This document shows positions 1-64,000 of a stretch of 64,000 nt of DNA, piece after piece. The position numbers and the translations under genes were made by a program. Source of the stretch: Lysobacteraceae bacterium NML07-0707 (GTDB taxonomy: Bacteria; Pseudomonadota; Gammaproteobacteria; Xanthomonadales; Xanthomonadaceae); contig NWQT01000011.1 of the NCBI GenBank assembly GCA_002798295.1, positions 1 to 64,000 on the forward strand, written 5' to 3'. The stretch's first letter is position 1; every line of letters begins with the position of its first letter. The notes under the pieces are model-generated. The model did not search any database. It was not told the origin of the DNA and saw only the letters and a program-made list of their open reading frames with translations.

Positions 1-316
1 AGGAGCGCGTCAGATGCGGGATGGTTGCTTGCAAGGCATACAGACAGTCATCCAGCGGCAGCAGGGTGTGCTTGCGGAAAGCAACGATGGCGGCCTCTTC
101 CTCAATGGACAACACGGTAGAGCGCGGTTGCCTGGGTCCGGTGGGCAGGTCGGCCACCGAGGTGCGTTTCTTCCACTTGGCCACCGTTTTGATGTTGATG
201 CCATAACGCTTGGCCAGCGTTCTCAGGCTCTCTTGACTATGTTGTATCGCTCGGCGGGTTGCCTCTGTCGTCGTGGCGCTTGCATGAAGAATCTGGCCCA
301 TAGTGCTTGCTTCCAT
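1..316 (-). CDS. IS481-type transposase, N-terminal part, cut by window edge
   Basis: The minus strand is open from position 316 to the window edge. It encodes a helix-turn-helix DNA-binding head: residues 6-13 read MGQILHAS, followed by LRTLAKRYGINIKTVAKW and then LPLDDCLYALQATIPHLTRS. This is the typical start of IS481/IS3-related transposases, whose catalytic DDE integrase core would lie outside the window. The start is either 316 or the in-frame ATG at 301, and the second gives the usual MGQIL beginning. The element sits just downstream of a tRNA-Leu gene, beyond that gene's terminator. Whether it is intact cannot be judged here, and I did not identify its terminal inverted repeat. Confidence 0.8.
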   Translation of the reverse strand, partial: MEASTMGQILHASATTTEATRRAIQHSQESLRTLAKRYGINIKTVAKWKKRTSVADLPTGPRQPRSTVLSIEEEAAIVAFRKHTLLPLDDCLYALQATIPHLTRS

Positions 317-416
317 TCGGGGGAGAGGATTGAACCATCAAAGTCTGGGATCAAATACCCCCCTGAAGTGGCTGGCTTCAATGGCACGGCTTGGGACGAT
401 ATGCACCAATGAAAAA

Positions 417-451
417 GGCCAGAACCCTTGATTTCATTGGGGATTCTGGCC
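417..451 (-). terminator. Rho-independent terminator of tRNA-Leu
   Basis: GGCCAGAA (417-424) pairs with TTCTGGCC (444-451). Read on the minus strand the stem is followed by TTTTTC. It lies about 30 bp downstream of the tRNA-Leu gene on the same strand. Confidence 0.75.
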
Positions 452-478
452 TTCTTGGGATGTCCTTGGACTATCCGT

Positions 479-565
479 TGGTGCCGGGGGTGGGACTCGA
501 ACCCACACGCTTTTAAGGGCGGCGGATTTTGAATCCGCTGCGTCTACCAATTCCGCCACTCCGGC
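479..565 (-). tRNA. tRNA-Leu (anticodon CAA)
   Basis: On the minus strand the gene starts GCCGGAGTGGCGGAATTGGT, has an anticodon loop TTCAAAA (anticodon CAA, reading UUG), a long variable arm typical of leucine tRNAs, a T-arm GGTTCGAGTCC, and ends with an acceptor CCGGC partner and an encoded CCA (complement of 479-481). Its length is 87 nt. The cloverleaf was folded by eye. It is followed by a terminator and is not visibly disrupted by the neighbouring IS. Confidence 0.97.
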
Positions 566-623
566 GCGGGTGCGCAGTATAGCGGCACAATGTGCCTAGC
601 GCACGCATTTGTTTGAAAAAACT

Positions 624-1490
624 TCAGGCCAGCAGAATCGAGGACATTTGCCGGCGGTATTTGGAGACCAGCGCCGCGTCGTCCAGGATGTTGAAGGCAT
701 CAATCAGGGCGCGACGCGGCAGGCCGTCGTTGAATTGCCGGTCTTGGCGCAACATGCTCATGAAGGCTTGCAAGCCCTGTTCGGCATCGCCGCTGACGAT
801 TTCATGCACACCCAAAAGATGCAGGGCGGTGAGGTCATCGGGGTTGGCGGCGATGGCCGCTTGCAGCACTTCACGCGGTGGCGCGTCCTTGAGCAAGGCG
901 GCAAAGCCAAGCCGGGCGCGCGCCTTGACGGTGCGCTCGTCGGTGGCGAGGTTGGCCGGCAGGCCATCGAGCAATTGCTCGGCTTCGCTGGCAGCGCCGG
1001 TGGCGAGCAGAGCCAGAGCCAAGTCCAGGCGGTGTTCGACTTTGTCGGGCTCTGCCGCAACCAAGGTGCGCAGACGGATGACTTCCTGATGCGGATCAAG
1101 CGCAGCGGCTTCGACGCTTTCCGCGCCTGCCAGTGGCTCGATGCCATGGCTTGCCAAAAACTTGCGCAGCTCGCCTTCAGGCAGTGCGCCGGGGAAGCCA
1201 TCCACCAGCTGTCCGCCCTTGACCAGCATCACCGTGGGCACCGAGCGGATTTGAAACGCCGCAGCCAGTTGCTGCTCGGCATCGACATCCACCTTGGCAA
1301 GCCGGAAGGCGCCGTTGTACTCGGCGGCGAGTTTTTCCAGTACCGGCCCCAGGGTTTTGCACGGGCCGCACCAGGTCGCCCAAAAGTCCACCAAAACCGG
1401 GGTTTCAACGGATGCACGGATGACATCGGCCTCGAAACTGGCGGCAGCGGCATCAAAAACATGGGGGTTATTGCTGGAATCGGTCATCAT
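624..1490 (-). CDS. cnoX: Thioredoxin-TPR chaperone protein (CnoX/YbbN-like)
   Basis: This 288-aa protein has an N-terminal thioredoxin fold (about residues 10-110) with the active-site motif FWATWCGPCK. The rest is helical, TPR-like sequence rich in Ala/Leu repeats. That architecture and length match CnoX/YbbN, which in E. coli acts as a chaperedoxin holding unfolded proteins and feeding them to GroEL and DnaK. E. coli CnoX has lost the CxxC cysteines, whereas here the canonical CGPC is kept, so true redox activity is plausible. The start at 1490 (tandem ATG ATG) has an AAGG 7-10 nt upstream. The reading frame extends much further upstream, but that part is not protein-like. The gene is divergent from the membrane protein at 1564. 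Confidence 0.88.
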   Translation of the reverse strand: MMTDSSNNPHVFDAAAASFEADVIRASVETPVLVDFWATWCGPCKTLGPVLEKLAAEYNGAFRLAKVDVDAEQQLAAAFQIRSVPTVMLVKGGQLVDGFPGALPEGELRKFLASHGIEPLAGAESVEAAALDPHQEVIRLRTLVAAEPDKVEHRLDLALALLATGAASEAEQLLDGLPANLATDERTVKARARLGFAALLKDAPPREVLQAAIAANPDDLTALHLLGVHEIVSGDAEQGLQAFMSMLRQDRQFNDGLPRRALIDAFNILDDAALVSKYRRQMSSILLA

Positions 1491-1563
1491 GATGGCCTTG
1501 GATGGGTTGATGGATGTGTAGATGGTGTCAGACAGCGCGGTTTGCAAGGCAGATGGCAAGTGG

Positions 1564-2121
1564 ATGGTATTGACTTGGTTGCCGCCACTGACGGTGGCGT
1601 CTTGGGCAGCGCTGGCGTGGCCGGAATACTCGCACTTGCGGCACTCCCTCTCGCAGCTGGCCGCACATGCCCCCTGGCTGGGCGTTTTGCTGTTTCTATG
1701 GCCGGGGTTGGGCATGGCCTGGCATGCGCACCGCGCCCGCGGCCGTTTGCCCGAAGGCAGTGGTTTGGGACTGCGGCTGGCCTGGCAAATGGCCTTGCTG
1801 GCGGCGTTGGCGTTTGCATTGCAAGGAGTGCTGCCGTTTGATGCGGCACGTCCGGCAGACGAGGACGCAAACCGCCTGCATGTCCTGGCCGGGATGCTGT
1901 GGTGGCTATGTCTGTGGCTGATGGCAGGCTGCGCGATGCTGGCACGCACCTTGCCGGGCAAACGTCGGCTGTGGATGGCGCTGCTATGGCTGGCGATACC
2001 GGCTTTGGCACTGCTGGCGCCGGCATTTACCAGCGGGGCGCTGGCGCTGCGTCTGGCAATATTGCTGTGGATTTTGATGGTACTGATAGTTCGCGGCGGA
2101 CGGTTCCGCAACCGCTCATAA
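1564..2121 (+). CDS. Multi-pass membrane protein, DUF998-like
   Basis: About 185 aa and very rich in Leu, Ala and Trp, with five or six hydrophobic segments. The PEYSHLRHSLSQLAAHAP stretch after the first helix and LPFDAARP before a later one resemble DUF998 membrane proteins, whose function is unknown. I chose ATG 1564 because the preceding in-frame residues (from 1522) are not hydrophobic and look like leader sequence; an earlier start is possible. It is divergent from cnoX (74 bp apart) and ends just before a bidirectional terminator. The family call is tentative, but the membrane topology is clear. Confidence 0.7.
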   Translation: MVLTWLPPLTVASWAALAWPEYSHLRHSLSQLAAHAPWLGVLLFLWPGLGMAWHAHRARGRLPEGSGLGLRLAWQMALLAALAFALQGVLPFDAARPADEDANRLHVLAGMLWWLCLWLMAGCAMLARTLPGKRRLWMALLWLAIPALALLAPAFTSGALALRLAILLWILMVLIVRGGRFRNRS

Positions 2122-2160
2122 GCAAACAAGCAACAAGTGTTGTGTTTTTTGGATAAAAAA

Positions 2161-2179
2161 GCGCGGCTTTGAGCCGCGC
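2161..2179. terminator. Bidirectional terminator between DUF998-like gene and czcA
   Basis: GCGCGGCT-TTG-AGCCGCGC stem-loop. On the plus strand GTTTGTTG follows. On the minus strand TTTTTTAT follows. It can therefore serve both converging genes. Confidence 0.8.
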
Positions 2180-2214
2180 GTTTGTTGTGGGCATTCGACA
2201 ATTTCGCTTTGCCA

Positions 2215-5200
2215 TCAGCATGGGCGAGCCTCTCCTGTTGTGCGCAGTTTGGCTTGATGTTTCACGGCAGCAAATGCTGCGAAGGCAGGCAAGACTAGCA
2301 AAGTCAGCACGGTTGCCGTAATCAGCCCGCCGATGACCACGGTTGCCAGCGGTTTTTGCACTTCGGCGCCGGAACCTGTGGCAATGGCCATCGGAATGAA
2401 GCCGGCGATGGCGACCAGGGCTGTGGTAAATACAGCGCGCAGGCGAGCGGATGCACCGGCTGTGGCGGCTTCCAGAGGCATATCTCCGGCGCGCAGACGC
2501 TCGCCGATGGCCTGCATCAGCACCAGGCCATTGAGCGTTGCGACGCCGGAAACAGCGATGAAGCCAACAGCGGCAGAAACCGAGAACGGCATGCCACGCA
2601 ACCATAGCGCGAATACGCCGCCGATCAGAGCCAGCGGTACGCAGACAAAGACCAGAGCTGCCTCACGGATACTGCCAAGCGCGATGTAGAGCAGCACGCC
2701 GATCATCAGGAATACCAGTGGAATCAGTAGTGCCAATCGAGCTTCGGCGCGTTGCAGATTTTCGAATTGCCCGCCCCAATTGAGATAAACCCCGCTGGGC
2801 AGGGCGATATCGGCTACCGCTGCCTGTGCTTCTTTGACGAATCCCCCCAAGTCGCGGCCACGGACATTGGCCTGAACCACGATGCGACGGCTGCCATTGT
2901 TCCGGCTAATTTGGTTGGGGCCTTCGCTGACCTCGATACTGGCGATCAAGGACAGCGGCACGGTTGTGGCATCGGGTGTCAGCACGGGCAGCGCCGCAAG
3001 TTCAGCGGGATCATTCCTGGTCTCTTCATCAAGCCGAACCACGACCTCAAAACGGCGATCACCCTCGAAAATCTTGCCCGCAGCAGCCCCCCCAATGCCG
3101 GTGCTTAATGCTTCGCTGACATCCGCCGCACTCAAGCCATACTGTGCCGCAGCGGCGTGATCGATCCGCACAGTAAGCATCGGCAAACCCGATACCTGCT
3201 CCACGCGTACATCTGCCGCGCCATCAATGTGCCGCAGCTTGAGCGAAAGCTGCTCGGCAATCGGTTGCAGGATGCCAAAGTCGTCACCGAATACCATCAC
3301 GGCCAAGTCCGTGCGAACACCGGAAATCAGCTCGTTGAAACGCAATTCAATTGGCTGGCTGAATTCGAAGGCGTTGCCGATATGTTGGCCAACGATGCCC
3401 TCGAACCGGTTAATCAGCGCCTCTTTGCCCAAGCCGGGGTTTGGCCATTCGGATTTTGATTTGAGCACAATTACGCTGTCCGAGATATTGGGCGGCATCG
3501 GGTCGATGGCAGCTTCTGCGGTGCCGGTTCGGGAGAAAACGGTTTCCACTTCAGGTTCATTGGCAATGGCTTTCTCCAGGCTCATCTGCATCGCCAATGA
3601 TTGCTCCAGCGATGTGGATGGGATTCTCAGCGCCTGCATCGCCAGGCTGCCCTCATCGAGGGTTGGCATGAACGCTCGTCCCAGCGAAACGAATGCGCCA
3701 AGGCCAACGGCAAGCATGAGGACTGCACCAGACAAAATCATGCGTGGGTGCGCAACCGCCGCCCGGATGAGTGGTTCGGCCTTGCTGCGCGCAAGACGCA
3801 TGATGCGGGTTTCATGTTCATCATCGCGCCGCTGTGTTTTTTCCGATGGCAATGCATGTGCAGCTTCCAGTTTGGGCGGACGCACAAACAAGGCTGCCAT
3901 GGCGGGCACCAAAGTGAAGGAAAAAATGAACGCGCCGACCAGTGCGATCATGAGGGTGGCAGCCATCGGTTGAAATGTTTTGCCCTCGACACCTTCCAAT
4001 GCAAGAAGCGGAGCAAACACCAGCAGAATGATGAGTTGCCCGAATGCAGCGGGTCGCACCATTTTTTGTGCGGCCTGGCTTGCGATTGCCAAACGTTCAT
4101 CAGCAGAAAGTTTGCGTCCCAGCTCGGCCTGTTTCTGTCCAAGCATCAGCAGTGTTGCCTCGATTACGACCACGGCGCCATCGACCAGGATGCCGAAATC
4201 CAGCGCGCCAAGGCTCATCAGGTTGCCGCTGATGCCGAAGCGGTTCATGCCTATCACTGCAAACAGGAACGACAGCGAAATCACCAGCGCCGTGATTGCC
4301 GCAGCACGGATGTTGCCGAGCATCAGGAACAGCACCGCGATGACCAGCAGCGCGCCTTCAGCGAGATTCTTGGCGACTGTTTTTATCGTGGCATTGACCA
4401 GCATGCTGCGATCCAACACAGGCTTGGCAGTGATGCCGGGGGGCAAAGTGCGATTGATTTCGGCCAGCCGCGCCACTGCTGCCTGCGCTACCGTGCGGCT
4501 GTTGCCGCCGGCAATCATCAATGCCGTTCCAAGAACCACTTCATGCCCATCTCGAGTCGCTGCGCCCAGTCGTGGCGCTTGTCCCGGTTCGACCCTGGCG
4601 ACATCGGCAACACGAATCACCGCTTCGCCACGCTTGGCCACTGGCATTTGCGCAAGATCTTCAGCCGTCTGTACCTGGGCATCGCCCCGGACAACCCAGC
4701 CTTCGCCGGCACGTTGGACAAAGCCTGCACCAGCCTGGACATTGGCGCGCTCAATTGCCCGTACCAAATCACCCAGGCCAAGACCGTAGGCGGCCAGTTG
4801 TTCGCTATTGGGGCGAACGGCGTATTCCTTGACATAGCCGCCAATCGTATCGACCCCGGCCAGCCCGGGTGTTTGGCGCATCTGGGGCGCGATGATCCAG
4901 TCCTGTACCGTGCGCAGGTAAGTGGCGCGCGCCTTTGCTGTTGCAAGACGCTCCCCCTCCGGCGTGAGATACACCTCGCCAGATTGCCATCCGGGCATAT
5001 CCGGCTTGCTGGCATTTTTTGGGTTGTAGGGAATGAAATCCACCGTCCACATCAGCACTTCGCCAAGCCCGGTGGTGACCGGTGACATCACAGGGGACAC
5101 GCCGTCGGGCAGGTCGTCCTGCACCTCCCGCATACGTTCGGCCACGTGCTGACGTGCGGAATAAATATCAGTTTGATCGGTAAAGACGGCGGTGATCTGC

Positions 5201-5472
5201 GAGAACCCATTGCGCGAAAGCGAACGGGTGCCGGTCAGGCCAGGGATGCCGGCCAGCGCCGTTTCAAGCGGGTAGGTTACCTGCCGCTCTATTTGGTCTG
5301 GCGCAAGCGCGGGTGCGATGGTATTGATCTGTACTTGCCGATTGGTGATATCCGGCACTGCGTCGATCGGCAATCTGCCAAGCTGAAACAAGCCATAGGC
5401 TGCGGTAATGGCGGCGGCAAAAACCACCGCCCAGCGCAGGCGTACTGCGGTTTCGATGAGATGTCTGAACAT
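2215..5472 (-). CDS. czcA: CzcA-type heavy-metal RND efflux pump
   Basis: This 1085-aa inner-membrane RND transporter of the heavy-metal efflux (HME) subfamily uses proton motive force to export divalent cations through CzcB and CzcC. Visible features are the N-terminal membrane helix followed by PDITNRQVQI, the charged transmembrane motif DFGILVDGAVVVIEA (Asp, Asp, Glu of the proton relay) in the fourth helix, the FMPTLDEGSLAMQALRIPSTSL segment that is typical of CzcA/CnrA rather than CusA, and a C-terminal bundle of helices. ATG 5472 is preceded by GAGG at good spacing; an upstream in-frame ATG at 5493 would overlap czcB. The start lies 10 nt after the czcB stop, so the genes are an operon. 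The exact metal (Zn, Cd, Co or Ni) cannot be settled from sequence. Confidence 0.93.
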   Translation of the reverse strand: MFRHLIETAVRLRWAVVFAAAITAAYGLFQLGRLPIDAVPDITNRQVQINTIAPALAPDQIERQVTYPLETALAGIPGLTGTRSLSRNGFSQITAVFTDQTDIYSARQHVAERMREVQDDLPDGVSPVMSPVTTGLGEVLMWTVDFIPYNPKNASKPDMPGWQSGEVYLTPEGERLATAKARATYLRTVQDWIIAPQMRQTPGLAGVDTIGGYVKEYAVRPNSEQLAAYGLGLGDLVRAIERANVQAGAGFVQRAGEGWVVRGDAQVQTAEDLAQMPVAKRGEAVIRVADVARVEPGQAPRLGAATRDGHEVVLGTALMIAGGNSRTVAQAAVARLAEINRTLPPGITAKPVLDRSMLVNATIKTVAKNLAEGALLVIAVLFLMLGNIRAAAITALVISLSFLFAVIGMNRFGISGNLMSLGALDFGILVDGAVVVIEATLLMLGQKQAELGRKLSADERLAIASQAAQKMVRPAAFGQLIILLVFAPLLALEGVEGKTFQPMAATLMIALVGAFIFSFTLVPAMAALFVRPPKLEAAHALPSEKTQRRDDEHETRIMRLARSKAEPLIRAAVAHPRMILSGAVLMLAVGLGAFVSLGRAFMPTLDEGSLAMQALRIPSTSLEQSLAMQMSLEKAIANEPEVETVFSRTGTAEAAIDPMPPNISDSVIVLKSKSEWPNPGLGKEALINRFEGIVGQHIGNAFEFSQPIELRFNELISGVRTDLAVMVFGDDFGILQPIAEQLSLKLRHIDGAADVRVEQVSGLPMLTVRIDHAAAAQYGLSAADVSEALSTGIGGAAAGKIFEGDRRFEVVVRLDEETRNDPAELAALPVLTPDATTVPLSLIASIEVSEGPNQISRNNGSRRIVVQANVRGRDLGGFVKEAQAAVADIALPSGVYLNWGGQFENLQRAEARLALLIPLVFLMIGVLLYIALGSIREAALVFVCVPLALIGGVFALWLRGMPFSVSAAVGFIAVSGVATLNGLVLMQAIGERLRAGDMPLEAATAGASARLRAVFTTALVAIAGFIPMAIATGSGAEVQKPLATVVIGGLITATVLTLLVLPAFAAFAAVKHQAKLRTTGEARPC

Positions 5473-5482
5473 GACGATATCC

Positions 5483-6679
5483 TCAGTGAGCATGTCCTGA
5501 CTCGCCCTTGGCGAGCTCAGCCTTCAGCAAAAACGCATTGCTGCCAACCACGCGCTCATCTCCCGACAAGCCCTTGAGGATTTCGATATGCCCGCCCGCA
5601 CGGCGACCGACGAGTACAGGTATTGCTCGAAAGCCCTTGTCACCATTAGCCACGAATACGACCGAACGCCCTTCCACGGTTTGCACGGCATCGGCTGGTA
5701 CGGTCAGCGCGTTGTCTTGAGCTGCCGCGACCACGATGCCGGACACCGGCATACCCGCAGGAAGCGGTGCGACAGACTCCGGGCGCGCACGGATGATCGC
5801 CATGCCGCCTTGTGAGCCCCGGTCAACAGCGACGCCGATCACTACGGCGCTGAAGTGGCTGCCCGAACTTTTGGCTTCAATGCGTGTTCCGGCCTCGATT
5901 TGCGCTGCAAACATGGGCGGCGCGAAAAAGACCAGCTCAGTTTTCGTCGGGTCGGCCACCCGGGCCACGGCGTCACCGGCGGCGATCACACTGCCGGGTG
6001 TCACCTGGACGGCGCTCACCACGCCTGTGATCGAGCTGGTGATGTTGACTTGCCCATTCGCGCCTGGCGAACCGGCTGCGACAAGCTGGGCGGCGGCAGC
6101 GCGCGCCGCCGCCTCGGCGGCGAGTGTGCGAGCGTGTGAGGCTTCCAGCTCTTGCCGGGCGACCACGCCTTGAGCCATCAAGGCCTGATCGCGCTGATAG
6201 ACCCGTCGTGCCGCTTCCGCTTCGGCGCGCACTGCATCCACACTTGCTCGCAGCGCTGCCGCTTCACCACTGACTATCACGGCCAAAGGCTGCCCGGCAA
6301 CAATCTTGCTGCCGGGCGCGACGATGACGCGCTCCACACGGCCACCGATGGCAGCAGCAATGGCCGCGTGCGCGCCAATGGCGTATTCAACACGTCCATT
6401 CAGCCGTGTCTGACTGCCTCCCCCGCGGCTGACAGGAACCACCTGAAGCCCTGAAGCTTCGATTTGCTGCCGGGTCAGAGCAATCAAGCCATCTTCATTT
6501 TCGCCCGCCTCATCTTCAGCGGCGTCTTTGCCAGCGGCATCATCATTGGTGCTGATTTCCGGGGCATCAACGGATGTCCCGGCGCTGACGTTGCCAGTGA
6601 GCCGTGCAAGGGTAAAGCCTGTGGCGAAGGCGCCCAAAAGTACGATTAGGTAAATCAACGACTTGCGATCTGCTTTCAT
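5483..6679 (-). CDS. czcB: Periplasmic adaptor of CzcCBA efflux (membrane fusion protein)
   Basis: A 398-aa adaptor. An N-terminal membrane anchor (residues about 8-26) is followed by an acidic linker, then a split lipoyl-like domain (GRVERVIVAPGSKIVAGQPLAVI and GVVSAVQVTPGSVIAAGDAV) flanking an Ala/Glu/Arg-rich helical hairpin (about 135-205). Beta-barrel and membrane-proximal domains end in a short GHAH tail. It links the CzcA pump to the CzcC outer-membrane channel. Its ATG overlaps the czcC stop by 4 nt (ATGA), which indicates translational coupling. It lacks the long His-rich N-terminus of classical Cupriavidus CzcB. Confidence 0.9.
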   Translation of the reverse strand: MKADRKSLIYLIVLLGAFATGFTLARLTGNVSAGTSVDAPEISTNDDAAGKDAAEDEAGENEDGLIALTRQQIEASGLQVVPVSRGGGSQTRLNGRVEYAIGAHAAIAAAIGGRVERVIVAPGSKIVAGQPLAVIVSGEAAALRASVDAVRAEAEAARRVYQRDQALMAQGVVARQELEASHARTLAAEAAARAAAAQLVAAGSPGANGQVNITSSITGVVSAVQVTPGSVIAAGDAVARVADPTKTELVFFAPPMFAAQIEAGTRIEAKSSGSHFSAVVIGVAVDRGSQGGMAIIRARPESVAPLPAGMPVSGIVVAAAQDNALTVPADAVQTVEGRSVVFVANGDKGFRAIPVLVGRRAGGHIEILKGLSGDERVVGSNAFLLKAELAKGESGHAH

Positions 6680-7935
6680 CGGGATGCTCCAAATGGGATT
6701 CGACCTTCCAGAAGCGCCAGATCAATTTCGGCAAGGACGCGCGCAAGTCGTGCATCCACAGCGGCATTGCGCGCAGCGATTAACGCTGCGCGCGTGCTGC
6801 GCAGTTCAAGTTGCGAGATTCGCCCTGCTTCGAAACCGATACGGGACAGGCGATAGGCTTCTTCGGCGGCGGCAACGCCGCTATCAGCGGCGCGTGTCCG
6901 GCTGTTCGAGGCAGACAGCGTGACCTCTGCGGCCAGCCGCCCGGCATGGACTGCTTGCTGCTGCGCCATCAGCCGGGCTTCTGCGGCCTGCTGCTCGGCA
7001 TACGCAGCGCGAATGCCGCCCCGGTTGCGATCAAACAAGGGAATGCTCAGCTCAATGCCGAGCGTAAACGCCTGATCGGCGGTTTCCTGAAACCGGGTTT
7101 TGCCGACAGTGACGCTGATGTCCGGAAGTGTGCGGCGTTGTTCGACTTTCACCTGCTGGCTTGCGGTATCAAGGTCGGCTCGGGCGAGCTGGATGGCGAT
7201 AGGCGCATCTGCGCTGGCTTTTGCCGCCTCGGGAACGCGATCCAGCAGGCTGGTGCCGATGGCCTGAATGGGACTGTCAAGCATGGCGACTGCCGACAAC
7301 TGTGCGAATGCGCTGTTACGCAGCGCCCGAGCCTCATCGAGTGCGGCTTTGGCTGACTCGACTTCGCTTTGCGCCTGGACAGCGCGCAACAGCGGTTCGC
7401 GTCCTTGCTCAACCAGCGCGGCAGTTCCGTTCGCATCCTGCTCGGTCAACGATAGGGCTTCGGCAGCAAGTTCATAACGTCGTGCAGCAGCTTCAGCTTC
7501 GGCATAGCGCCATGCCAACTGACTGGCGAGCTGCCAGCGTACCTGCACGCGACGAAGATTGGCGGCATTGGCCTCGGAGCGCGCCGCCTCAATCCGGGCT
7601 GTGCGTTTGCCAAACAGTTCAAGTGGCTGGGTGAGTGACAGCGTCATTTCACCGCTGCCGGCGCCACGATAGGGGCCGCTGCCGTAAACGTTTTCCTGGC
7701 TGTAGGCCATTGAAGGATTGGGAAGGGCGCGCGCCTGTTCTACACGGGCAGTGGCGGCATCATGGCGTGCCACAGCTTCGCGAACTGAAGGCAACGTATC
7801 GAGCCGGGTGAGCAAATCATCGTAGGTCGGGGCGGCATTGATGGCAGCATCACTCGACATTGCAGGCGATGAGAATGCCAGGGCAGCCACAACCGGCACG
7901 GTCGCGACAAACGACCGTCCAAGTGCTGTAAACAT
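6676..7935 (-). CDS. czcC: Outer-membrane efflux channel (TolC-like, CzcC)
   Basis: A 419-aa outer-membrane factor. It has a signal peptide (MFTALGRSFVATVPVVAALAFSSPAMS), then two repeated helical segments with the usual pattern: ALPNPSMAYSQEN and QPLELFGKRTARIEAA in the first half, and SIPLFDRNRGGIRAA in the second. It forms the exit duct for the CzcCBA pump. ATG 7935 was chosen because GGAG lies just upstream and a clean signal peptide begins there; the frame is open 16 codons further upstream. It is the first of the three pump genes and is coupled to czcB by a 4-nt overlap. Confidence 0.88.
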   Translation of the reverse strand: MFTALGRSFVATVPVVAALAFSSPAMSSDAAINAAPTYDDLLTRLDTLPSVREAVARHDAATARVEQARALPNPSMAYSQENVYGSGPYRGAGSGEMTLSLTQPLELFGKRTARIEAARSEANAANLRRVQVRWQLASQLAWRYAEAEAAARRYELAAEALSLTEQDANGTAALVEQGREPLLRAVQAQSEVESAKAALDEARALRNSAFAQLSAVAMLDSPIQAIGTSLLDRVPEAAKASADAPIAIQLARADLDTASQQVKVEQRRTLPDISVTVGKTRFQETADQAFTLGIELSIPLFDRNRGGIRAAYAEQQAAEARLMAQQQAVHAGRLAAEVTLSASNSRTRAADSGVAAAEEAYRLSRIGFEAGRISQLELRSTRAALIAARNAAVDARLARVLAEIDLALLEGRIPFGASR

Positions 7936-7965
7936 GGGGACTCCATAATCAATAGTGACGTGAAA

Positions 7966-7981
7966 GCCCGTCGGGACGGGC
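7966..7981 (-). promoter_or_regulatory. Intercistronic stem-loop ahead of czcC
   Basis: GCCCGTC pairs with GACGGGC with a 2-nt loop, and on the minus strand it is followed by TTTCA. It lies between the small His-rich gene and czcC. It could attenuate or stabilise the operon transcript. The U-run is too short for a confident terminator. Confidence 0.35.
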
Positions 7982-7991
7982 AAGGCGCACG

Positions 7992-8363
7992 TCAGCCGCG
8001 CGGAGGTCTCAGCGGTTGCTCAAGCAGTTCGGAGGGGCGAGGCGTATCCAGTGATGCGCCTGGTCTACTGCGTATCGGGGCGCAATCCAATGCCGTACCG
8101 GATGAGATATTGGCCGCCGAGTGATGACAGTGGCCGTGGGTGCAAGCCCCATGCATGTCGCCAGAGCCATCCGCCTTGTCGGCGCTGTCATGCAATGGCG
8201 AAGTATGATTGCCCGCAGTGGTTGCCGTATGGACATCGAACAATTCAACCGAGCAGGCAAACGCATCGGCAACGGGTAGTACCGCCAGCACTGCAATCAG
8301 CAGTGCGGCGATGGTACTTTTCAGTTTGGCGAGTGTCCGTTGCATCCGCCGCAATATATTCAT
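7992..8363 (-). CDS. Small exported His-rich protein, CzcI-like
   Basis: A 123-aa protein with a signal peptide (hydrophobic stretch AALLIAVLAVLPVADAFA) and a short mature part. It carries scattered His and Cys: DMHGACTHGHCHHSA is a plausible metal-binding patch. It ends LLEQPLRPPRG, a tail reminiscent of CzcI-type proteins that lie at the head of czc operons. It is 56 nt upstream of czcC on the same strand, so a role in sensing or buffering periplasmic metal is a reasonable guess. ATG 8345 (residue 7) is an alternative start. The CzcI assignment rests on position, size and tail only. Confidence 0.6.
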   Translation of the reverse strand: MNILRRMQRTLAKLKSTIAALLIAVLAVLPVADAFACSVELFDVHTATTAGNHTSPLHDSADKADGSGDMHGACTHGHCHHSAANISSGTALDCAPIRSRPGASLDTPRPSELLEQPLRPPRG

Positions 8364-8482
8364 CGAAGCGTTGCGGACACAATAACAGCAGCATCCCCGG
8401 AAAATTCGACATTAGAAATCTTCATTGAGCGATATTGCTGTGGCTGCTGGGTGTTTTCGCACTGGCAGGTGGCTGGCGCTGA

Positions 8483-11272
<2,790 letters not shown>

Positions 11273-11277
11273 GCCTG

Positions 11278-11304
11278 TGCTGCGGGATCATTCAGCCCGC
11301 AGCA
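11278..11304 (+). promoter_or_regulatory. Stem-loop between leuS and lptE
   Basis: TGCTGCGGG (11278-11286) pairs perfectly with CCCGCAGCA (11296-11304) around a 9-nt loop. No U-run follows. It may be a partial terminator or an RNA-processing site between the two genes. Confidence 0.45.
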
Positions 11305-11340
11305 TTGCCCTCTGCCAGCCTATCGTCCAGACTTTGCCCC

Positions 11341-11838
11341 ATGAAAAAACTCCTCGTCCCGATTCTTGCCCTCACCCTGGCCGGTTGCGGCTTCCACTTG
11401 CGCCGCCCGCTGGAGCTGCCCGCCAATCTCGGCCCGGTGCGTGTGGTCGCGCCCGGCTCATACAGCCAGCTGGCCGAATCGCTACGCGAAGCGGTGGCGC
11501 GCGCAGGCGCCGAGGTGCCCGATTCGGTACAAGGACAAAAAACCGCACGGCTTGAAATCATTTCCGAACGCTGGGGCAATTTGCCCATCAGCCTGGATGC
11601 TCACGGCCGCGCGCAGGAATACAACCTGCGCTATGCGGTGGTTTTTGCCATGCGTGATGCCGAAGGCAAGGATGTCGTCCCGCAACAGGTGGTTGAACTT
11701 TCGCGCGATTATCTGGCACAGCCGACCGAAGCCATCGGCACCGACAGCGAAACCGAGTTGCTGGGCAAGGAACTGCGCCGCGAAATGGCTGCGGCCATCC
11801 TGCGCCGGGTGGATGCCGCACTGCGCCAGGCGCGCTGA
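11341..11838 (+). CDS. lptE: LPS-assembly lipoprotein LptE
   Basis: A 165-aa outer-membrane lipoprotein that plugs LptD and helps insert lipopolysaccharide. A lipoprotein signal peptide ends in the lipobox LAGC (Cys16), followed directly by GFHLRRPLELP, the hallmark start of mature LptE/RlpB. The frame extends upstream to 11305, but ATG 11341 gives the correct signal peptide. It lies 68 nt after leuS and 9 nt before holA, in the usual gammaproteobacterial order. Confidence 0.93.
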   Translation: MKKLLVPILALTLAGCGFHLRRPLELPANLGPVRVVAPGSYSQLAESLREAVARAGAEVPDSVQGQKTARLEIISERWGNLPISLDAHGRAQEYNLRYAVVFAMRDAEGKDVVPQQVVELSRDYLAQPTEAIGTDSETELLGKELRREMAAAILRRVDAALRQAR

Positions 11839-11847
11839 CAGTTCACG

Positions 11848-12882
11848 GTGGAACTCAATACTGAACGCCTGATTGCCCAGCTGCCCAAGGAACCACTGCG
11901 GCCGATTTACCTCGTTGCCGGGGTCGAACCGCTGCGGGTGCTGGAGGCTGCCGATGCCATACGCGCCCATGCCCGCGCCATGGGCTGCACGGAGCGCGAA
12001 GTATTCGATGCCGAGCCGCGCGATTTCAAATGGGAGCAGCTGCGCGGCGCCTTTGCCAGCATGGGACTGTTCAGCAGCCAGCGGCTGATTGAAGTGCGCC
12101 TGCCCACTGGCAAGCCCGGCAAAGACGGCGCCGCGCTCATCAGCGAATTCTGCGCCGCACCGCCAGAAGGCATCACCTTGCTCATCATCGCCAATGACTG
12201 GAGCAAATCGCATGCCGGCAAATGGAGCGAGGCCATCGCCAAGGCCGGTCATCTGGCCATCGCCTGGGCGGTCAAACCGCATGAGTTGATGGACTGGCTG
12301 GATACGCGCCTGCGCAGCCGTGGCCTGCGTGCCGAGCGCGATGCCATTGCCCAGCTGGCAGCACGGGTGGAAGGCAATCTGCTGGCCGCCGCACAAGAAG
12401 TGGACAAGCTGGCATTGCTGGCGGTGCCCGGACAGATGCTGGATGTAGCCGCCATGCAGGACTTGGTCGCCGATGCCGCGCGCTTTGATGTTTTCCGACT
12501 GACCGATGCGGCACTGAACGGCCAGCCCGCCCAGGTCACGCGCGTACTGGCCGGGCTGCGCGCCGAAGGCGAGGCTGTCCCGGCACTGCTGGGCATGGTG
12601 ATTCGCGAGCTGCAAATTGCGGAAAAACTGGCCGCGCTACAGGCGCGCGGCGGCAATCTGCAAGCCGAATTCCGGGCGCAGCGCATCTGGGAAGCCAAAC
12701 AGGCGCTCTACTTGCGCGCCCTGAAACGCCACGATAGCGCACGCTGGCGCCAGTTCCTGGCCGAAGCCGGACACATCGACCGCATGGCCAAAGGCCGCGC
12801 CGCAGGGGATGCCTGGCTGGCGCTTGAGCGCTTGCTGGTGGCGGTGGCCGAGCCGCGCGCCCTGCGGCTGCTTCCGGCATGA
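11848..12882 (+). CDS. holA: DNA polymerase III subunit delta
   Basis: A 344-aa clamp-loader subunit that opens the beta sliding clamp. The GTG start gives MELNTERLIAQLPKEPLRPIYLVAGVEPLRVLEAADAIR, the standard N-terminal AAA-like fold of HolA. Other family marks are RLIEVRLPTGKPGKDG, the IANDWSKS segment and the C-terminal collar domain with QRIWEAKQALYLRALKR. Its last 4 nt overlap the nadD start (ATGA), so the genes are translationally coupled. Confidence 0.95.
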   Translation: MELNTERLIAQLPKEPLRPIYLVAGVEPLRVLEAADAIRAHARAMGCTEREVFDAEPRDFKWEQLRGAFASMGLFSSQRLIEVRLPTGKPGKDGAALISEFCAAPPEGITLLIIANDWSKSHAGKWSEAIAKAGHLAIAWAVKPHELMDWLDTRLRSRGLRAERDAIAQLAARVEGNLLAAAQEVDKLALLAVPGQMLDVAAMQDLVADAARFDVFRLTDAALNGQPAQVTRVLAGLRAEGEAVPALLGMVIRELQIAEKLAALQARGGNLQAEFRAQRIWEAKQALYLRALKRHDSARWRQFLAEAGHIDRMAKGRAAGDAWLALERLLVAVAEPRALRLLPA

Positions 12883-13529
12883 GCCTGCGCATTCAATACG
12901 GCGGCAGCTTCGACCCGGTACACTGCGGCCATCTGGCGCTTGCCCGCACTGCCCGCGATACATTGCGCGCCACGGTGCATTTCATGCCCGCTGCCGACCC
13001 GCCGCACAAAGGCCCGACCGGAGCCGATGCCATGCAGCGCCTTGCCATGCTGCAACTGGCCATCGCCGACGAACCCGGCCTTGCCATCGACATCCGCGAG
13101 CTGCAACGTGAGGGGCCTTCCTACAGCATCGACAGCGTGCTGGCGCTACGCGCCGAACTTGGCCAGGACGCACCACTGGCTTTGCTGCTGGGTGCGGACA
13201 GTTTTCTCTCCCTGCCCAGCTGGCGGCGCTGGCGCGAGCTGCTCGTCCAGGTGCATATCGTGATTGCCGAACGCCCCGGCAGTGCGCTCGCCACGCAAGC
13301 CTTACCGCCCGACTTGGCCGCCATCAGCCAAGGTCGCTGGCAAAACCAGCCACAGCCGCTCCAGCAGACTGCGGCCGGATACTGGTACCGCCTGCCGATG
13401 CCACTGCGGCCGGAATCCTCCAGCGCCCTGCGCCGTGCGCTCGAACAAGGCGCGCCCGATTGGCGGCAATGGACCCCCGCCGCAGTCGCCCAGTACATCG
13501 ATGCCCACCAGCTTTACCGCAGGGGTTAG
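12879..13529 (+). CDS. nadD: Nicotinate-nucleotide adenylyltransferase
   Basis: A 216-aa enzyme that converts nicotinate mononucleotide and ATP to deamido-NAD in NAD biosynthesis. The nucleotidyltransferase motif [12 protein letters not shown] occupies residues 8-19. [10 protein letters not shown] is the substrate loop and [11 protein letters not shown] is the (I/S)SSxxIR-type ATP-binding motif near the C-terminus. Its ATG overlaps the holA stop. Confidence 0.95.
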
Positions 13530-13561
13530 AATCAAGCCCTTTCCAACCGAGAGTTCCCCAC

Positions 13562-13957
13562 TTGTCCAGCCAGGCCCATATCGTCAAGACCACCGCCCCC
13601 AACCCCGCACCGCCGGTGGATGTCCTTTTGCAAACTGCCCGCGATGCCGTGGAAAACCTCAAGGCACAGGATGTGATGGTGCTTGATGTACGCGGCAAAA
13701 GCAGCGTCTGTGACCATATGGTGATTTGCTCGGGCACCTCCACCCGCCATGTCAAAGCCATCGCCGACGAAGTGGTGCGTTTTGCCAAGCAGCTCGACTA
13801 CCAACCGCTGGGCGTGGAAGGCGAACAAGAAGCCGAATGGGTGCTGGTGGATCTGGGCGATGTGGTCGTGCATGTGATGCTGCCGCGAGTACGCGAATTC
13901 TACGCGCTGGAGCGGCTATGGACAGTGGGCGATGAAGCCCCGCAGGATGCCGAGTAA
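13562..13957 (+). CDS. rsfS: Ribosomal silencing factor RsfS
   Basis: A protein of about 131 aa that binds uL14 and blocks subunit joining in starvation. The core [54 protein letters not shown] is typical RsfS/YbeB. No ATG lies at the expected place. I propose TTG 13562 with GAGAG about 8 nt upstream, about 30 nt after nadD. The frame is also open back into nadD (13460), but that part is clearly nadD antiphase sequence. The protein is about 25 aa longer than the E. coli one, mostly at the N-terminus. Confidence 0.9.
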
Positions 13958-13969
13958 GCAACGCCCAAC

Positions 13970-14440
13970 ATGAAAGCCAGCCTGATTGCCGTCGGCGAGC
14001 GCGCCCCCGCATGGGTGGCCGAAGGCTTTGGCGAGTACCAAAAACGCCTCTCCCACGGCCTGCCCCTGCAACTTCTGGAAATCGCCCCCGGCGTTCGCGG
14101 CAAAGGCCGCGATAGCCAGCGCGCCATGCAGGAAGAAGGTGAGCGCGTCCTGGCCGCCATCCCCAAAGGCGCCTGGGTGGTGGCGCTCGATGGCCGGGGC
14201 AAGAGCTGGAGCTCGGAAAAACTGGCCGAGCGCCTTGAGCACTGGCGCGGCCAGGGGCGCGACCTGGCATTTTTGATTGGCGGCCCCGAAGGCCATGCCC
14301 CGGATGTCATCACCCGCGCCGATGAGTCCTGGTCACTGGGCGCGATGACCCTGCCGCATATGCTGGTGCGGCTGATTGTCGCCGAACAACTCTACCGCGC
14401 CCAATCAATGCTGATGAATCACCCCTACCATCGCGCCTGA
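13970..14440 (+). CDS. rlmH: 23S rRNA pseudouridine-1915 N3-methyltransferase
   Basis: A 156-aa SPOUT methyltransferase that modifies helix 69 of 23S rRNA. The knotted SAM-binding site is visible as FLIGGPEGHAPDV and the C-terminal LGAMTLPHMLVRLIVAEQLYRAQSMLMNHPYHR is the signature tail. Length matches the family. It lies 12 nt after rsfS and ends the conserved cluster. Confidence 0.96.
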   Translation: MKASLIAVGERAPAWVAEGFGEYQKRLSHGLPLQLLEIAPGVRGKGRDSQRAMQEEGERVLAAIPKGAWVVALDGRGKSWSSEKLAERLEHWRGQGRDLAFLIGGPEGHAPDVITRADESWSLGAMTLPHMLVRLIVAEQLYRAQSMLMNHPYHRA

Positions 14441-14486
14441 AGCATTATGCCTATACTTGGCAGGTATTGGGATGGGGTAGTGCGAG

Positions 14487-14702
14487 ATGAGTTGGGGCAT
14501 GATTTTGTTGATGGTCGCTGTTGTCGTGGTTTTTGTCGGATTTGGTTTTTTCCGCAAGCCAGGGGTGCGCTTATGGAGCGTCATGCCAATTTGGCGAGCA
14601 GGGGAATACCTCTACACACCCGGCATTGTGCTCTGGTGGCTGGGTATTGCCATCATGCTGGCAGCGAATGCGCTGCTGTGGATGGATATGCTGCGGAATT
14701 GA
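14487..14702 (+). CDS. Small two-helix membrane protein, unknown
   Basis: A 71-aa protein starting MSWGMILLMVAVVVVFVGFGFFRKPG, with a second hydrophobic segment IVLWWLGIAIMLAANALLWM. A purine-rich stretch (GGGATGGGGTAG) precedes the start. It is followed at once by a terminator, which supports a genuine transcription unit. I do not recognise a family. Confidence 0.6.
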   Translation: MSWGMILLMVAVVVVFVGFGFFRKPGVRLWSVMPIWRAGEYLYTPGIVLWWLGIAIMLAANALLWMDMLRN

Positions 14703-14717
14703 CGGTGTAACAGTTAT

Positions 14718-14748
14718 AAAAACGGCCCTCATCAAGAAGGCCGTTTTT
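14718..14748. terminator. Bidirectional terminator
   Basis: AAAAACGGCC and GGCCGTTTTT form a stem with a U-run on either strand. It separates the small membrane gene (plus) from the SIMPL gene (minus). Confidence 0.9.
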
Positions 14749-14770
14749 GTTTGTGAGGGCGTGTTTTCGC

Positions 14771-15505
14771 TTACTGACCCAGCTCGAACACCACGGCAAG
14801 GCGCACGCGGATGTCATTTTCGCCCACGGCCACGGGGGTGCTGGCATCAAAGGCTTCGGCCTTGGCGGCGCGGGCGCTCATCATCATCGGGGCGGGCATT
14901 CCGGCCAGTTGCTGGCCTTCGTCGATGCTGACAATGCGCCGGACTTTCAGCCCCAATTCACTGGCATAGCGCTCTGCGCGGCGGCGGGCTTCGGCCAGGG
15001 CGCGGCTGCGGGCTTCATCGCGGGCGGCTTCGGGCTTGTCCAGCTCGAACGCCGGGCCATGCAGCTCGTTGGCGCCGGCGCGCACCAGGATGTCCATGAT
15101 GCTGCCCAGCTTTTCCAGCTCGCGCACTTTCACTTGCACGCGGTTATTGGCCTGAAAGCCGGTGACGCGCGGCGGCTGCTTTTCGCTGTAGTGGTATTGC
15201 GGGTTGAGGCTGATGCCGCTGGTCTGGATGTCACGCTCGGCAATGCCGGCTTGCTTTAAGGTATCCAGCACTTTGTGCATTTCCTCGGCGTTTTGGCGCA
15301 TGGCGCTCTGCGTATCGGCAGCTTGTGTGCTGACGCCGGTGCTGATGCGGGCGATATCGGCGGCGCGCTGCACATGGCCTTCGGCCTCGATGGCAAGCAG
15401 GGTGCCTTGTTGGCTGGCGGAGGTGGAGGTGCTGGGGGGATTGGCAAATGTCATCGGCGTGGCAAGGGCAAGGTACAGGGCAAGCAGGGTGGGGCGAAGG
15501 CGCAT
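14771..15505 (-). CDS. Periplasmic SIMPL-domain (DUF541) protein
   Basis: A 244-aa protein with a signal peptide (MRLRPTLLALYLALATPMTFA). The mature part is a SIMPL/DUF541 domain: EGHVQRAADIARISTGVSTQAADTQSA, later VRELEKLGSIMDILVRAGANELHG and the conserved SRALAEARRRAERYASELG helix. Homologues such as E. coli YggE are periplasmic and linked to oxidative-stress tolerance, but the biochemical role is unclear. It is monocistronic, between a terminator and the divergent maf gene. Confidence 0.88.
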   Translation of the reverse strand: MRLRPTLLALYLALATPMTFANPPSTSTSASQQGTLLAIEAEGHVQRAADIARISTGVSTQAADTQSAMRQNAEEMHKVLDTLKQAGIAERDIQTSGISLNPQYHYSEKQPPRVTGFQANNRVQVKVRELEKLGSIMDILVRAGANELHGPAFELDKPEAARDEARSRALAEARRRAERYASELGLKVRRIVSIDEGQQLAGMPAPMMMSARAAKAEAFDASTPVAVGENDIRVRLAVVFELGQ

Positions 15506-15606
15506 GGTCAGCTCCTTGGGGGTGGTAAGACGTTGAACGCATGGGTAAGCATAACGGGGTTAAATCAAACCGCCTGTATCCGCTCTGCTCGGGTTATCCT
15601 GCCCGC

Positions 15607-16179
15607 ATGTCGCTCTATCTTGCCTCCCGTTCTCCGCGTCGCTCGGAACTTCTGGCGCGCCTGGGCGTGGCTTTTGCCACGCTGGATTTGGATATTCCCG
15701 AAATTCGGGCCAACACCGAAAGCCCGCGCGATTATGTGGCGCGCGTGGCGAGGCAAAAGGCCGAGGCCGGGTTGGCACAGCTGGATGGGGCCGCAGATGC
15801 CTGGGTGCTGGCCGCCGATACCGAGGTGATTTTGGGCGATGAGGTGCTGGGCAAACCGGCCGATGCGGCTGACGCCGCTGCGATGCTGGCGCGTCTGGCC
15901 GGGCGCCGCCATCAGGTGGTGACCACGCTTTGGCTGCTCTCGGCCGAAGCCAGAATGCATGCCGAATCGGTTTCGGAGGTGACTTTCGCTGCGCTTTCCG
16001 ATGCGCAGATAGCCGCTTATGTGGCCAGTGGTGGATGGCAGGGCAAGGCCGGGGGCTATGCCATTCAGGGCGTGGCCGAGGCCTTTGTTTCGCGGCTTTG
16101 CGGTAGCTACTCCGGCGTGATGGGCTTGCCCCTGCATGAAACCGCCACCTTGCTGCGGCAAGCCGGGGTGCTGGCATGA
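15607..16179 (+). CDS. maf: Maf-like nucleoside triphosphate pyrophosphatase (YhdE type)
   Basis: A 190-aa house-cleaning pyrophosphatase. [20 protein letters not shown] contains the conserved SxSPRR motif, with [16 protein letters not shown] and a C-terminal [10 protein letters not shown] as the other Maf signatures. The GGYAIQG form with its following AF is typical of the dTTP/UTPase (YhdE) group. ATG 15607 begins the family N-terminus. The stop overlaps the rng start by 4 nt, the same maf-rng pair as in E. coli. Confidence 0.93.
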
Positions 16180-17690
16180 GCGAGGAGATTCTGGTCAATG
16201 TCACCCCGCGCGAAACCCGTGTGGCGGTGGTGGAAAACGGCATGTTGCAGGAGTTGCACATCGAGCGCGGCGGCCATCGCGGTGTGGTCGGCAATATCTA
16301 CAAGGGCAAGGTGCAGCGGGTAATGCCGGGCATGCAGGCGGCCTTCGTGGACATTGGCCTTGAGCGCGCAGCGTTTTTGCATGCCAATGATATTCATCGT
16401 CCCAGCGTGGCCGTGGGCAATGACGGGCAGACGGTGGAAGCGGGCGATATGCCGGCCACCCAGGTGCGTCCGATCAGCGAGCTGCTGCGCGAAGGTCAGG
16501 ACATCGTGGTGCAGGTGCTGAAAGACCCGATTGGCAGCAAGGGGGCACGGCTGACCACGCAAATCAGCATCCCCTCGCGCTATCTGGTGCTGCTGCCGCA
16601 GTCCAGGGTGATTGGCGTGTCGGCGCGCATCGAGGATGAGGCTGAGCGGTTGCGGCTCAAATCGCAGGTTGCCGGGCTGTCGCTGCCTGCGGCGGCAGGT
16701 TATATCGTGCGTACCAATGCCGAAGGCGTGTCGCCGGAAGCCCTGGCCGAGGATATTGCTTATCTGAGTCGTGCCTGGGCGCTGATTGAGCAACGCTCGC
16801 GCGAATCGAAAGTTGGCACCTGCATTTACGAAGACCTGACCCTGCCGCTGCGCGCAGTGCGTGACCTGATTCGCCGTGATGTGGAAAAAGTGCGGGTGGA
16901 CTCGCGCGAAACCTTTGAAAAACTGCGTGCATTCGCCGCGCAGTACATGCCCGGCCAGCCCGAGCAGGGGGACGGTCTGGCTGACAAGGTCGAGCATTAC
17001 AGCGGTTCGCGGCCGATTTTCGACCTGTACGGGGTCGAGGATGAAATCCAGCGCGCATTGCAGAAGCAGGTGCCGCTCAAATCCGGTGGCTATCTGGTGA
17101 TTGACCAGACCGAAGCGATGACCACGGTGGATGTCAATACCGGCAGTTTTCTCGGGCAGCGCACGCTGGAAGAAACCGTGTACCGCACCAATCTGGAAGC
17201 GGCGCAGGCGCTGGCGCGGCAGCTTAGGCTGCGCAATCTGGGCGGCATCATCATCATCGACTTCATCGACATGCACGATGCCGAGCATCGCCGTCAGGTA
17301 CTGCGCACGCTGGAAAAGTCACTGGCCAAAGACCATGCCAAAACCACGGTGTATGACTTCTCGCCATTGGGTCTGGTGGAAATGACCCGCAAGCGCACCG
17401 TGGAAAGCCTGGAGCGGCAGCTATCGGAAACCTGCGGGCAATGTGGCGGGCGCGGTACGGTCAAGACCGCCGAAACCGTTACCTATGAAATTTTCCGGGA
17501 AATCACCCGCGCGGTGCGGCAGTTCGATGCCGAGGGGCTTTTGGTGATTGCATCGCCCGGCATCGTCAACCGCATTACCGAAGAAGAGTCCGTGGCGGTG
17601 GCCGAGCTTGAGGAGTTTCTGGGCAAGAGCATCCGTTTCCAGGCCGATGAGCAATATCAGCAGGAGCAATACGATGTGGTGTTGCTCTAG
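16176..17690 (+). CDS. rng: Ribonuclease G
   Basis: A 504-aa endoribonuclease of the RNase E/G family that acts in 16S rRNA 5' maturation and mRNA turnover. An S1 domain with an insert (from [23 protein letters not shown]) is followed by a 5'-sensor/RNase H-like region. The catalytic aspartates lie in MTTVDVNTG and [11 protein letters not shown]. The zinc-link cysteines appear in [10 protein letters not shown]. It lacks the long disordered tail of RNase E and matches RNase G in length. It is coupled to maf by an ATGA overlap. Confidence 0.95.
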
Positions 17691-17703
17691 GGGCTTTGCC
17701 TGT

Positions 17704-18015
17704 TTGCCCTGTTCTGGCGTGCCGAGTACCACAGCGGCCAATGGGAGAAGGCAGGGCATGTTTGAGCAGCGCACAGCGATGCGAGTTTGCCCTGCCGCCA
17801 TTGGCCGCGAGGAACGCAGGGCACCCCGCGTAGCGGGGCGCGTCAGCCAGGGCAGATTCTTTGCCTCCTTTCTTTTAAAGAAAGGAGGTGCGCTGCCGGG
17901 CGCATATCCCGGCATTGAGCGTATGGCAATGGCTGAAATCATTTCGAGCATGGCGGGGCAGGTCAGATCGTTCGGGCGCTATTTATTGGCTGCTCGGCGC
18001 CTCAGAACAGGGCGG
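17704..18015. repeat. TIR-bounded structured repeat element, copy A
   Basis: This fills most of the 405-bp gap between rng and yhdP. Its ends are imperfect inverted repeats (17704-17726 and 17993-18015; 18 of 23 positions pair, including the shared core GCCCTGTTCTG). Positions 17706-17917 closely match the reverse complement of copy B (about 23604-23816). Inside are several hairpins: GGCAGGGCA/TGCCCTGCC, CCCCGC-GTA-GCGGGG (17824-17838), CCTCCTTTCTTT/AAAGAAAGGAGG (17864-17888) and GCCGGG/CCCGGC. The remaining 80 bp up to the right end differ from copy B. Short open frames here are not conserved and I treat them as spurious. Confidence 0.8.
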
Positions 18016-18095
18016 AGAGTCAACAGCAACAGCCAACAGCAACAATCGGGCTGGCAAAGCATTGGCTGCAAGCAGCGTAAATGGAGCTGTGCCTG

Positions 18096-21000
18096 ATGCC
18101 TGATGTGCTACGGCGTAGTTTCCGCCTTGCCGGCAAATCACTCTGGTACAGCTTTGCGGTACTGGTATTGCTGCTGGTACTGGCCTATCTGGCAGCCCAG
18201 CAGGGGCTGCGCTGGCTGGAGGCAAACCCGGCACGGGTGGCGGCATGGCTCAGCCAGAAAGCCGGGCAGCCAGTGCGCTTTTCTGCCTTGAAGGCTGGCT
18301 GGACGCGGCGCGGGCCGTTACTGCAAATGTCCGGGCTTGGCCTTGGCAAGACCGATAACGCGCTTGGCATCGAACACGCCGAGCTGCTGGTGGCGGTCTA
18401 TGGCGGCTGGCTGCCGGGACGGCGCCTGACCGAGTTGCGCCTGCATGGGCTGGAATTGACGCTGGCGCAAGCCGAAGATGGCCGTTGGCAGGTGCATGGC
18501 CTGCCCGGAGAGCGGCAAGCCCGGGGCGATGCGCTGGATGATTTGCAGGCGCTGGGCGAATTGCAGGTGATACGCGGGCGGCTGCGCGTTGCGCCCAAAA
18601 GCGCCGCGACAGCCATCGTTATCCCGCGTGTGGATGTACGCTTGCAGTCGCAACAAAAACGCCTGCGGGCAGGCATTCGCGCCTGGGCCGATGAAGCCGC
18701 GAGCCCGCTCAATGCAGCACTGGATTTTGACCGCGAAACCGGCAATGGCGCGTTTTATGTCGGCGCCCGCAGGCTGGATTTGGCCGCCTGGTCGCAATGC
18801 CTCAACTGGCAGGGTGTGGCGGTGGATGGCGGTCAGGGACAGTTGCAGGCCTGGCTTGCGCTTGCCAATCACCAAGTGCAGTCGGTGAGCGCCGTGGCCG
18901 AGCTTGAAAACCTGCATCTGCGCGCGCAACACACGGTGCCCGGCGGCACCCATGAGCGGGTATTCAAGCAGTTCCAGCAACGCCTGCATTTTGCCCGTGA
19001 AGGCGATGACTGGCGCTTGCAGTTGCCGCGGCTCCGTCTGCAACAGGCAGGTCGAGAGCTGCGCATGGACGGTATCAGCGCCGAGCACAAAAACGGCCAG
19101 TGGCGGATGCACGCGCCGTATTTGCCGCTGGATAACGTGCTTGGCGTGGTCAGCCTTGCCGATGCGCTCTCGCCAGAGCTGCGGCACTGGCTGGGGCGGG
19201 CAAGGCCGCAGGGTACGCTGCGCAATATCAAGGCCTATGGACAGGCTGGCCGGCTGGACTGGCTGGAGGCCGACGCGCAGGCGCTGGGCTTTTTGCCGGT
19301 GGCCGATGCGCCGGGTTTATCCGGTGTTGGCGGCAAGATTCGTGGCGATGGTGAAGGGCTGATGTTGGAGCTGGCAGCTGATGCGCCGATGGTGTTCGAC
19401 TGGCCGCGCGGTTTTGGCATCAAGCACCCGCTCAGGGCGCGCGGTACGTTGGCGCTATGGCGCGAAGGTAATGGCTTGCGTTTTGGCAGCGGCCATCTGG
19501 ACATACAGGGTGAGGGCTATCGCGCCAGGGCGCGCGGCGGCATGTGGTTCCAGAACGATGGCACGCGGCCGTGGATTGATATCGCCGCCAATATCGACGA
19601 TGCGCAAGTGCCGGTGGCGCGCAAGTTCTGGATTCACCATCTGATGCCACGCGAGGCGGTGGACTGGCTGAACATGGCGCTGGTGGGCGGGCAGCTGAAA
19701 AACGCCCGGGCAATGGTCAGTGGTGACCTGGATGACTGGCCGTTCGACCGTAACAATGGCCGTTTCGAGGCGCTGGCCGACATCGAAAACGCGCAGCTGC
19801 GCTTTCAGAATGACTGGCCGCCGATTGAAAAAGGCAGGCTTACCGCCCGCTTTATCGCCGATGGCATGGCGGTGGAAGGCAGCGGTGTTTTGGGCGGCGT
19901 GCAGGTGGAAGCCGTCAGCGCCCGTATTGCCCGGTTTGCCGGTGGCACGCTGGAAATCGATGCACAAGGGCAGGGCGATGCAGCCCACTTCCTGGGCGTG
20001 CTGCGACAAAGCCCGCTGAACAAAACCCTGGCCGATACGCTTGCGCGTGTGGAGGCGCGCGGCAAGGCGGCCGCCAGTTTTGCGCTCAGGCAGCCGCTTT
20101 ATGCCGGCGGGCCTGCCACGCGCATTGAAGGCGAAGTCATGCTCGATGGTGCGCTACTGGGCGAGCGCGAATTGCAGCTTGCGTTTTCTGAAGTGCGCGG
20201 CAAGGCCCGTTACGACCAGAATGGCTTCCGTGCCGATGAGCTGGCCGTCCTGCATGAAGGCCATCGCGGCCATCTGGCGCTGCGCGCAGGGGCTAGTCAT
20301 GTGGAAAGTGCAAGCCATATCTTCGAAGCCAATCTGCGCGGGCGTCTGAGTGCGGAAACATTGCTTGCCCGCGCGCCGCAGTTGCAGTGGTTGCAGCCGC
20401 ACCTGCGTGGCCAGTCGCACTGGAATATTGCCGTTGCCCTGCCCGCAGGCAGTGATGCCGGCAGCGCCGTACCCAGCCAGATCGTGCTGCAAAGCGATTT
20501 GCAGGGCACGGCCATCCATCTGCCCAGCCCCCTGCAAAAACCGGCGGCGCAGGCGTTGCCATTGACCGTGCGCCTGCCGATGCCGCTGGAGGATGGCGAT
20601 GTGGAGGTGGCATTGGGGGAGCGCCTTGGATTGGTGGCGCGCAGCCGCGGTGATGCGCTGGGTATCCGCGCCACTTTTGGCAGTCACAAGGCCGATGGCG
20701 CAGCGCCCCGGCAGGGCTTGCTGGTCAATGGCCGTGCGGCGATGGTGGATGCGCTGGGCTGGGGCAGCTTGCTGGGTGGTCAAGGCAGCCCGGCCAGTGG
20801 CAGTCTCGCTCCGGTGCGTGTGGACATGCAGGCAGCACAGTTGCAGCTTCTGGGGCAGCGTTTTGCCAATACCCGTCTACAAGTACAGCGCCAGCCCAGA
20901 GCCACCCGGGTCATGGTCGAAGGCGCGCAGCTATCTGGCAGTCTTATCGTGCCCGATGCCGATGGCGCGCCACTGCAAGGGCGTTTTGCGCGCCTGTATT

Positions 21001-21908
21001 GGCAGGGCGCTGGCGTTGCCCCAGCTGAAGCGGAAGATTTCTCGCCAATCGGGCAAAGCCTGAATCCGGCGAAAATCCCGCCACTGGATATTCGCGTGGA
21101 TGATTTGCGCCTGCAAAACGGCGCCTTGGGGCAGCTGGCCTTGCAAAGTCGCAGAACCGCGACCGGGATGCGGCTCGAATCGCTGAGCATCGAGCATCCC
21201 GGGCACAGCCTGCGGCTGGCCGGCGACTGGCAGGGGCAAGCCGGGCAGGCACGCAGTGCGTTTTCCGGGCAGCTGCAAAGCCGGGACTTTGGCGCGCTTC
21301 TTTCAACGCTGGGCTTTGCCGGCAAGCTGAAACACGGCAGCGGCAAGCTGGATTTCGCGCTGGCCTGGCCGGGAGCGCCGGCGGATTTTGCTCCCGCCCG
21401 GCTACAGGGCGAAATCAGTCTGGCGGTTGAAAACGGGCAACTGCTGGAGCTTGAGCCAGGCGCCGGGCGGGTGCTGGGGCTGCTCAGCGTGGCGCGATTG
21501 CCGCAGCGCCTGAGCCTGGATTTTCGTGACTTCTTCGACAAGGGCCTTGCCTTTGACCGGATTGAAGGCAAGGTGCAGTTCGCAAACGCCAGGGCGCGGG
21601 CGGAGCACTTCAGCATCGACGGGCCGGCGGCGCGCATCGACATCAGCGGCAGTGCCGACCTTGCGACCCGGCAGTTCGACCAGACCATCGAAGTCAAGCC
21701 GCGCACCGGCAATTTGCTGCCAGCCGTGGGGGCGATTGCCGCAGGCCCGGTCGGCGCGGCGGTGGGCGCGGTTGCCAATGCGGTTCTGAATAAGCCCTTG
21801 AGCAAGGTGGGTGCCAAGACTTATCGCGTGACCGGCCCTTGGGACAACCCCAGGGTGGAGGTGCAGAGCAAGTCGCAAATGGCGGAAAAGACCCCGCCGG
21901 ATGCTTAA
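18096..21908 (+). CDS. yhdP: YhdP family AsmA-like envelope protein (DUF3971)
   Basis: A protein of about 1270 aa with one N-terminal membrane helix ([21 protein letters not shown]) and a very long periplasmic part of beta-rich repeats ending in an AsmA-like C-terminus ([33 protein letters not shown]). This matches YhdP/TIGR02099 proteins, which bridge the envelope and carry phospholipids to the outer membrane. ATG 18096 has GGAG at 9-nt spacing; the in-frame ATG at 18081 overlaps that ribosome-binding site. The gene precedes tldD as in other Xanthomonadales and Enterobacteria. Its 3' end runs close to the tldD start (46 nt). Confidence 0.92.
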
Positions 21909-21954
21909 AATCCCCTCCGGTCTTTATCCTGCGTTTTGCACGGAGTTGTATTTC

Positions 21955-23400
21955 ATGAATCAAGCCCTGAGTCTTGCCCAATCCCGTTTGCTGACCCCGG
22001 CAGGGCTGGCCATTGATGATCTTTCCCGCGCGTTTTCGCGTCTTATGGCAAGTGGCGCGGATTTTGGCGATTTGTATTTCCAGCATGCCCGTCGCGAAAG
22101 CTGGGCGATGGAAGATGGCATCGTCAAAGACGGGGCTCATGCCATTGAACAGGGCGTGGGCGTGCGCGCCATCAGCGGAGAAAAAACCGGCTTTGCCTAT
22201 TCCGGCGAGATTGATGGCGCTGCCCTGCTGGCCGCTGCCGACAGCGCCCGTGCCATCGCCCGTGGTGGCGCAGCGCTGCCGGGCGGGGTATTGGTGGCCG
22301 GAGAAAACCGCCCGGCGTTGTATGCGGCGCAAGACCCGATTGATGGCATGGCCAATGAAGCCAAGCTGGACGCCCTGCGCCGCGTGGATGGCCTGTTGCG
22401 GGCGCTTGACCCGCGGGTCAAGCAAGTGATGGTGAGCTTGTCGGGGGCGCTGGATACCGTGCTGGTCGCGCGCAGTGACGGCTTGCTCGCTGCCGATGTC
22501 CGTCCGCTGGTACGGATGAATATCCAGGTGATTGTCGAGCAAAATGGTCGCCGTGAGTCCGGCTATGCCGGTTTTGGTGGCCGTTATGGCTATCAGGCGC
22601 TTTTGGGCAGTGGGCAGCCGGAAAAATTCGCTCGCCAGGCATTGCGCCAGGCGCTTTTGAATCTGGAGGCGGTGGAGGCCCCGGCCGGCCTGATGCCGGT
22701 GGTGCTGGGCAATGGCTGGACCGGCGTGTTGTTGCACGAAGCGGTCGGGCATGGTCTGGAAGGTGACTTCAACCGCAAGGGTACCAGCACCTATGCCGGA
22801 CGCATGGGGCAGCGCGTGGCGGCACCGGGCATCACCATCGTTGATGACGGCACCCTGGCCGGGCGGCGCGGCTCGCTCAATATCGACGATGAAGGCATAC
22901 CCAGCCAGTGCACGCCGCTGATTGAAGACGGCATCCTCACCGGCTATATGCAGGACAGCTTGAACGCCCGGCTGATGGGCATGGCGCCGACCGGCAATGG
23001 CCGCCGTGAATCCTATGCGCATCTGGTGATGCCGCGCATGACCAATACTTATATGCTGGCCGGACAAGATGATCCCGAAGACATGATTCGCTCGGTCAAG
23101 CGCGGCCTGTATGCGGTCAACTTCGGCGGTGGGCAGGTGGATATCACCAGCGGCAAATATGTGTTTTCCGCCACCGAGGCATACCTGATTGAAGACGGCA
23201 AAATCACTGCCCCGGTCAAGGGCGCGACCCTGATTGGCAATGGCCCGGAAACCATGCAGAAAGTGACCATGGTGGGGCATGACCTGGCGCTGGATGAAGG
23301 CGTGGGAGTATGCGGCAAGGACGGCCAGTCGGTGCCGGTGGGTGTGGGACAGCCCTCACTGAAAATCAGCGAGCTGACCGTGGGAGGCACCCAGGCGTGA
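21955..23400 (+). CDS. tldD: Metalloprotease subunit TldD
   Basis: A 481-aa zinc protease subunit that with TldE/PmbA forms a heterodimer degrading unfolded peptides (for example in microcin B17 maturation and CcdA turnover). The HExxxH zinc site is visible as [13 protein letters not shown], followed by the [23 protein letters not shown] segment of the family. ATG 21955 ([13 protein letters not shown]) has CGGAG upstream. It is separated from pmbA by the repeat element and by darP on the other strand. Confidence 0.95.
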
Positions 23401-23477
23401 ATGCCGGGCAGCGGCGCGATACATGGCCGAAGACAGGGCAAGGCACGGTGAGGGCGCTGGTCGCGCTCCCCGGCTTG

Positions 23478-23818
23478 CCGCCCTGTTCTGCCGCGTCGAG
23501 CGCTGCAATGCAATATCAGTCATTTTCATTGACCGGCCTGAATGTACAGCTCGACGAGCTTGCGCTTCTATACCCAAAATGGCTTGAGCCTTTGTTGTAT
23601 TTTCAACGCCGGGACTGCGCCCGGCAGCGCACCCACTTTCTTTTAGAAAGAAAGTGGGCAAAGAAATCGCCCAGGCTGACGTGCCTTGCTGCGCAAGGTT
23701 CCCTGCGATCCTCGCGCCCAATGGCGGCAGGGCAAACTCGCATCGCTACGCGCTGCTCAAACATGCCCTGCCTTTTCCCATGGGGCGCTGCGGTACTCGG
23801 CACGCCAGAACAGGGCGG
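23478..23818. repeat. TIR-bounded structured repeat element, copy B (inverted)
   Basis: It lies in the gap between the tldD stop and the darP stop. Its 23-bp ends (23478-23500 and 23796-23818) are inverted repeats matching at 20 of 23 positions. The reverse complement of 23604-23816 is clearly homologous to copy A. Two inner hairpins carry different but still complementary bases: CCTTGC/GCAAGG where copy A has CCCCGC/GCGGGG, and CCCACTTTCTTT/AAAGAAAGTGGG where copy A has CCTCCTTTCTTT/AAAGAAAGGAGG. The distal 100 bp (23501-23603) are not alike. Confidence 0.8.
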
Positions 23819-23837
23819 AAAGGCAAAAGCAAACGCG

Positions 23838-24410
23838 CTATTCCGACGCTTCAACATCCATCACCGCCGCATCATCGGCTTCGCTGCCATCATCGCCATT
23901 CAACGTCTCGTGTATCAGCCGATACAGCTCGCGGAAGGCGCGCGGCGGCTTGTTACGGCGGCTCTCCTCCTGCGCATTGCGCAGCAATTGCCGCAGCCGC
24001 TGCCGGTCAGTCTCCGGGTGCCCGGCCAGGAATGCCGCCAGCACCTCATCGCCGCCTTCCAGAAGCCGCGTGCGCCAGCCCTCGGCGCGGTGCATCAGTG
24101 CCACCTGGCGGCGCGAGCCTTCACTATTGGCATCCAGCGCCTCGCGGATGGCTTCCAGCGCCTGGTCCTGTTCCTTGCGCATCTGCTTGGCCAAAAACGC
24201 CACGGCGCGCTTGCGGGCAATCGGCGAGGTGATGCGCTTGGCTTCCAGCACATGTGCTTGCAGCATTTCATCCATCGGCAATTTGGCCAGCTCTGCCTGG
24301 GTTTTTTCCACCAATACCTGCGCCAGTGCCAGCACATCCAGCGCCGCCCGGCGTTGCTCACTGCGGCTGGGAGAGAAATACTCGCCGGTTTCCTGATCGC
24401 GTCCGCGCAT
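23838..24410 (-). CDS. darP: Ribosome-associated protein DarP/YjgA (DUF615)
   Basis: A 190-aa highly charged protein. MRGRDQETGEYFSPSRSEQRRAALDVLALAQVLVE and LDANSEGSRRQVALMHRAEGWRTRLL resemble DUF615/YjgA, which binds the 50S subunit late in assembly. The acidic C-terminus (DDGSEADDAAVMDVEASE) is an extension. The start at 24410 has GAGGG upstream; the frame is open further but overlaps pmbA's 5' end. It is divergent from pmbA (39 nt), an arrangement also seen for yjgA-pmbA in E. coli. Confidence 0.93.
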   Translation of the reverse strand: MRGRDQETGEYFSPSRSEQRRAALDVLALAQVLVEKTQAELAKLPMDEMLQAHVLEAKRITSPIARKRAVAFLAKQMRKEQDQALEAIREALDANSEGSRRQVALMHRAEGWRTRLLEGGDEVLAAFLAGHPETDRQRLRQLLRNAQEESRRNKPPRAFRELYRLIHETLNGDDGSEADDAAVMDVEASE

Positions 24411-24449
24411 TTTGAAAGACCCTCTGAAAATATCCCTAAAGGATAAGCC

Positions 24450-25805
24450 ATGACACAAGCGCTTCCCGTAAATGATGACAGCATCGCCCGTCTTGACCGG
24501 CTGGAGGACACCGCCCGGCAATTGTTGGCGCTCGCCCGGGCGCAGGGCGCAAGCCAGGCAGAAGTCAGTTGCAGCGATGCCAGCGGCCTTGCCATTGGCG
24601 TGCGCATGGGCGAGGTGGAAACCGTCGAATCCACCCGCAGCCGTGGCATGGGCATCACCGTGTATTTTGGCAAGCGCAAGGGCACGGCCAGCACCGGCGA
24701 TATACGTGCCGATAGCCTGGCCGCCACCGTGGCGCAGGCCTGCGCCATTGCCCGCCATACTGAGGAAGATGAGGCCGCGGGTCTGGCCGATGCCGAACTG
24801 ATGGCTACGGAGTTGCGCGAGTTTGATACCTGGCATCCGGCAGCCGTGGATGCCGAGCATGGCATCGGGCTGGCATTGGCCAGTGAGGCCGCAGGCCGCG
24901 CCGTGGATAGCCGTATCGGCAATTCCGATGGTGCCTCGTTTGCCAGCAGCCAATCGTTGTCGGTCTATGCCAATTCGCATGGCTTTGTGGGGCGTGAGCG
25001 CGACAGCCATTACAGTCTGGGCTGCGCGCTGATTGCAGGGCAGGGCGATGAGATGCAGCGTGATGGCTGGTACAGCATGGCCTTGTCACTGGACGGGCTG
25101 GAAGATGCCGCCGCGATTGGCCGTCATGCCGCAGCGCGCACGCTGGCCCGGCTCTCCCCACGCACGGTGACGACGGGTCAGATGCCAGTGATTTTTTCGG
25201 CAGAAGTCGCCCGTAGCCTGATGGGTCATTACCTGGCTGCCGTTTCCGGGGGCGCTTTGTATCGCCGCGCCAGCTTCCTGTGCGACAGCCTGGGACAGCA
25301 GCTGTTTCCGGACTGGTTCTGGCTGCAAGAAGACCCGTTCCTGATGCGCGGCTTTCGCTCCGGCAGCTACGATGCCGAAGGCGTGGCTACACGCCGCTCG
25401 CACCTCGTCAAGGACGGCATCATCCAGCGCTATGTACTGGGCAGCTATTCGGCGCGCCAGCTGGGGCTGGTCAGCACCGCCAATGCCGGTGGAGTGCACA
25501 ATATCCATGTCAGCGCCAATGCCGAAAATCTGGATGCAATCCTCCGCAGCCAGTCGCGCGCGCTGTATGTCACCGAGCTGATGGGGCAGGGCGTGAACAT
25601 GATTACCGGCGACTACTCGCGCGGCGCGGCGGGCTTCATGGTCGAAAACGGCGAGATTGCCTACCCGGTGGATGGCTTCACCATCGCCGGCAACCTGCGG
25701 CAGATGTTTGCCAGCATCGAGGCGGTCGGCGCTGACTTCGACGCGCGCTCGCACCTGCGCACAGGCCCGATACTGATTGGCCGCATGACCGTGGCGGGCA
25801 ATTGA
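24450..25805 (+). CDS. pmbA: Metalloprotease subunit TldE (PmbA)
   Basis: A 451-aa partner of TldD. It shows the N-terminal VSCSDASGLAIGVRMGEVETVESTRSRGMGITVYFG and the C-terminal MGQGVNMITGDYSRGAAGFMVENGEIAYPVDGFTIAGNL signatures of PmbA. As expected, it lacks the HExxxH zinc motif carried by TldD. The start follows AAAGGATAAGCC at good spacing. Confidence 0.95.
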   Translation: MTQALPVNDDSIARLDRLEDTARQLLALARAQGASQAEVSCSDASGLAIGVRMGEVETVESTRSRGMGITVYFGKRKGTASTGDIRADSLAATVAQACAIARHTEEDEAAGLADAELMATELREFDTWHPAAVDAEHGIGLALASEAAGRAVDSRIGNSDGASFASSQSLSVYANSHGFVGRERDSHYSLGCALIAGQGDEMQRDGWYSMALSLDGLEDAAAIGRHAAARTLARLSPRTVTTGQMPVIFSAEVARSLMGHYLAAVSGGALYRRASFLCDSLGQQLFPDWFWLQEDPFLMRGFRSGSYDAEGVATRRSHLVKDGIIQRYVLGSYSARQLGLVSTANAGGVHNIHVSANAENLDAILRSQSRALYVTELMGQGVNMITGDYSRGAAGFMVENGEIAYPVDGFTIAGNLRQMFASIEAVGADFDARSHLRTGPILIGRMTVAGN

Positions 25806-25880
25806 CATTAGCCGATGCTGGTCAAGCTAATAGCTTCAAGATAAAGTCAGACCAGAAATTTTCACAAGAGGATGGCAACG

Positions 25881-26297
25881 ATGAACGAAAACCCGATGAC
25901 CGATAGCGATGTTTCTGCCGATGACCGCAATCTGGCGATGCTCGCCCATCTTTCAGCACTGCTGGGACTGATATTCAGTGCAGGCATCCTGGTGTTTCTT
26001 GGGCCGCTTGTTTTCTGGCTGATTTACAAAGACAGGCCGGAAAAAGCCTTTATTGCCAGCCAAGCCAAAGAAGCATTGAATTTCCAGATCTCCCTGGCGT
26101 TGATTATCTTTGTCACGGCAATCGCCATGATGGTTCTCAGTATCATTCCGTTCATCGGCTGGCTGATTGCCGCTTTGCTTGGGCTGGGACTGCTGGTATT
26201 GGCGATTGCAGACTTTGTTCTGACCATCATCGCCGCACTCAAGGCCAAAGACGGCATCGCCTACCGCTATCCCTTCACCCTGCGCCTTTTCTCCTGA
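25881..26297 (+). CDS. DUF4870 membrane protein
   Basis: A 138-aa protein. After a short acidic N-terminus it has three or four membrane helices (ALLGLIFSAGILVFLGPLVFWLIY; ISLALIIFVTAIAMMVLSIIPFIGWLIAALLGLGLLVLAI). The ASQAKEALNFQIS and KDGIAYRYPFTLRLF motifs are diagnostic of DUF4870 (Tic20-like fold). AAGAGG lies 9 nt before ATG 25881, which I prefer to the in-frame ATG at 25872 that overlaps the site. Function is unknown. Confidence 0.88.
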   Translation: MNENPMTDSDVSADDRNLAMLAHLSALLGLIFSAGILVFLGPLVFWLIYKDRPEKAFIASQAKEALNFQISLALIIFVTAIAMMVLSIIPFIGWLIAALLGLGLLVLAIADFVLTIIAALKAKDGIAYRYPFTLRLFS

Positions 26298-26348
26298 TTG
26301 CAGCCCGGCTTTGAAGTCAAAGCCAATGAGGCGGCTATTGCTCGACAG

Positions 26349-26370
26349 CCCCCGTTCGATCTGGACGGGG
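26349..26370 (+). terminator. Possible terminator after DUF4870 gene
   Basis: CCCCGT (26350-26355) pairs with ACGGGG (26365-26370), and weakly T-rich sequence follows. The rest of 26298-26532 holds no gene that I can support. Confidence 0.35.
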
Positions 26371-26532
26371 ACTGTTGTATTTGTAGCCAGGAACAATCGC
26401 CCAGCGGGTATTTGGCAAGTTTTCTGATAAAGGTCAGCTGGACGCTGGTATTACCGACTCATTCGGCGCAGGCAGTAAAAAACAAGGGCTTTAGGAAGCA
26501 AGTATGTGTAAACAAAATTTTAACTTACTGAT

Positions 26533-26790
26533 ATAGCAAGCAAAAACAGGTGCTACCGCCATTCAAAAATCAGCGAGGCTAAATTTCAACATCTTTTGCG
26601 CCTGTTTGCCATGGACTTGACCGCCACGGATGCCGTGCAGTTGTGTGGCCTTTCCGTGCGCTCGTCAATACCGTGTACCAACGTATCCGTGTCCGCCTGG
26701 CTCAAGAATGCGCTGTGCAGTCTCCGTTCTCGGGCGAGCTTGAAGCCGATGAACCCTATTTCGACCCCAAGCGTATCCGGGGCAAACGTG
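26533..26790 (+). pseudogene. IS1595-family transposase, 5' fragment with frameshift
   Basis: In one frame the sequence encodes SKNRCYRHSKISEAKFQHLL and then RLFAMDLTATDAVQLCGLSVRS. It then moves one frame to VNTVYQRIRVRLAQECAVQSPFSGELEADEPYFDPKRIRGKRG. Together these are the N-terminal zinc-ribbon/HTH and the start of the catalytic domain (ELEADE holds the first catalytic Asp) of an IS1595 (ISXO2-like) transposase. One base appears lost at RS|VN. No proper start codon is left (ATA at the expected place). The fragment stops abruptly at GKRG, where IS3-type sequence begins. Confidence 0.8.
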
Positions 26791-27120
26791 GGCCTGCCGC
26801 AGGTGCTGCGTACCGACAACGGCCCCGAGTTCCTGGGCGAAGCCTTCGTGCAGTGGGCCAAGCTCAACGGCATGTCCCTCCGCTATATCCAGCCTGGCAA
26901 GCCGAACCAGAACGCCTACATCGAACGCTTCAACCGGACGTTCCGAGAGGAGGTTCTGGATCAACACCTATTCACCCGCCTCGACGATGTGCGCGAAGCC
27001 GCCTATGGATGGATGCTCGAATACAACCAGGCGCGTCCCCACGACGCACTCGGCCATCTCACCCCCACCGAATACCGCAATCACCTCGCCGGAAGTTCTA
27101 CTTTTGAAATGTATGTTTGA
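26791..27120 (+). pseudogene. IS3-family transposase (OrfB), 3' fragment
   Basis: It begins at GLPQVLRTDNGPEFLGEAFVQWA, with the second catalytic Asp in RTDNGPEF. It continues through PGKPNQNAYIERFNRTFREEVLDQ (the catalytic Glu region) to the end of an IS3-family OrfB integrase core. The first half of OrfB and all of OrfA are missing. It is fused in frame to part of the IS1595 remnant, giving an open frame of 174 codons from 26596 that is a chimera and unlikely to be functional. Confidence 0.85.
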
Positions 27121-27183
27121 CGGGGAGGCTTACGGTCGCTTGCTGATATTCTGTTACGTTCTGATTTTTCATGAGGACTTCCA

Positions 27184-29349
27184 ATGCGTCTGAATACTTT
27201 GGCTGTTGCGCTTGTACTTGCGGCCTCTGGAACTGCTGCCCATGCCGGTGAAGGCATGTGGGTGCCGCAGCAATTGCCGCAGATTGCCGAGCCGCTGGCC
27301 AAGGCCGGGCTCAAGCTCGACCCGCAGCAGCTGGCCGACCTCACCGGCGACCCGCTGGGGGCAGTGGTGTCGTTGGGCGGCTGCACGGCGGGTTTTGTCT
27401 CGCCGCAGGGGCTGGTTGCCACCAACCACCATTGCGCCTATGGCGCGATTCAGCTCAACTCCACCGCCGAGAACAATCTCATCGCCAATGGTTTCCATGC
27501 CGCCCGCCAGGCAGATGAGTTGTCCGCAGGTCCCAATGCGCGGATTTTCGTGCTGGACTCAATTACCGATGTCACCGATGAGGTGCGCCGCACGCTGGCA
27601 GCCGAGCGCGATGCGGCCAAACGCAGCCGTGTTCTGGATGCGCTGGAAACCCGTCTGGTGGCCGAATGCGAAGCTGAGCCGGGCTATCACTGCCGCCTGT
27701 ACAGCTTCATGGGCGGTAATAGCTACCGGCTGTTCCGCAATATCGAAATCCGCGACGTGCGTCTGGCCTATGCACCGCCCGGTGGCATTGGCAAATTCGG
27801 TGGCGATGTCGATAACTGGATGTGGCCGCGGCATACCGGTGATTTTTCCTTCTACCGCGCCTATGTCGGCAAGGACGGCAAACCGGCAGCGTATAGCCCG
27901 GACAATGTGCCATATCAGCCCAAGCATTGGCTGAAGCTGGCCGACAAGCCGCTGCGCGCCGGGGATTTCGTGATGGTGGCCGGCTACCCCGGGCGTACCA
28001 GCCGCTATGCACTGGCCGGGGAGTTCGAGCACACCCAGAATCAGGCCTATCCCGCCTCCATCCGCCATTTTGACCGGGTGATTGCGCTGATTGAGGAAGC
28101 CGGGGCGCGGGATGCCGATACCAAGGTGAAATACGCCAATACCCTGGCCGGGCTTGCCAACAGCAGCAAGAACATGAAAGGCATGTTGGAAGGCTTCAAG
28201 CGCATCGACGCGCTGGCCGACAAGCAGGCCGAAGAAGCCGCGGTACTGGCCTGGTTGCGCAGCCAGGGCGCCGCAGGTCGTGCGGCGCTGGAGGCGCATC
28301 GCACACTGACGACCAACAATGCCGAAGCCGCCGCCAATAGCGAGCGCAATCTGCTGGTTGGCCAGATTCGCCGCAATGCCCTGCTTGCCACGGCGATGAC
28401 CCTGTACCGACTGGCGATTGAAAACGAAAAGCCCGAAGCCGAGCGGCAGCCGGGTTATCAGCCGCGTGACCTGGCAGGCATCGAGGGCAGCCTGCGGCAG
28501 ATGGAGCGCCGTTATGTGCCGGCCATGGATCGCAAAATCAGCGAATACTGGCTGGGCGAATACCTGAAGCTGCCGGCTGACAAGCGTTCGGCGCAGATTG
28601 ATGCCTGGCTGGGCGGCAATGATGCGGCGGCCATGTCGCGGGCGCTGGATGCGCTGTACCAGAGCCGTCTGGGCGATACCGCAGAGCGGCTGAAATGGCT
28701 GAAGGCCGACCGCGCCGCTTTTGAGGCCAGCCAAGACCCGGCCATCCAGCTTGCCGTGGCGCTGATGCCCTCGGTGCTGGCACAGGAAGAAAAAGCCCGT
28801 CGCGTAGAGGGCGAAACCCTGGCAGCAAGGCCGCTGTATCTCAAGGCCGTGGCCGACTATCGCGCCAGCCGCGGCCAATTCGTATATCCCGATGCCAATT
28901 CCAGTCTGCGCATCACCTTCGGCAATGTGCAGGGCTATGCCCCGGCCGATGGCGTTCAGTACACCGCCTTCACCACGCTTGAAGGCATCCTGCCCAAAGA
29001 CACCGGCCAAGAGCCGTTCGACTCGCCCAAGGCGCTGCTCGATGCAGTGCGCGCCAAGCGTTATGGCGGCCTGGCCGATGCTGCACTTGGCAGCGTGCCG
29101 GTCAACTTCCTCTCTGACCTGGATGTCACCGGCGGCAATTCCGGCTCGCCGGTGCTGAATGCCGAAGGTCAGCTGGTGGGGCTGCTGTTTGACATGACCT
29201 TCGACTCGGTGGTGTCCAACTGGGTGTTTGATGCGGCCAAGACCCGCACCATCTCCATGGATGCGCGCTATATGCGCTGGGTGATGCAGGAGGTCTATCC
29301 GGCACCGAATCTGTTGCAGGAAATGGGCGTTGCCAGCCAAGCCAAGTAA
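27184..29349 (+). CDS. S46 family dipeptidyl-peptidase (DPP7/DPP11-like)
   Basis: A 721-aa periplasmic serine peptidase with a signal peptide (MRLNTLAVALVLAASGTAAHA) followed by GEGMWVPQQLP, the standard S46 mature start. The chymotrypsin-like triad is visible: His in VATNHHCAYGAIQ, Asp in FGGDVDNWMWPRHTGDF and Ser in VTGGNSGSPVLN. Family members release dipeptides from peptide N-termini and are common in Xanthomonadales and Bacteroidetes that feed on peptides. The stretch after the catalytic Ser reads GLLFDMTFDSVVSNWVFD; in DPP11 the residue after FD is an Arg selecting acidic P1 residues and in DPP7 a Gly, whereas here it is Met. A terminator-like hairpin follows. Confidence 0.93.
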   Translation: MRLNTLAVALVLAASGTAAHAGEGMWVPQQLPQIAEPLAKAGLKLDPQQLADLTGDPLGAVVSLGGCTAGFVSPQGLVATNHHCAYGAIQLNSTAENNLIANGFHAARQADELSAGPNARIFVLDSITDVTDEVRRTLAAERDAAKRSRVLDALETRLVAECEAEPGYHCRLYSFMGGNSYRLFRNIEIRDVRLAYAPPGGIGKFGGDVDNWMWPRHTGDFSFYRAYVGKDGKPAAYSPDNVPYQPKHWLKLADKPLRAGDFVMVAGYPGRTSRYALAGEFEHTQNQAYPASIRHFDRVIALIEEAGARDADTKVKYANTLAGLANSSKNMKGMLEGFKRIDALADKQAEEAAVLAWLRSQGAAGRAALEAHRTLTTNNAEAAANSERNLLVGQIRRNALLATAMTLYRLAIENEKPEAERQPGYQPRDLAGIEGSLRQMERRYVPAMDRKISEYWLGEYLKLPADKRSAQIDAWLGGNDAAAMSRALDALYQSRLGDTAERLKWLKADRAAFEASQDPAIQLAVALMPSVLAQEEKARRVEGETLAARPLYLKAVADYRASRGQFVYPDANSSLRITFGNVQGYAPADGVQYTAFTTLEGILPKDTGQEPFDSPKALLDAVRAKRYGGLADAALGSVPVNFLSDLDVTGGNSGSPVLNAEGQLVGLLFDMTFDSVVSNWVFDAAKTRTISMDARYMRWVMQEVYPAPNLLQEMGVASQAK

Positions 29350-29377
29350 ACTCGAGCACTTGGCAATCATGCTCAGG

Positions 29378-29399
29378 CGGCAGGGTTCACGCCCTGCCG
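29378..29399 (+). terminator. Terminator after the S46 peptidase
   Basis: CGGCAGGG-TTCACG-CCCTGCCG, followed by TCTTCTTT. It lies 28 bp downstream of the peptidase stop and just before the next gene's ribosome-binding site. Confidence 0.65.
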
Positions 29400-29419
29400 T
29401 CTTCTTTGGAGAAAATCAG

Positions 29420-29833
29420 ATGTTGAAACAAGGCGATGTGGCCACTTGGCAAGGCGCGGACGGCCAGTGGCGATTGCTGTGGATGCTGGCGCATGATGCG
29501 CACGCGCAATTGGGCGGGATTTATTCGCTGGCGCAGTTCATCCTGATGATGGATGAAGACCCGCAGGCACTGACGCAGGACGAGCTGGACAGCCTGCGCC
29601 AAACCGAGCGTCTTGGGCATTTCCCGATTGGTGCCGAGCAGCTGCAGGCCGCAAACCTGAAAGTGGTCGGCCACATGTTGCCCAGTGACGACGACATGGA
29701 AGGCTACCGGGTTTGGCGTGCGGCGTTCGAGAAGGGCGAGGCCGGGGTGTTTACCGTGCCGCTGGAAGATATCTGGACAATGATTCTGGAAAGCCTGGCG
29801 CAAGGCGCTATGGATGATGACGGCGATGAATGA
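29420..29833 (+). CDS. Acidic cytoplasmic protein of unknown function
   Basis: A 137-aa protein starting MLKQGDVATWQGADGQWRLLWMLAHD. It is very acidic toward the C-terminus (AQGAMDDDGDE) and has no signal peptide or membrane helix. GGAG lies 8 nt before ATG 29420. The end overlaps the folC frame, so expression is probably coupled to folate metabolism genes, but I do not recognise a domain. Confidence 0.7.
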   Translation: MLKQGDVATWQGADGQWRLLWMLAHDAHAQLGGIYSLAQFILMMDEDPQALTQDELDSLRQTERLGHFPIGAEQLQAANLKVVGHMLPSDDDMEGYRVWRAAFEKGEAGVFTVPLEDIWTMILESLAQGAMDDDGDE

Positions 29834-31106
29834 GGGTTTGCAGCACTGGCTGGCGCGCCTTGAAGCGCAGCATCCGCGTGCCATTGAGCTTGGCCTTGAT
29901 CGGGTGCGCGAAGTTGCACAGCGCATGGCACTGGACAAACCGGCTGCACAGGTCATCAGCGTGGCCGGCACCAATGGCAAAGGCTCCACCGTGGCATTGA
30001 TTGAAGCCATCGCCCGCGCCCAGGGGCTGCGGGTGGGCTGTTATACCTCGCCGCATCTGCTGCGCTATAACGAGCGGGTGCGCATTGAGGGGCGTGAAGC
30101 CAGTGATGCCGAGCTCATCGCTGCGTTTGAAGCAGTGGAAGCGGCGCGCGGCGAGGTTTCGCTGACCTATTTTGAGGCGGGTACCCTGGCTGCGCTATGG
30201 CTGTTTGCCCGCGCCGGGCTTGACCTCGTCGTGCTGGAAGTGGGGCTGGGCGGCCGCCTGGATGCGGTGAATATCGTCGATGCCGACTGCGCCGTCATCA
30301 CCACCGTTGACCTTGACCATCAGGACTGGCTGGGTGCGGATACCGAGGCGATCGGCTTTGAAAAAGCCGGGATTGCCCGCGAAGGCAAGCCGCTGGTACT
30401 GGGCGATGACGACCCGCCTGCCAGTGTGCTGCGCCATGCCTATGCCATCGGTGCCCCAAGCTGGCGCATCGCCAATGATTTTTTTGCAGAAAAACTGGAT
30501 GAGCGCCAGTGGCGCTATCGTGAAGTCGGCTGTGAAATGATTTTGCCGCTGCCATCGCTTAGCGCCCCGGTACAGTTGCGCAATGCCGCCTGCGCCATTG
30601 CCGCATTGCGCGCGCTTGGCCTGGACTTGCAAGCGACAGCGGTGGCCAGTGCGCTGCAAACGGCGCATCTGCCTGCACGGCTGCAAGTTTTTCAAGCCTG
30701 CGGTATCCCGGTCTGGGTGGATGTGGCGCATAACCCGCAGGCGGCGCGCGCATTGGCTGAAGCACTGGCGGCCACGCCTGAAAAAACACTGGCGGTGTAT
30801 GCGCCGCTGGCCGACAAAGATGCCGCTGGCGTGGCGGTGGCGTTGCGCGCGCAGATTGCTGGCTGGGTACTGGCAGCAAGCACGGAGGCCGGTGCGCGCG
30901 GGCTTGGGCTAGAGGCGCTGCGCGAAAAGCTGCCGCAGGATTTGCCGGTGCTCGCTGCGGAAAACACGGTGGCCGCCGCCATCGACACAGCATTGCAGCT
31001 TGCTGGCGGGCAGGGCAGGGTGCTGGTATTGGGCAGCTTCCATGCCGCTGAACAGGCGCTCGGCTGTTTGCAGGAAAAACAGGCAGCCACGGGGCGCGCG
31101 ATATAA
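29814..31106 (+). CDS. folC: Folylpolyglutamate/dihydrofolate synthase
   Basis: A protein of about 430 aa of the Mur ligase family that makes dihydrofolate and adds glutamates to folates. The ATP-binding P-loop is VISVAGTNGKGSTVALIEAI. Other signatures are CYTSPHLLRYNERVRI, GLGGRLDAVNIVD, VDLDHQDWLG and VWVDVAHNPQAARALAEAL. ATG 29814 overlaps the upstream gene by 20 nt; ATG 29826 (MNEGLQHWLARLE) aligns better with E. coli FolC and is an equally good choice. It is followed by dedD and purF, as in many gammaproteobacteria. Confidence 0.95.
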   Translation: MMTAMNEGLQHWLARLEAQHPRAIELGLDRVREVAQRMALDKPAAQVISVAGTNGKGSTVALIEAIARAQGLRVGCYTSPHLLRYNERVRIEGREASDAELIAAFEAVEAARGEVSLTYFEAGTLAALWLFARAGLDLVVLEVGLGGRLDAVNIVDADCAVITTVDLDHQDWLGADTEAIGFEKAGIAREGKPLVLGDDDPPASVLRHAYAIGAPSWRIANDFFAEKLDERQWRYREVGCEMILPLPSLSAPVQLRNAACAIAALRALGLDLQATAVASALQTAHLPARLQVFQACGIPVWVDVAHNPQAARALAEALAATPEKTLAVYAPLADKDAAGVAVALRAQIAGWVLAASTEAGARGLGLEALREKLPQDLPVLAAENTVAAAIDTALQLAGGQGRVLVLGSFHAAEQALGCLQEKQAATGRAI

Positions 31107-31136
31107 TCGCGCTCCCCCTTGTCATGCCGCCTCCGG

Positions 31137-32150
31137 ATGGACACTGCCCTGAAACAGCGCCTGATTGGCGCCGCCGTACTCACTGGCCTTGCCGTGGTTT
31201 TTTTGCCGATGCTGTTTGAATCCTCAACACTGTCCGAGCGCGAGGTGACTGATATCCCGATGGATGTGCCGCCCGCGCCCAAGGACGGCTTTGAAACCCG
31301 CGAGCTGCCGCTGACAGGCCCGGCCGCTGTCCCCGAAGGCGGAGTGATGGGCATGGGCGAGGCGCCGCCAGCGCCGGTGAAAGTGGATGCGCAGGCGCAA
31401 GAAACGCCGCCTGCGCCGCCGCCCAGCCCGGCCACGGCCGCAGGTGACTATGCGGTGAATTTCGGCAGCTATGCCAGCCGTGCCGATGCTGACCGGATTG
31501 TGGCTGCCCTGGCCGGTTTGCAGCTGGGCGCCGTGATTGATCCGGTCACGCTAGACGGAAAAAATGCCTGGCGGGTATATATCGGCCCTTATGCCAGCCG
31601 CGCCGATGCCGAACAAGCGCGGATTCGCGCACTGACACTTGGCAATAATGCGCGCGCCACGGTGGTGATGCGTGATGCCGAGCCAGTGCCAACGGCCAGC
31701 CCCAGGCCGGTGGCAGCCCCCGTACAAGCTGCACAAACCACGCCCGCCCCGGCAGCCGCTGCTGAACGTCCGGCCGTGACAGAAAGCAAGCCTGCCCAGC
31801 CCGCACGCCCGGCGGCGACAGAAAACAAGCCTGCCGCACAGGCCAGGGCAGAAGCTGTGCCCCAACCGCGGGCAACAGCGCCTGCGCCGGCGGCGCCGAA
31901 ACCGGCTGCCAGCAGTACCGGCTTTGCCGTGCAACTGGGGGCTTTTGCCAATGCCGCCGATGCCCGGGCGCTGCGTGATCGCGCCCGTGCAGCGGGGTTT
32001 TCGGCGATTACCGAAACCGTGCGCACCGACAGGGGCACGCTCACGCGCGTGCGTCTTGGGCCTGTGGCCGACCGTGCAGCCGCCGAGCGCATCCAGGCGC
32101 AGGCGCGCAGCAAGCTGGGGGTGGACGGCATGGTGCGCGCTCATCCCTGA
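31137..32150 (+). CDS. dedD: SPOR-domain cell-division protein (DedD-like)
   Basis: A 337-aa protein with a short cytoplasmic start MDTALKQRLIGA, one membrane helix (AAVLTGLAVVFLPMLF) and a Pro/Ala-rich periplasmic linker. It has two SPOR repeats: YAVNFGSYASRADADRIVAAL at about 105-185 and FAVQLGAFANAADARALRDRAR at about 263-337. SPOR domains bind denuded peptidoglycan at the septum. E. coli DedD has a single SPOR domain, so the tandem arrangement is of note. ATG 31137 gives the canonical DedD N-terminus. It lies between folC and purF, with no cvpA. Confidence 0.88.
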   Translation: MDTALKQRLIGAAVLTGLAVVFLPMLFESSTLSEREVTDIPMDVPPAPKDGFETRELPLTGPAAVPEGGVMGMGEAPPAPVKVDAQAQETPPAPPPSPATAAGDYAVNFGSYASRADADRIVAALAGLQLGAVIDPVTLDGKNAWRVYIGPYASRADAEQARIRALTLGNNARATVVMRDAEPVPTASPRPVAAPVQAAQTTPAPAAAAERPAVTESKPAQPARPAATENKPAAQARAEAVPQPRATAPAPAAPKPAASSTGFAVQLGAFANAADARALRDRARAAGFSAITETVRTDRGTLTRVRLGPVADRAAAERIQAQARSKLGVDGMVRAHP

Positions 32151-32232
32151 AACATCTGTTATCCACCCCGTTTTGCGCCAGCGCTGATGGCGCGCTTTCC
32201 AATCTCACAGTTTTCCCCGGAGCCAATATTCC

Positions 32233-33699
32233 ATGTGCGGCATTATCGGTATCGTCAGTCCCAACGAAGTGGCAGCCCGTTTGTATGACGGCCTGACTGT
32301 TTTGCAGCATCGCGGTCAGGATGCGGCCGGCATCGCCACCAGTAACGGACAGCAATTGCGCGTGGAAAAAGGCAATGGCCTGGTCAGTGATGTGTTCGAC
32401 GAGAATATGATGTCGTTGCTCAAAGGTGGTATCGGCATCGCCCATTGTCGCTATCCCACTGCCGGCAGCGAGGGCAGTGACGAGGCGCAACCGTTCTACG
32501 TCAACTCGCCCTACGGCATTGCGCTGGCGCATAACGGCAACCTGATCAATACCGAAGCACTGCGTCGCGAGGTGTTTGAACAAGACCGCCGCAGCGTCAA
32601 TACCCAGTCCGATTCCGAAGTTTTGCTGAACGTGTTTGCACACGAGCTGGCATCGCAGCCGCGGCTGGACGCGGAAGCGGCATTCCGGGCGGTGGAGGGC
32701 GTGATGCGCCGCGCCAAGGGCGGCTTTGCCGTGCTGTGCATGGTGATGGGGCTGGGGCTGGTGGCCTTCCGTGACCCCAATGCGATCCGGCCATTGGTGC
32801 TGGGCAAGCGCAGCACGCCCGATGGCGATGAGTACGCACTGGCCTCGGAGTCGGTGGCGCTGGATCTGACCGGCTTTGAGCGCGTGCGCGATATCGAGCC
32901 GGGCGAAGCGGTGGTGATCAGCAATGACCGCCAGCTGCATGCACGCATCGTGGCCGACAACATCCTGCCGCGGCCGTGCATTTTCGAGCATGTGTATTTC
33001 GCCCGTCCGGATTCGATGATTGACAATATCTCGGTACACAAGGCGCGGATGCGCATGGGCGTGGCGCTGGGCGAGAAAATCCTGCGCGAGCGTCCTGACC
33101 ACGACATCGATACGGTGATTCCGATTCCCGATACCAGCCGCGATGCGGCGCTGGAGCTGGCCAATGTGCTGGGCGTGAAATACCGCGAAGGTTTCATCAA
33201 GAACCGCTATGTGGGGCGCACCTTCATCATGCCCGGGCAGGGTGCACGCGCCAAATCAGTGCGCCGCAAGCTCAACCCGATTCCGCTGGAGTTCCGCAAC
33301 CGCGTGGTGCTGCTGGTGGACGATTCCATCGTGCGCGGCACTACCAGCCATCAAATCGTGCAGATGGCGCGCGAGGCCGGCGCCAAAAAGGTGTATCTGG
33401 CCTCGGCCGCGCCGCCAGTGCGCTATCCCAATATCTACGGCATCGACATGCCCACCGCCGAGGAGCTGATTGCCCATGGCCGCAGTGTTGCCGAAGTGGA
33501 AAAGCTCATTGGTTGCGACTGGCTGATTTATCAGGATCTGCAAGACCTGGAAACGGCCGTGGCCGGCCCCAAACACCCCGGCATGAAGTTCGACACCTCG
33601 TGTTTTTCCGGCGAATACGTCACCGGCGTTGCTGATGGCTACTTTGAATCGCTCAAGTCCCAGCGCTCGGACGCGGCCAAGGAAAAACGCAGATCCTGA
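32233..33699 (+). CDS. purF: Amidophosphoribosyltransferase
   Basis: A 488-aa enzyme for the first step of purine synthesis, which transfers glutamine nitrogen to PRPP. The N-terminal nucleophile Cys2 is in MCGIIGIVS, with HRGQDAAGI and AHNGNLIN of the glutaminase domain. The PRPP-binding loop reads [18 protein letters not shown], preceded by [14 protein letters not shown]. Length matches the proteobacterial enzyme. The stop (33697-33699) touches the stop codon of the gene on the other strand, with no room for an intergenic terminator. Confidence 0.97.
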
Positions 33700-34242
33700 C
33701 TATTGAGCCTCTTCCATCATGGTGGGATCTTGTTTTGTGGATGCCTGCTTTGCCTCTTTTTCTCTCAACTCGGACAGCGTTGGCCGAGGCGTATAGGTGC
33801 TTTGTGCCTGCTTGATGCAGGCCTTCAGTGTGTGGCTTTGCGGCGCATTTTGTGCAAGACACTGAGCATATTGTTGTCCAAGGACAACGAGTGGGTCTGA
33901 CTGCCCGGCACAGCGGAACATTTCCCCGGTCATTTTTGTCTTGGCCAACTGGTGCATACGCTCACGATTGCCGGCAATGGCATAAGCGTCATAATGGTCG
34001 GTAGCCGTTATCAGGCTCAGGACAAAATCCAGAGATACCCACTTTCGCACAGGGTCGCAGGGGGTGGGATAAGCCGGAGCCTCGTTCAGATAATGCATGT
34101 GTTTCTGAATCTGGGCAAGGTGAATATCAGCCACACCGCCACGCGCCTTGAGGGTCAGCCAGTGCCAGCCCAATACGCCTGCAAGTAATCCTGTTGAAAA
34201 AATCAGGATATATGACAAAAATTTCCAGGCTCTTCGCTTCAT
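33700..34242 (-). CDS. Membrane-anchored protein of unknown function
   Basis: A 180-aa protein with an N-terminal membrane anchor or signal (FLSYILIFSTGLLAGVLGWHWLTL) and a periplasmic part with four Cys (PTPCDPVRKW, FRCAGQ, AQCLAQ, KACIKQ). The C-terminus is charged and helical. ATG 34242 (MKRRAWKFL) lies 8 nt after the stop of the upstream gene, so the two are an operon. Sequence here is visibly AT-richer than its neighbours. No family is recognised. The four cysteines suggest a disulfide-bonded periplasmic protein, such as an immunity or inhibitor protein, but that is only a guess. Confidence 0.65.
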   Translation of the reverse strand: MKRRAWKFLSYILIFSTGLLAGVLGWHWLTLKARGGVADIHLAQIQKHMHYLNEAPAYPTPCDPVRKWVSLDFVLSLITATDHYDAYAIAGNRERMHQLAKTKMTGEMFRCAGQSDPLVVLGQQYAQCLAQNAPQSHTLKACIKQAQSTYTPRPTLSELREKEAKQASTKQDPTMMEEAQ

Positions 34243-34250
34243 GAGGATTC

Positions 34251-35194
34251 TCAATATGACCGAACCGTACAACGCATGATGCCATTATGGGATGAGCAGC
34301 TTACACTCTGCCGACCGCCACCACGGCTCCCGGGCATGGGTGTCCAGGTAAACCAGCCGGTTTGCGGATTGTCTTTGCTGACAGACAGCCCATAGCCATT
34401 TTTATTGGGGAGCGAGTCCCATTCCTCAAGCGGCTTGCCATTTATATCCTTTGCGCTGTCACGAAGTGTGCGTGCAGCACCGGGGAGCATGATGTTTATC
34501 TGGAAGCAAGCAGAGTCGCCATTGTCAAAAATGATGCAGCCTCCAGAGCCTCGCCCGTACATGTGGCCGAGGATGCTCCATAATGACGTTAGAAAGCTTT
34601 TTGATATTTCATTGTTTCTATAGCCTGGGTTGTTCGCCACAAGCGCTGCATTAAGCATGGCATCAACAATGCCGATTTTTTGTTGGGCATCTGCAAAGCT
34701 TGAAAAATATCCATTTTCGGGTCTGATTACGACAAAATTGCGTGATATCCTGATGATGGCTTCGAACTGCAAGCGCTCACCATGGGTTGGCTCCCGGACT
34801 TCAATATGCATTCCAGTATTAAGCCGGGCTGCCAGCGATGGTGTCACATTTTGATGTGATGTCACGGCCATGGATATAGATTGGGCAACAAGCATATTGC
34901 CGGAGAAGCGGGGGCTGCTGGCAGTCCTAGTGGGCGTTGACCAGGGCGGGGCGCTTCTGGATGACGTCTGGGATAGATAATGACGTACTTGAATCGAGTG
35001 GACTCGAAATTGCCCACGGCATAAATTGCAGGATGCGTGGCACTGCCGTGCATGTTTACTGCGGCCTGTTGAAATTGAAGTTCGCTCTGGCAGGTATTGC
35101 ATACAATCCAGCGACCTTCATCCCAAGTGCTTGCGTATGACTTTGCCGACCAGCTCGTGAAGCAGGCAAATAGCAAGATGAATATAATTCGCAT
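34251..35194 (-). pseudogene. Secreted protein of unknown function, interrupted by a frameshift
   Basis: The first part starts at ATG 35194, with GGAG 6 nt upstream. It encodes a signal peptide (MRIIFILLFACFTSWSAKSYA) and TWDEGRWIVCNTCQSELQFQQAAV up to about FKYVII. That frame ends soon after in low-complexity Pro/Arg sequence and a stop. A second frame, shifted by one base, carries on from about 34980 to 34251 with protein-like sequence (NMLVAQSISMAV, HIEVREPTHGERLQFEAIIRI, GYGLSVSKDNPQTGWFTWTPMPG) ending RCTVRSY. Together they would form one exported protein of about 310 aa. The break may be a real mutation or a sequencing error. It is followed 8 nt later by the membrane-anchored gene. Confidence 0.6.
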
Positions 35195-35252
35195 GACTCC
35201 CCCCCATCTATCTGATTGTAGATGGCTTTCTTCTTAAAATTTTTTTTGTCTA

Positions 35253-36068
35253 ATGTCAAGTGTTTATCAGGCCGCCGCGGCGGTGCTTGCCACTGCCGGT
35301 GTGGAGGAAAAACCGGCCGCCGCACGTGCCATGGCGGCGGCATTTCGTGCAGGGCAGCTTGCCATTGATGAAAACGCCCCGGTACCCGACGCCATCGGTA
35401 TGCCGGGGCGGCCTGCCAAGCCACGGCTGGTGCACCCGCGTGAGCTGCCACGGCGCGGCTTTGGCTCACTGGCCGGACGTGCGGCCTTCATTCATGCGGT
35501 GGCGCATATCGAGTTCAACGCCATTGATCTGGCTTGCGATGCGGTTTACCGCTTTCGCGGCCTGCCGCCGCAGTTCTATGCCGATTGGGTGCAGGTGGCC
35601 GATGACGAGGCGCGGCATTTTGTGATGATGCGTGCGCGGCTCAACGACCTGGGTTTTGATTACGGCGATTTCGATGCCCATAACGGCCTGTGGGAAATGG
35701 CCGAAAAAACCGCCCACGACGGCCTGGCACGCATGGCGCTGGTGCCGCGTGTGCTGGAGGCACGCGGGCTGGATGTCACTCCGGGGATGATCGAAAAATT
35801 GAAGTCCCTGGGCGATACCCAAACCGCTGCCTGCCTTGAAATCATCCTGCGCGAGGAAATTGCCCATGTCGCCGCAGGCTCGCGCTGGTATCGCTGGTAT
35901 TGCCAGCGTGCCGGCGTGGAACCGCGCAGCCGCTTCCGCGAGCTGCTGCACCAATATGCCAGCGGCGTGCTGCACGGCCCATTCAATATGGAAGCACGGC
36001 TGATGGCCGGTTTTGATGCCGACGAGCTGCAATCGCTGTGCGATGCCGCTGAAGCGGCTTCTGCCTGA
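35253..36068 (+). CDS. DUF455 ferritin-like di-iron protein
   Basis: A 271-aa protein resembling the DUF455 / MiaE-like ferritin superfamily. It has the motifs IHAVAHIEFNAIDLACDAVYRF, VADDEARHFVMMRARL (ExxH) and ILREEIAHVAAGSRWY (second ExxH-like), which would bind a carboxylate-bridged di-iron centre. The family often sits near rhodanese or tRNA-modification genes, but its substrate is unknown. The start at 35253 has no clear Shine-Dalgarno sequence. It is divergent from the secreted gene (58 bp apart) and ends 2 nt before lpxH on the other strand. Confidence 0.85.
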   Translation: MSSVYQAAAAVLATAGVEEKPAAARAMAAAFRAGQLAIDENAPVPDAIGMPGRPAKPRLVHPRELPRRGFGSLAGRAAFIHAVAHIEFNAIDLACDAVYRFRGLPPQFYADWVQVADDEARHFVMMRARLNDLGFDYGDFDAHNGLWEMAEKTAHDGLARMALVPRVLEARGLDVTPGMIEKLKSLGDTQTAACLEIILREEIAHVAAGSRWYRWYCQRAGVEPRSRFRELLHQYASGVLHGPFNMEARLMAGFDADELQSLCDAAEAASA

Positions 36069-36070
36069 GC

Positions 36071-36799
36071 TTAGCCAAACGGCAGCAGTTGCAGTTGCCC
36101 GCCTGTAGCGCGGGCATAAAAGAAGCCTTCGCCATACCAGTCGCCCAGCACGATGCGCTGGCGGCCTTGGCCTTCGTCATGGATGGCCGGGCGGTGGGTA
36201 TGGCCGTGAATCATGTGGGGGATGCCAAAGCGCTCGAAACTGGCCGTCACGGTGGCTGGACTGACATCGGTAATCGCCTCGGCGCTGCCATGGGTTTGTA
36301 GCTCGCCATAACGGGCGCGGCTGGCCTGGCGTGCCTGCTGGGCAAATGCCAGACGTGCAGCCAGCGGCTGGGCAAGGAAATTTGCCTGCCAGGCCGGGTT
36401 GCGGCTCATGGCGCGGAATTGCTGGTAGGCCGTATCGTCGGTGCACAGCAAGTCGCCATGTCCCAGCAAGATGGGCATGCCTTGTACCATAATCACCGCC
36501 GGGTCGGGCAGCAGGCGCATCCGGCAACGTCGGGCGTAATCTTCGCCCAGCAGGAAATCACGGTTGCCGTGGATGAAATACAGCGCCGTGCCACGCGCAG
36601 CAGTTTGCTGCAATAGTTCGGCCACTTCTGCACCGGTAGCGCTGGGGTCGTCGTCGCCTACCCAGGCTTCGAACAAGTCCCCCAGGATATAAAGCGCGCG
36701 GGCATGGGACGCTTCTTCATGCAGAAAACGGCGAAATAGCGCCGTGGTTTCGGGGCGGGCATCTTCCAGATGCAGGTCGGAAATGAAGAAAGAAGTCAT
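36071..36799 (-). CDS. lpxH: UDP-2,3-diacylglucosamine hydrolase
   Basis: A 242-aa metallophosphoesterase of lipid A synthesis that cleaves UDP-2,3-diacylglucosamine to lipid X at the inner membrane. The metal-binding signatures are FISDLHLED (N-terminus), ILGDLFEAWVGDD, FIHGNRDFLLG, LLGHGDLLCTDD and MIHGHTHRP. ATG 36799 (MTSFFISDLHL) is the family start; the frame is open upstream but not conserved there. The tracrRNA terminator at 36865-36895 lies upstream on the same strand. Confidence 0.95.
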   Translation of the reverse strand: MTSFFISDLHLEDARPETTALFRRFLHEEASHARALYILGDLFEAWVGDDDPSATGAEVAELLQQTAARGTALYFIHGNRDFLLGEDYARRCRMRLLPDPAVIMVQGMPILLGHGDLLCTDDTAYQQFRAMSRNPAWQANFLAQPLAARLAFAQQARQASRARYGELQTHGSAEAITDVSPATVTASFERFGIPHMIHGHTHRPAIHDEGQGRQRIVLGDWYGEGFFYARATGGQLQLLPFG

Positions 36800-36864
36800 A
36801 GTGTTCGATTGTGATGGTTCAAGCAGAGCGTGGCCGCGAAGTAGTGGCTCGACCCTGATACGGG

Positions 36865-36895
36865 CAAAAACAAAGGCACCGCATGCGGTGCCTTT
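36865..36895 (-). terminator. Rho-independent terminator of tracrRNA
   Basis: AAAGGCACCGC/GCGGTGCCTTT (36872-36895), followed on the minus strand by GTTTTTG. It forms the last hairpin of the tracrRNA. Confidence 0.9.
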
Positions 36896-36975
36896 CATTT
36901 GGTGCATCCAGCTTGGAAACCAAGCATCGGCTTGTTAGCGGCCAGAGCACAAATCCCAGTGAACTAGAGGTTGCA
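36866..36975 (-). ncRNA. tracrRNA of the type II-C CRISPR-Cas system
   Basis: On the minus strand 36939-36967 is an anti-repeat. Its sequence TCACTGGGATTTGTGC is exactly complementary to the CRISPR repeat, and pairing extends over repeat positions 5-32 with one mismatch (position 12) and one G-U pair (position 29). Downstream come a nexus-like hairpin GCTTGG-TTT-CCAAGC (36911-36925) and a strong terminator. The order anti-repeat, hairpin, terminator is the expected layout of a tracrRNA. The 5' end is uncertain (about 36970-36985). It is transcribed away from cas9 toward lpxH. Confidence 0.88.
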
Positions 36976-37209
36976 AACTTAACATGCTTTGGCCGGAACA
37001 TCCACACACATGCCATCTTGGGGTGAGCAGGAGTGATATGGAATTCTATAAAAAATTTCTATCCACACAGACCCCCTACTATTGAGTCGTGTGCGACTGC
37101 TGTCTATATTGGGCAGGCAGTTTGGGAGGAGATCTGGGGACTGTGCGCCAAGCTGGCCTCTTCTTTCATAAAACTCATGCAGAAATATTTGCAATGGGGA
37201 ATTGAGTTC

Positions 37210-40200
37210 ATGTCGAAAAGAAAAGCTGTTCATTACCGTTTGGCCTTGGATCTTGGCTCAACTTCGTTGGGTTGGGCTGTTCTGCGCTTGGATGCCAAAG
37301 ACCGACCCAGTGCCATCCTCAAGGCTGGCGTGCGCATCTTCAGCGATGGTCGCAACCCCAAGGATGGCGCCTCACTGGCCGTGACCCGCCGCGCCGCCCG
37401 CGCCATGCGCCGCCGGCGCGACCGCCTGCTCAAGCGCAAGGCGCGCATGATGAACAAATTGATCGCGCATGGTTTCTTTCCACAGGACGTGGTCGCGCGC
37501 AAGGCGCTTGAAGCGCTCAATCCCTACCAGTTGCGCGCCGAGGGCTTGCAGCGTGCGCTGACGCCCGGCGAATTCGCCCGCGCGCTGTTTCATATCAACC
37601 AGCGCCGTGGCTTTCAGAGCAACCGCAAGACCGACAAGAAAGACAACGAAAGTGGTGCGCTGAAAACCGCCATTTCCCAATTACGGCAGACTTTGGCCGA
37701 GAGCGGTTGCCAAACCGTGGGTGAGCTGCTGTGGCAACGCCTGCAAGCCGGCCAAGGCACGCGTGCCCGCTACCGGGAAACGCGCATCGCCACCGAGACA
37801 GGCAAGGGCAAGATCGACAAAAGCTACGACCTCTATATCGACCGCCAGATGGTGGCCGATGAGTTCGATGCGCTGTGGGCCGTGCAGGCGGCCTTCAACC
37901 CCATACTGTTCAACGAGCAAGCACGGGCCGAACTGCGCGACACCCTGCTGCATCAACGCCCGTTGCGCCCGGTCAAGCCGGGGCGCTGCACTTTGCTGCC
38001 GGAAGAAGAGCGCACTCCGCTGGCCCTGCCCAGCACGCAGCGTTTTCGCATCCTGCAAGAGGTGAATCACCTGCGAATCCTGCACCCGGACTTGCGTGAA
38101 GAAGCACTGACGCTGGATCAGCGCGATGCCATCGTGGCCTTGCTGGAGGACAGGGGAAAAGTCACGTTCCAGGCCATGCGCAGAACACTCAACCTGGGTG
38201 ATGCCGTGCAATTCAATTTGGAAGATGCCAAGCGCCGTGAACTCAAGGGCAATGCCACCACGGCGGCACTGTCGAAAAAGGAACTGTTCGGCGCTGCGTG
38301 GCGCGACTTTGACGAAACCCTGCAGGACGACATCGTGCTGCGCTTGGTCACCGAAGAAAGCGAAGCCGAACTGGTGCAATGGCTGATCGAAAACACCGGC
38401 GTGGATGAGGCACGCGCCACGGCCATTGCCAACACCGGCCTGCCTGAAGGCTACGGCAGCCTAAGCCGCAAGGCACTGGCGCGCATCGTGCCCGCGCTGC
38501 GGGCCGAGGTCATCACTTATGACAAGGCCGTGCAGGCCGCCGGCTTTGCCCATCACAGCGATTTGCGATTCAGTTTCGAGTACGACAGCGCCGATGTGGA
38601 GCAGGTGGGAGAGCGTATCGACAAAACCACCGGCGAAATCCTGCCTGTGTCTGCCTTCAAACAGTTGCCCTACTACGGCAAGGCGCTGCAACGTCACGTG
38701 GCCTTTGGCAGTGGCAACCCGCAAGACCCAGAAGAAAAACGCTACGGCAAGATCGCTAACCCCACGGTACATATCGGCCTGAACCAGCTGCGCCGCGTGG
38801 TCAACGATTTGATCCGACGTTATGGTCGGCCAACCGAAATCGTGGTAGAACTGGCGCGCGAGCTCAAGCAAAGCCGTGAGCAAAAGCTGGAGGCGCAACG
38901 CAAGCAAGCCGACAACCAAAAGCGCAATGCGCGCATTCGCGCGGAAATTGCGCCTATCTTGGGCATCAGCGAAGAGCGGGTGAAGCATGCAGACATTCAG
39001 AAATGGATCCTGTGGGAGGAGTTGAGCTTTGACGTCGCCGACCGCCGCTGCCCCTACAGCGGCGTGCAGATCAGCGCGCGCATGCTGCTCAGCGATGAGG
39101 TGGAAATCGAGCACATCCTGCCCTTCTCTCAAACGCTGGATGACAGCTTGAACAACAAAACCGTTTCCATGCGGCAAGCCAACCGCATCAAAGGCAACCG
39201 TACGCCTTGGCAGGCGCGGCAGGACTTCGAGGCGCAGGGTTGGTCGTATGAAGGCATGCTGCAACGCGCCGAACGCATGCCCCGCGCCAAGCGCTACCGC
39301 TTCGCATCCGATGGTTACGAACGCTGGTTGAAAGAAGACAAGGATTTTCTGGCTCGCGCACTGAATGACACGCGCTATCTCTCGCGCATCGCCCGGGATT
39401 ACCTCACCCTTGTCTGCCCCGGTGGTGTGCGGGTGATTCCAGGACAAATGACGGCCTTGCTGCGCGCCAAGTTCGGCTTGAATGATGTGCTTGGCCTGCA
39501 TGGCGAAAAAAACCGCAACGACCATCGCCATCATGCTGTGGATGCCTGCGTCATCGGCGTCACCGATCAAGCCTTGCTGCAACGCTTTGCCCAAGCCAGC
39601 GCCACAGCGCGCCAGCAAGGTCTAGAAAAACTCGTGGAGGATATGCCCTTGCCTTGGTTCACTTATCGCACGCATGTGGAACGCGCCATACAGAATATCT
39701 GGGTCAGCCATAAGCCTGATCATGGGCATGAAGGGGAAATGTTTGATGCAACGATCTACAGCGCATCCGGTCAAAGCCGGATGGCCGCAAAAGACAGGAA
39801 AGTTCTACCGTTCCACGCACGACCGGAACATGCACACCTGAGTCGCTATCGTGACAAAAACAACGCGCCAAAACCCTACAAAGGCTTGCTGAGCAATAGC
39901 AACTACTGTATTGAAATTACGCGGAACGAAGAACGCGGCTGGGAAGGAAAAGTTATTTCGACCTTTGATGCCTACAAGATTGAAAGAGAGCTGCTGCGCG
40001 CCTACAGAAATAAGCATGGAAAAAATGCCAAGACACTTTCCTTGCTTGACCTTCTCGGCGATCATGAATCCTCCGACGGCCAACCTTTGGTCATGCGTTT
40101 ATGCAAGGGGGACTGCATAGCTATTGGTCAAGGAAAGAAAAGAGAAGTGCTGCAAGTTTTGAAAATCAACAGCTCCGGCTCAATCACCTTTATCAAGCCC

Positions 40201-40404
40201 AACGAAACCAATATCAGCGCACGCTATCTTGCAAAACTTGCAGCACAAAAAGACCAGAAGGCCGGCAAGCTCTTTGATGAGGCGGCGTTGAATGACGTGT
40301 TTTTTCAAAAGGCTTTTTCCGCTGGAAGTTTGTTGGAAGCCAAAGCCCGCCGCGTCACCATCTCGCCCATTGGCGAGTTGCGCGACCCGGGCTTCAATGG
40401 CTGA
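37210..40404 (+). CDS. cas9: Cas9 nuclease, type II-C
   Basis: A protein of about 1064 aa, the compact size of II-C Cas9. RuvC-I is YRLALDLGSTSLGWAVL (Asp14), followed by an Arg-rich bridge helix (RRAARAMRRRRDRLLKRKAR). RuvC-II is PTEIVVELAREL (Glu547). HNH is EVEIEHILPFS (His635) with DDSLNNKT and ANRIKGNRTP; Glu634 stands where many Cas9s have Asp. RuvC-III is DHRHHAVDACVI (His775, Asp778). The C-terminal 200 residues would hold the PAM-interacting domain. All catalytic positions are present, so it looks active. The frame is open back to 37033, but GGGGAA precedes ATG 37210 and the conserved N-terminus starts there. cas1 follows after 14 nt. Confidence 0.96.
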   Translation: MSKRKAVHYRLALDLGSTSLGWAVLRLDAKDRPSAILKAGVRIFSDGRNPKDGASLAVTRRAARAMRRRRDRLLKRKARMMNKLIAHGFFPQDVVARKALEALNPYQLRAEGLQRALTPGEFARALFHINQRRGFQSNRKTDKKDNESGALKTAISQLRQTLAESGCQTVGELLWQRLQAGQGTRARYRETRIATETGKGKIDKSYDLYIDRQMVADEFDALWAVQAAFNPILFNEQARAELRDTLLHQRPLRPVKPGRCTLLPEEERTPLALPSTQRFRILQEVNHLRILHPDLREEALTLDQRDAIVALLEDRGKVTFQAMRRTLNLGDAVQFNLEDAKRRELKGNATTAALSKKELFGAAWRDFDETLQDDIVLRLVTEESEAELVQWLIENTGVDEARATAIANTGLPEGYGSLSRKALARIVPALRAEVITYDKAVQAAGFAHHSDLRFSFEYDSADVEQVGERIDKTTGEILPVSAFKQLPYYGKALQRHVAFGSGNPQDPEEKRYGKIANPTVHIGLNQLRRVVNDLIRRYGRPTEIVVELARELKQSREQKLEAQRKQADNQKRNARIRAEIAPILGISEERVKHADIQKWILWEELSFDVADRRCPYSGVQISARMLLSDEVEIEHILPFSQTLDDSLNNKTVSMRQANRIKGNRTPWQARQDFEAQGWSYEGMLQRAERMPRAKRYRFASDGYERWLKEDKDFLARALNDTRYLSRIARDYLTLVCPGGVRVIPGQMTALLRAKFGLNDVLGLHGEKNRNDHRHHAVDACVIGVTDQALLQRFAQASATARQQGLEKLVEDMPLPWFTYRTHVERAIQNIWVSHKPDHGHEGEMFDATIYSASGQSRMAAKDRKVLPFHARPEHAHLSRYRDKNNAPKPYKGLLSNSNYCIEITRNEERGWEGKVISTFDAYKIERELLRAYRNKHGKNAKTLSLLDLLGDHESSDGQPLVMRLCKGDCIAIGQGKKREVLQVLKINSSGSITFIKPNETNISARYLAKLAAQKDQKAGKLFDEAALNDVFFQKAFSAGSLLEAKARRVTISPIGELRDPGFNG

Positions 40405-40418
40405 GCAAGGGGCGTGAC

Positions 40419-41348
40419 ATGATTGGCCGCATTGTCGAAATCGCAGACGACCGGCGCCACCTGTTCGTCAACCGCGGCTTCATGGTGGTACGCGATACCG
40501 AGGGTGAGCGCAAGGAGCTGGGTCAGGTGCCGCTGGACGACATCGCCGCCGTCATTGCCAATGCCCACGGCATCAGCTACACCAACAACCTGCTGGTGGC
40601 TTTGGCCGAGCGCGGCGCGCCCTTTGTGCTGTGCGCGGCCAACCACAATGCCGTGGGCATGCTGCTGACGCTGGACGGCCATCACGTGCAGGCCAAGCGC
40701 ATCGAAGCGCAAATCGCCGCCAGCTTGCCCACGCACAAGCGGCTGTGGGCGGTCATCGTCAAATCCAAACTGGAACAACAAGCCGCCGCACTGGAAGCCG
40801 CAGGCGTCCCCACCGCGCCCTTGACTGCATTGGTGCGCAAGGTCAAAAGCGGTGACCCGGAAAACGTCGAAGGCCAAGGTGTGCGGCGCTACTGGGGCTT
40901 GCTGTTCGGCAAGGACTTCCGCCGCGATCAGAACGCCGGCGGCCTCAACGCCCAGCTCAACTACGGCTACACCATCCTGCGCTCCGCCACCGCCCGCGCC
41001 GTGGTAGCTGCCGGCCTACATCCCAGCATTGGCCTGCACCACAGCAATGACGGTAATGCCATGCGCTTGGTAGATGACCTGATGGAGCCTTTCCGCCCGG
41101 TCATCGATCTGAAGGTCTGGCAATTGCAGTGTGCCGGCGAAGAACAAGTCACGCCCGAAGCCAAGCGCGCCCTGGTGCACACGCTTTACGATGACATGCA
41201 AAGCAGTGCCGGTGCGACGCCGGTGATGGTTTGTATGCAGAAATTGGCCGTCTCGCTAGCTCAGGTGTATCTGGGCGAACGCGACAAGCTGGAACTGCCG
41301 CTGCCGGGTCTGCCGCTCGCTTTGGCCAAAGGTCTGGATTCAGGATGA
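40419..41348 (+). CDS. cas1: Cas1 spacer-integration endonuclease
   Basis: A 309-aa Cas1, which with Cas2 inserts new spacers. The conserved metal-binding residues can be placed in ENVEGQGVRRYWGLLFG (Glu), SIGLHHSNDGNAMRLVDDLMEPFRP (His) and the following VIDLKVW (Asp). It has the N-terminal beta domain (GRIVEIADDRRHLFVNRGFMVV) typical of type II Cas1. It is spaced 14 nt from cas9 and 9 nt from cas2, forming one operon. Confidence 0.96.
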   Translation: MIGRIVEIADDRRHLFVNRGFMVVRDTEGERKELGQVPLDDIAAVIANAHGISYTNNLLVALAERGAPFVLCAANHNAVGMLLTLDGHHVQAKRIEAQIAASLPTHKRLWAVIVKSKLEQQAAALEAAGVPTAPLTALVRKVKSGDPENVEGQGVRRYWGLLFGKDFRRDQNAGGLNAQLNYGYTILRSATARAVVAAGLHPSIGLHHSNDGNAMRLVDDLMEPFRPVIDLKVWQLQCAGEEQVTPEAKRALVHTLYDDMQSSAGATPVMVCMQKLAVSLAQVYLGERDKLELPLPGLPLALAKGLDSG

Positions 41349-41357
41349 CCCCATGCC

Positions 41358-41684
41358 ATGCTCTCCGGATACCGACTGATGTGGATGCTGGTAATGTTCG
41401 ATTTACCCGTGCTCAGCAAAGCCGAGCGCAAGGCCGCCAACGATTTCCGCAAATCGTTGCTCGACATGGGTTTCGAGATGAGCCAGCTCAGCGTCTATCT
41501 GCGCTTTTGCACCAGCCAGACCCAGCTGGACACTTACGCTCGCCGAGTCGAAGCCATCCTGCCCAGCGGCGGCAAGGTCAGCGTGCTACAGTTCACCGAC
41601 AAGCAGTACGAGCGCATTCTCACCTTCCATGGGCGATCCAGACAGGCCCCGCAAAAGGCTCCGGATCAGTACAGTCTCTTTTAA
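41358..41684 (+). CDS. cas2: Cas2
   Basis: A 108-aa ferredoxin-fold protein. LMWMLVMFDLPVLSKAERKAANDFRKSLLDMGFEMSQLSVYLRF has the strand-1 Asp (FDLP) and the typical second strand. The tail SRQAPQKAPDQYSLF is like that of other type II-C Cas2. It forms the Cas1-Cas2 integrase with the upstream gene. The start could also be the internal ATG at 41379. No cas4 or csn2 follows, which is consistent with subtype II-C. Confidence 0.95.
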   Translation: MLSGYRLMWMLVMFDLPVLSKAERKAANDFRKSLLDMGFEMSQLSVYLRFCTSQTQLDTYARRVEAILPSGGKVSVLQFTDKQYERILTFHGRSRQAPQKAPDQYSLF

Positions 41685-41708
41685 AAAACTATGTTTTCGA
41701 CCGGCAAA

Positions 41709-41740
41709 AAAGCAGAAAACCCATTGAAAAACAATGGGTT
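41709..41740 (-). terminator. Terminator of the CRISPR array transcript (minus strand)
   Basis: AACCCATTG (41718-41726) and CAATGGGTT (41732-41740) form a perfect stem. Read on the minus strand the stem is followed by TTCTGCTTTTTTG. On the plus strand no U-run follows. It therefore ends transcripts coming out of the array toward cas2, supporting minus-strand crRNA synthesis. It also lies in the short leader-like gap between cas2 and the first repeat. Confidence 0.7.
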
Positions 41741-41752
41741 GCTGCTGAGAGA

Positions 41753-42904
41753 ATTATAGCTCACTGGGATTTGTGCACTGGCCGGAACTGTCGAGCGTAT
41801 TGACAGTCCGAATAAGTTATTATAGCTCACTGGGATTTGTGCACTGGCCGGAACTTGTAGCCGTCGTTCTTGGTGGCTTGGACGATTATAGCTCACTGGG
41901 ATTTGTGCACTGGCCGGAACACGGGATGTTGTCCCCCGTGCTGTACAACGATTATAGCTCACTGGGATTTGTGCACTGGCCGGAACTGTCTGCCGACAGC
42001 ACAGCACGGCTCACAATTATAGCTCACTGGGATTTGTGCACTGGCCGGAACTCCTTGGCGGGTGGTGGTTAAAGGCCGCCCATTATAGCTCACTGGGATT
42101 TGTGCACTGGCCGGAACTTCCGGCGAGAGTTCCTCATCCTTCTCTCGATTATAGCTCACTGGGATTTGTGCACTGGCCGGAACACGGTGACGCTTCGATA
42201 GTCGCAGGATTTGATTATAGCTCACTGGGATTTGTGCACTGGCCGGAACTGGCGTACCGGAACGTGCGCGGAGTAGCGGATTATAGCTCACTGGGATTTG
42301 TGCACTGGCCGGAACCGGATACCAGCGGAAGCCGTCCTCGCGCAGATTATAGCTCACTGGGATTTGTGCACTGGCCGGAACGTGTATTGACCCAAGCATC
42401 CCATAGTCCTCATTATAGCTCACTGGGATTTGTGCACTGGCCGGAACTCTAACAACGCTCGTTGGGCGATTAAAGTAATTATAGCTCACTGGGATTTGTG
42501 CACTGGCCGGAACTGCAGGGCATAGCGCACGGCGTTGACGCGGATTATAGCTCACTGGGATTTGTGCACTGGCCGGAACCTCTTCTGAGAGTAGTTGCGC
42601 AATCTGTTATTATAGCTCACTGGGATTTGTGCACTGGCCGGAACCTCTTCTGAGAGTAGTTGCGCAATCTGTTATTATAGCTCACTGGGATTTGTGCACT
42701 GGCCGGAACGGGGTTTCAGCACGGCTCACTGCGAATACAATTATAGCTCACTGGGATTTGTGCACTGGCCGGAACAGAAGCAACATGTTCTAGTTCAAGT
42801 TTTAGATTATAGCTCACTGTTTGTGCACTGGCCGGAACCCGCAGGTATTCCAGGGCACCAGCGGTGAAATTATAGCTTACTGGGATTTGTGTACTGGCTG
42901 GAAG
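41753..42904 (-). CRISPR. CRISPR array, 18 repeats and 17 spacers, type II-C
   Basis: The 36-bp repeat, in crRNA sense (minus strand), starts GTTCCGGCCAGTGC and ends CCCAGTGAGCTATAAT. It recurs every 65-66 bp with 29-30-nt spacers. Repeats 1-16 (41753 to 42775) are identical. Repeat 17 (42806-42838) lacks three bases, and repeat 18 (42869-42904) has four substitutions, three of them C to T on the plus strand. Spacers 13 and 14 (42580-42608 and 42645-42673) are identical, a duplicated unit. The repeat's last six bases TATAAT could act as a -10 box inside each repeat, as known for Neisseria II-C arrays. Degeneracy at the cas-distal end marks that as the old end. Open frames through the array are artefacts. 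Confidence 0.97.
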
Positions 42905-43074
42905 CGGTTTTTTGGCTTGGTGCTGGCTTTTATTATTGTTTACTGGTGTTTGTGTGGTGAGTGGGGTCGGGGGTATTATGGGTTTTTATTTTGTTTTGAT
43001 AAATTTTATTTTAATTAATTATTGGGTTTAATTGGTTTCTGGTTTTGTTTCTTTGGGGTGGTATATGAACTACA
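42905..43074. other. C-poor tract with a vestigial repeat at the array's old end
   Basis: In this stretch of about 170 bp the plus strand is rich in G and T but almost free of C (roughly ten), unlike the flanking GC-rich DNA. Positions 42932-42954 (ATTATTGTTTACTGG, then TGTTTGTG) still align to the first 23 bases of the plus-strand repeat at 18 positions, mostly differing by C to T. It sits one repeat period beyond repeat 18, so it is probably a nineteenth, decayed repeat. A still weaker candidate begins near 43018. I see no gene here; the gltX start follows. Confidence 0.6.
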
Positions 43075-43104
43075 ATGGCTTTCCCTGTTCAGAATGACTC
43101 GATC

Positions 43105-44505
43105 ATGACCATCCGTACCCGCTTTGCGCCTTCTCCCACTGGCTATTTGCATATCGGCGGTGCCCGTACCGCCCTGTATTGCTGGCTGGCCGCGCGCCGC
43201 GCCGGGGGGCAGTTCGTACTGCGCATCGAGGATACCGATCGCGAGCGCAGCACCCAGGCGGCGATTGATGCCATTTTGCAGGCGATGGATTGGTTGGGGC
43301 TTTCTTATGACGAAGGTCCGATTTATCAAACGCAGCGCCTTGAGCGCTACAAGGAAGTGGCCGAGCAGCTGGTAGCCGAGGGCAAGGCCTACTACGCCTA
43401 CGAAAGCCGCGAAGAACTCGATGCCATGCGCGAGGCGGCGATGGCCGCTGGCGAAAAGCCGCGTTATCGCGGCAAATACCGGGATGAAAACGCGCCCTGG
43501 CGGGATGATCCCAACCGGGTGATTCGCTTCCGCAACCCGGACAGTGGCAGCGTGGTATTCGATGACCTGGTGAAAGGCCGTATCGAATGGCAGAACAGCG
43601 AGCTGGATGATTTGGTGATTTTCCGCCCCGATGGCTACGCCACCTACAACTTCGCAGTGGTAGTGGACGATATGGATATGGGCATCACCCATGTGGTGCG
43701 CGGCGATGACCATGTCAACAATACGCCCCGGCAAATCAACCTGTATCAGGCGCTCGGCAAAACCCCGCCGGTATTTGCGCATCTGCCAATGATTCTGGAT
43801 GAGGCCGGCGCCAAACTCAGCAAGCGCACTGGCGCGGCCGATGTGATGCAGTACCGCGACGCCGGTTATCTGCCGCATGCGCTCCTGAACTATCTGGTGC
43901 GTCTGGGCTGGTCGCATGGCGATCAGGAAATCTTCACCATGAACGAGATGGTGGCGCTGTTTGACCTCAAGGATGTCAATGCCAAGGCCTCGCGTCTGGA
44001 TGCGGCCAAGCTTGGCTGGCTCAACCAGCAATATCTGAAAAACGATGCGCCCGAAGATGTGGCTCGGCATCTGCAATGGCATCTTCAGCAATGTGGCTAC
44101 GACCTGCAGCAAGGCCCGGCGCCCAAGGATGTGGTGATCGCCCTGCGCGAGCGGGTGCAGACCTTGAAGGACATGGCCGAGAAGGCCGCAGTCTGGTACC
44201 AGCCACTGAGCGAATACGACGAGGCGGCGGTCGCCAAGCACTTGGTGGAAAGCGCGCGTGCGCCGCTGACTGCGGTGCGCGAGCAATTGGCAGCGGTGAG
44301 CGACTGGCAGCAGGAAGCCGTGGCAGCGGCGCTCAAGGCCACCGCAGCAAACCTGGGACTTGGCATGGGCAAGATTGCCCCGGCGCTGCGGGTCGCCATC
44401 ACCGGCACCCAGGTCAGCCCGGATATCTCGCATACCGTGTATCTGGCAGGTCAGGCCGAGGCGCTGCGCCGGATTGATGCGGCGCTTGCCAAAATCCCGG
44501 CTTGA
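43105..44505 (+). CDS. gltX: Glutamyl-tRNA synthetase
   Basis: A 466-aa class I synthetase. The HIGH motif region is [22 protein letters not shown] and the KMSKS loop is [30 protein letters not shown] and [35 protein letters not shown] are family-specific. Length is that of bacterial GltX. I chose ATG 43105 ([13 protein letters not shown]); the frame opens at 43075 within a non-conserved leader. It lies 31 nt upstream of zur. Confidence 0.97.
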
Positions 44506-44536
44506 GTCACCGGACAGCTCGCGGCATCATGCCTGT

Positions 44537-45028
44537 ATGAGCCAGACGCATTTGCACTGTACTTCGCCCGAGCACCATGTCCACGACGCGGCGGACTTCA
44601 TCACCGCCGTTGAGCGCGCCTGTGCGCAGCGCGGCCTGCGGCTGACGCCCATCCGGGCGCATGTGCTGCGCCTGATTGCCGAAGAAACTGGCCAGCCCAT
44701 CAAGGCATACGACTTGCTGGAGAAAGTGCGCTTGAGCGATGGCCCCGGCGCGGTTGCGCCGCCTACGGTGTATCGCGCGCTGGATTTTTTGATGATGAAC
44801 GGCTTTGTGCACAAGCTCGAATCCATCAATGCCTTTGTCGCCTGCCATCATCCCGATAGCGCGCAACATTCGGTGCCGTTCCTGATCTGTAACCGTTGCC
44901 ACCGCGCCGTGGAAATGGAAGATGCCGAAATCGTCACGGCGCTGGAGTCGCGCGCCCGCGCACTGGGCTTCATGCCGCAGCGGCAAGTGCTGGAAGTGCA
45001 CGGCCTGTGTGAGCGCTGCGCGGGCTAA
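44537..45028 (+). CDS. zur: Zinc uptake regulator Zur (Fur family)
   Basis: A 163-aa Fur-family repressor. The winged-helix reads RACAQRGLRLTPIRAHVLRLIAEETGQPIKAYDLLEKV and PPTVYRALDFLMMNGFVHKLESINAFVACHHPDSAQHSVPFLICNRCHRAVEME, with the structural zinc CxxC (ICNRCH) and a second CERC pair at the extreme C-terminus. The ACHHPD-HSVPFLIC pattern and the terminal cysteines are Zur-like rather than Fur-like. Context agrees: it converges on a znuD-type receptor. When zinc is plentiful it would repress zinc uptake genes. Confidence 0.9.
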   Translation: MSQTHLHCTSPEHHVHDAADFITAVERACAQRGLRLTPIRAHVLRLIAEETGQPIKAYDLLEKVRLSDGPGAVAPPTVYRALDFLMMNGFVHKLESINAFVACHHPDSAQHSVPFLICNRCHRAVEMEDAEIVTALESRARALGFMPQRQVLEVHGLCERCAG

Positions 45029-45096
45029 CCAGAGCGGCCTTGCAAGATAGGCGGTTGCTTTGAGCTGATCCAGCAGCTCCGATTTTGATGTAATGA

Positions 45097-45123
45097 AAAC
45101 GGGGCGCAGATTGCGCCCCGTTT
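45097..45123. terminator. Bidirectional terminator between zur and znuD
   Basis: AAACGGGGCGCA-GAT-TGCGCCCCGTTT stem-loop with T-rich sequence after it on the plus strand (GTTGTTGG) and TCATTACAT on the minus strand. It serves both convergent genes. Confidence 0.85.
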
Positions 45124-45142
45124 GTTGTTGGCGAGGCTTCTG

Positions 45143-47398
45143 TCAGAAGAAGAAGCGTACGCCTGCGCTGTAACCACGGCCTTGCAGCGGCGCCAAGTCT
45201 TTCAGGTAAGAGGTGTGTACACGGGCTTCCTTGTTGAGCAGGTTGCGGCCATCGACAAACACTTCCCAGCCTTTGCCGTTACTGGTGTCGCCATGCCATG
45301 CCAAATGGGCGTTGACCCAGGTGTAGCCGACGGTTTCATGTTCGGTGCTGGCTACGCGGTCTTGCTTGAAGGTACGGGTGGCGCCCAGGGCAGCGCGGAA
45401 CACCGGGCTTTCCCAGCGCAGTTCGGCGCCGGCGCGCATCGGTGCGATGCGCGGCAGGTTGCCGCCGCTGTTGAGCAAGGCACGGTGGTTGTGGATATGG
45501 TCACCATGCACGATGGGAGCGCGGACAATGCGGCTGGCATCATTCTTCACCCGACCACGTACGCTGTCGGCAAACAGGCGCAAGTCAAAATGGCCGGTTG
45601 CGCTATCGACCAGCGTGAACAGGGCATCGGCTTCAAAGCCGTGGAAGCGCGCATCATCCTGCACCCATTTCATGACCGGAATGCCGCCATCGGTGAGCTG
45701 TGTGCCAGGACGACGCAGGCTCTCAAGGCCGGAAAGATAGATATAGTCCCGGTAGTCGGTGTAATACACGCTGGCGCCCAGACGCACGCGACCGGTCTGC
45801 CATTTGCCGCCCAATTCGATGCGGTTGGCGGTTTCAGCTTTGAGTTTGTCATCACCCACTTCAATCACGCCGGTGGCCACATGCACGCCGTTGGCGAACA
45901 GCTCTTCGATACTCGGTGCGCGCTGGGCGCGGTCAAGACCCAGATGGAATTGCAGTGCATCCCCCGCATTCCAACGCAGTGCAGCAGAGAAGTGATTGGT
46001 ATTGAAGCGGCGGCTGTCCACGCGGCCAGGCAGCAGCGGCTGCGACTGGGTTTCTACGCGATTGCGGTCATGACGTGCGCCAAGCTCCAGCTTTACTGCG
46101 CCAAAATCGCGCTGCCCCATCCAGAAAAAGCCGGTATCGCGCATTTTGCTTGGTTGCACAAAAGCCTCGTCGCCCTGCGCTGCAAAGCTGCGGCGCGTAG
46201 CTTGCAGACCGAAGGCGCCTTGCCAGCCGGCGAAGTCCTGATGCACCAGCTCCACGCGGCCTTCATGGCTACGGTTTTTGAACAGTGTGCCGATATGTTC
46301 GCCTTCAGATTCGGTATGGGTGTAGTCGGTATGCGCGTACTTGAAGCGCAGGGTTTTGAAGACGCCAAGATCATTCAAACCACCGTGCAGCTCATGGCGG
46401 CGCTGGTCGAGGTGGATGGCGACCCCGTGCTCGTCATGATGATCTTCATGGTCGTGCTCATGGCCATGTCCATGCCCGTGGTCATGCCCGTGGCCATGAT
46501 GATGGTCATGCTCGATATGCTGATGGCCTGGCACGCCATAGCGGGTGTTGTACAGGCTGGTATTGATGCCGAAATGGCCACGTTCGCCGATATAGCTCAC
46601 GCCAAGACCGGCACTGGCGGTGCGGGTGGCACTGTTGGCGAGTTTGCCCCAGTTGTCGGCATCGCGTTCTTCGCCGTGTTCTTCGGCGTGCTCGGCGCTG
46701 ACGGCATGTCCCGGGATTTTGATGTCGCCGGTCTCACGCAGCAGGCCATCGGCATGGAACACCCAGCCGCTGCCAGTGTTTGTGGTGCTGCCATCAAGGC
46801 GGAACATGCCGGTGCGCTCATCATTGACATTGCCGCCGCGCAGCTCCACGCGGCCGGAGAACGGTGAGTCGCGCAGTGCATCCGGGCTGCGGCCATCCAC
46901 CACATTGACGGCGCCGCCAATGGCGCCGCTGCCGTACAGCAGGGCAGCTGGGCCTTTCAATACTTCAATACGGTCGGCCATAAACGGCTCGATGCTGACC
47001 GCGTGATCAACGCTGACGGTGGAGACATCGCCACTGCCGGTGCCGCTGCTCAATACCTGTACGCGCGCGCCATCGAGGCCGCGGATGATCGGTCGGCCCA
47101 CACCGGGGCCAAAGTAGGAGCTTTGAATGCCCGGCAGGCGCTCAAGGCTAGCCCCAAGGGTGGCGGCCTTTTCTTCATCAAGACGCTCGCCTGCCAGCAC
47201 ATCCACCGGACGTACCAAGTCTTCGGCCGTTTGGTGCAGTGGCGTAGCGGTGACTTTCACCTTGTCCAGAAGATCATGCGCCGGGCTGCGATGCTCGTCA
47301 TGGCTTTGGGCAAAACCGGTAGCCGGGACGGCCAGGGCAAGCAGTAGCGCATGGGTCAAAAGATGGCGACGCGGGGGGAGGGGGAGGATTTTCGTCAT
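45143..47398 (-). CDS. znuD: TonB-dependent zinc receptor (ZnuD-like)
   Basis: A 751-aa outer-membrane receptor. It has a signal peptide (ALLLALAVPATGFA) followed by a His-containing start of the mature protein. A plug domain follows (DKVKVTATP TonB box region, LERLPGIQSSYFGPGVGRPIIRGLDGARVQVL, GPAALLYGSGAIGGAVNVVDG). The beta-barrel ends in RGYSAGVRFFF with a terminal Phe. An external loop near residues 290-325 is a His/Asp/Glu-rich run (HIEHDHHHGHGHDHGHGHGHE), a feature of ZnuD receptors that capture zinc. The link to zur on the opposite strand supports this. Cadmium or other metals cannot be excluded. Confidence 0.9.
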   Translation of the reverse strand: MTKILPLPPRRHLLTHALLLALAVPATGFAQSHDEHRSPAHDLLDKVKVTATPLHQTAEDLVRPVDVLAGERLDEEKAATLGASLERLPGIQSSYFGPGVGRPIIRGLDGARVQVLSSGTGSGDVSTVSVDHAVSIEPFMADRIEVLKGPAALLYGSGAIGGAVNVVDGRSPDALRDSPFSGRVELRGGNVNDERTGMFRLDGSTTNTGSGWVFHADGLLRETGDIKIPGHAVSAEHAEEHGEERDADNWGKLANSATRTASAGLGVSYIGERGHFGINTSLYNTRYGVPGHQHIEHDHHHGHGHDHGHGHGHEHDHEDHHDEHGVAIHLDQRRHELHGGLNDLGVFKTLRFKYAHTDYTHTESEGEHIGTLFKNRSHEGRVELVHQDFAGWQGAFGLQATRRSFAAQGDEAFVQPSKMRDTGFFWMGQRDFGAVKLELGARHDRNRVETQSQPLLPGRVDSRRFNTNHFSAALRWNAGDALQFHLGLDRAQRAPSIEELFANGVHVATGVIEVGDDKLKAETANRIELGGKWQTGRVRLGASVYYTDYRDYIYLSGLESLRRPGTQLTDGGIPVMKWVQDDARFHGFEADALFTLVDSATGHFDLRLFADSVRGRVKNDASRIVRAPIVHGDHIHNHRALLNSGGNLPRIAPMRAGAELRWESPVFRAALGATRTFKQDRVASTEHETVGYTWVNAHLAWHGDTSNGKGWEVFVDGRNLLNKEARVHTSYLKDLAPLQGRGYSAGVRFFF

Positions 47399-47428
47399 GC
47401 TTTGTTGTAGAGTAGTGGTTACAAGGTA

Positions 47429-47462
47429 GCAAATGTTATATTGTTCCCTGTCCTTCGGGCAA
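47429..47462 (-). promoter_or_regulatory. znuD promoter with Zur-like half-site
   Basis: On the minus strand TTGCCC (47457-47462) and TATAAC (47435-47440) are spaced 16 bp, fitting a sigma-70 promoter 36 nt upstream of the znuD ATG. The -10 box overlaps AAATGTTATA (47431-47440), one half of the known gammaproteobacterial Zur operator. The other half is poorly conserved. It lies in the znuD/merC divergent region and could control both genes. Confidence 0.45.
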
Positions 47463-47601
47463 GGGTTGCGCCAAGGTCATTGATGTGCCGTTTGCCAAAT
47501 CAGGCGTGTAACCGGTGGATTTGCAAGGGCTTTATGCGCAAGAGGCAGTAAAGGGTGGGGCTACCTTGACACTTATCACTTCGAGGCTTGGACTGACCAA
47601 C

Positions 47602-48036
47602 ATGGCGCAATCAGGAACACGTTTGCAAACGGCTGACCGCATCGGTTTTGCCGCATCCATGCTGTGTGCAGTCCACTGCGCTGCATTGCCGATCCTGATG
47701 GCATTGCTGCCGGCGCTGGGACTGGGCAGTCAGGGCTGGGTGGATATTGACCAGGGCGTGGTGGTGTTCGCCACTGTGCTGGCGGCCACCACCTTGACGA
47801 CCGGCTGGCGCCGCCATCGTGCCTACCATGCCTGGGGTTTTTTGCTGCCAGCATTGTTGCTGCTATGGTTGGGCGCCTTCGGGCCGTTCCATGCGCATGG
47901 GGATGAGCAACCCTATGCCTGGCTGCACTGGGGGCTGATGGTGCCAGGTGGGGTGTTGCTGGCGTTGGCGCATTTGACCAATATGCGTCTGACGCATCGT
48001 GCCGGGATGCTGGCAGTTACAAAAAATCAGGGCTGA
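47602..48036 (+). CDS. MerC-domain membrane protein
   Basis: A 144-aa protein. The motif RIGFAASMLCAVHCAALPILMALLPALGLG has the paired Cys-His segment (LCAVHC) of MerC proteins. Three further membrane helices follow and a His-containing loop (FHAHGDEQ) lies near residue 100. MerC imports mercuric ion in mer operons, but homologues beside Zur and znuD genes are more likely to take part in zinc handling. ATG 47602 was chosen; the frame is open from 47515. It is divergent from znuD (203 bp). Confidence 0.85.
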   Translation: MAQSGTRLQTADRIGFAASMLCAVHCAALPILMALLPALGLGSQGWVDIDQGVVVFATVLAATTLTTGWRRHRAYHAWGFLLPALLLLWLGAFGPFHAHGDEQPYAWLHWGLMVPGGVLLALAHLTNMRLTHRAGMLAVTKNQG

Positions 48037-48122
48037 TTGTCACTTGGCTTTATGCTAGGCTTGGCGTTTACTTTTCATCCCTGCGCGGCTGCGCAGGACA
48101 ACTACTATCAGGAGCAATCATC

Positions 48123-48290
48123 ATGGGCAAAGGCGACCGCAAGACCGCCAAGGGCAAGCGTTATAACTGCAGCTACGGCAATGTCCGTCCGAAGGCCGTC
48201 AATAAGGCTGCGGGCTCTGCAGCTGCCCCGGTAGTCAAGAAAGCCGCAGGCAAAAAGACTGTGACCAAGAAGACCAGCAAGGCTGCTTGA
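48123..48290 (+). CDS. 30S ribosomal protein Thx (bTHX)
   Basis: A 55-aa basic protein. MGKGDRKTAKGKRYNCSYGNVRP is the conserved core of the small ribosomal protein Thx (MGKGDxKTxxGKxxxxSYGxxRP), which lies in the head of the 30S subunit. A Lys/Ala-rich tail (KKAAGKKTVTKKTSKAA) extends it beyond the Thermus form. AGGAG stands 8 nt before the ATG and a terminator follows. Confidence 0.9.
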   Translation: MGKGDRKTAKGKRYNCSYGNVRPKAVNKAAGSAAAPVVKKAAGKKTVTKKTSKAA

Positions 48291-48318
48291 TTGGATTGCA
48301 GGCAAATTCGATTAGCCG

Positions 48319-48336
48319 ACGCCCCGCAAGGGGCGT
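48319..48336 (+). terminator. Terminator after thx
   Basis: ACGCCCC-GCAA-GGGGCGT followed by TGTGCATTTT, 29 bp after the thx stop. Confidence 0.7.
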
Positions 48337-48378
48337 TGTGCATTTTAGGAGAGCCTGTTTGCTATCAAGCGCGCGAAA

Positions 48379-48402
48379 GAATGGAGCCTGGAGGCTCCAT
48401 TC
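48379..48402 (-). terminator. Terminator after the second TonB receptor
   Basis: AATGGAGCC and GGCTCCATT pair around TGGA. On the minus strand CTTTCG follows. It lies 24 bp downstream of the receptor's stop codon. Confidence 0.6.
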
Positions 48403-48426
48403 TTCACACAGCCGGTTTGCGGGGTG

Positions 48427-50805
48427 TTACCACTGGAAGCCCACCTTGGCATACACATAGGCACCGTTGAAGCCGAAAGGTGAAAGGTTGCTGTAGGGGA
48501 ACTGGCCGTTGGTGGAGTTGCCGAAAATGCTTTCATCCGGGTACTCGTTCAGCACATTGTCTGCGCCCAGGGTGAACTTCCAACCCCCGTGCTTGTAGCT
48601 GACGGCGACATCGGCCAGCCATTTGGCGGCATAGGTTTGGTCAAGCGCGGGGTTGTTCGGCGTGGTGCTGACGCTGCCATAGCGGGTAGCGGCCAGTGAC
48701 AGCTCCCACAGGTCATGATTCCACTGCCCGGCAAGCAGCAGTTTGTTGCGCGGGAAGCCTTTTTCAATACGGCCGCGCTCTACCCGGTCAATACGCTCAA
48801 GGTTCAGGCCATTGCTTTCCAGTTGCTGCGGGTTGGCTGCCACGCGCAGGATTTCGGTCTTGCTGTGGTTATAGCCCAGGGTGAAGTCCAGGCTGCTTTG
48901 GGCAAGCTGCCAGCGGTAGCTGCCCACCACGTCCACGCCGCGGCTGCGGGTGTCGATGGCATTGGTGAAATAGCGGCCGCCATTGACGCCATAAATGCCC
49001 TGTGATTCCAGCAGGGCGCGCACGCCCGGGCCGGTCAGGTTGGAGGAGAGCACGATACGGTCATCGACATCGATTTGATAGGCGTCGATGGTGAGGTACA
49101 GGCCGTTGGCCGGTTGCAGTACCAGCCCGAGGCTGGCGGATTTGGAGGTTTCCGGCTTCAGCGGTTCGGAGCCGAAGGCCTGCGCGACCTTGCTTGAGGC
49201 CGGGAAGGTGCGGACTTCAAACGGCGTGGCGATACCCGGCAGATAAATGGTGCTGATGGTCTGGAAGTATTGCTGCGGCAGCGACGGGGCGCGGAAGCCG
49301 GTGGCAAGCGTGCCACGCAGGGCAATGGCCGGGCCAAATTCGTAGCGTGCCGAGAGCTTGCCGGAAGTGTGGTTGCCGAAGTCGCTGAAGTTCTCGTAAC
49401 GCACCGCGCCGCCCAGATTGAACTTTTCGGTCAAATCCGCTTCCACGTCCAGATAGGCGGCATGGCTGCGGCGGTCGTAATGGCCTGAAACCTGCGGCGA
49501 GAAGCCGGCAAAGCCCTGTGCACCGCCGGGTTTGCCAAGATCAGGTTGCGCATAGGAGCCGTATTCGCCCGGTGACTGGTTCCATTTGTCGTAGCGATAT
49601 TCCAGGCCGAAGGCGATATTCAGCGGTGAGGCCAACCCCATTTCAAAGCCCTTGCGGAAGTCCAGATTGGCGACATTCTGGGTGGTTTCCAGCATGCCGT
49701 CGTAAAACTCGCGCGGCGAGGCGGCGCCGAGGCTGGCGTTCAGGGTGTTGCGGGTATGGAACAGCAGCTGGTTATGGCCGTAGTTATAGCTGAAGTCCCA
49801 GTCCCAATCATTGCCGAATACGCCACGCATACCGATGACCGCGGAGCGGTCTTTGGAGATGTTGTTGATGCTGGGCAGATAGCCATCGGGATAAATCGAG
49901 CGGATGTTCTGCCGCAGGTTGCCCGGCGCGCGGAAGAAGGCGTAGGAAGTGATATCGCGGTGGCTGGCCGTGCCCCAGCCATACACGCTGAGATTGTCGG
50001 TGATGTCAAAAGCGCTGTTTACCGATACCGCGCCAAAATCGGCGCCGGGGTCGCCAATCACGAAGGCCTTTTGGCCGACCGCAGGCTGGTTGGGGCTGGG
50101 TGCGCCGGCATAGGGGCGGGCGCGATCGGTACGCTCCTGGGTGCCGATTTGCGCCGAGATATGGGCAAAGCCGCGATTCTCGCCCAGGGAAAGCCCGGTA
50201 TTGCCGGCCAGCTGGAATTGCTCGCCATCGCCTGCATCCATCTTGCCATGGCTGAAGCTGACGCTGCCGCCGCGTGCTGCGCTTTTCAGCACCACATTGA
50301 CCACGCCGGCAATGGCATCGGAGCCGTACTGTGCCGATGCGCCATCACGCAGCACTTCCACGCGGTCGATGGCGGAAATCGGGATGGTATTGAGATCCAC
50401 CGGCGCCGAGCCGCGGCCCATGGTGCCGTTGAGATTGAGCAGCGATGAGGTATGGCGGCGCTTGCCATTGACCAATACCAGCACCTGGTCGGGGGAAAGG
50501 CCGCGCAACTGTGCCGGGCGCACTGCACTGGTGCCGTCGGTCAGCGCCGGGCGCGGAAAATTCAGCGAGGGCAGGGCGCGCGCCAGTGCCGTGGCAAGCT
50601 CGCTGGTGCCGGTGGCTTGCAGCGCTTCGGTAGTGATGATGTCAATCGGTGCCGAAGACTCGGCCACGGTGCGGTCGGCTGCGCGGGTGCCGGTGATGAT
50701 GATTTGGTCGAGCACCGTTTTTTCCGGCACAGTGTTTTCCTGTGCCTGTGCAGCCGTGGCGGAAAGTGCCAGCACGATGGACGAAACAAACAAATGGCGC
50801 TTCAT
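48427..50805 (-). CDS. TonB-dependent receptor (iron-complex type)
   Basis: A 792-aa outer-membrane receptor. A signal peptide (MKRHLFVSSIVLALSATAAQA) is followed by a TonB-box-like DQIIITGTRAADRTVAES. The plug is complete (SAPIDIITTEAL, LSPDQVLVLVNGKRRHTSSLLN, RVEVLRDGASAQYGSDAIAGVVNVVLK), then a 22-strand barrel with LRGTLATGFRAPSLPQQYF and a terminal VGFQW. The plug resembles receptors for iron chelates or nutrients in Xanthomonadales. The ligand cannot be told from sequence, and no siderophore or Fur gene is adjacent. Confidence 0.88.
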   Translation of the reverse strand: MKRHLFVSSIVLALSATAAQAQENTVPEKTVLDQIIITGTRAADRTVAESSAPIDIITTEALQATGTSELATALARALPSLNFPRPALTDGTSAVRPAQLRGLSPDQVLVLVNGKRRHTSSLLNLNGTMGRGSAPVDLNTIPISAIDRVEVLRDGASAQYGSDAIAGVVNVVLKSAARGGSVSFSHGKMDAGDGEQFQLAGNTGLSLGENRGFAHISAQIGTQERTDRARPYAGAPSPNQPAVGQKAFVIGDPGADFGAVSVNSAFDITDNLSVYGWGTASHRDITSYAFFRAPGNLRQNIRSIYPDGYLPSINNISKDRSAVIGMRGVFGNDWDWDFSYNYGHNQLLFHTRNTLNASLGAASPREFYDGMLETTQNVANLDFRKGFEMGLASPLNIAFGLEYRYDKWNQSPGEYGSYAQPDLGKPGGAQGFAGFSPQVSGHYDRRSHAAYLDVEADLTEKFNLGGAVRYENFSDFGNHTSGKLSARYEFGPAIALRGTLATGFRAPSLPQQYFQTISTIYLPGIATPFEVRTFPASSKVAQAFGSEPLKPETSKSASLGLVLQPANGLYLTIDAYQIDVDDRIVLSSNLTGPGVRALLESQGIYGVNGGRYFTNAIDTRSRGVDVVGSYRWQLAQSSLDFTLGYNHSKTEILRVAANPQQLESNGLNLERIDRVERGRIEKGFPRNKLLLAGQWNHDLWELSLAATRYGSVSTTPNNPALDQTYAAKWLADVAVSYKHGGWKFTLGADNVLNEYPDESIFGNSTNGQFPYSNLSPFGFNGAYVYAKVGFQW

Positions 50806-50899
50806 GGGAATTCCTGTTGCCGTTAGGGGTAATTGTTAGCAGGACATTAAACCTGCCCCTGTTGCACTGCAATCAATTTTCCTGAATGCAGCTTCAACG

Positions 50900-51826
50900 C
50901 TATGCCTGCTGGCAGATGCGGTAATCAATGCCGCTGAAGTCGGCAAACTGTTGCAGGTTGCGGACATCGCCCAGGCCATAGATGCCTGTAATTTCGCCGC
51001 GTACCAAGGCCAAAAGTCTCTGGTCGCTGCGCGCAGCCAGGCTTTGCCAGCAGATTTCACGGGCGGCTTCCTGCGCCGGGCTCCAGTGCTGCGAGGCATA
51101 GTCCTGCCCGGCCTGTTTGTAGAGGTGCAGCAGCGGAATCCAGTCCTGACGCGGATGCACGATATCCCAGCCGCGCGTCCAGGCACGCAAGGCCAAGTTC
51201 TGCTCTTCGCCATGGAAGTACAGCAGGCGGTCGTATGGTATTTCCTGGATGAAGCGACTGCGCGCAAAAATGAACCCGGCGGCCAGATGAAAGCCCAGTG
51301 CCAGATCGGTACCGGCTTTCCAGTCGGCGCGAAAGCGCAAGGTGGCGCAGTCCGGGCGCAGCGCCTCGCCGTCTTCCGGGACGATGATGGACACCTCGGA
51401 GGCGGCCGCGCGGCGCACCATCGGGTCGCCATCGGCATCAAACTCGAATGGCGGCGGGTAGGCGGAAATCAGCGGTTTGGGCAGCTGCCGCTCCAGTTGC
51501 CGGTGCAGGTCGAGCAGCGCCGTATCCCAGCCGGGAAAGAAAAACGTATGCGAATCGACTTGCAGGAAATATTCCTCGCCCTGATGCAGTTGCATGGCCA
51601 GATGCCGCGCCCAGCACACTCCCTCGGACAGCGCCGGGTCTATCTTCCGGTGGCGTACCTGCCACTGCCAGGACTTGCCGGCCATCCATGCGGCATGGTC
51701 ATCGTGTGACTGGTCAATCAGCCCTACAAAAATGCGTTCGGGCAGGGCAGCCTTGCTGAAAATCTGTTCCAGCGTAAAGGCCAGATGCGGCTCGCAATAG
51801 GCGGCCAGGCTGATGAAAATGCGCAT
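50900..51826 (-). CDS. Glycosyltransferase, GlcNAc-transferase type (GT-A fold)
   Basis: A 308-aa protein. MRIFISLAAYCEPHLAFTLEQIFSKAALPERIFVGLIDQ and EGVCWARHLAMQLHQGEEYFLQVDSHTFFFPGWDTALL match the PF11397 'GlcNAc' glycosyltransferase group. The VDSH element would be the metal/sugar-nucleotide site (DxH instead of DxD). FHGEEQNLALRAWTRGWDIVHP is the conserved acceptor segment. The substrate is unknown. ATG 51826 is 42 bp from the divergent ABC-F gene start, so the two share a promoter region. The frame is open for many codons further upstream on the minus strand, but those are antisense to the ABC-F gene. Confidence 0.82.
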   Translation of the reverse strand: MRIFISLAAYCEPHLAFTLEQIFSKAALPERIFVGLIDQSHDDHAAWMAGKSWQWQVRHRKIDPALSEGVCWARHLAMQLHQGEEYFLQVDSHTFFFPGWDTALLDLHRQLERQLPKPLISAYPPPFEFDADGDPMVRRAAASEVSIIVPEDGEALRPDCATLRFRADWKAGTDLALGFHLAAGFIFARSRFIQEIPYDRLLYFHGEEQNLALRAWTRGWDIVHPRQDWIPLLHLYKQAGQDYASQHWSPAQEAAREICWQSLAARSDQRLLALVRGEITGIYGLGDVRNLQQFADFSGIDYRICQQA

Positions 51827-51868
51827 GCGGGAAAATTTCTGGAGGCGGTAGCAGCTTACAATCTGCCG

Positions 51869-53737
51869 ATGATTTCTTTCCGTAATTTTGCCCTGCGCCG
51901 GGGCGAGCGTCTTTTGCTTGCCGATGTCGATCTTGCCCTGCATGCCGGTTATCGCGTCGGCGTGGTGGGGCGCAATGGCGCCGGTAAATCTTCGCTGTTT
52001 GCGGCTTTGCTGGGTGAGGTCGAGCCGGACAAGGGCGATCTGGATCTGCCCGGCAAGGCGCGCATTGCCAGTGTGGCGCAGGAAACCCCGCATCTGCCCG
52101 ACCCGGCGCTGGACTATGTGATGTCCGGCGATACCCAGCTGCACGCGGCGGTACGCGCCGAGCGTGAGGCGATGGCGCGCGAGGACTGGGAGGCTGTGGC
52201 CGAGGCGCATCAGCGCCTTGCCGAACTCAATGGTTACGACGGTGATGCCCGTGCCGGGCGGCTGCTGCACGGTTTGGGCTTTGCCGCCGACACCCACGAC
52301 AAGGCGGTGGCGGACTTTTCCGGCGGCTGGCGGGTGCGGCTGAATGTCGCCCGGGCGCTGATGATGCCAAGCGACTTGCTGTTGCTGGACGAGCCCACCA
52401 ACCACCTGGATCTGGATGCCGTGGTCTGGCTGGAAGACTGGCTGCGCCGCTATGACGGTACTTTGCTGGTCATCAGCCATGACCGCGAGTTTCTGGACAA
52501 CGTCACCACTCACATCCTGCATCTGCACGATGGCCGTGCCAAGCTGTATGCGGGCAATTACACCGCCTTCGAGCGGCAACGCGCCGAGCATCTGCGCCAG
52601 CAGCAAATCGCCTTTGAAAAAGAGCAGGCCGAGCGCGCGCATTTGCAGAAATTCATCGACCGCTTCAAGGCCAAGGCCAGCAAGGCGCGGCAGGCGCAGA
52701 GCCGCATGAAACGCCTGGAAAAGCTCACCGGCACCGAGGCGGTGCGTGCCGAGCGCGCCCTGCATATCGACTTCCCGGAGCCTGCGCGGATGCCCAATTC
52801 GCTGCTGACGCTGCGCCATGTGGATGCCGGCTATGGCGCAGATGCCAAGATTCTGGGTGATGTTGGCTTTGCATTGGAGGCCGGTGACCGGATTGGCTTG
52901 CTGGGACCCAACGGTGCGGGCAAGTCCACCCTGGTGAAAACCCTGGTTGGCGAGCTGGCGGTGATGGCGGGCGAGCGCATCGCCCACCCGGATTTGGTGA
53001 TTGGCTACTTCGCACAGCACACCGTGGAATCGCTGGTGGAAGGCACTTCGCCCATCGACCACCTGAAAGCGATATCGCCGGATACGCCGACGCAGGAGTT
53101 CCGCAACTTCCTGGGGCGCTGGCAGTTCCCCGGCGACCGTGCGTTTGAAGTTATCGACAATTTCTCCGGTGGCGAAAAAGCCCGCCTGGCGCTGGCGCTG
53201 ATTGCCTGGCGCAAGCCGAATGTGTTGCTGCTGGACGAGCCGACCAACCATCTGGACCTGGAGATGCGCGAGGCGCTGGCCGAGGCGCTGAGTGATTTTG
53301 ACGGCGCCATCGTCATGGTCAGCCATGACCGGCATTTGATTGGTCTGGTTTGTGACGAATTCTGGCGGGTACACGATGGCCAGGTACAGGCTTTCAACGG
53401 TGACCTTGACGATTACGCCGCCTGGCTACGCGCCCGGCCGGCGGAAACCGGCAAGGCTGAAGCGGCCGCCAAGGCGCCAGCGGAAAAGCCCGTCGAGGCT
53501 CTCAAGCCAGCGCCCAAAGCCGCAGCCAAGCCTGCCAGGGTCAATCCGCACAAGCTGAAAGAAGTCGAAGCAGAGGTAGAGCGCTTGAGTGTCCAGCTTG
53601 CTGAATGCGAAGCGGCCCTTGCCGATCCGGCGGTGTATTCGGATGCCGGAAAAGTCGCCGCGCTCGGGCGCGAGCAAATGCAGCTGCGTGAAGCGCTGGA
53701 AGCGGCGGAAGAAGTTCTGCTTGCGCTGTATGGCTGA
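51869..53737 (+). CDS. ABC-F ATPase (YheS-type translation factor)
   Basis: A 622-aa protein with two ATPase domains and no membrane segments. Walker A motifs are GRNGAGKSS and GPNGAGKST. Signature motifs are DFSGGWRVRL and NFSGGEKARL, and each domain has DEPTNHLDL. The P-site tRNA-interaction linker is basic and helical (LQKFIDRFKAKASKARQAQSRMKRLEKL). An Ala/Pro/Lys linker and a C-terminal coiled coil (LKEVEAEVERLSVQLAECEAAL) are typical of the YheS/Uup branch. Such proteins act on stalled ribosomes. ATG 51869 (MISFRNFALRRGERLLL) is the family start. Confidence 0.93.
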   Translation: MISFRNFALRRGERLLLADVDLALHAGYRVGVVGRNGAGKSSLFAALLGEVEPDKGDLDLPGKARIASVAQETPHLPDPALDYVMSGDTQLHAAVRAEREAMAREDWEAVAEAHQRLAELNGYDGDARAGRLLHGLGFAADTHDKAVADFSGGWRVRLNVARALMMPSDLLLLDEPTNHLDLDAVVWLEDWLRRYDGTLLVISHDREFLDNVTTHILHLHDGRAKLYAGNYTAFERQRAEHLRQQQIAFEKEQAERAHLQKFIDRFKAKASKARQAQSRMKRLEKLTGTEAVRAERALHIDFPEPARMPNSLLTLRHVDAGYGADAKILGDVGFALEAGDRIGLLGPNGAGKSTLVKTLVGELAVMAGERIAHPDLVIGYFAQHTVESLVEGTSPIDHLKAISPDTPTQEFRNFLGRWQFPGDRAFEVIDNFSGGEKARLALALIAWRKPNVLLLDEPTNHLDLEMREALAEALSDFDGAIVMVSHDRHLIGLVCDEFWRVHDGQVQAFNGDLDDYAAWLRARPAETGKAEAAAKAPAEKPVEALKPAPKAAAKPARVNPHKLKEVEAEVERLSVQLAECEAALADPAVYSDAGKVAALGREQMQLREALEAAEEVLLALYG

Positions 53738-53853
53738 TGGGCATGCCTGCAAATTAATTTATCTCTTCATGCGAATGTAGCGATATTTGATGTTAGAGTG
53801 GCCGCCCGCCCGGTCATTGCGGCCAGGCGCGCTTCCCCACTGGAGACATCCGC

Positions 53854-55140
53854 ATGACACAACAGCGCTTTGAAACACTGGCACTGCACGCCGGCTATAC
53901 GCCGGAGCCGACTACCCATGCGGTGGCCGTGCCGATTTACCAAACCGTGGCCTATGCCTTCGATAGTGCCCAACATGCCGCCGACCTGTTTGACCTCAAG
54001 GTGCCCGGCAATATCTACAGCCGCATCATGAACCCGACCTGCGCAGTGCTGGAGCAGCGTGTGGCCGCACTGGAAGGCGGCCTGGCCGGACTGGCACTGG
54101 CTTCCGGGCAGGCAGCGATTACCTATGCCATCCAGACCATTGCCGGTCAGGGCGACAATATCGTCAGCGCCCAATCGCTGTATGGCGGCACCTGGAACCT
54201 GTTCGCGCACACCCTGCCACAGTTCGGCATCGAGGCGCGCTTTGCCGATGAGCGCAACCTGGCCGCGCTGGAAGCGCTGATCGATGCCCGCACCAAGGCG
54301 CTGTATGTGGAAAGCATCGGCAACCCTTCCGGACGGGTGGCGGATATTCCGGCACTGGCCGAGCTGGCGCATCGCCATGGCATTCCGCTGATTGTCGATA
54401 ACACCGTGGCCTCGCCCTGGCTGCTGCGGCCGATTGAGCACGGCGCCGATATCGTGGTGCACTCACTGACCAAATACATCGGCGGCCATGGCACCTCCAT
54501 TGGCGGCATGATTGTCGATAGCGGCCGCTTCCCCTGGGCCGAACATGCCGAGCGTTTCCCGCAGCTGACCACGCCCGACCCCAGCTATCACGGCGTGGTC
54601 TATACCGAGGCGCTGGGCGAGGCCGCCTTCATTGGCCGCGCCCGTGTCGTGCCGCTGCGCAATACCGGCGCGGCATTGTCACCGTTCAATGCGTTCCAGA
54701 TTTTGCAGGGGCTGGAGACGCTTTCGCTGCGCATGGAGCGCATCGTGGACAACACCCTGGCGGTGGCGCGCTATCTGCAAGGCCATGAAAAAGTGGCCTG
54801 GGTCAGCTACGCAGGCTTGCCCGGTCATCCCGACCACGACACCGCACAGCGGCTGCTGGGCGGCAAGGCCTCGGGACTTCTGACCTTCGGGCTGGCAGGC
54901 GAAGATGGCCGCGCCGCAGGCGAGCGCTTTTTGGACGCACTGAAACTGTTTACCCGGCTGGTCAATATTGGTGACAACAAATCCCTGGCCACGCATCCGG
55001 CCAGCACCACTCACCGCCAGCTTGATGATGATGAGCTGGAGCGCGCCGGCGTGCGCCAGGAAACAGTACGCCTGTGCGTGGGCATCGAGCATATCCACGA
55101 CCTCCTGGCCGATTTGCATCAGGCGCTGGCTGCGGTTTGA
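53854..55140 (+). CDS. metY: O-acetylhomoserine sulfhydrylase (MetY-like)
   Basis: A 428-aa PLP enzyme of the Cys/Met metabolism family. ETLALHAGYTPEPTTHAVAVPIYQTVAYAFDSAQHAADLF and NIYSRIMNPTCAVLEQRVAALEGG are diagnostic of MetY. The PLP Lys lies in HSLTKYIGGHG. The insertion and length distinguish it from shorter MetB/MetC. It makes homocysteine from O-acetylhomoserine and sulfide. I looked for a SAM riboswitch in the 116-bp leader and saw none. GGAG lies 10 nt before the ATG. Confidence 0.93.
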   Translation: MTQQRFETLALHAGYTPEPTTHAVAVPIYQTVAYAFDSAQHAADLFDLKVPGNIYSRIMNPTCAVLEQRVAALEGGLAGLALASGQAAITYAIQTIAGQGDNIVSAQSLYGGTWNLFAHTLPQFGIEARFADERNLAALEALIDARTKALYVESIGNPSGRVADIPALAELAHRHGIPLIVDNTVASPWLLRPIEHGADIVVHSLTKYIGGHGTSIGGMIVDSGRFPWAEHAERFPQLTTPDPSYHGVVYTEALGEAAFIGRARVVPLRNTGAALSPFNAFQILQGLETLSLRMERIVDNTLAVARYLQGHEKVAWVSYAGLPGHPDHDTAQRLLGGKASGLLTFGLAGEDGRAAGERFLDALKLFTRLVNIGDNKSLATHPASTTHRQLDDDELERAGVRQETVRLCVGIEHIHDLLADLHQALAAV

Positions 55141-55152
55141 CGGCCTGATAAG

Positions 55153-55184
55153 CCCAGCTGCCGGCAAGCAGACCGGCAGCTGGG
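55153..55184 (+). terminator. Strong stem-loop after metY
   Basis: CCCAGCTGCCGG and CCGGCAGCTGGG form a perfect 12-bp stem (8-nt loop) beginning 13 nt after the metY stop. TCTATG follows instead of a U-run, so it may be a transcript 3' end stabiliser or weak terminator. Confidence 0.55.
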
Positions 55185-55244
55185 TCTATGCACAGTGATT
55201 TGCCGGCATTGCCTGTAAGCCGCTGACGGGTTAGGGTGCCGGGT

Positions 55245-55916
55245 ATGAATACCCTGCATATGCTCACTGTGACGTCGCTGCTGGCACTGGCTGGCTGCAC
55301 TTCTGCCAATAACGATGCCAGCCATCCGGCAGCCACGCCCGCTACTGCGCAAGGCAAGGCGCAGCCAACATTGGCCGATGCCGATGCATTGCAGCCTGCT
55401 GATGAGTTTCTGATGCGCATCGCCAAGCATTGTGGTCAAGCTTATGAGGGGCGGATCGTAGCCAATGAACCCAAGCCGAGCGAGCCGGATGCTTTTGAAG
55501 GCAAGCCTCTGGTGATGCATGTGCGTGGTTGCGATAACCCGCGCGAGCGTCTGGAAATTCCTTTCCATGTGGGCGATGACCATTCCCGTACTTGGATTTT
55601 GAGCCGTTTGCCCAATGGGTTGCGGCTCAAGCATGATCACCGCCATGAAGATGGCAGTGCTGATGAGATGACCATGTATGGCGGCGATAGCCGTGAAGCG
55701 GGCAGCACCGAACGCCAAGCCTTCCCGGTGGATGACGAGTCGATCGCCATGTTCAAGAAAGGCGGGCTGAATGCCTCGGTAGAAAATACCTGGGCAATGG
55801 AAATCCATCCACATGCCTTTGTATATGAACTGTCCCGTCCCAATGGCCGGATGTTCAAGGTGGAGTTTGACCTGAGCCGCCCGGTGCAAACCCCGCCTAC
55901 TCCCTGGGGCTGGTAA
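55245..55916 (+). CDS. Putative lipoprotein of unknown function
   Basis: A 223-aa protein with a lipoprotein signal peptide (MNTLHMLTVTSLLALAGC, lipobox LAGC). The mature part is globular, with DEFLMRIAKHCGQAYEGRI, VMHVRGCDNPRERLEIPFHVGDDHSRTWILSRLPNGLRLKHDHRHEDGS and a C-terminal EVFD-like strand before PPTPWGW. His residues cluster in KHDHRHEDG. I do not recognise a characterised family. ATG 55245 is favoured over 55236 by the signal peptide. No close partner gene is present: metY lies upstream beyond a stem-loop. Confidence 0.75.
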   Translation: MNTLHMLTVTSLLALAGCTSANNDASHPAATPATAQGKAQPTLADADALQPADEFLMRIAKHCGQAYEGRIVANEPKPSEPDAFEGKPLVMHVRGCDNPRERLEIPFHVGDDHSRTWILSRLPNGLRLKHDHRHEDGSADEMTMYGGDSREAGSTERQAFPVDDESIAMFKKGGLNASVENTWAMEIHPHAFVYELSRPNGRMFKVEFDLSRPVQTPPTPWGW

Positions 55917-56064
55917 GCGTCTACGCCCAGAAGTCTCCTGCCGAATGCTTCACAGTGACATTGTGATTAGCGATTGCGCAGTTGGGAGATGGCATTGGTG
56001 AGTAACTAGATACCAGCAATCGGTAAAGTGGCAAACTGGGAGACTCCTGATGAGGTCGGAGTTT

Positions 56065-56460
56065 TCAGGTTGGAAGCGTTGGCACTTGGGTGGGGTGACC
56101 ATTTTCATCCAGAGCCACCATGCTGAAATGGCCGCGGGTGGCCAGATGGGTATCGCCGCTTAGCAGGTTTTCGCAGTGCAGCTCCACTTCCACCTGCATC
56201 GAGGTGCGCCCGGTCTGTACCACGCGGGCGATGACTTCCACCAGTGAGCCAACCGGTACCGGGGCGCTGAAGTTGATTTCTTCCGAGCGCGCGGTGACTA
56301 CGGTGCGGCGGGAGTGACGGGTGGCGGCAATGAATGCGGCCTTGTCCATCCAGGCCAGTGCCTGGCCGCCAAACAGCGTGCCGAGGTGGTTGGCGTGGTG
56401 GGGGAAAACGATTTCGCTCATACGCACATCGGCGCAGTCGCGGGCAGCAGAAGGAGTCAA
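56065..56460 (-). CDS. Acyl-CoA thioesterase (hotdog fold, YciA-like)
   Basis: A 131-aa hotdog thioesterase. IVFPHHANHLGTLFGGQALAWMDKAAFIAATRHSRRTVVTARSEEINFSAPVPVGSLVEVIARVVQTGRTS is the family core, with the conserved Asn-His and Gly-Gly and the catalytic Asp (WMDKAA). Such enzymes hydrolyse cytosolic acyl-CoAs. It lies downstream of the nrdB terminator on the same strand, so it is probably a separate unit. Confidence 0.9.
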   Translation of the reverse strand: MTPSAARDCADVRMSEIVFPHHANHLGTLFGGQALAWMDKAAFIAATRHSRRTVVTARSEEINFSAPVPVGSLVEVIARVVQTGRTSMQVEVELHCENLLSGDTHLATRGHFSMVALDENGHPTQVPTLPT

Positions 56461-56492
56461 GGCGGGCCTCGCTGTGGGGGAGGGGAAAACGG

Positions 56493-56539
56493 GAAAAAGA
56501 TTGGCCTGCCGCGCACAGGGCGATTCGGCAGGCCAATCT
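56493..56539 (-). terminator. Terminator of the nrdAB operon
   Basis: AGATTGGCCTGCCG (56498-56511) pairs with CGGCAGGCCAATCT (56526-56539). On the minus strand it is followed by TTTTTCCC. It lies 14 nt beyond the nrdB stop. Confidence 0.9.
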
Positions 56540-56552
56540 CAATGGGACAGGC

Positions 56553-57572
56553 TCAGAATGCGTGGTCGAAGCTGACTTCGCCTTGCACGCCGACCTGATA
56601 GGCGGAGACGCGGCGCTCGAAGAAGTTGGTCAGCTCCTGCACATCCTGCAACTCCATGAACGGCAGCGGGTTGCGCACGTTGTAGACCTTGTCCATGCCG
56701 AGTTTGGCAAAGTGGTTGTCGGCGCAGTGTTGCAGGTACTGGCGCATGTCGCGCTCGGAAATGCCGGCCACGCCGCCGGAGAGCACGTCCTCGGCGAACT
56801 GCATTTCACATTCGATGGCCTCGGCCAGCATGTCGCGCACCTGTTGCTTCATTGTCTCGTCGAACAGCTCCGGCTCTTCCTCGCGGATGGTGCGCACGGC
56901 CTCGAAGGCGAATTCCATATGACAGCTTTCGTCGCGGAATACCCAGTTGGTGCCGGAGGCCAGGCCAGGCAGCAGGCCGCGGGAGCGGAAGTAATACACA
57001 TAGGCGAAGGCGGCAAAGAAGAACAGGCCTTCGATGCAGGCGGCAAAGCAGATCTGGTTGAGCAGGAACTGGCGGCGCTGCTCGCGGGTTTCGATGCGCT
57101 TGAGCTCCTGGATGCTGTCAATCCACTTGAAGCAGAAATCGGCCTTCTTCTTGATGGAGGGGATGTTTTCCACTGCGGCGAAGGCACGCGCGCGCTCGCC
57201 GGGGTCGGGCAGGTAGTTGTCCAGCAGGGTCAGGTAGAACTGCACATGCAGCGCTTCTTCGTACAGCTGGCGAGAGAGGTACATGCGCGCTTCGGGGGCG
57301 TTGAGATGCTGGTACAGGTTTAGCACCAGATTGTTGGCGACGATGGAGTCGCCGGTGGCGAAGAACGCTACCAGCCGGTGAATCAGATGCTGATCCGCCG
57401 GCGACATCTTGCTGTGCAGGTCGGAGATGTCGATCTGGAAGTTGATTTCCTCCACCGTCCAGGTGTTCTTGATCGCATTGCGATACATCTCGTAGAACTG
57501 CGGATAGCGCATCGGCCGCAGGGTCAGCTCGAAGCCGGGGTCGAGCAGCTGTTGGGGGCGGTTGTCGTTCAT
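56553..57572 (-). CDS. nrdB: Ribonucleotide reductase class Ia, small subunit R2
   Basis: A 339-aa di-iron subunit that holds the stable tyrosyl radical. Metal ligands and radical Tyr can be placed in EEALHVQFYLTLLDNY (ExxHxxxY), in CIEGLFFFAAFAYVYYF (Glu), and in FRDESCHMEFAFE (ExxH). The tail EVSFDHAF contacts the R1 subunit. The start ATG overlaps the nrdA stop (TAATG), so the two are translationally coupled. A strong terminator follows. Confidence 0.95.
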   Translation of the reverse strand: MNDNRPQQLLDPGFELTLRPMRYPQFYEMYRNAIKNTWTVEEINFQIDISDLHSKMSPADQHLIHRLVAFFATGDSIVANNLVLNLYQHLNAPEARMYLSRQLYEEALHVQFYLTLLDNYLPDPGERARAFAAVENIPSIKKKADFCFKWIDSIQELKRIETREQRRQFLLNQICFAACIEGLFFFAAFAYVYYFRSRGLLPGLASGTNWVFRDESCHMEFAFEAVRTIREEEPELFDETMKQQVRDMLAEAIECEMQFAEDVLSGGVAGISERDMRQYLQHCADNHFAKLGMDKVYNVRNPLPFMELQDVQELTNFFERRVSAYQVGVQGEVSFDHAF

Positions 57573-59977
57573 TATTGGCAGGCCTCGCAGCTTTCGGGGT
57601 TTTCCAGCGAGCAGGCGACCGCCTGTGCCGGGGTGTAGGTCGATACCGTGGTCTTGGCGATGCGGGTCGCCGGACGTGAGCGCAGGTAGTAGGTGGTCTT
57701 GATGCCGCGCTTCCAGGCATACATGTACATCGAGGACAGCGCGCCGATGTTCGGGCTTTCCATGAACAGGTTGAGCGAGGCGGACTGGTCGATGAAGGCG
57801 CCGCGGTCGGCGGCCATGTCAATCAGTGAGCGCATCGGCAGCTCCCAGGCGGTGCGATACACCTGGCGCAGGCTCTCGGGGATGGCGCTGATTTGCTGGA
57901 TGGAGCCGTCGGCGAGCTTGATGGCATCGCGCATTTCCGGCGTCCACAGGCCGAGCTTTTTCAGCTCATCAATCAGATAGCGGTTCACCTGAAGGAAGTC
58001 GCCGGAGAGCGTTTCGCGCTTGAACAGGTTGCTGACCTGCGGCTCGACGCATTCGTAGCAGCCGGCGATCGAGGCGATGGTGGCGGTCGGCGCGATGGCG
58101 ATCAGCAGCGAATTGCGCAGGCCGTGCTCACGGATGCGTGCTCGCAGGCCGTCCCAGCGCTCACGATCCTCCACCTCCACGCCCCAGGCATCGAATTGCA
58201 GCTCGCCCTGCGATGCACGGGTATCGGCAAAGTTCGGGTGTGCGCCCTTGGCCTGCGCCAGCTCGCAGGAGGCATCGAGGGCGTGGAAATAGATGGTTTC
58301 GGCGATTTTCTTCGACAGGGCGCGGGCTTCGTCGCTGTCAAAGGCCAGGCGCTTTTTGAAGAACACATCCTGCAGACCCATGCAGCCCAGCCCCACCGGA
58401 CGCCAGCGCAGATTGCCGCGCCGGGCCGATTCAATCGGGTAGAAGTTGAGGTCAATCACCCGATCCAGCTGGGTCACAGCCTGACGCACGGTTTCGCCGA
58501 GTTTGGCAAAGTCGAAATCGCCATATTCGTCCAGATGGCGACCCAGATTGATGGAGCCAAGGTTGCAGACGGCGGTTTCTTCGCTGGAGGTGACTTCCAG
58601 AATCTCGGTGCAGAGGTTGGAGAGATGAATCACGTTCTGCGGGCGCAGCGTCTGGTTGCTGGCGCGGTTGCACTTGTCCTTGAAGGTCATCCAGCCATTG
58701 CCGGTTTCGGCCAGGGTGCGCATCATGCGGGCGTACAGTTTGCGCGCGGACACTTGCTTGCTGGCCTTGCCCTGGGCTTCGGCCTGCAGGTAGGCAGCCT
58801 CAAAGGCCTCGTTGTGCAGGTCAACCAGCTCCGGCACCACGTTCGGGTCGAACAGCGACCATGCCTGGTCGGCTTCGACGCGCTTCATGAACAAGTCCGG
58901 CACCCAGTTGGCGAGGTTCAGATTGTGGGTGCGGCGGGCTTCATCGCCGGTGTTGTCACGCAGCTCCAGAAAATCCTCGATATCGGCATGCCAGGTTTCC
59001 AGATACACGCAGGCCGCGCCTTTGCGCTTGCCGCCCTGGTTGACTGCAGCCACCGAGGAATCCAGGGTCTTCAGCCATGGCACGATGCCATTGGAATGGC
59101 CATTGGTGGAGCGGATCAGCGAGCCGCGCGAGCGCACCCGGCTATAGCCCACGCCAATGCCGCCGCTGAACTTGGACAGCTGGGCGATATCACCGTACTT
59201 GGCATAGATCGACTCCAGCGAATCCTGCGGTGAATCAAGCAGGAAGCAGGAGGACAGCTGCTCGTGGCGGGTGCCGGAGTTGAACAAGGTCGGCGAGCTG
59301 GGGATATATTCCAGCGAACTCATGGTGCGGTACAGCGCAATCGCCTCACCGACCTCTTCGGACAAGGCACTGGCAATGCGCAGGAAGAACTGCTGCGGGG
59401 TTTCAATCACCTTGCGGCTATGCGGATGACGCAGCAGATAGCGGTCGTACAGGGTGCGCAGGCCGAAATAGTCGAATTGCCAGTCCTGCATCGGGTCGAT
59501 GGCATCATTGAGCTTGCGCGCATGGGTTTGCACAAAGCCCAACAGGCGGTCGTTGATGAGGCCGACTTCATGGCCGCGTGCCACCGACTGCGAAAAAGCA
59601 TGAATTTCCTGCCCGGCCACTTCCTTGGCGATTACATTGGCCAGAAGACGCGCGGCCAGCTTGCCGTATTCGGGTTCCTCGCCAATCAGCAGCGCCGCAG
59701 TGCGGATGGAGAGCTCGTCCAGCTCCTGGGTGGTAGCGCCGTCATACAGCCCGGAGATGGTACGGGTGGCGACCCGCATCGGATCCACCGCATGCAAGCC
59801 TTCGGTGCAGCGGGCGATGGCGAACACGATCTTGTTCAGATCCACCGCCTGGCGACTGCCATCGCGCTTGGTCACCGTCATCGCATGTGCAGCAGCAGGC
59901 GGCGTGAGCGAGAAGTTTTCGCCTTGTGCGGTGGCAGGCGAGGGGACTGCAAAATCGTTTTGGCTCATGGCATCCAC
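57572..59977 (-). CDS. nrdA: Ribonucleotide reductase class Ia, large subunit R1
   Basis: An 801-aa catalytic subunit that reduces ribonucleoside diphosphates. An N-terminal ATP-cone (MTVTKRDGSRQAVDLNKIVFAIARCTEGL) implies allosteric overall activity control. LSSCFLLD and LSNLCTEILEVTSSEETAVCNLGSINL carry the active-site Cys residues and the Asn-Cys-Glu triad. The C-terminus ends with the CxxC redox pair (ESCEACQ). ATG 59977 or the in-frame ATG at residue 4 could be the start. NrdR-like boxes precede it at 60143-60189. Confidence 0.95.
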   Translation of the reverse strand: MDAMSQNDFAVPSPATAQGENFSLTPPAAAHAMTVTKRDGSRQAVDLNKIVFAIARCTEGLHAVDPMRVATRTISGLYDGATTQELDELSIRTAALLIGEEPEYGKLAARLLANVIAKEVAGQEIHAFSQSVARGHEVGLINDRLLGFVQTHARKLNDAIDPMQDWQFDYFGLRTLYDRYLLRHPHSRKVIETPQQFFLRIASALSEEVGEAIALYRTMSSLEYIPSSPTLFNSGTRHEQLSSCFLLDSPQDSLESIYAKYGDIAQLSKFSGGIGVGYSRVRSRGSLIRSTNGHSNGIVPWLKTLDSSVAAVNQGGKRKGAACVYLETWHADIEDFLELRDNTGDEARRTHNLNLANWVPDLFMKRVEADQAWSLFDPNVVPELVDLHNEAFEAAYLQAEAQGKASKQVSARKLYARMMRTLAETGNGWMTFKDKCNRASNQTLRPQNVIHLSNLCTEILEVTSSEETAVCNLGSINLGRHLDEYGDFDFAKLGETVRQAVTQLDRVIDLNFYPIESARRGNLRWRPVGLGCMGLQDVFFKKRLAFDSDEARALSKKIAETIYFHALDASCELAQAKGAHPNFADTRASQGELQFDAWGVEVEDRERWDGLRARIREHGLRNSLLIAIAPTATIASIAGCYECVEPQVSNLFKRETLSGDFLQVNRYLIDELKKLGLWTPEMRDAIKLADGSIQQISAIPESLRQVYRTAWELPMRSLIDMAADRGAFIDQSASLNLFMESPNIGALSSMYMYAWKRGIKTTYYLRSRPATRIAKTTVSTYTPAQAVACSLENPESCEACQ

Positions 59978-60112
59978 TCAAGATAGATGAGATTGGGGCG
60001 ATACCGCCTGCTTTGCCGTGTGGGCAAGAGCCAAGGCGGCAAGAGATTGGCAGCTCAAGACTGGCGAGCGTTACCTCTGCTTGATTTGCCTGCACAGCAA
60101 CCACTACAGACA

Positions 60113-60137
60113 TAAAAACAGCGACCCCGCTCCGGGG
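60113..60137 (-). promoter_or_regulatory. Hairpin plus U-run in the nrdA leader
   Basis: On the minus strand CCCCG-GAG-CGGGG is followed by TCGCTGTTTTTATG. It lies between the NrdR-like boxes and nrdA (135 bp upstream of the ATG). It could be a terminator for upstream transcription or an attenuator of nrdA. The rest of the 59978-60112 leader shows nothing else I can name. Confidence 0.5.
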
Positions 60138-60142
60138 CGAAA

Positions 60143-60189
60143 GCAGGATATACGGTATTTTTTTCGGACTCAAGCACAATATCTAGTGT
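60143..60189 (-). promoter_or_regulatory. Tandem NrdR-like boxes upstream of nrdA
   Basis: GCACAATATCTAGTGT (60174-60189) matches the 16-bp NrdR consensus at 14 positions. GCAGGATATACGGTAT (60143-60158) matches at about 10. Their cores are exactly 31 bp apart, three helical turns, which is the known spacing of paired NrdR sites. NrdR would repress nrdAB when dATP is high. No nrdR gene lies in this window. Confidence 0.75.
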
Positions 60190-60429
60190 TTTTTCATGAA
60201 TGGGTGCTTGACTTTCACAGAAGCCTTGCAGGGCAAGGGAAAGCCAGGAAATTACTACTTATGACCGCGGGTTTGCATGGTTTTTGCCGATGCTTCGTGA
60301 TAGGCCTTGGCATAGTGAGCCGCTACCAGCCATGACCTGCGGCTGGGCATGATGTGGCGCCAAACACGAGTACGCGAGTCTTGCTTGCGGAGTAAAATGC
60401 GCGGTCGTTTCCAACAAGAAATTAAACTC

Positions 60430-62196
60430 ATGCGTAGCCATTTTTGCGGCCTTGTCGATGAAGCTCTCATCGGCCAAACCATTACTTTGTGCGGTTGGGC
60501 GGATGTCGCCCGCAACATGGGCGGGGTGGTGTTCATCGACCTGCGCGACCATGAAGGTATCGTGCAAGTGGTGGCCGAGCCAGCGGATCTGCCGGGCAAT
60601 GACGAGGCACTGGCGGTGGCGGCCACGATTGGTTATGAGGATGCGCTGCGCATCACCGGCAAGGTGCGCGCGCGGCATAGCGTCAATGACAAAATCAAGA
60701 CCGGGCGGGTCGAGGTCTTGGCCGAAAAAATCGAGGTGTTGAACAAGGCCGAGCCGCTGCCATTCCATCATCATGAAAACCCCGGTGAAGACATTCGCCT
60801 GAAATACCGCTATCTGGATCTGCGCAGCCCCGAAATGCAACGCAAAATGCGTACCCGCACCAAGCTGGTCAGTGCGCTGCGCGCCTGGCTTGATGCACGC
60901 GGTTTTCAGGATATTGAAACGCCGATTCTCACCAAGGCTACGCCGGAAGGGGCGCGCGACTTTCTGGTGCCCGCGCGCATGCATCCGGGCGAGTTCTACG
61001 CCTTGCCGCAGTCGCCGCAGCTGTTCAAGCAGATTTTGATGATGGCGGGCTTTGACCGCTATTACCAGATTGCCCGCTGCTTCCGCGATGAAGCGCTGCG
61101 CGCCGACCGCCAGCTGGAGTTTACCCAGCTGGACATGGAATTTGCCTGGGTGGATGAGCGTGATGTGCAGGACACGGTGGAAGAGATGATTCGTCATGTA
61201 TTCCGCGAAGTCATCCAGGTTGAGCTGGACGAGCCATTCCCGCGCATGACCTGGGCCGAGGCGATGCGGCGTTACGGTTCGGACAAGCCCGATCTGCGCA
61301 TCGCGCTGGAGCTTGTTGACGTGGCCGAGCAGGTCAAGGACAGCGGTTTTGCGGTGTTCACCGGCCCGGCCAATGAGGCCGATGGCCGGGTGGCGGCGCT
61401 GCGCATTCCCGGTGGCGCCAGCCTCAGTCGCAAACAGATTGATGAATACAGCGCACATGCGGCCAAGCACGGTGCCAAGGGGCTGGCCTATATCAAGATT
61501 GCCGACAGCGGCGAAATCACTTCGCCCATCCAGAAATTCTTTGACGATGCCGCCTTTGCCGCCTTGCTGAAGCATGTAGGGGCAGGCAATGGCGATATCG
61601 TGTTCTTTGGTGCGGGCAAGTACAGCACGGTCAGCGATTTCATGGGCGCGGTGCGCCTCAAGGCCGGCAAGGATTTTGGCTTGGTCGAGGACGCTTGGAA
61701 GCCGCTGTGGGTGACCGATTTCCCGATGTTTGAATGGGACGAGGAGGCCGGACGCTTCGTCGCCCTGCATCACCCGTTCACTGCACCGGCTGTGGACAGC
61801 ATTGATGAATTGCGCGCCCATGCCGCCACCGCAGTCAGCCGTGGCTATGACATGGTGCTGAACGGCAACGAGATTGGTGGTGGCTCAATCCGCATCCATC
61901 GCCCGCAGATGCAGGCGGCGGTGTTCGAGTTGCTCGGCATTGATGCCAAGGAGCAGCAGGCCAAGTTCGGCTTTTTGCTGGATGCGCTCAAATATGGCGC
62001 GCCGCCGCACGGCGGCATCGCCTTTGGCATTGACCGCATCGCTGCATTGATGGCCGGTACCGAGTCGATTCGCGATGTGATTGCCTTCCCCAAGACCACC
62101 AGCGCACAATGCCTGATGACCGATGCGCCTTCGCCGATTGATGATGCGCAGCTGGCCGAAGTGCATGTCGCGGTACGCAACGAGCCAGGTGCATGA
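60430..62196 (+). CDS. aspS: Aspartyl-tRNA synthetase
   Basis: A 588-aa class II synthetase. An N-terminal OB-fold anticodon domain ([32 protein letters not shown]) is followed by motif 2 ([28 protein letters not shown]), the bacterial GAD insert (about 280-420), and motif 3 ([16 protein letters not shown]). Length fits bacterial AspS. ATG 60430 ([16 protein letters not shown]) begins the conserved part; the frame is open upstream. It overlaps the next gene by 4 nt. Confidence 0.97.
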
Positions 62197-62720
62197 GTTT
62201 GCAAATCCGTCGCGCCAGCAGTGCCGATGCCGAAGTGCTGGCGGCGCTCTCGCGCACGACCTTCAGCGAAACCTTTGCGCATCTGTACGCAGCTGCGGAT
62301 TTGGCCGAATTTCTTGCCAGCACCTACACCGCGGAGAAATACCGCGATGCGCTGGATGAAGCCGGTTGCGCCGCATGGATCGCCGAAGATGCGCAAGGTC
62401 AGGCGCAGGGCTATGCCCTGGCCGGGCCTTGCGGACTGCCGCATGAGGCCGTCCTTTCCGGTGATATGGAGCTCAAGCGCCTTTATGTGCTGGCCACGCA
62501 CCAGGGGGCTGGCTGGGGACAGCAGCTGTTTGCCGAGGCCGAGCGCTGGATGTGGCGCAATGGCCCGGAAGCCATCTGGCTGGGCGTATGGAGCCAGAAC
62601 CACCGGGCGCAGCGCTTTTACCAGCGTCAGGGCTTTGAGCGAGTCGGGCAATACCTGTTTCCCGTCGGTCAGGCGCGCGATCTGGAATACATCTTGCGCA
62701 AGGCGCATCCGCTGGGCTGA
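62193..62720 (+). CDS. GNAT family N-acetyltransferase
   Basis: A 175-aa GNAT protein. [29 protein letters not shown] is the acetyl-CoA-binding motif A (Q-x-x-G-x-G/A type), followed by [23 protein letters not shown] of motif B. The acceptor is unknown. Its ATG overlaps the aspS stop (ATGA), so it is translationally coupled, and it overlaps the next gene by one base. Confidence 0.9.
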
Positions 62721-63040
62721 TGGCAGAACTGCCTGCTTCGGTCAGACTGTTTTTGCTGCTGTTGGCGCTGTTGTTGCCCGCAGGGTTAATACTGTTGCAT
62801 TTTCCTGTACAAATGGCTGCTGCTTGGCAGGTGCGCTGGATGGTCTATGCCGCCCATGCGCTATGGATGTTGGTAACGCCACTGTTGGCCGTGCGTGGTT
62901 TGCTGCTGGCAGTAGCTGGGCTGCGTCAACATAACGGTCAGAACAGGCTGGAGCTATTGGGGCTTGCCGGTCATGGGCTGGCATTGCTGTTATGGCTATA
63001 TGGTGCGATCAGCCTGTGGCCAATCCTGTGGCGCTATTGA
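62720..63040 (+). CDS. Small membrane protein, unknown
   Basis: A 106-aa protein with three hydrophobic helices (VRLFLLLLALLLPAGLILLHF; WMVYAAHALWMLVTPLLAVRGLLLAVAGL; LGLAGHGLALLLWLYGAISLWPIL). Its start is coupled to the GNAT stop (TGATG). I do not recognise a family; a duplicated half-helix pattern is not apparent. Confidence 0.65.
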   Translation: MAELPASVRLFLLLLALLLPAGLILLHFPVQMAAAWQVRWMVYAAHALWMLVTPLLAVRGLLLAVAGLRQHNGQNRLELLGLAGHGLALLLWLYGAISLWPILWRY

Positions 63041-63099
63041 GCTGGCGCGACAAACACCGGGCATTTTTCACCCGGCTAACACTTTGCGATGATGGTTGG

Positions 63100-63741
63100 A
63101 TGGATAAATTCGCCCCTATTGGCAAGGTCATATTGCTGCACGGTATCTGGATGCCGGAAGCGACCTTGCGACCGCTGGCGCGGCGTCTGGCTGCTGCCGG
63201 TTTTATGCCGGAAATTTTTCCCTATTCCAGTATTTTCAGCCCGACCGACGCCACGGTGAAGCGCCTGCTGGCGCGACTCAAGGGACAACCGGCGCATTTG
63301 CTGGGGCATAGTCTGGGCGGTTTGATAGCGTTAGCCGCACTCTCTGCTGCCGCGCCCTCACAAGCTGCCGGGATTGGCCGGGTGCTCTGCCTGGGGACGC
63401 CGCTTAAGGGTAGCCGGGTGGCGAAATCGCTGGCCAGGCGGCGCTTGTCTGGGCATTTGCTGGGAGGCAATGCCCGGTTGCTGCAAGATGGATGTTGCGA
63501 CTGCCCCCAAGGGGCAGAAGTGGGGATGATTGCGGGCAATCTGGGGTTGGGGATTGGACGTTTATTGGCACGGTTTGACGAAGTCAATGACGGCACCGTG
63601 GCGCTTTCCGAAACACAGCTGCCCTGGCTGGCCTGTCATTGTCTGCTGGCTGCGGGACATAACGGCTTGCTGTGGTCTGACAAGGCCGCGCAGCAGGCCG
63701 TGCATTTCTTTCGTCATGGCAGCTTCATGAGCGCCGACTGA
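63100..63741 (+). CDS. Alpha/beta-hydrolase, lipase/esterase-like
   Basis: A 213-aa protein. IGKVILLHGIWMPEATLRPLARRLAAAGF is the oxyanion-hole segment, LLGHSLGGLIALAAL holds the nucleophile (GHSLGG), and the catalytic His may be in AAGHNGLL. It resembles short triacylglycerol-lipase-like proteins. ATG 63100 (MDKFAPIGKV) is favoured; an earlier frame from 62992 overlaps the membrane protein. It lies 59 nt after that gene and 65 nt before yebC. Confidence 0.85.
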   Translation: MDKFAPIGKVILLHGIWMPEATLRPLARRLAAAGFMPEIFPYSSIFSPTDATVKRLLARLKGQPAHLLGHSLGGLIALAALSAAAPSQAAGIGRVLCLGTPLKGSRVAKSLARRRLSGHLLGGNARLLQDGCCDCPQGAEVGMIAGNLGLGIGRLLARFDEVNDGTVALSETQLPWLACHCLLAAGHNGLLWSDKAAQQAVHFFRHGSFMSAD

Positions 63742-63806
63742 CGCGCCAGATAATGCGTATCGCGTAAAATCCCGTCCCCTTCCATCAATAGCCAAAGGTT
63801 GCACTC

Positions 63807-64000
63807 ATGGGACGTGGCCCCTCGATTGAAGCCCGCAAAAATGCGGTGGATGCCCAGCGCGGCAAAATTTTCACCAAAATCATCCGTGAAATCTCCGTGG
63901 CCGCGCGTGCCGGTGGCGGTGATCCCGGGGGCAATCCACGGCTGCGCAGTGCTATTGACAAAGGGCTGTCGGTCAATATGACCAAGGATGTGATTGAGCG
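63807..64000 (+). CDS. yebC: YebC/PmpR family regulator, 5' part, cut by window edge
   Basis: The reading frame starts [47 protein letters not shown], the hallmark N-terminus of YebC proteins, and runs to the window edge. YebC proteins are DNA-binding regulators; recent work also links the family to helping ribosomes at proline stretches. AAAGG precedes ATG 63807 (8 nt). aspS-yebC is the order expected before ruvC in related genomes. Confidence 0.95.

Follow-up and report, generated by a model that had tools for sequence, protein, structure and literature searches.

A covarying, gene-less intergenic repeat, probably mobile, in Lysobacteraceae and beyond

In the 64,000-nt stretch of contig NWQT01000011.1 analysed here (the window; Lysobacteraceae bacterium NML07-0707), the rng–yhdP and tldD–yjgA gaps hold similar sequences in opposite orientations, raising the question of what kind of repeat they represent and how it came to lie there. 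The initial annotation proposed two copies of a repeat bounded by inverted ends, either non-autonomous and mobile or a structural RNA. Its coordinates and the homology between the copies were borne out: both are a gene-less repeat of ~215–220 bp, and the core of copy 1 aligns with copy 2 and 44 other copies. The cores, scored with a covariance model (R2), and their parts are as follows:

17706–17919, + strand: core of copy 1, in the rng–yhdP gap and in the same direction as rng (R2 164.7 bits, E = 4.7e-40)
23602–23816, − strand: core of copy 2, in the tldD–yjgA gap and against tldD (R2 161.4 bits, E = 3.2e-39)
17704–17726, + strand: left inverted end of copy 1, 18/23 against the reverse complement of 17993–18015, by eye
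17993–18015, − strand: right inverted end of copy 1, probably the remnant of an inverted partner, also seen at orthologous sites
23796–23818, − strand: 5' inverted end of copy 2, 20/23 against the reverse complement of 23478–23500, by eye
23478–23500, + strand: far inverted end of copy 2, from the end comparison
17722–17734, + strand: 5' side of a conserved CGAG..CGCAG-type internal loop, copy 1, predicted to face 17808–17821 (unpaired letters conserved in alignment A4)
17808–17821, + strand: 3' side of the internal loop, copy 1 (unpaired letters conserved in A4)
17734–17808 (17734–17744 with 17798–17808), + strand: middle arm GCGGCCAATGG/CCATTGGCCGC, copy 1, from paired columns of the alignments, including A6
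17750–17796, + strand: apical arm GGCAGGGC..GCCCTGCC with cap TGTTTGAGC..GCGAGTTT, copy 1, from the alignments
17824–17838, + strand: side hairpin CCCCGC-GTA-GCGGGG, copy 1, the first stem of the initial annotation (double changes in A2)
17864–17888, + strand: 3' hairpin CCTCCTTTCTTT/AAAGAAAGGAGG, copy 1, its second stem (double changes in A2)
17895–17913, + strand: last hairpin GCCGGG/CCCGGC, copy 1 (no double changes in A2, some in A3)
17691–18095, unstranded: stretch lacking in congeners G003 and G011, where the predicted yhdP start lies 3 bp past the rng stop
23403–23837, unstranded: stretch lacking in the same two congeners, from the tldD stop to the convergent downstream gene (predicted gene ends)

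The 23-bp imperfect inverted ends described for the two window copies are present on both, but the picture of an element bounded by terminal inverted repeats does not carry over to most other copies. The element consists of the core and a variable GCTTTTGC-type tract 5' of it. Of the 46 copies, only four (L050, L072 and the two in the window) carry the right inverted end, CAGAACAGGGCG, without mismatch. Nine of the 46 have it with at most two substitutions, among them L075, where it looks genuine in context. In the window copies, this end resembles what would remain of the 5' end of a lost inverted partner.

Searching the same genome at the DNA level returned nine copies, including the query. 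Seven of them lie outside the window, with E values from 6.6e-81 to 4.0e-57 (4.5e-70 for copy 2), and the similarity within the window is therefore not due to chance. Across 17 congeneric genomes, 46 full copies were found in four, and the element was absent from the other 13 at the sensitivity of the searches used. Covariance-model matches were present in 109 of 297 genomes from the family, 104 of 369 from the class and 46 of 299 from the phylum. The initial annotation had staked its reading on further copies in the genome and in related Xanthomonadales; many exist, and the range of the family extends far past that group. Phage sequences had no match to the element, and the two exact patterns tried against viral contigs were not found. 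Plasmids had no match with the window copy as query, while other copies retrieved a Variovorax megaplasmid pair, a partial Comamonas match and hairpin-only matches.

What these copies conserve is a fold rather than a protein, as had been argued from the window alone. The paired stem changes named earlier are present in both window copies and, in A2 (46 close copies), double changes occur at pairs 122–134 (7), 123–133 (18) and 124–132 (13) of the side hairpin and at pairs 163–191 (4), 164–190 (14) and 165–188 (21) of the 3' hairpin. Covariation reaches well past these two stems, with double changes at 12 of 56 pairs in A2, at 49 of 56 in A3 (37 sequences, fitted to the model) and, as compensatory double changes, at 31 of 39 in A6 (25 sequences from 24 genera, aligned with MAFFT only), where 900 of 962 cells were paired. 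Because G-U cells outnumbered A-C cells (52:21, 74:27 and 68:27; about 2.5:1), one strand appears to be the folded one. Judging from the alignments, the fold would span about 200 nt, with a long arm, two facing internal loops of CGAG/CGCAG type, a TGTYTGAGC..GCGAGTT cap, a side hairpin and two 3' hairpins. Protein coding was considered and rejected: three overlapping ORFs had no Pfam or NCBIfam match, element lengths fell into all three classes modulo 3, and a frame was open in at most 37 of the 46 copies. Mechanical ORF calling does read the element as short ORFs, a misreading that had been foreseen.

Gene-end placement might suggest another role for such a structure. Convergent gaps were the largest location class (16 of 46 copies, by a rough ORF rule) and two terminator-like matches were found near copy 1 compared to 0.5 expected, as would suit a terminator or mRNA-stability module selected at gene ends. 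We regard this as very improbable: terminators are much smaller than this structure, which also has conserved unpaired motifs, and tolerance of insertions would also place copies at gene ends.

Comparison of orthologous sites bears on the choice between mobile element and structural RNA that the initial annotation had left open. Both window sites were empty in congeners G003 and G011, and five more sites were filled in G012 but empty in aligned orthologs. In addition, copies lay in opposite orientations at five shared sites (rng–yhdP, tldD–yjgA, L080/L068 and two others). The mobile side of the alternative is favored by these empty sites and opposite orientations, while the G-U excess retains a one-stranded fold. 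Strong covariation, conserved unpaired motifs and the same strand bias would also be expected of a host structured-RNA family, with transcribed copies acting in trans or as 3' UTR modules (for example, by binding protein through the loops) and with spread being secondary. Given the absence from 13 congeners at the search sensitivity used, the opposite orientations, and a search of the 521 bp surrounding copy 1 that found no promoter-like match, we find this explanation unlikely.

How the element came to face both ways may be partly recorded in its flanks. At the rng–yhdP and L075/L006 sites, both orientations are flanked by the end sequence GAACAGGGC.. with its AAAGC-type tract, a pattern that fits inversion in place. 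Orthologous sites share the right end of copy 1: G012 has it at L268, and G009 has it at L269, next to a core that is inverted. The L070/L003 site, with no obvious shared end sequence, counts against inversion, and opposite orientations could alternatively reflect separate insertions at a favored site. The window sites point to insertion, probably followed by inversion in place. The empty sites compared had blurred boundaries and no clean target-site duplication was visible in them. Copies in the window genus are mostly old and at shared sites (eight of nine, the ninth by separate comparison), so present movement cannot be read from them.

In other genera, 45 loci chosen as best-scoring matches, several from one genus (g43), contained 21 pairs no more than 300 bp apart, of which 17 were head-to-head, four tail-to-tail and none tandem, so that all were inverted dimers; one genome held four dimer units of ~530 bp. 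Within the window genus, G012 had direct arrays (L053, L054, L056 and L059) without inverted dimers, and many of its copies lay between same-orientation GTCATTCTGCG..CGCAGAAT repeats. Arrays and flanking repeats of this kind are consistent with passive spread, in which homologous recombination and gene conversion between flanking REP-like repeats would multiply the element with no enzyme of its own. The repeat was found 24–47 bp downstream of 20 of the 46 copies and 179 bp downstream of one more. However, it was missing within 320 bp downstream of the other 25, including the window copies (a search of the window that tolerated as many as 2 mismatches also found none), and inverted dimers in other genera do not depend on flanking repeats, leaving passive spread a decidedly unlikely account.

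Partial searches near the copies found no autonomous partner, which counts against mobility. Scanning 84 of 102 listed flanking ORFs, plus one of L186, gave Pfam matches in 98 families; the best 25 of the 98 included no transposase and none occurred in more than three members, while each of the other 73 is matched by one member, which leaves room for a single transposase among them. In L170, the ORF lying between its two elements had no Pfam match. Two hairpin pieces in G393 are separated by 1.4 kb, and the gene in that interval seems to encode a secreted or anchored protein. Movement by a Y1 tyrosine transposase, as a REP/RAYT-type or TIRtron element, would agree with head-to-head being the commonest dimer form in REP families, according to passages of PMC3733652, and with the presence of the Y1 domain (PF01797) in 208 of 297 family genomes. 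Yet PF01797 was found in none of the four carriers in the window genus and in 82 of 109 carriers versus 126 of 188 non-carriers across the family (Fisher p 0.15), and the element was found at E <= 0.1 in 0 of 40 Y1 loci taken from other carriers with about 2 kb of flank on either side, truncated at contig ends in some cases. We therefore consider a Y1 system highly improbable.

Among known repeats, the best reading is that the element is a variant of the MITE/REP-dimer kind. Like MITEs, it is short (under 500 bp), multi-copy and non-coding; their terminal inverted repeats find a counterpart in the few copies counted above, and other genera have whole inverted partners. Correia elements (NEMIS/CREE) of Neisseria are likewise intergenic, gene-less and multi-copy, measure 204 bp and have been reported to invert, but passages of PMC10969869 give them terminal inverted repeats as a rule, with RNase III and promoter functions; by description, the rarely exact right end and a branched fold across the class set our element apart. 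REP and REPIN sequences (GTAG and CGTC families) are intergenic and often head-to-head, as are the dimers in other genera, and CGTC families lack a dedicated transposase (both from passages of PMC3733652). Membership as a REP or REPIN was nonetheless rejected, as REPs are single 20–40-bp palindromes whereas each arm of the element, at about 200 bp, is a conserved unit that comprises several helices. ERIC of enterobacteria and bcr1 of Bacillus cereus are intergenic folded repeats classed as MITEs in parts of PMC3733652 and PMC10969869; bcr1 is likened by description, while a Variovorax copy used as query against ERIC's hosts matched none of 20,395 E. coli records. The BRE of Betaproteobacteria (Bordetella and Comamonadaceae) is also GC-rich, intergenic and multi-copy but, compared by description with passages of PMC3110155, is about 90 bp long and tandem with little or no spacing.

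No match to the element reached the gathering score in Rfam 15, which found only a tRNA elsewhere in the window. Permissive-E scans of the copy 1 region, 7 loci and 12 loci gave sub-gathering matches to two miRNA families on copy 1, to radC once (25.4 bits compared to a gathering score of 40), to TwoAYGGAY once and to SorX and others in flanks or spacers. Conserved strings of the element retrieved only unrelated papers from the open-licence PMC literature, and we could not find a description of the family in Rfam or, by string or topic, in that literature.

We conclude that the window copies are probably members of a large family of intergenic repeats that are mobile but non-autonomous and that fold, on one strand, into a conserved structure. 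An enzyme supplied in trans would recognise the folded single strand, either as transient single-stranded DNA or as a transcript, and inverted dimers would be the moving unit. The window copies would then be decayed dimers that keep a 23-bp end of the partner, and recombination between inverted ends could flip the segment after insertion. A bolder version is possible but doubtful: the mobile element would be class-wide and uncatalogued, what moves or is recognised would be a large folded single strand with conserved tertiary-type motifs (paired CGAG/CGCAG loops and a kink-turn-like cap), and the element would travel as inverted dimers and be served by a non-Y1 enzyme system.

If these readings are true, about 28% of the sampled class genomes carry a folded repeat outside Rfam, the element would offer family libraries a deeply covarying structure, and the question arises of which factor, with no adjoining transposase, recognises or mobilises a folded repeat of 200 nt. 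Shared sites in a few Lysobacteraceae genomes display filled, empty and flipped states, which makes the question of mobilisation testable.

In the window, the element occurs as two intergenic copies without genes, and they are the only two hits (E ≤ 0.1) in the 64 kb for a covariance model derived from other genera:

17706-17919, plus strand: core of copy 1, between rng and yhdP
23602-23816, minus strand: core of copy 2, between tldD and yjgA

The stretches paired by the initial annotation, 17704-18015 and, inverted, 23478-23818, are indeed homologous, with ~215 bp conserved and divergent tails beyond in a pairwise alignment. That two-copy observation was correct and reaches further than claimed, with nine copies in a DNA search of the source genome itself (2.39 Mb, 54 contigs) and matches in further genera. 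Among 41 genomes searched at the DNA level (the source genome, 16 congeners and 24 others), four matched, every one of the same genus; a pattern scan of named genomes placed the element in Lysobacteraceae bacteria NML95-0200 and NML08-0793 and in the MAG S17M_Sa_36. Searching fetched loci with nhmmer gave 57 hits, from which 46 copies were kept (span >190 positions, 100 bits) and 11 partial ones dropped. At least one extra, interrupted copy, at locus L144 of congener G012, lies outside this set.

The proposal that the fold is kept by paired changes was borne out in three alignments. For the 46 close copies, RNAalifold gave 56 pairs, 12 of them with both sides changed and pairing kept; 98.2% of cells were paired, and the covariation score was 0.152 against a shuffled value of 0.084, with none of 500 shuffles reaching it. 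Taken alone, however, the count of double-changed pairs was equalled by 20 of 500 shuffles, and that of pair types by 38 of 500. In 37 matches from other genera of the family, 96.6% of cells were paired and 49 of the 56 pairs had double changes; on each of five measures, none of 500 shuffles scored as high. Because this second alignment had been fitted to the model, we made another with MAFFT only (25 sequences, 24 genera, mean column identity 54%), which yielded 39 pairs, 31 with double changes, and 900 of 962 cells paired. Its consensus energy was −51.5 compared with ~0 when columns were shuffled, which is an easy control. In addition, the sequences were found with structure models and are thus selected for pairing. 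The stems vary and certain unpaired letters are kept, namely GCCGAG.A.CGCAG opposite CGAG.AGCGCAGGG, and TGTYTGAGC..GCGAGTT; these motifs may form sheared G-A pairs in tandem, together with a cap resembling a kink-turn.

The two strands are not equivalent. Leaving out pairs with G-U as the commonest form, G-U and A-C cells on the given strand stood at 52:21 in the 46 copies, 74:27 in the 37 matches and 68:27 in a further model-fitted alignment. Counted by position, the ratios were 21:8, 24:8 and 26:9 (sign-test p = 0.024, 0.007 and 0.006), values that are too optimistic because the sequences share ancestry, the latter two alignments also being fitted.

A covariance model built from the 46 copies matched 109 of 297 genomes in the family (27 of 54 genera). 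The model built from the 37 matches hit 104 of 369 genomes in the class (83 of 272 genera) and 46 of 299 in a phylum sample; of the latter, 18 come from outside the class; they belong without exception to a single family (f210) and score more weakly. With only 6 to 8 candidates scored per genome, copy numbers are lower bounds and some weak carriers may have escaped. To check specificity, 40 other loci from carrier genomes (174,827 bases) were searched, with no match at E ≤ 0.1. A megaplasmid of Variovorax paradoxus carries a head-to-head pair (132.5 and 125.4 bits). Isolated fragments of the 3' hairpin also match plasmids, including those of Caballeronia, Paraburkholderia, Pasteurella, Chitinibacter and the fusobacterium Ilyobacter, and these short matches may be convergent; on the Ilyobacter polytropus plasmid (L184, 2498-2545), the TTTCTTTGGTTACTTTCTTTG hairpin stands without the remaining element. 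Three loci of one genome (L215, L216 and L217) hold a variant reduced to the central arm (model positions 16-128) atop a perfect-looking stem of ~25 bp.

On the left, the element is preceded by a GCTTTTGC-type tract of varying length, and its right boundary lies near CCCGGCNTTGA. The inverted 23-bp ends reported for both window copies are present there (18/23 identical in copy 1 and 20/23 in copy 2, counted by eye) but few of the 46 copies share the right one, which is exact in 4 and differs by at most two substitutions in 9. In 20 of the 46, a REP-like palindrome follows 24-47 bp downstream, and another copy has one at 179 bp. A second copy was found within 300 bp in 11 of 26 loci of a first set (seven head-to-head, four tail-to-tail) and in 10 of 19 further loci, every pair head-to-head; the pooled ratio of head-to-head, tail-to-tail and tandem pairs, 17:4:0, comes from best-scoring loci, several from one genus (g43), rather than a random sample. 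One genome (G393) has four dimer units of ~530 bp with 84-100% identity. None of these whole dimers was seen in the window genus, where G012 has same-orientation arrays (L053, L054, L056 and L059). The window copies, each having a 23-bp inverted end outside the core, would fit decayed tail-to-tail dimers. At two loci (L170, 680-1465; L186, 1649-2080), a head-to-head pair of elements spaced ~1 kb apart flanks an orphan ORF (261 and 143 aa, respectively), the former without a Pfam match.

A Y1 transposase (RAYT-type, PF01797), the obvious choice for the mobilizing enzyme, fails: within the genus, PF01797 occurs in 0 of 4 carriers compared with 4 of 13 non-carriers. Across the family it occurs in 82 of 109 carriers and 126 of 188 non-carriers (Fisher p = 0.15), and the element was in 0 of 40 Y1 loci sampled from carrier genomes. 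Among 85 ORFs, mostly flanking genes, no transposase appeared in the 25 Pfam families listed, none of which had more than three members (73 further families had one each). By our reading of a pattern search in four genomes (≤2 mismatches), no inward-facing pair of inverted ends lies 0.5-5 kb apart. An ORF at 26596-27120 of the window reads, in translation, like the C-terminal end of an IS3-type transposase. The element behaves like a MITE or a REP dimer. We claim membership of no named family because neither an autonomous partner nor a clear target duplication was found for it, two features of REPs are lacking and no match to an Rfam family reaches the gathering score.

By a rough ORF rule, 16 of the 46 copies lie between convergent genes, 13 between tandem genes in the element direction and 8 against it, 5 between divergent genes and 4 were unassigned; the rule errs, calling copy 2 tandem, yet tldD and its downstream gene converge. 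At rng-yhdP, congeners G003 and G011 have a start codon 3 bp past the rng stop. The element follows the rng direction in the source genome (G000) and G012, and is inverted in G009, where the yhdP side has the identical end sequence. In G001, the contig carrying rng breaks off at the site, and copy L067:7712-7916 is consistent with the G009 orientation, its flank towards yhdP matching the one in G009. The tldD-yjgA site is empty in G003 and G011; the element runs against tldD in G000 and G012, with it in G001, and with it but internally deleted in G009. In element-free congeners (L146 and L147), by comparison with window positions 23395-23870, tldD and the convergent gene downstream of it nearly abut, and the entire intergenic region here is therefore acquired DNA. 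Orientation in G001 is opposite to the others at two more sites; at yet another, it differs between L080 (G009) and L068 (G001), where G001 has ~1 kb of extra DNA.

At five sites, the element is found in G012 and is absent from each aligned ortholog.

G012-only sites and their aligned empty orthologs
L057, L058: G000, G001
L062, L065: G000, G001, G009
L063: G009 only

REP-like repeats are already present at the empty L057 site. Around the five G012 copies, GTCATTCTGCG..CGCAGAAT and CCTGCGACT..GCGCAGGGTGAC palindromes form mosaics and look like CGTC-type REPs, even though a search of G012 turned up no Y1 gene. A different palindromic repeat of ~260 bp, with ends TTAGAGCCTG..CAGGCTCTTAG, lies inside the 3' hairpin loop of the G012 tldD-yjgA element (L144, ~690-955) and recurs after rng at the G001 contig end (L267, ~1990 to end).

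Flank comparison placed eight of the nine G000 copies at the same site as a G012 copy (L004/L066 on one side only), and the tldD-yjgA comparison showed that the ninth site is also common to G012. Most copies of the genus are therefore old.
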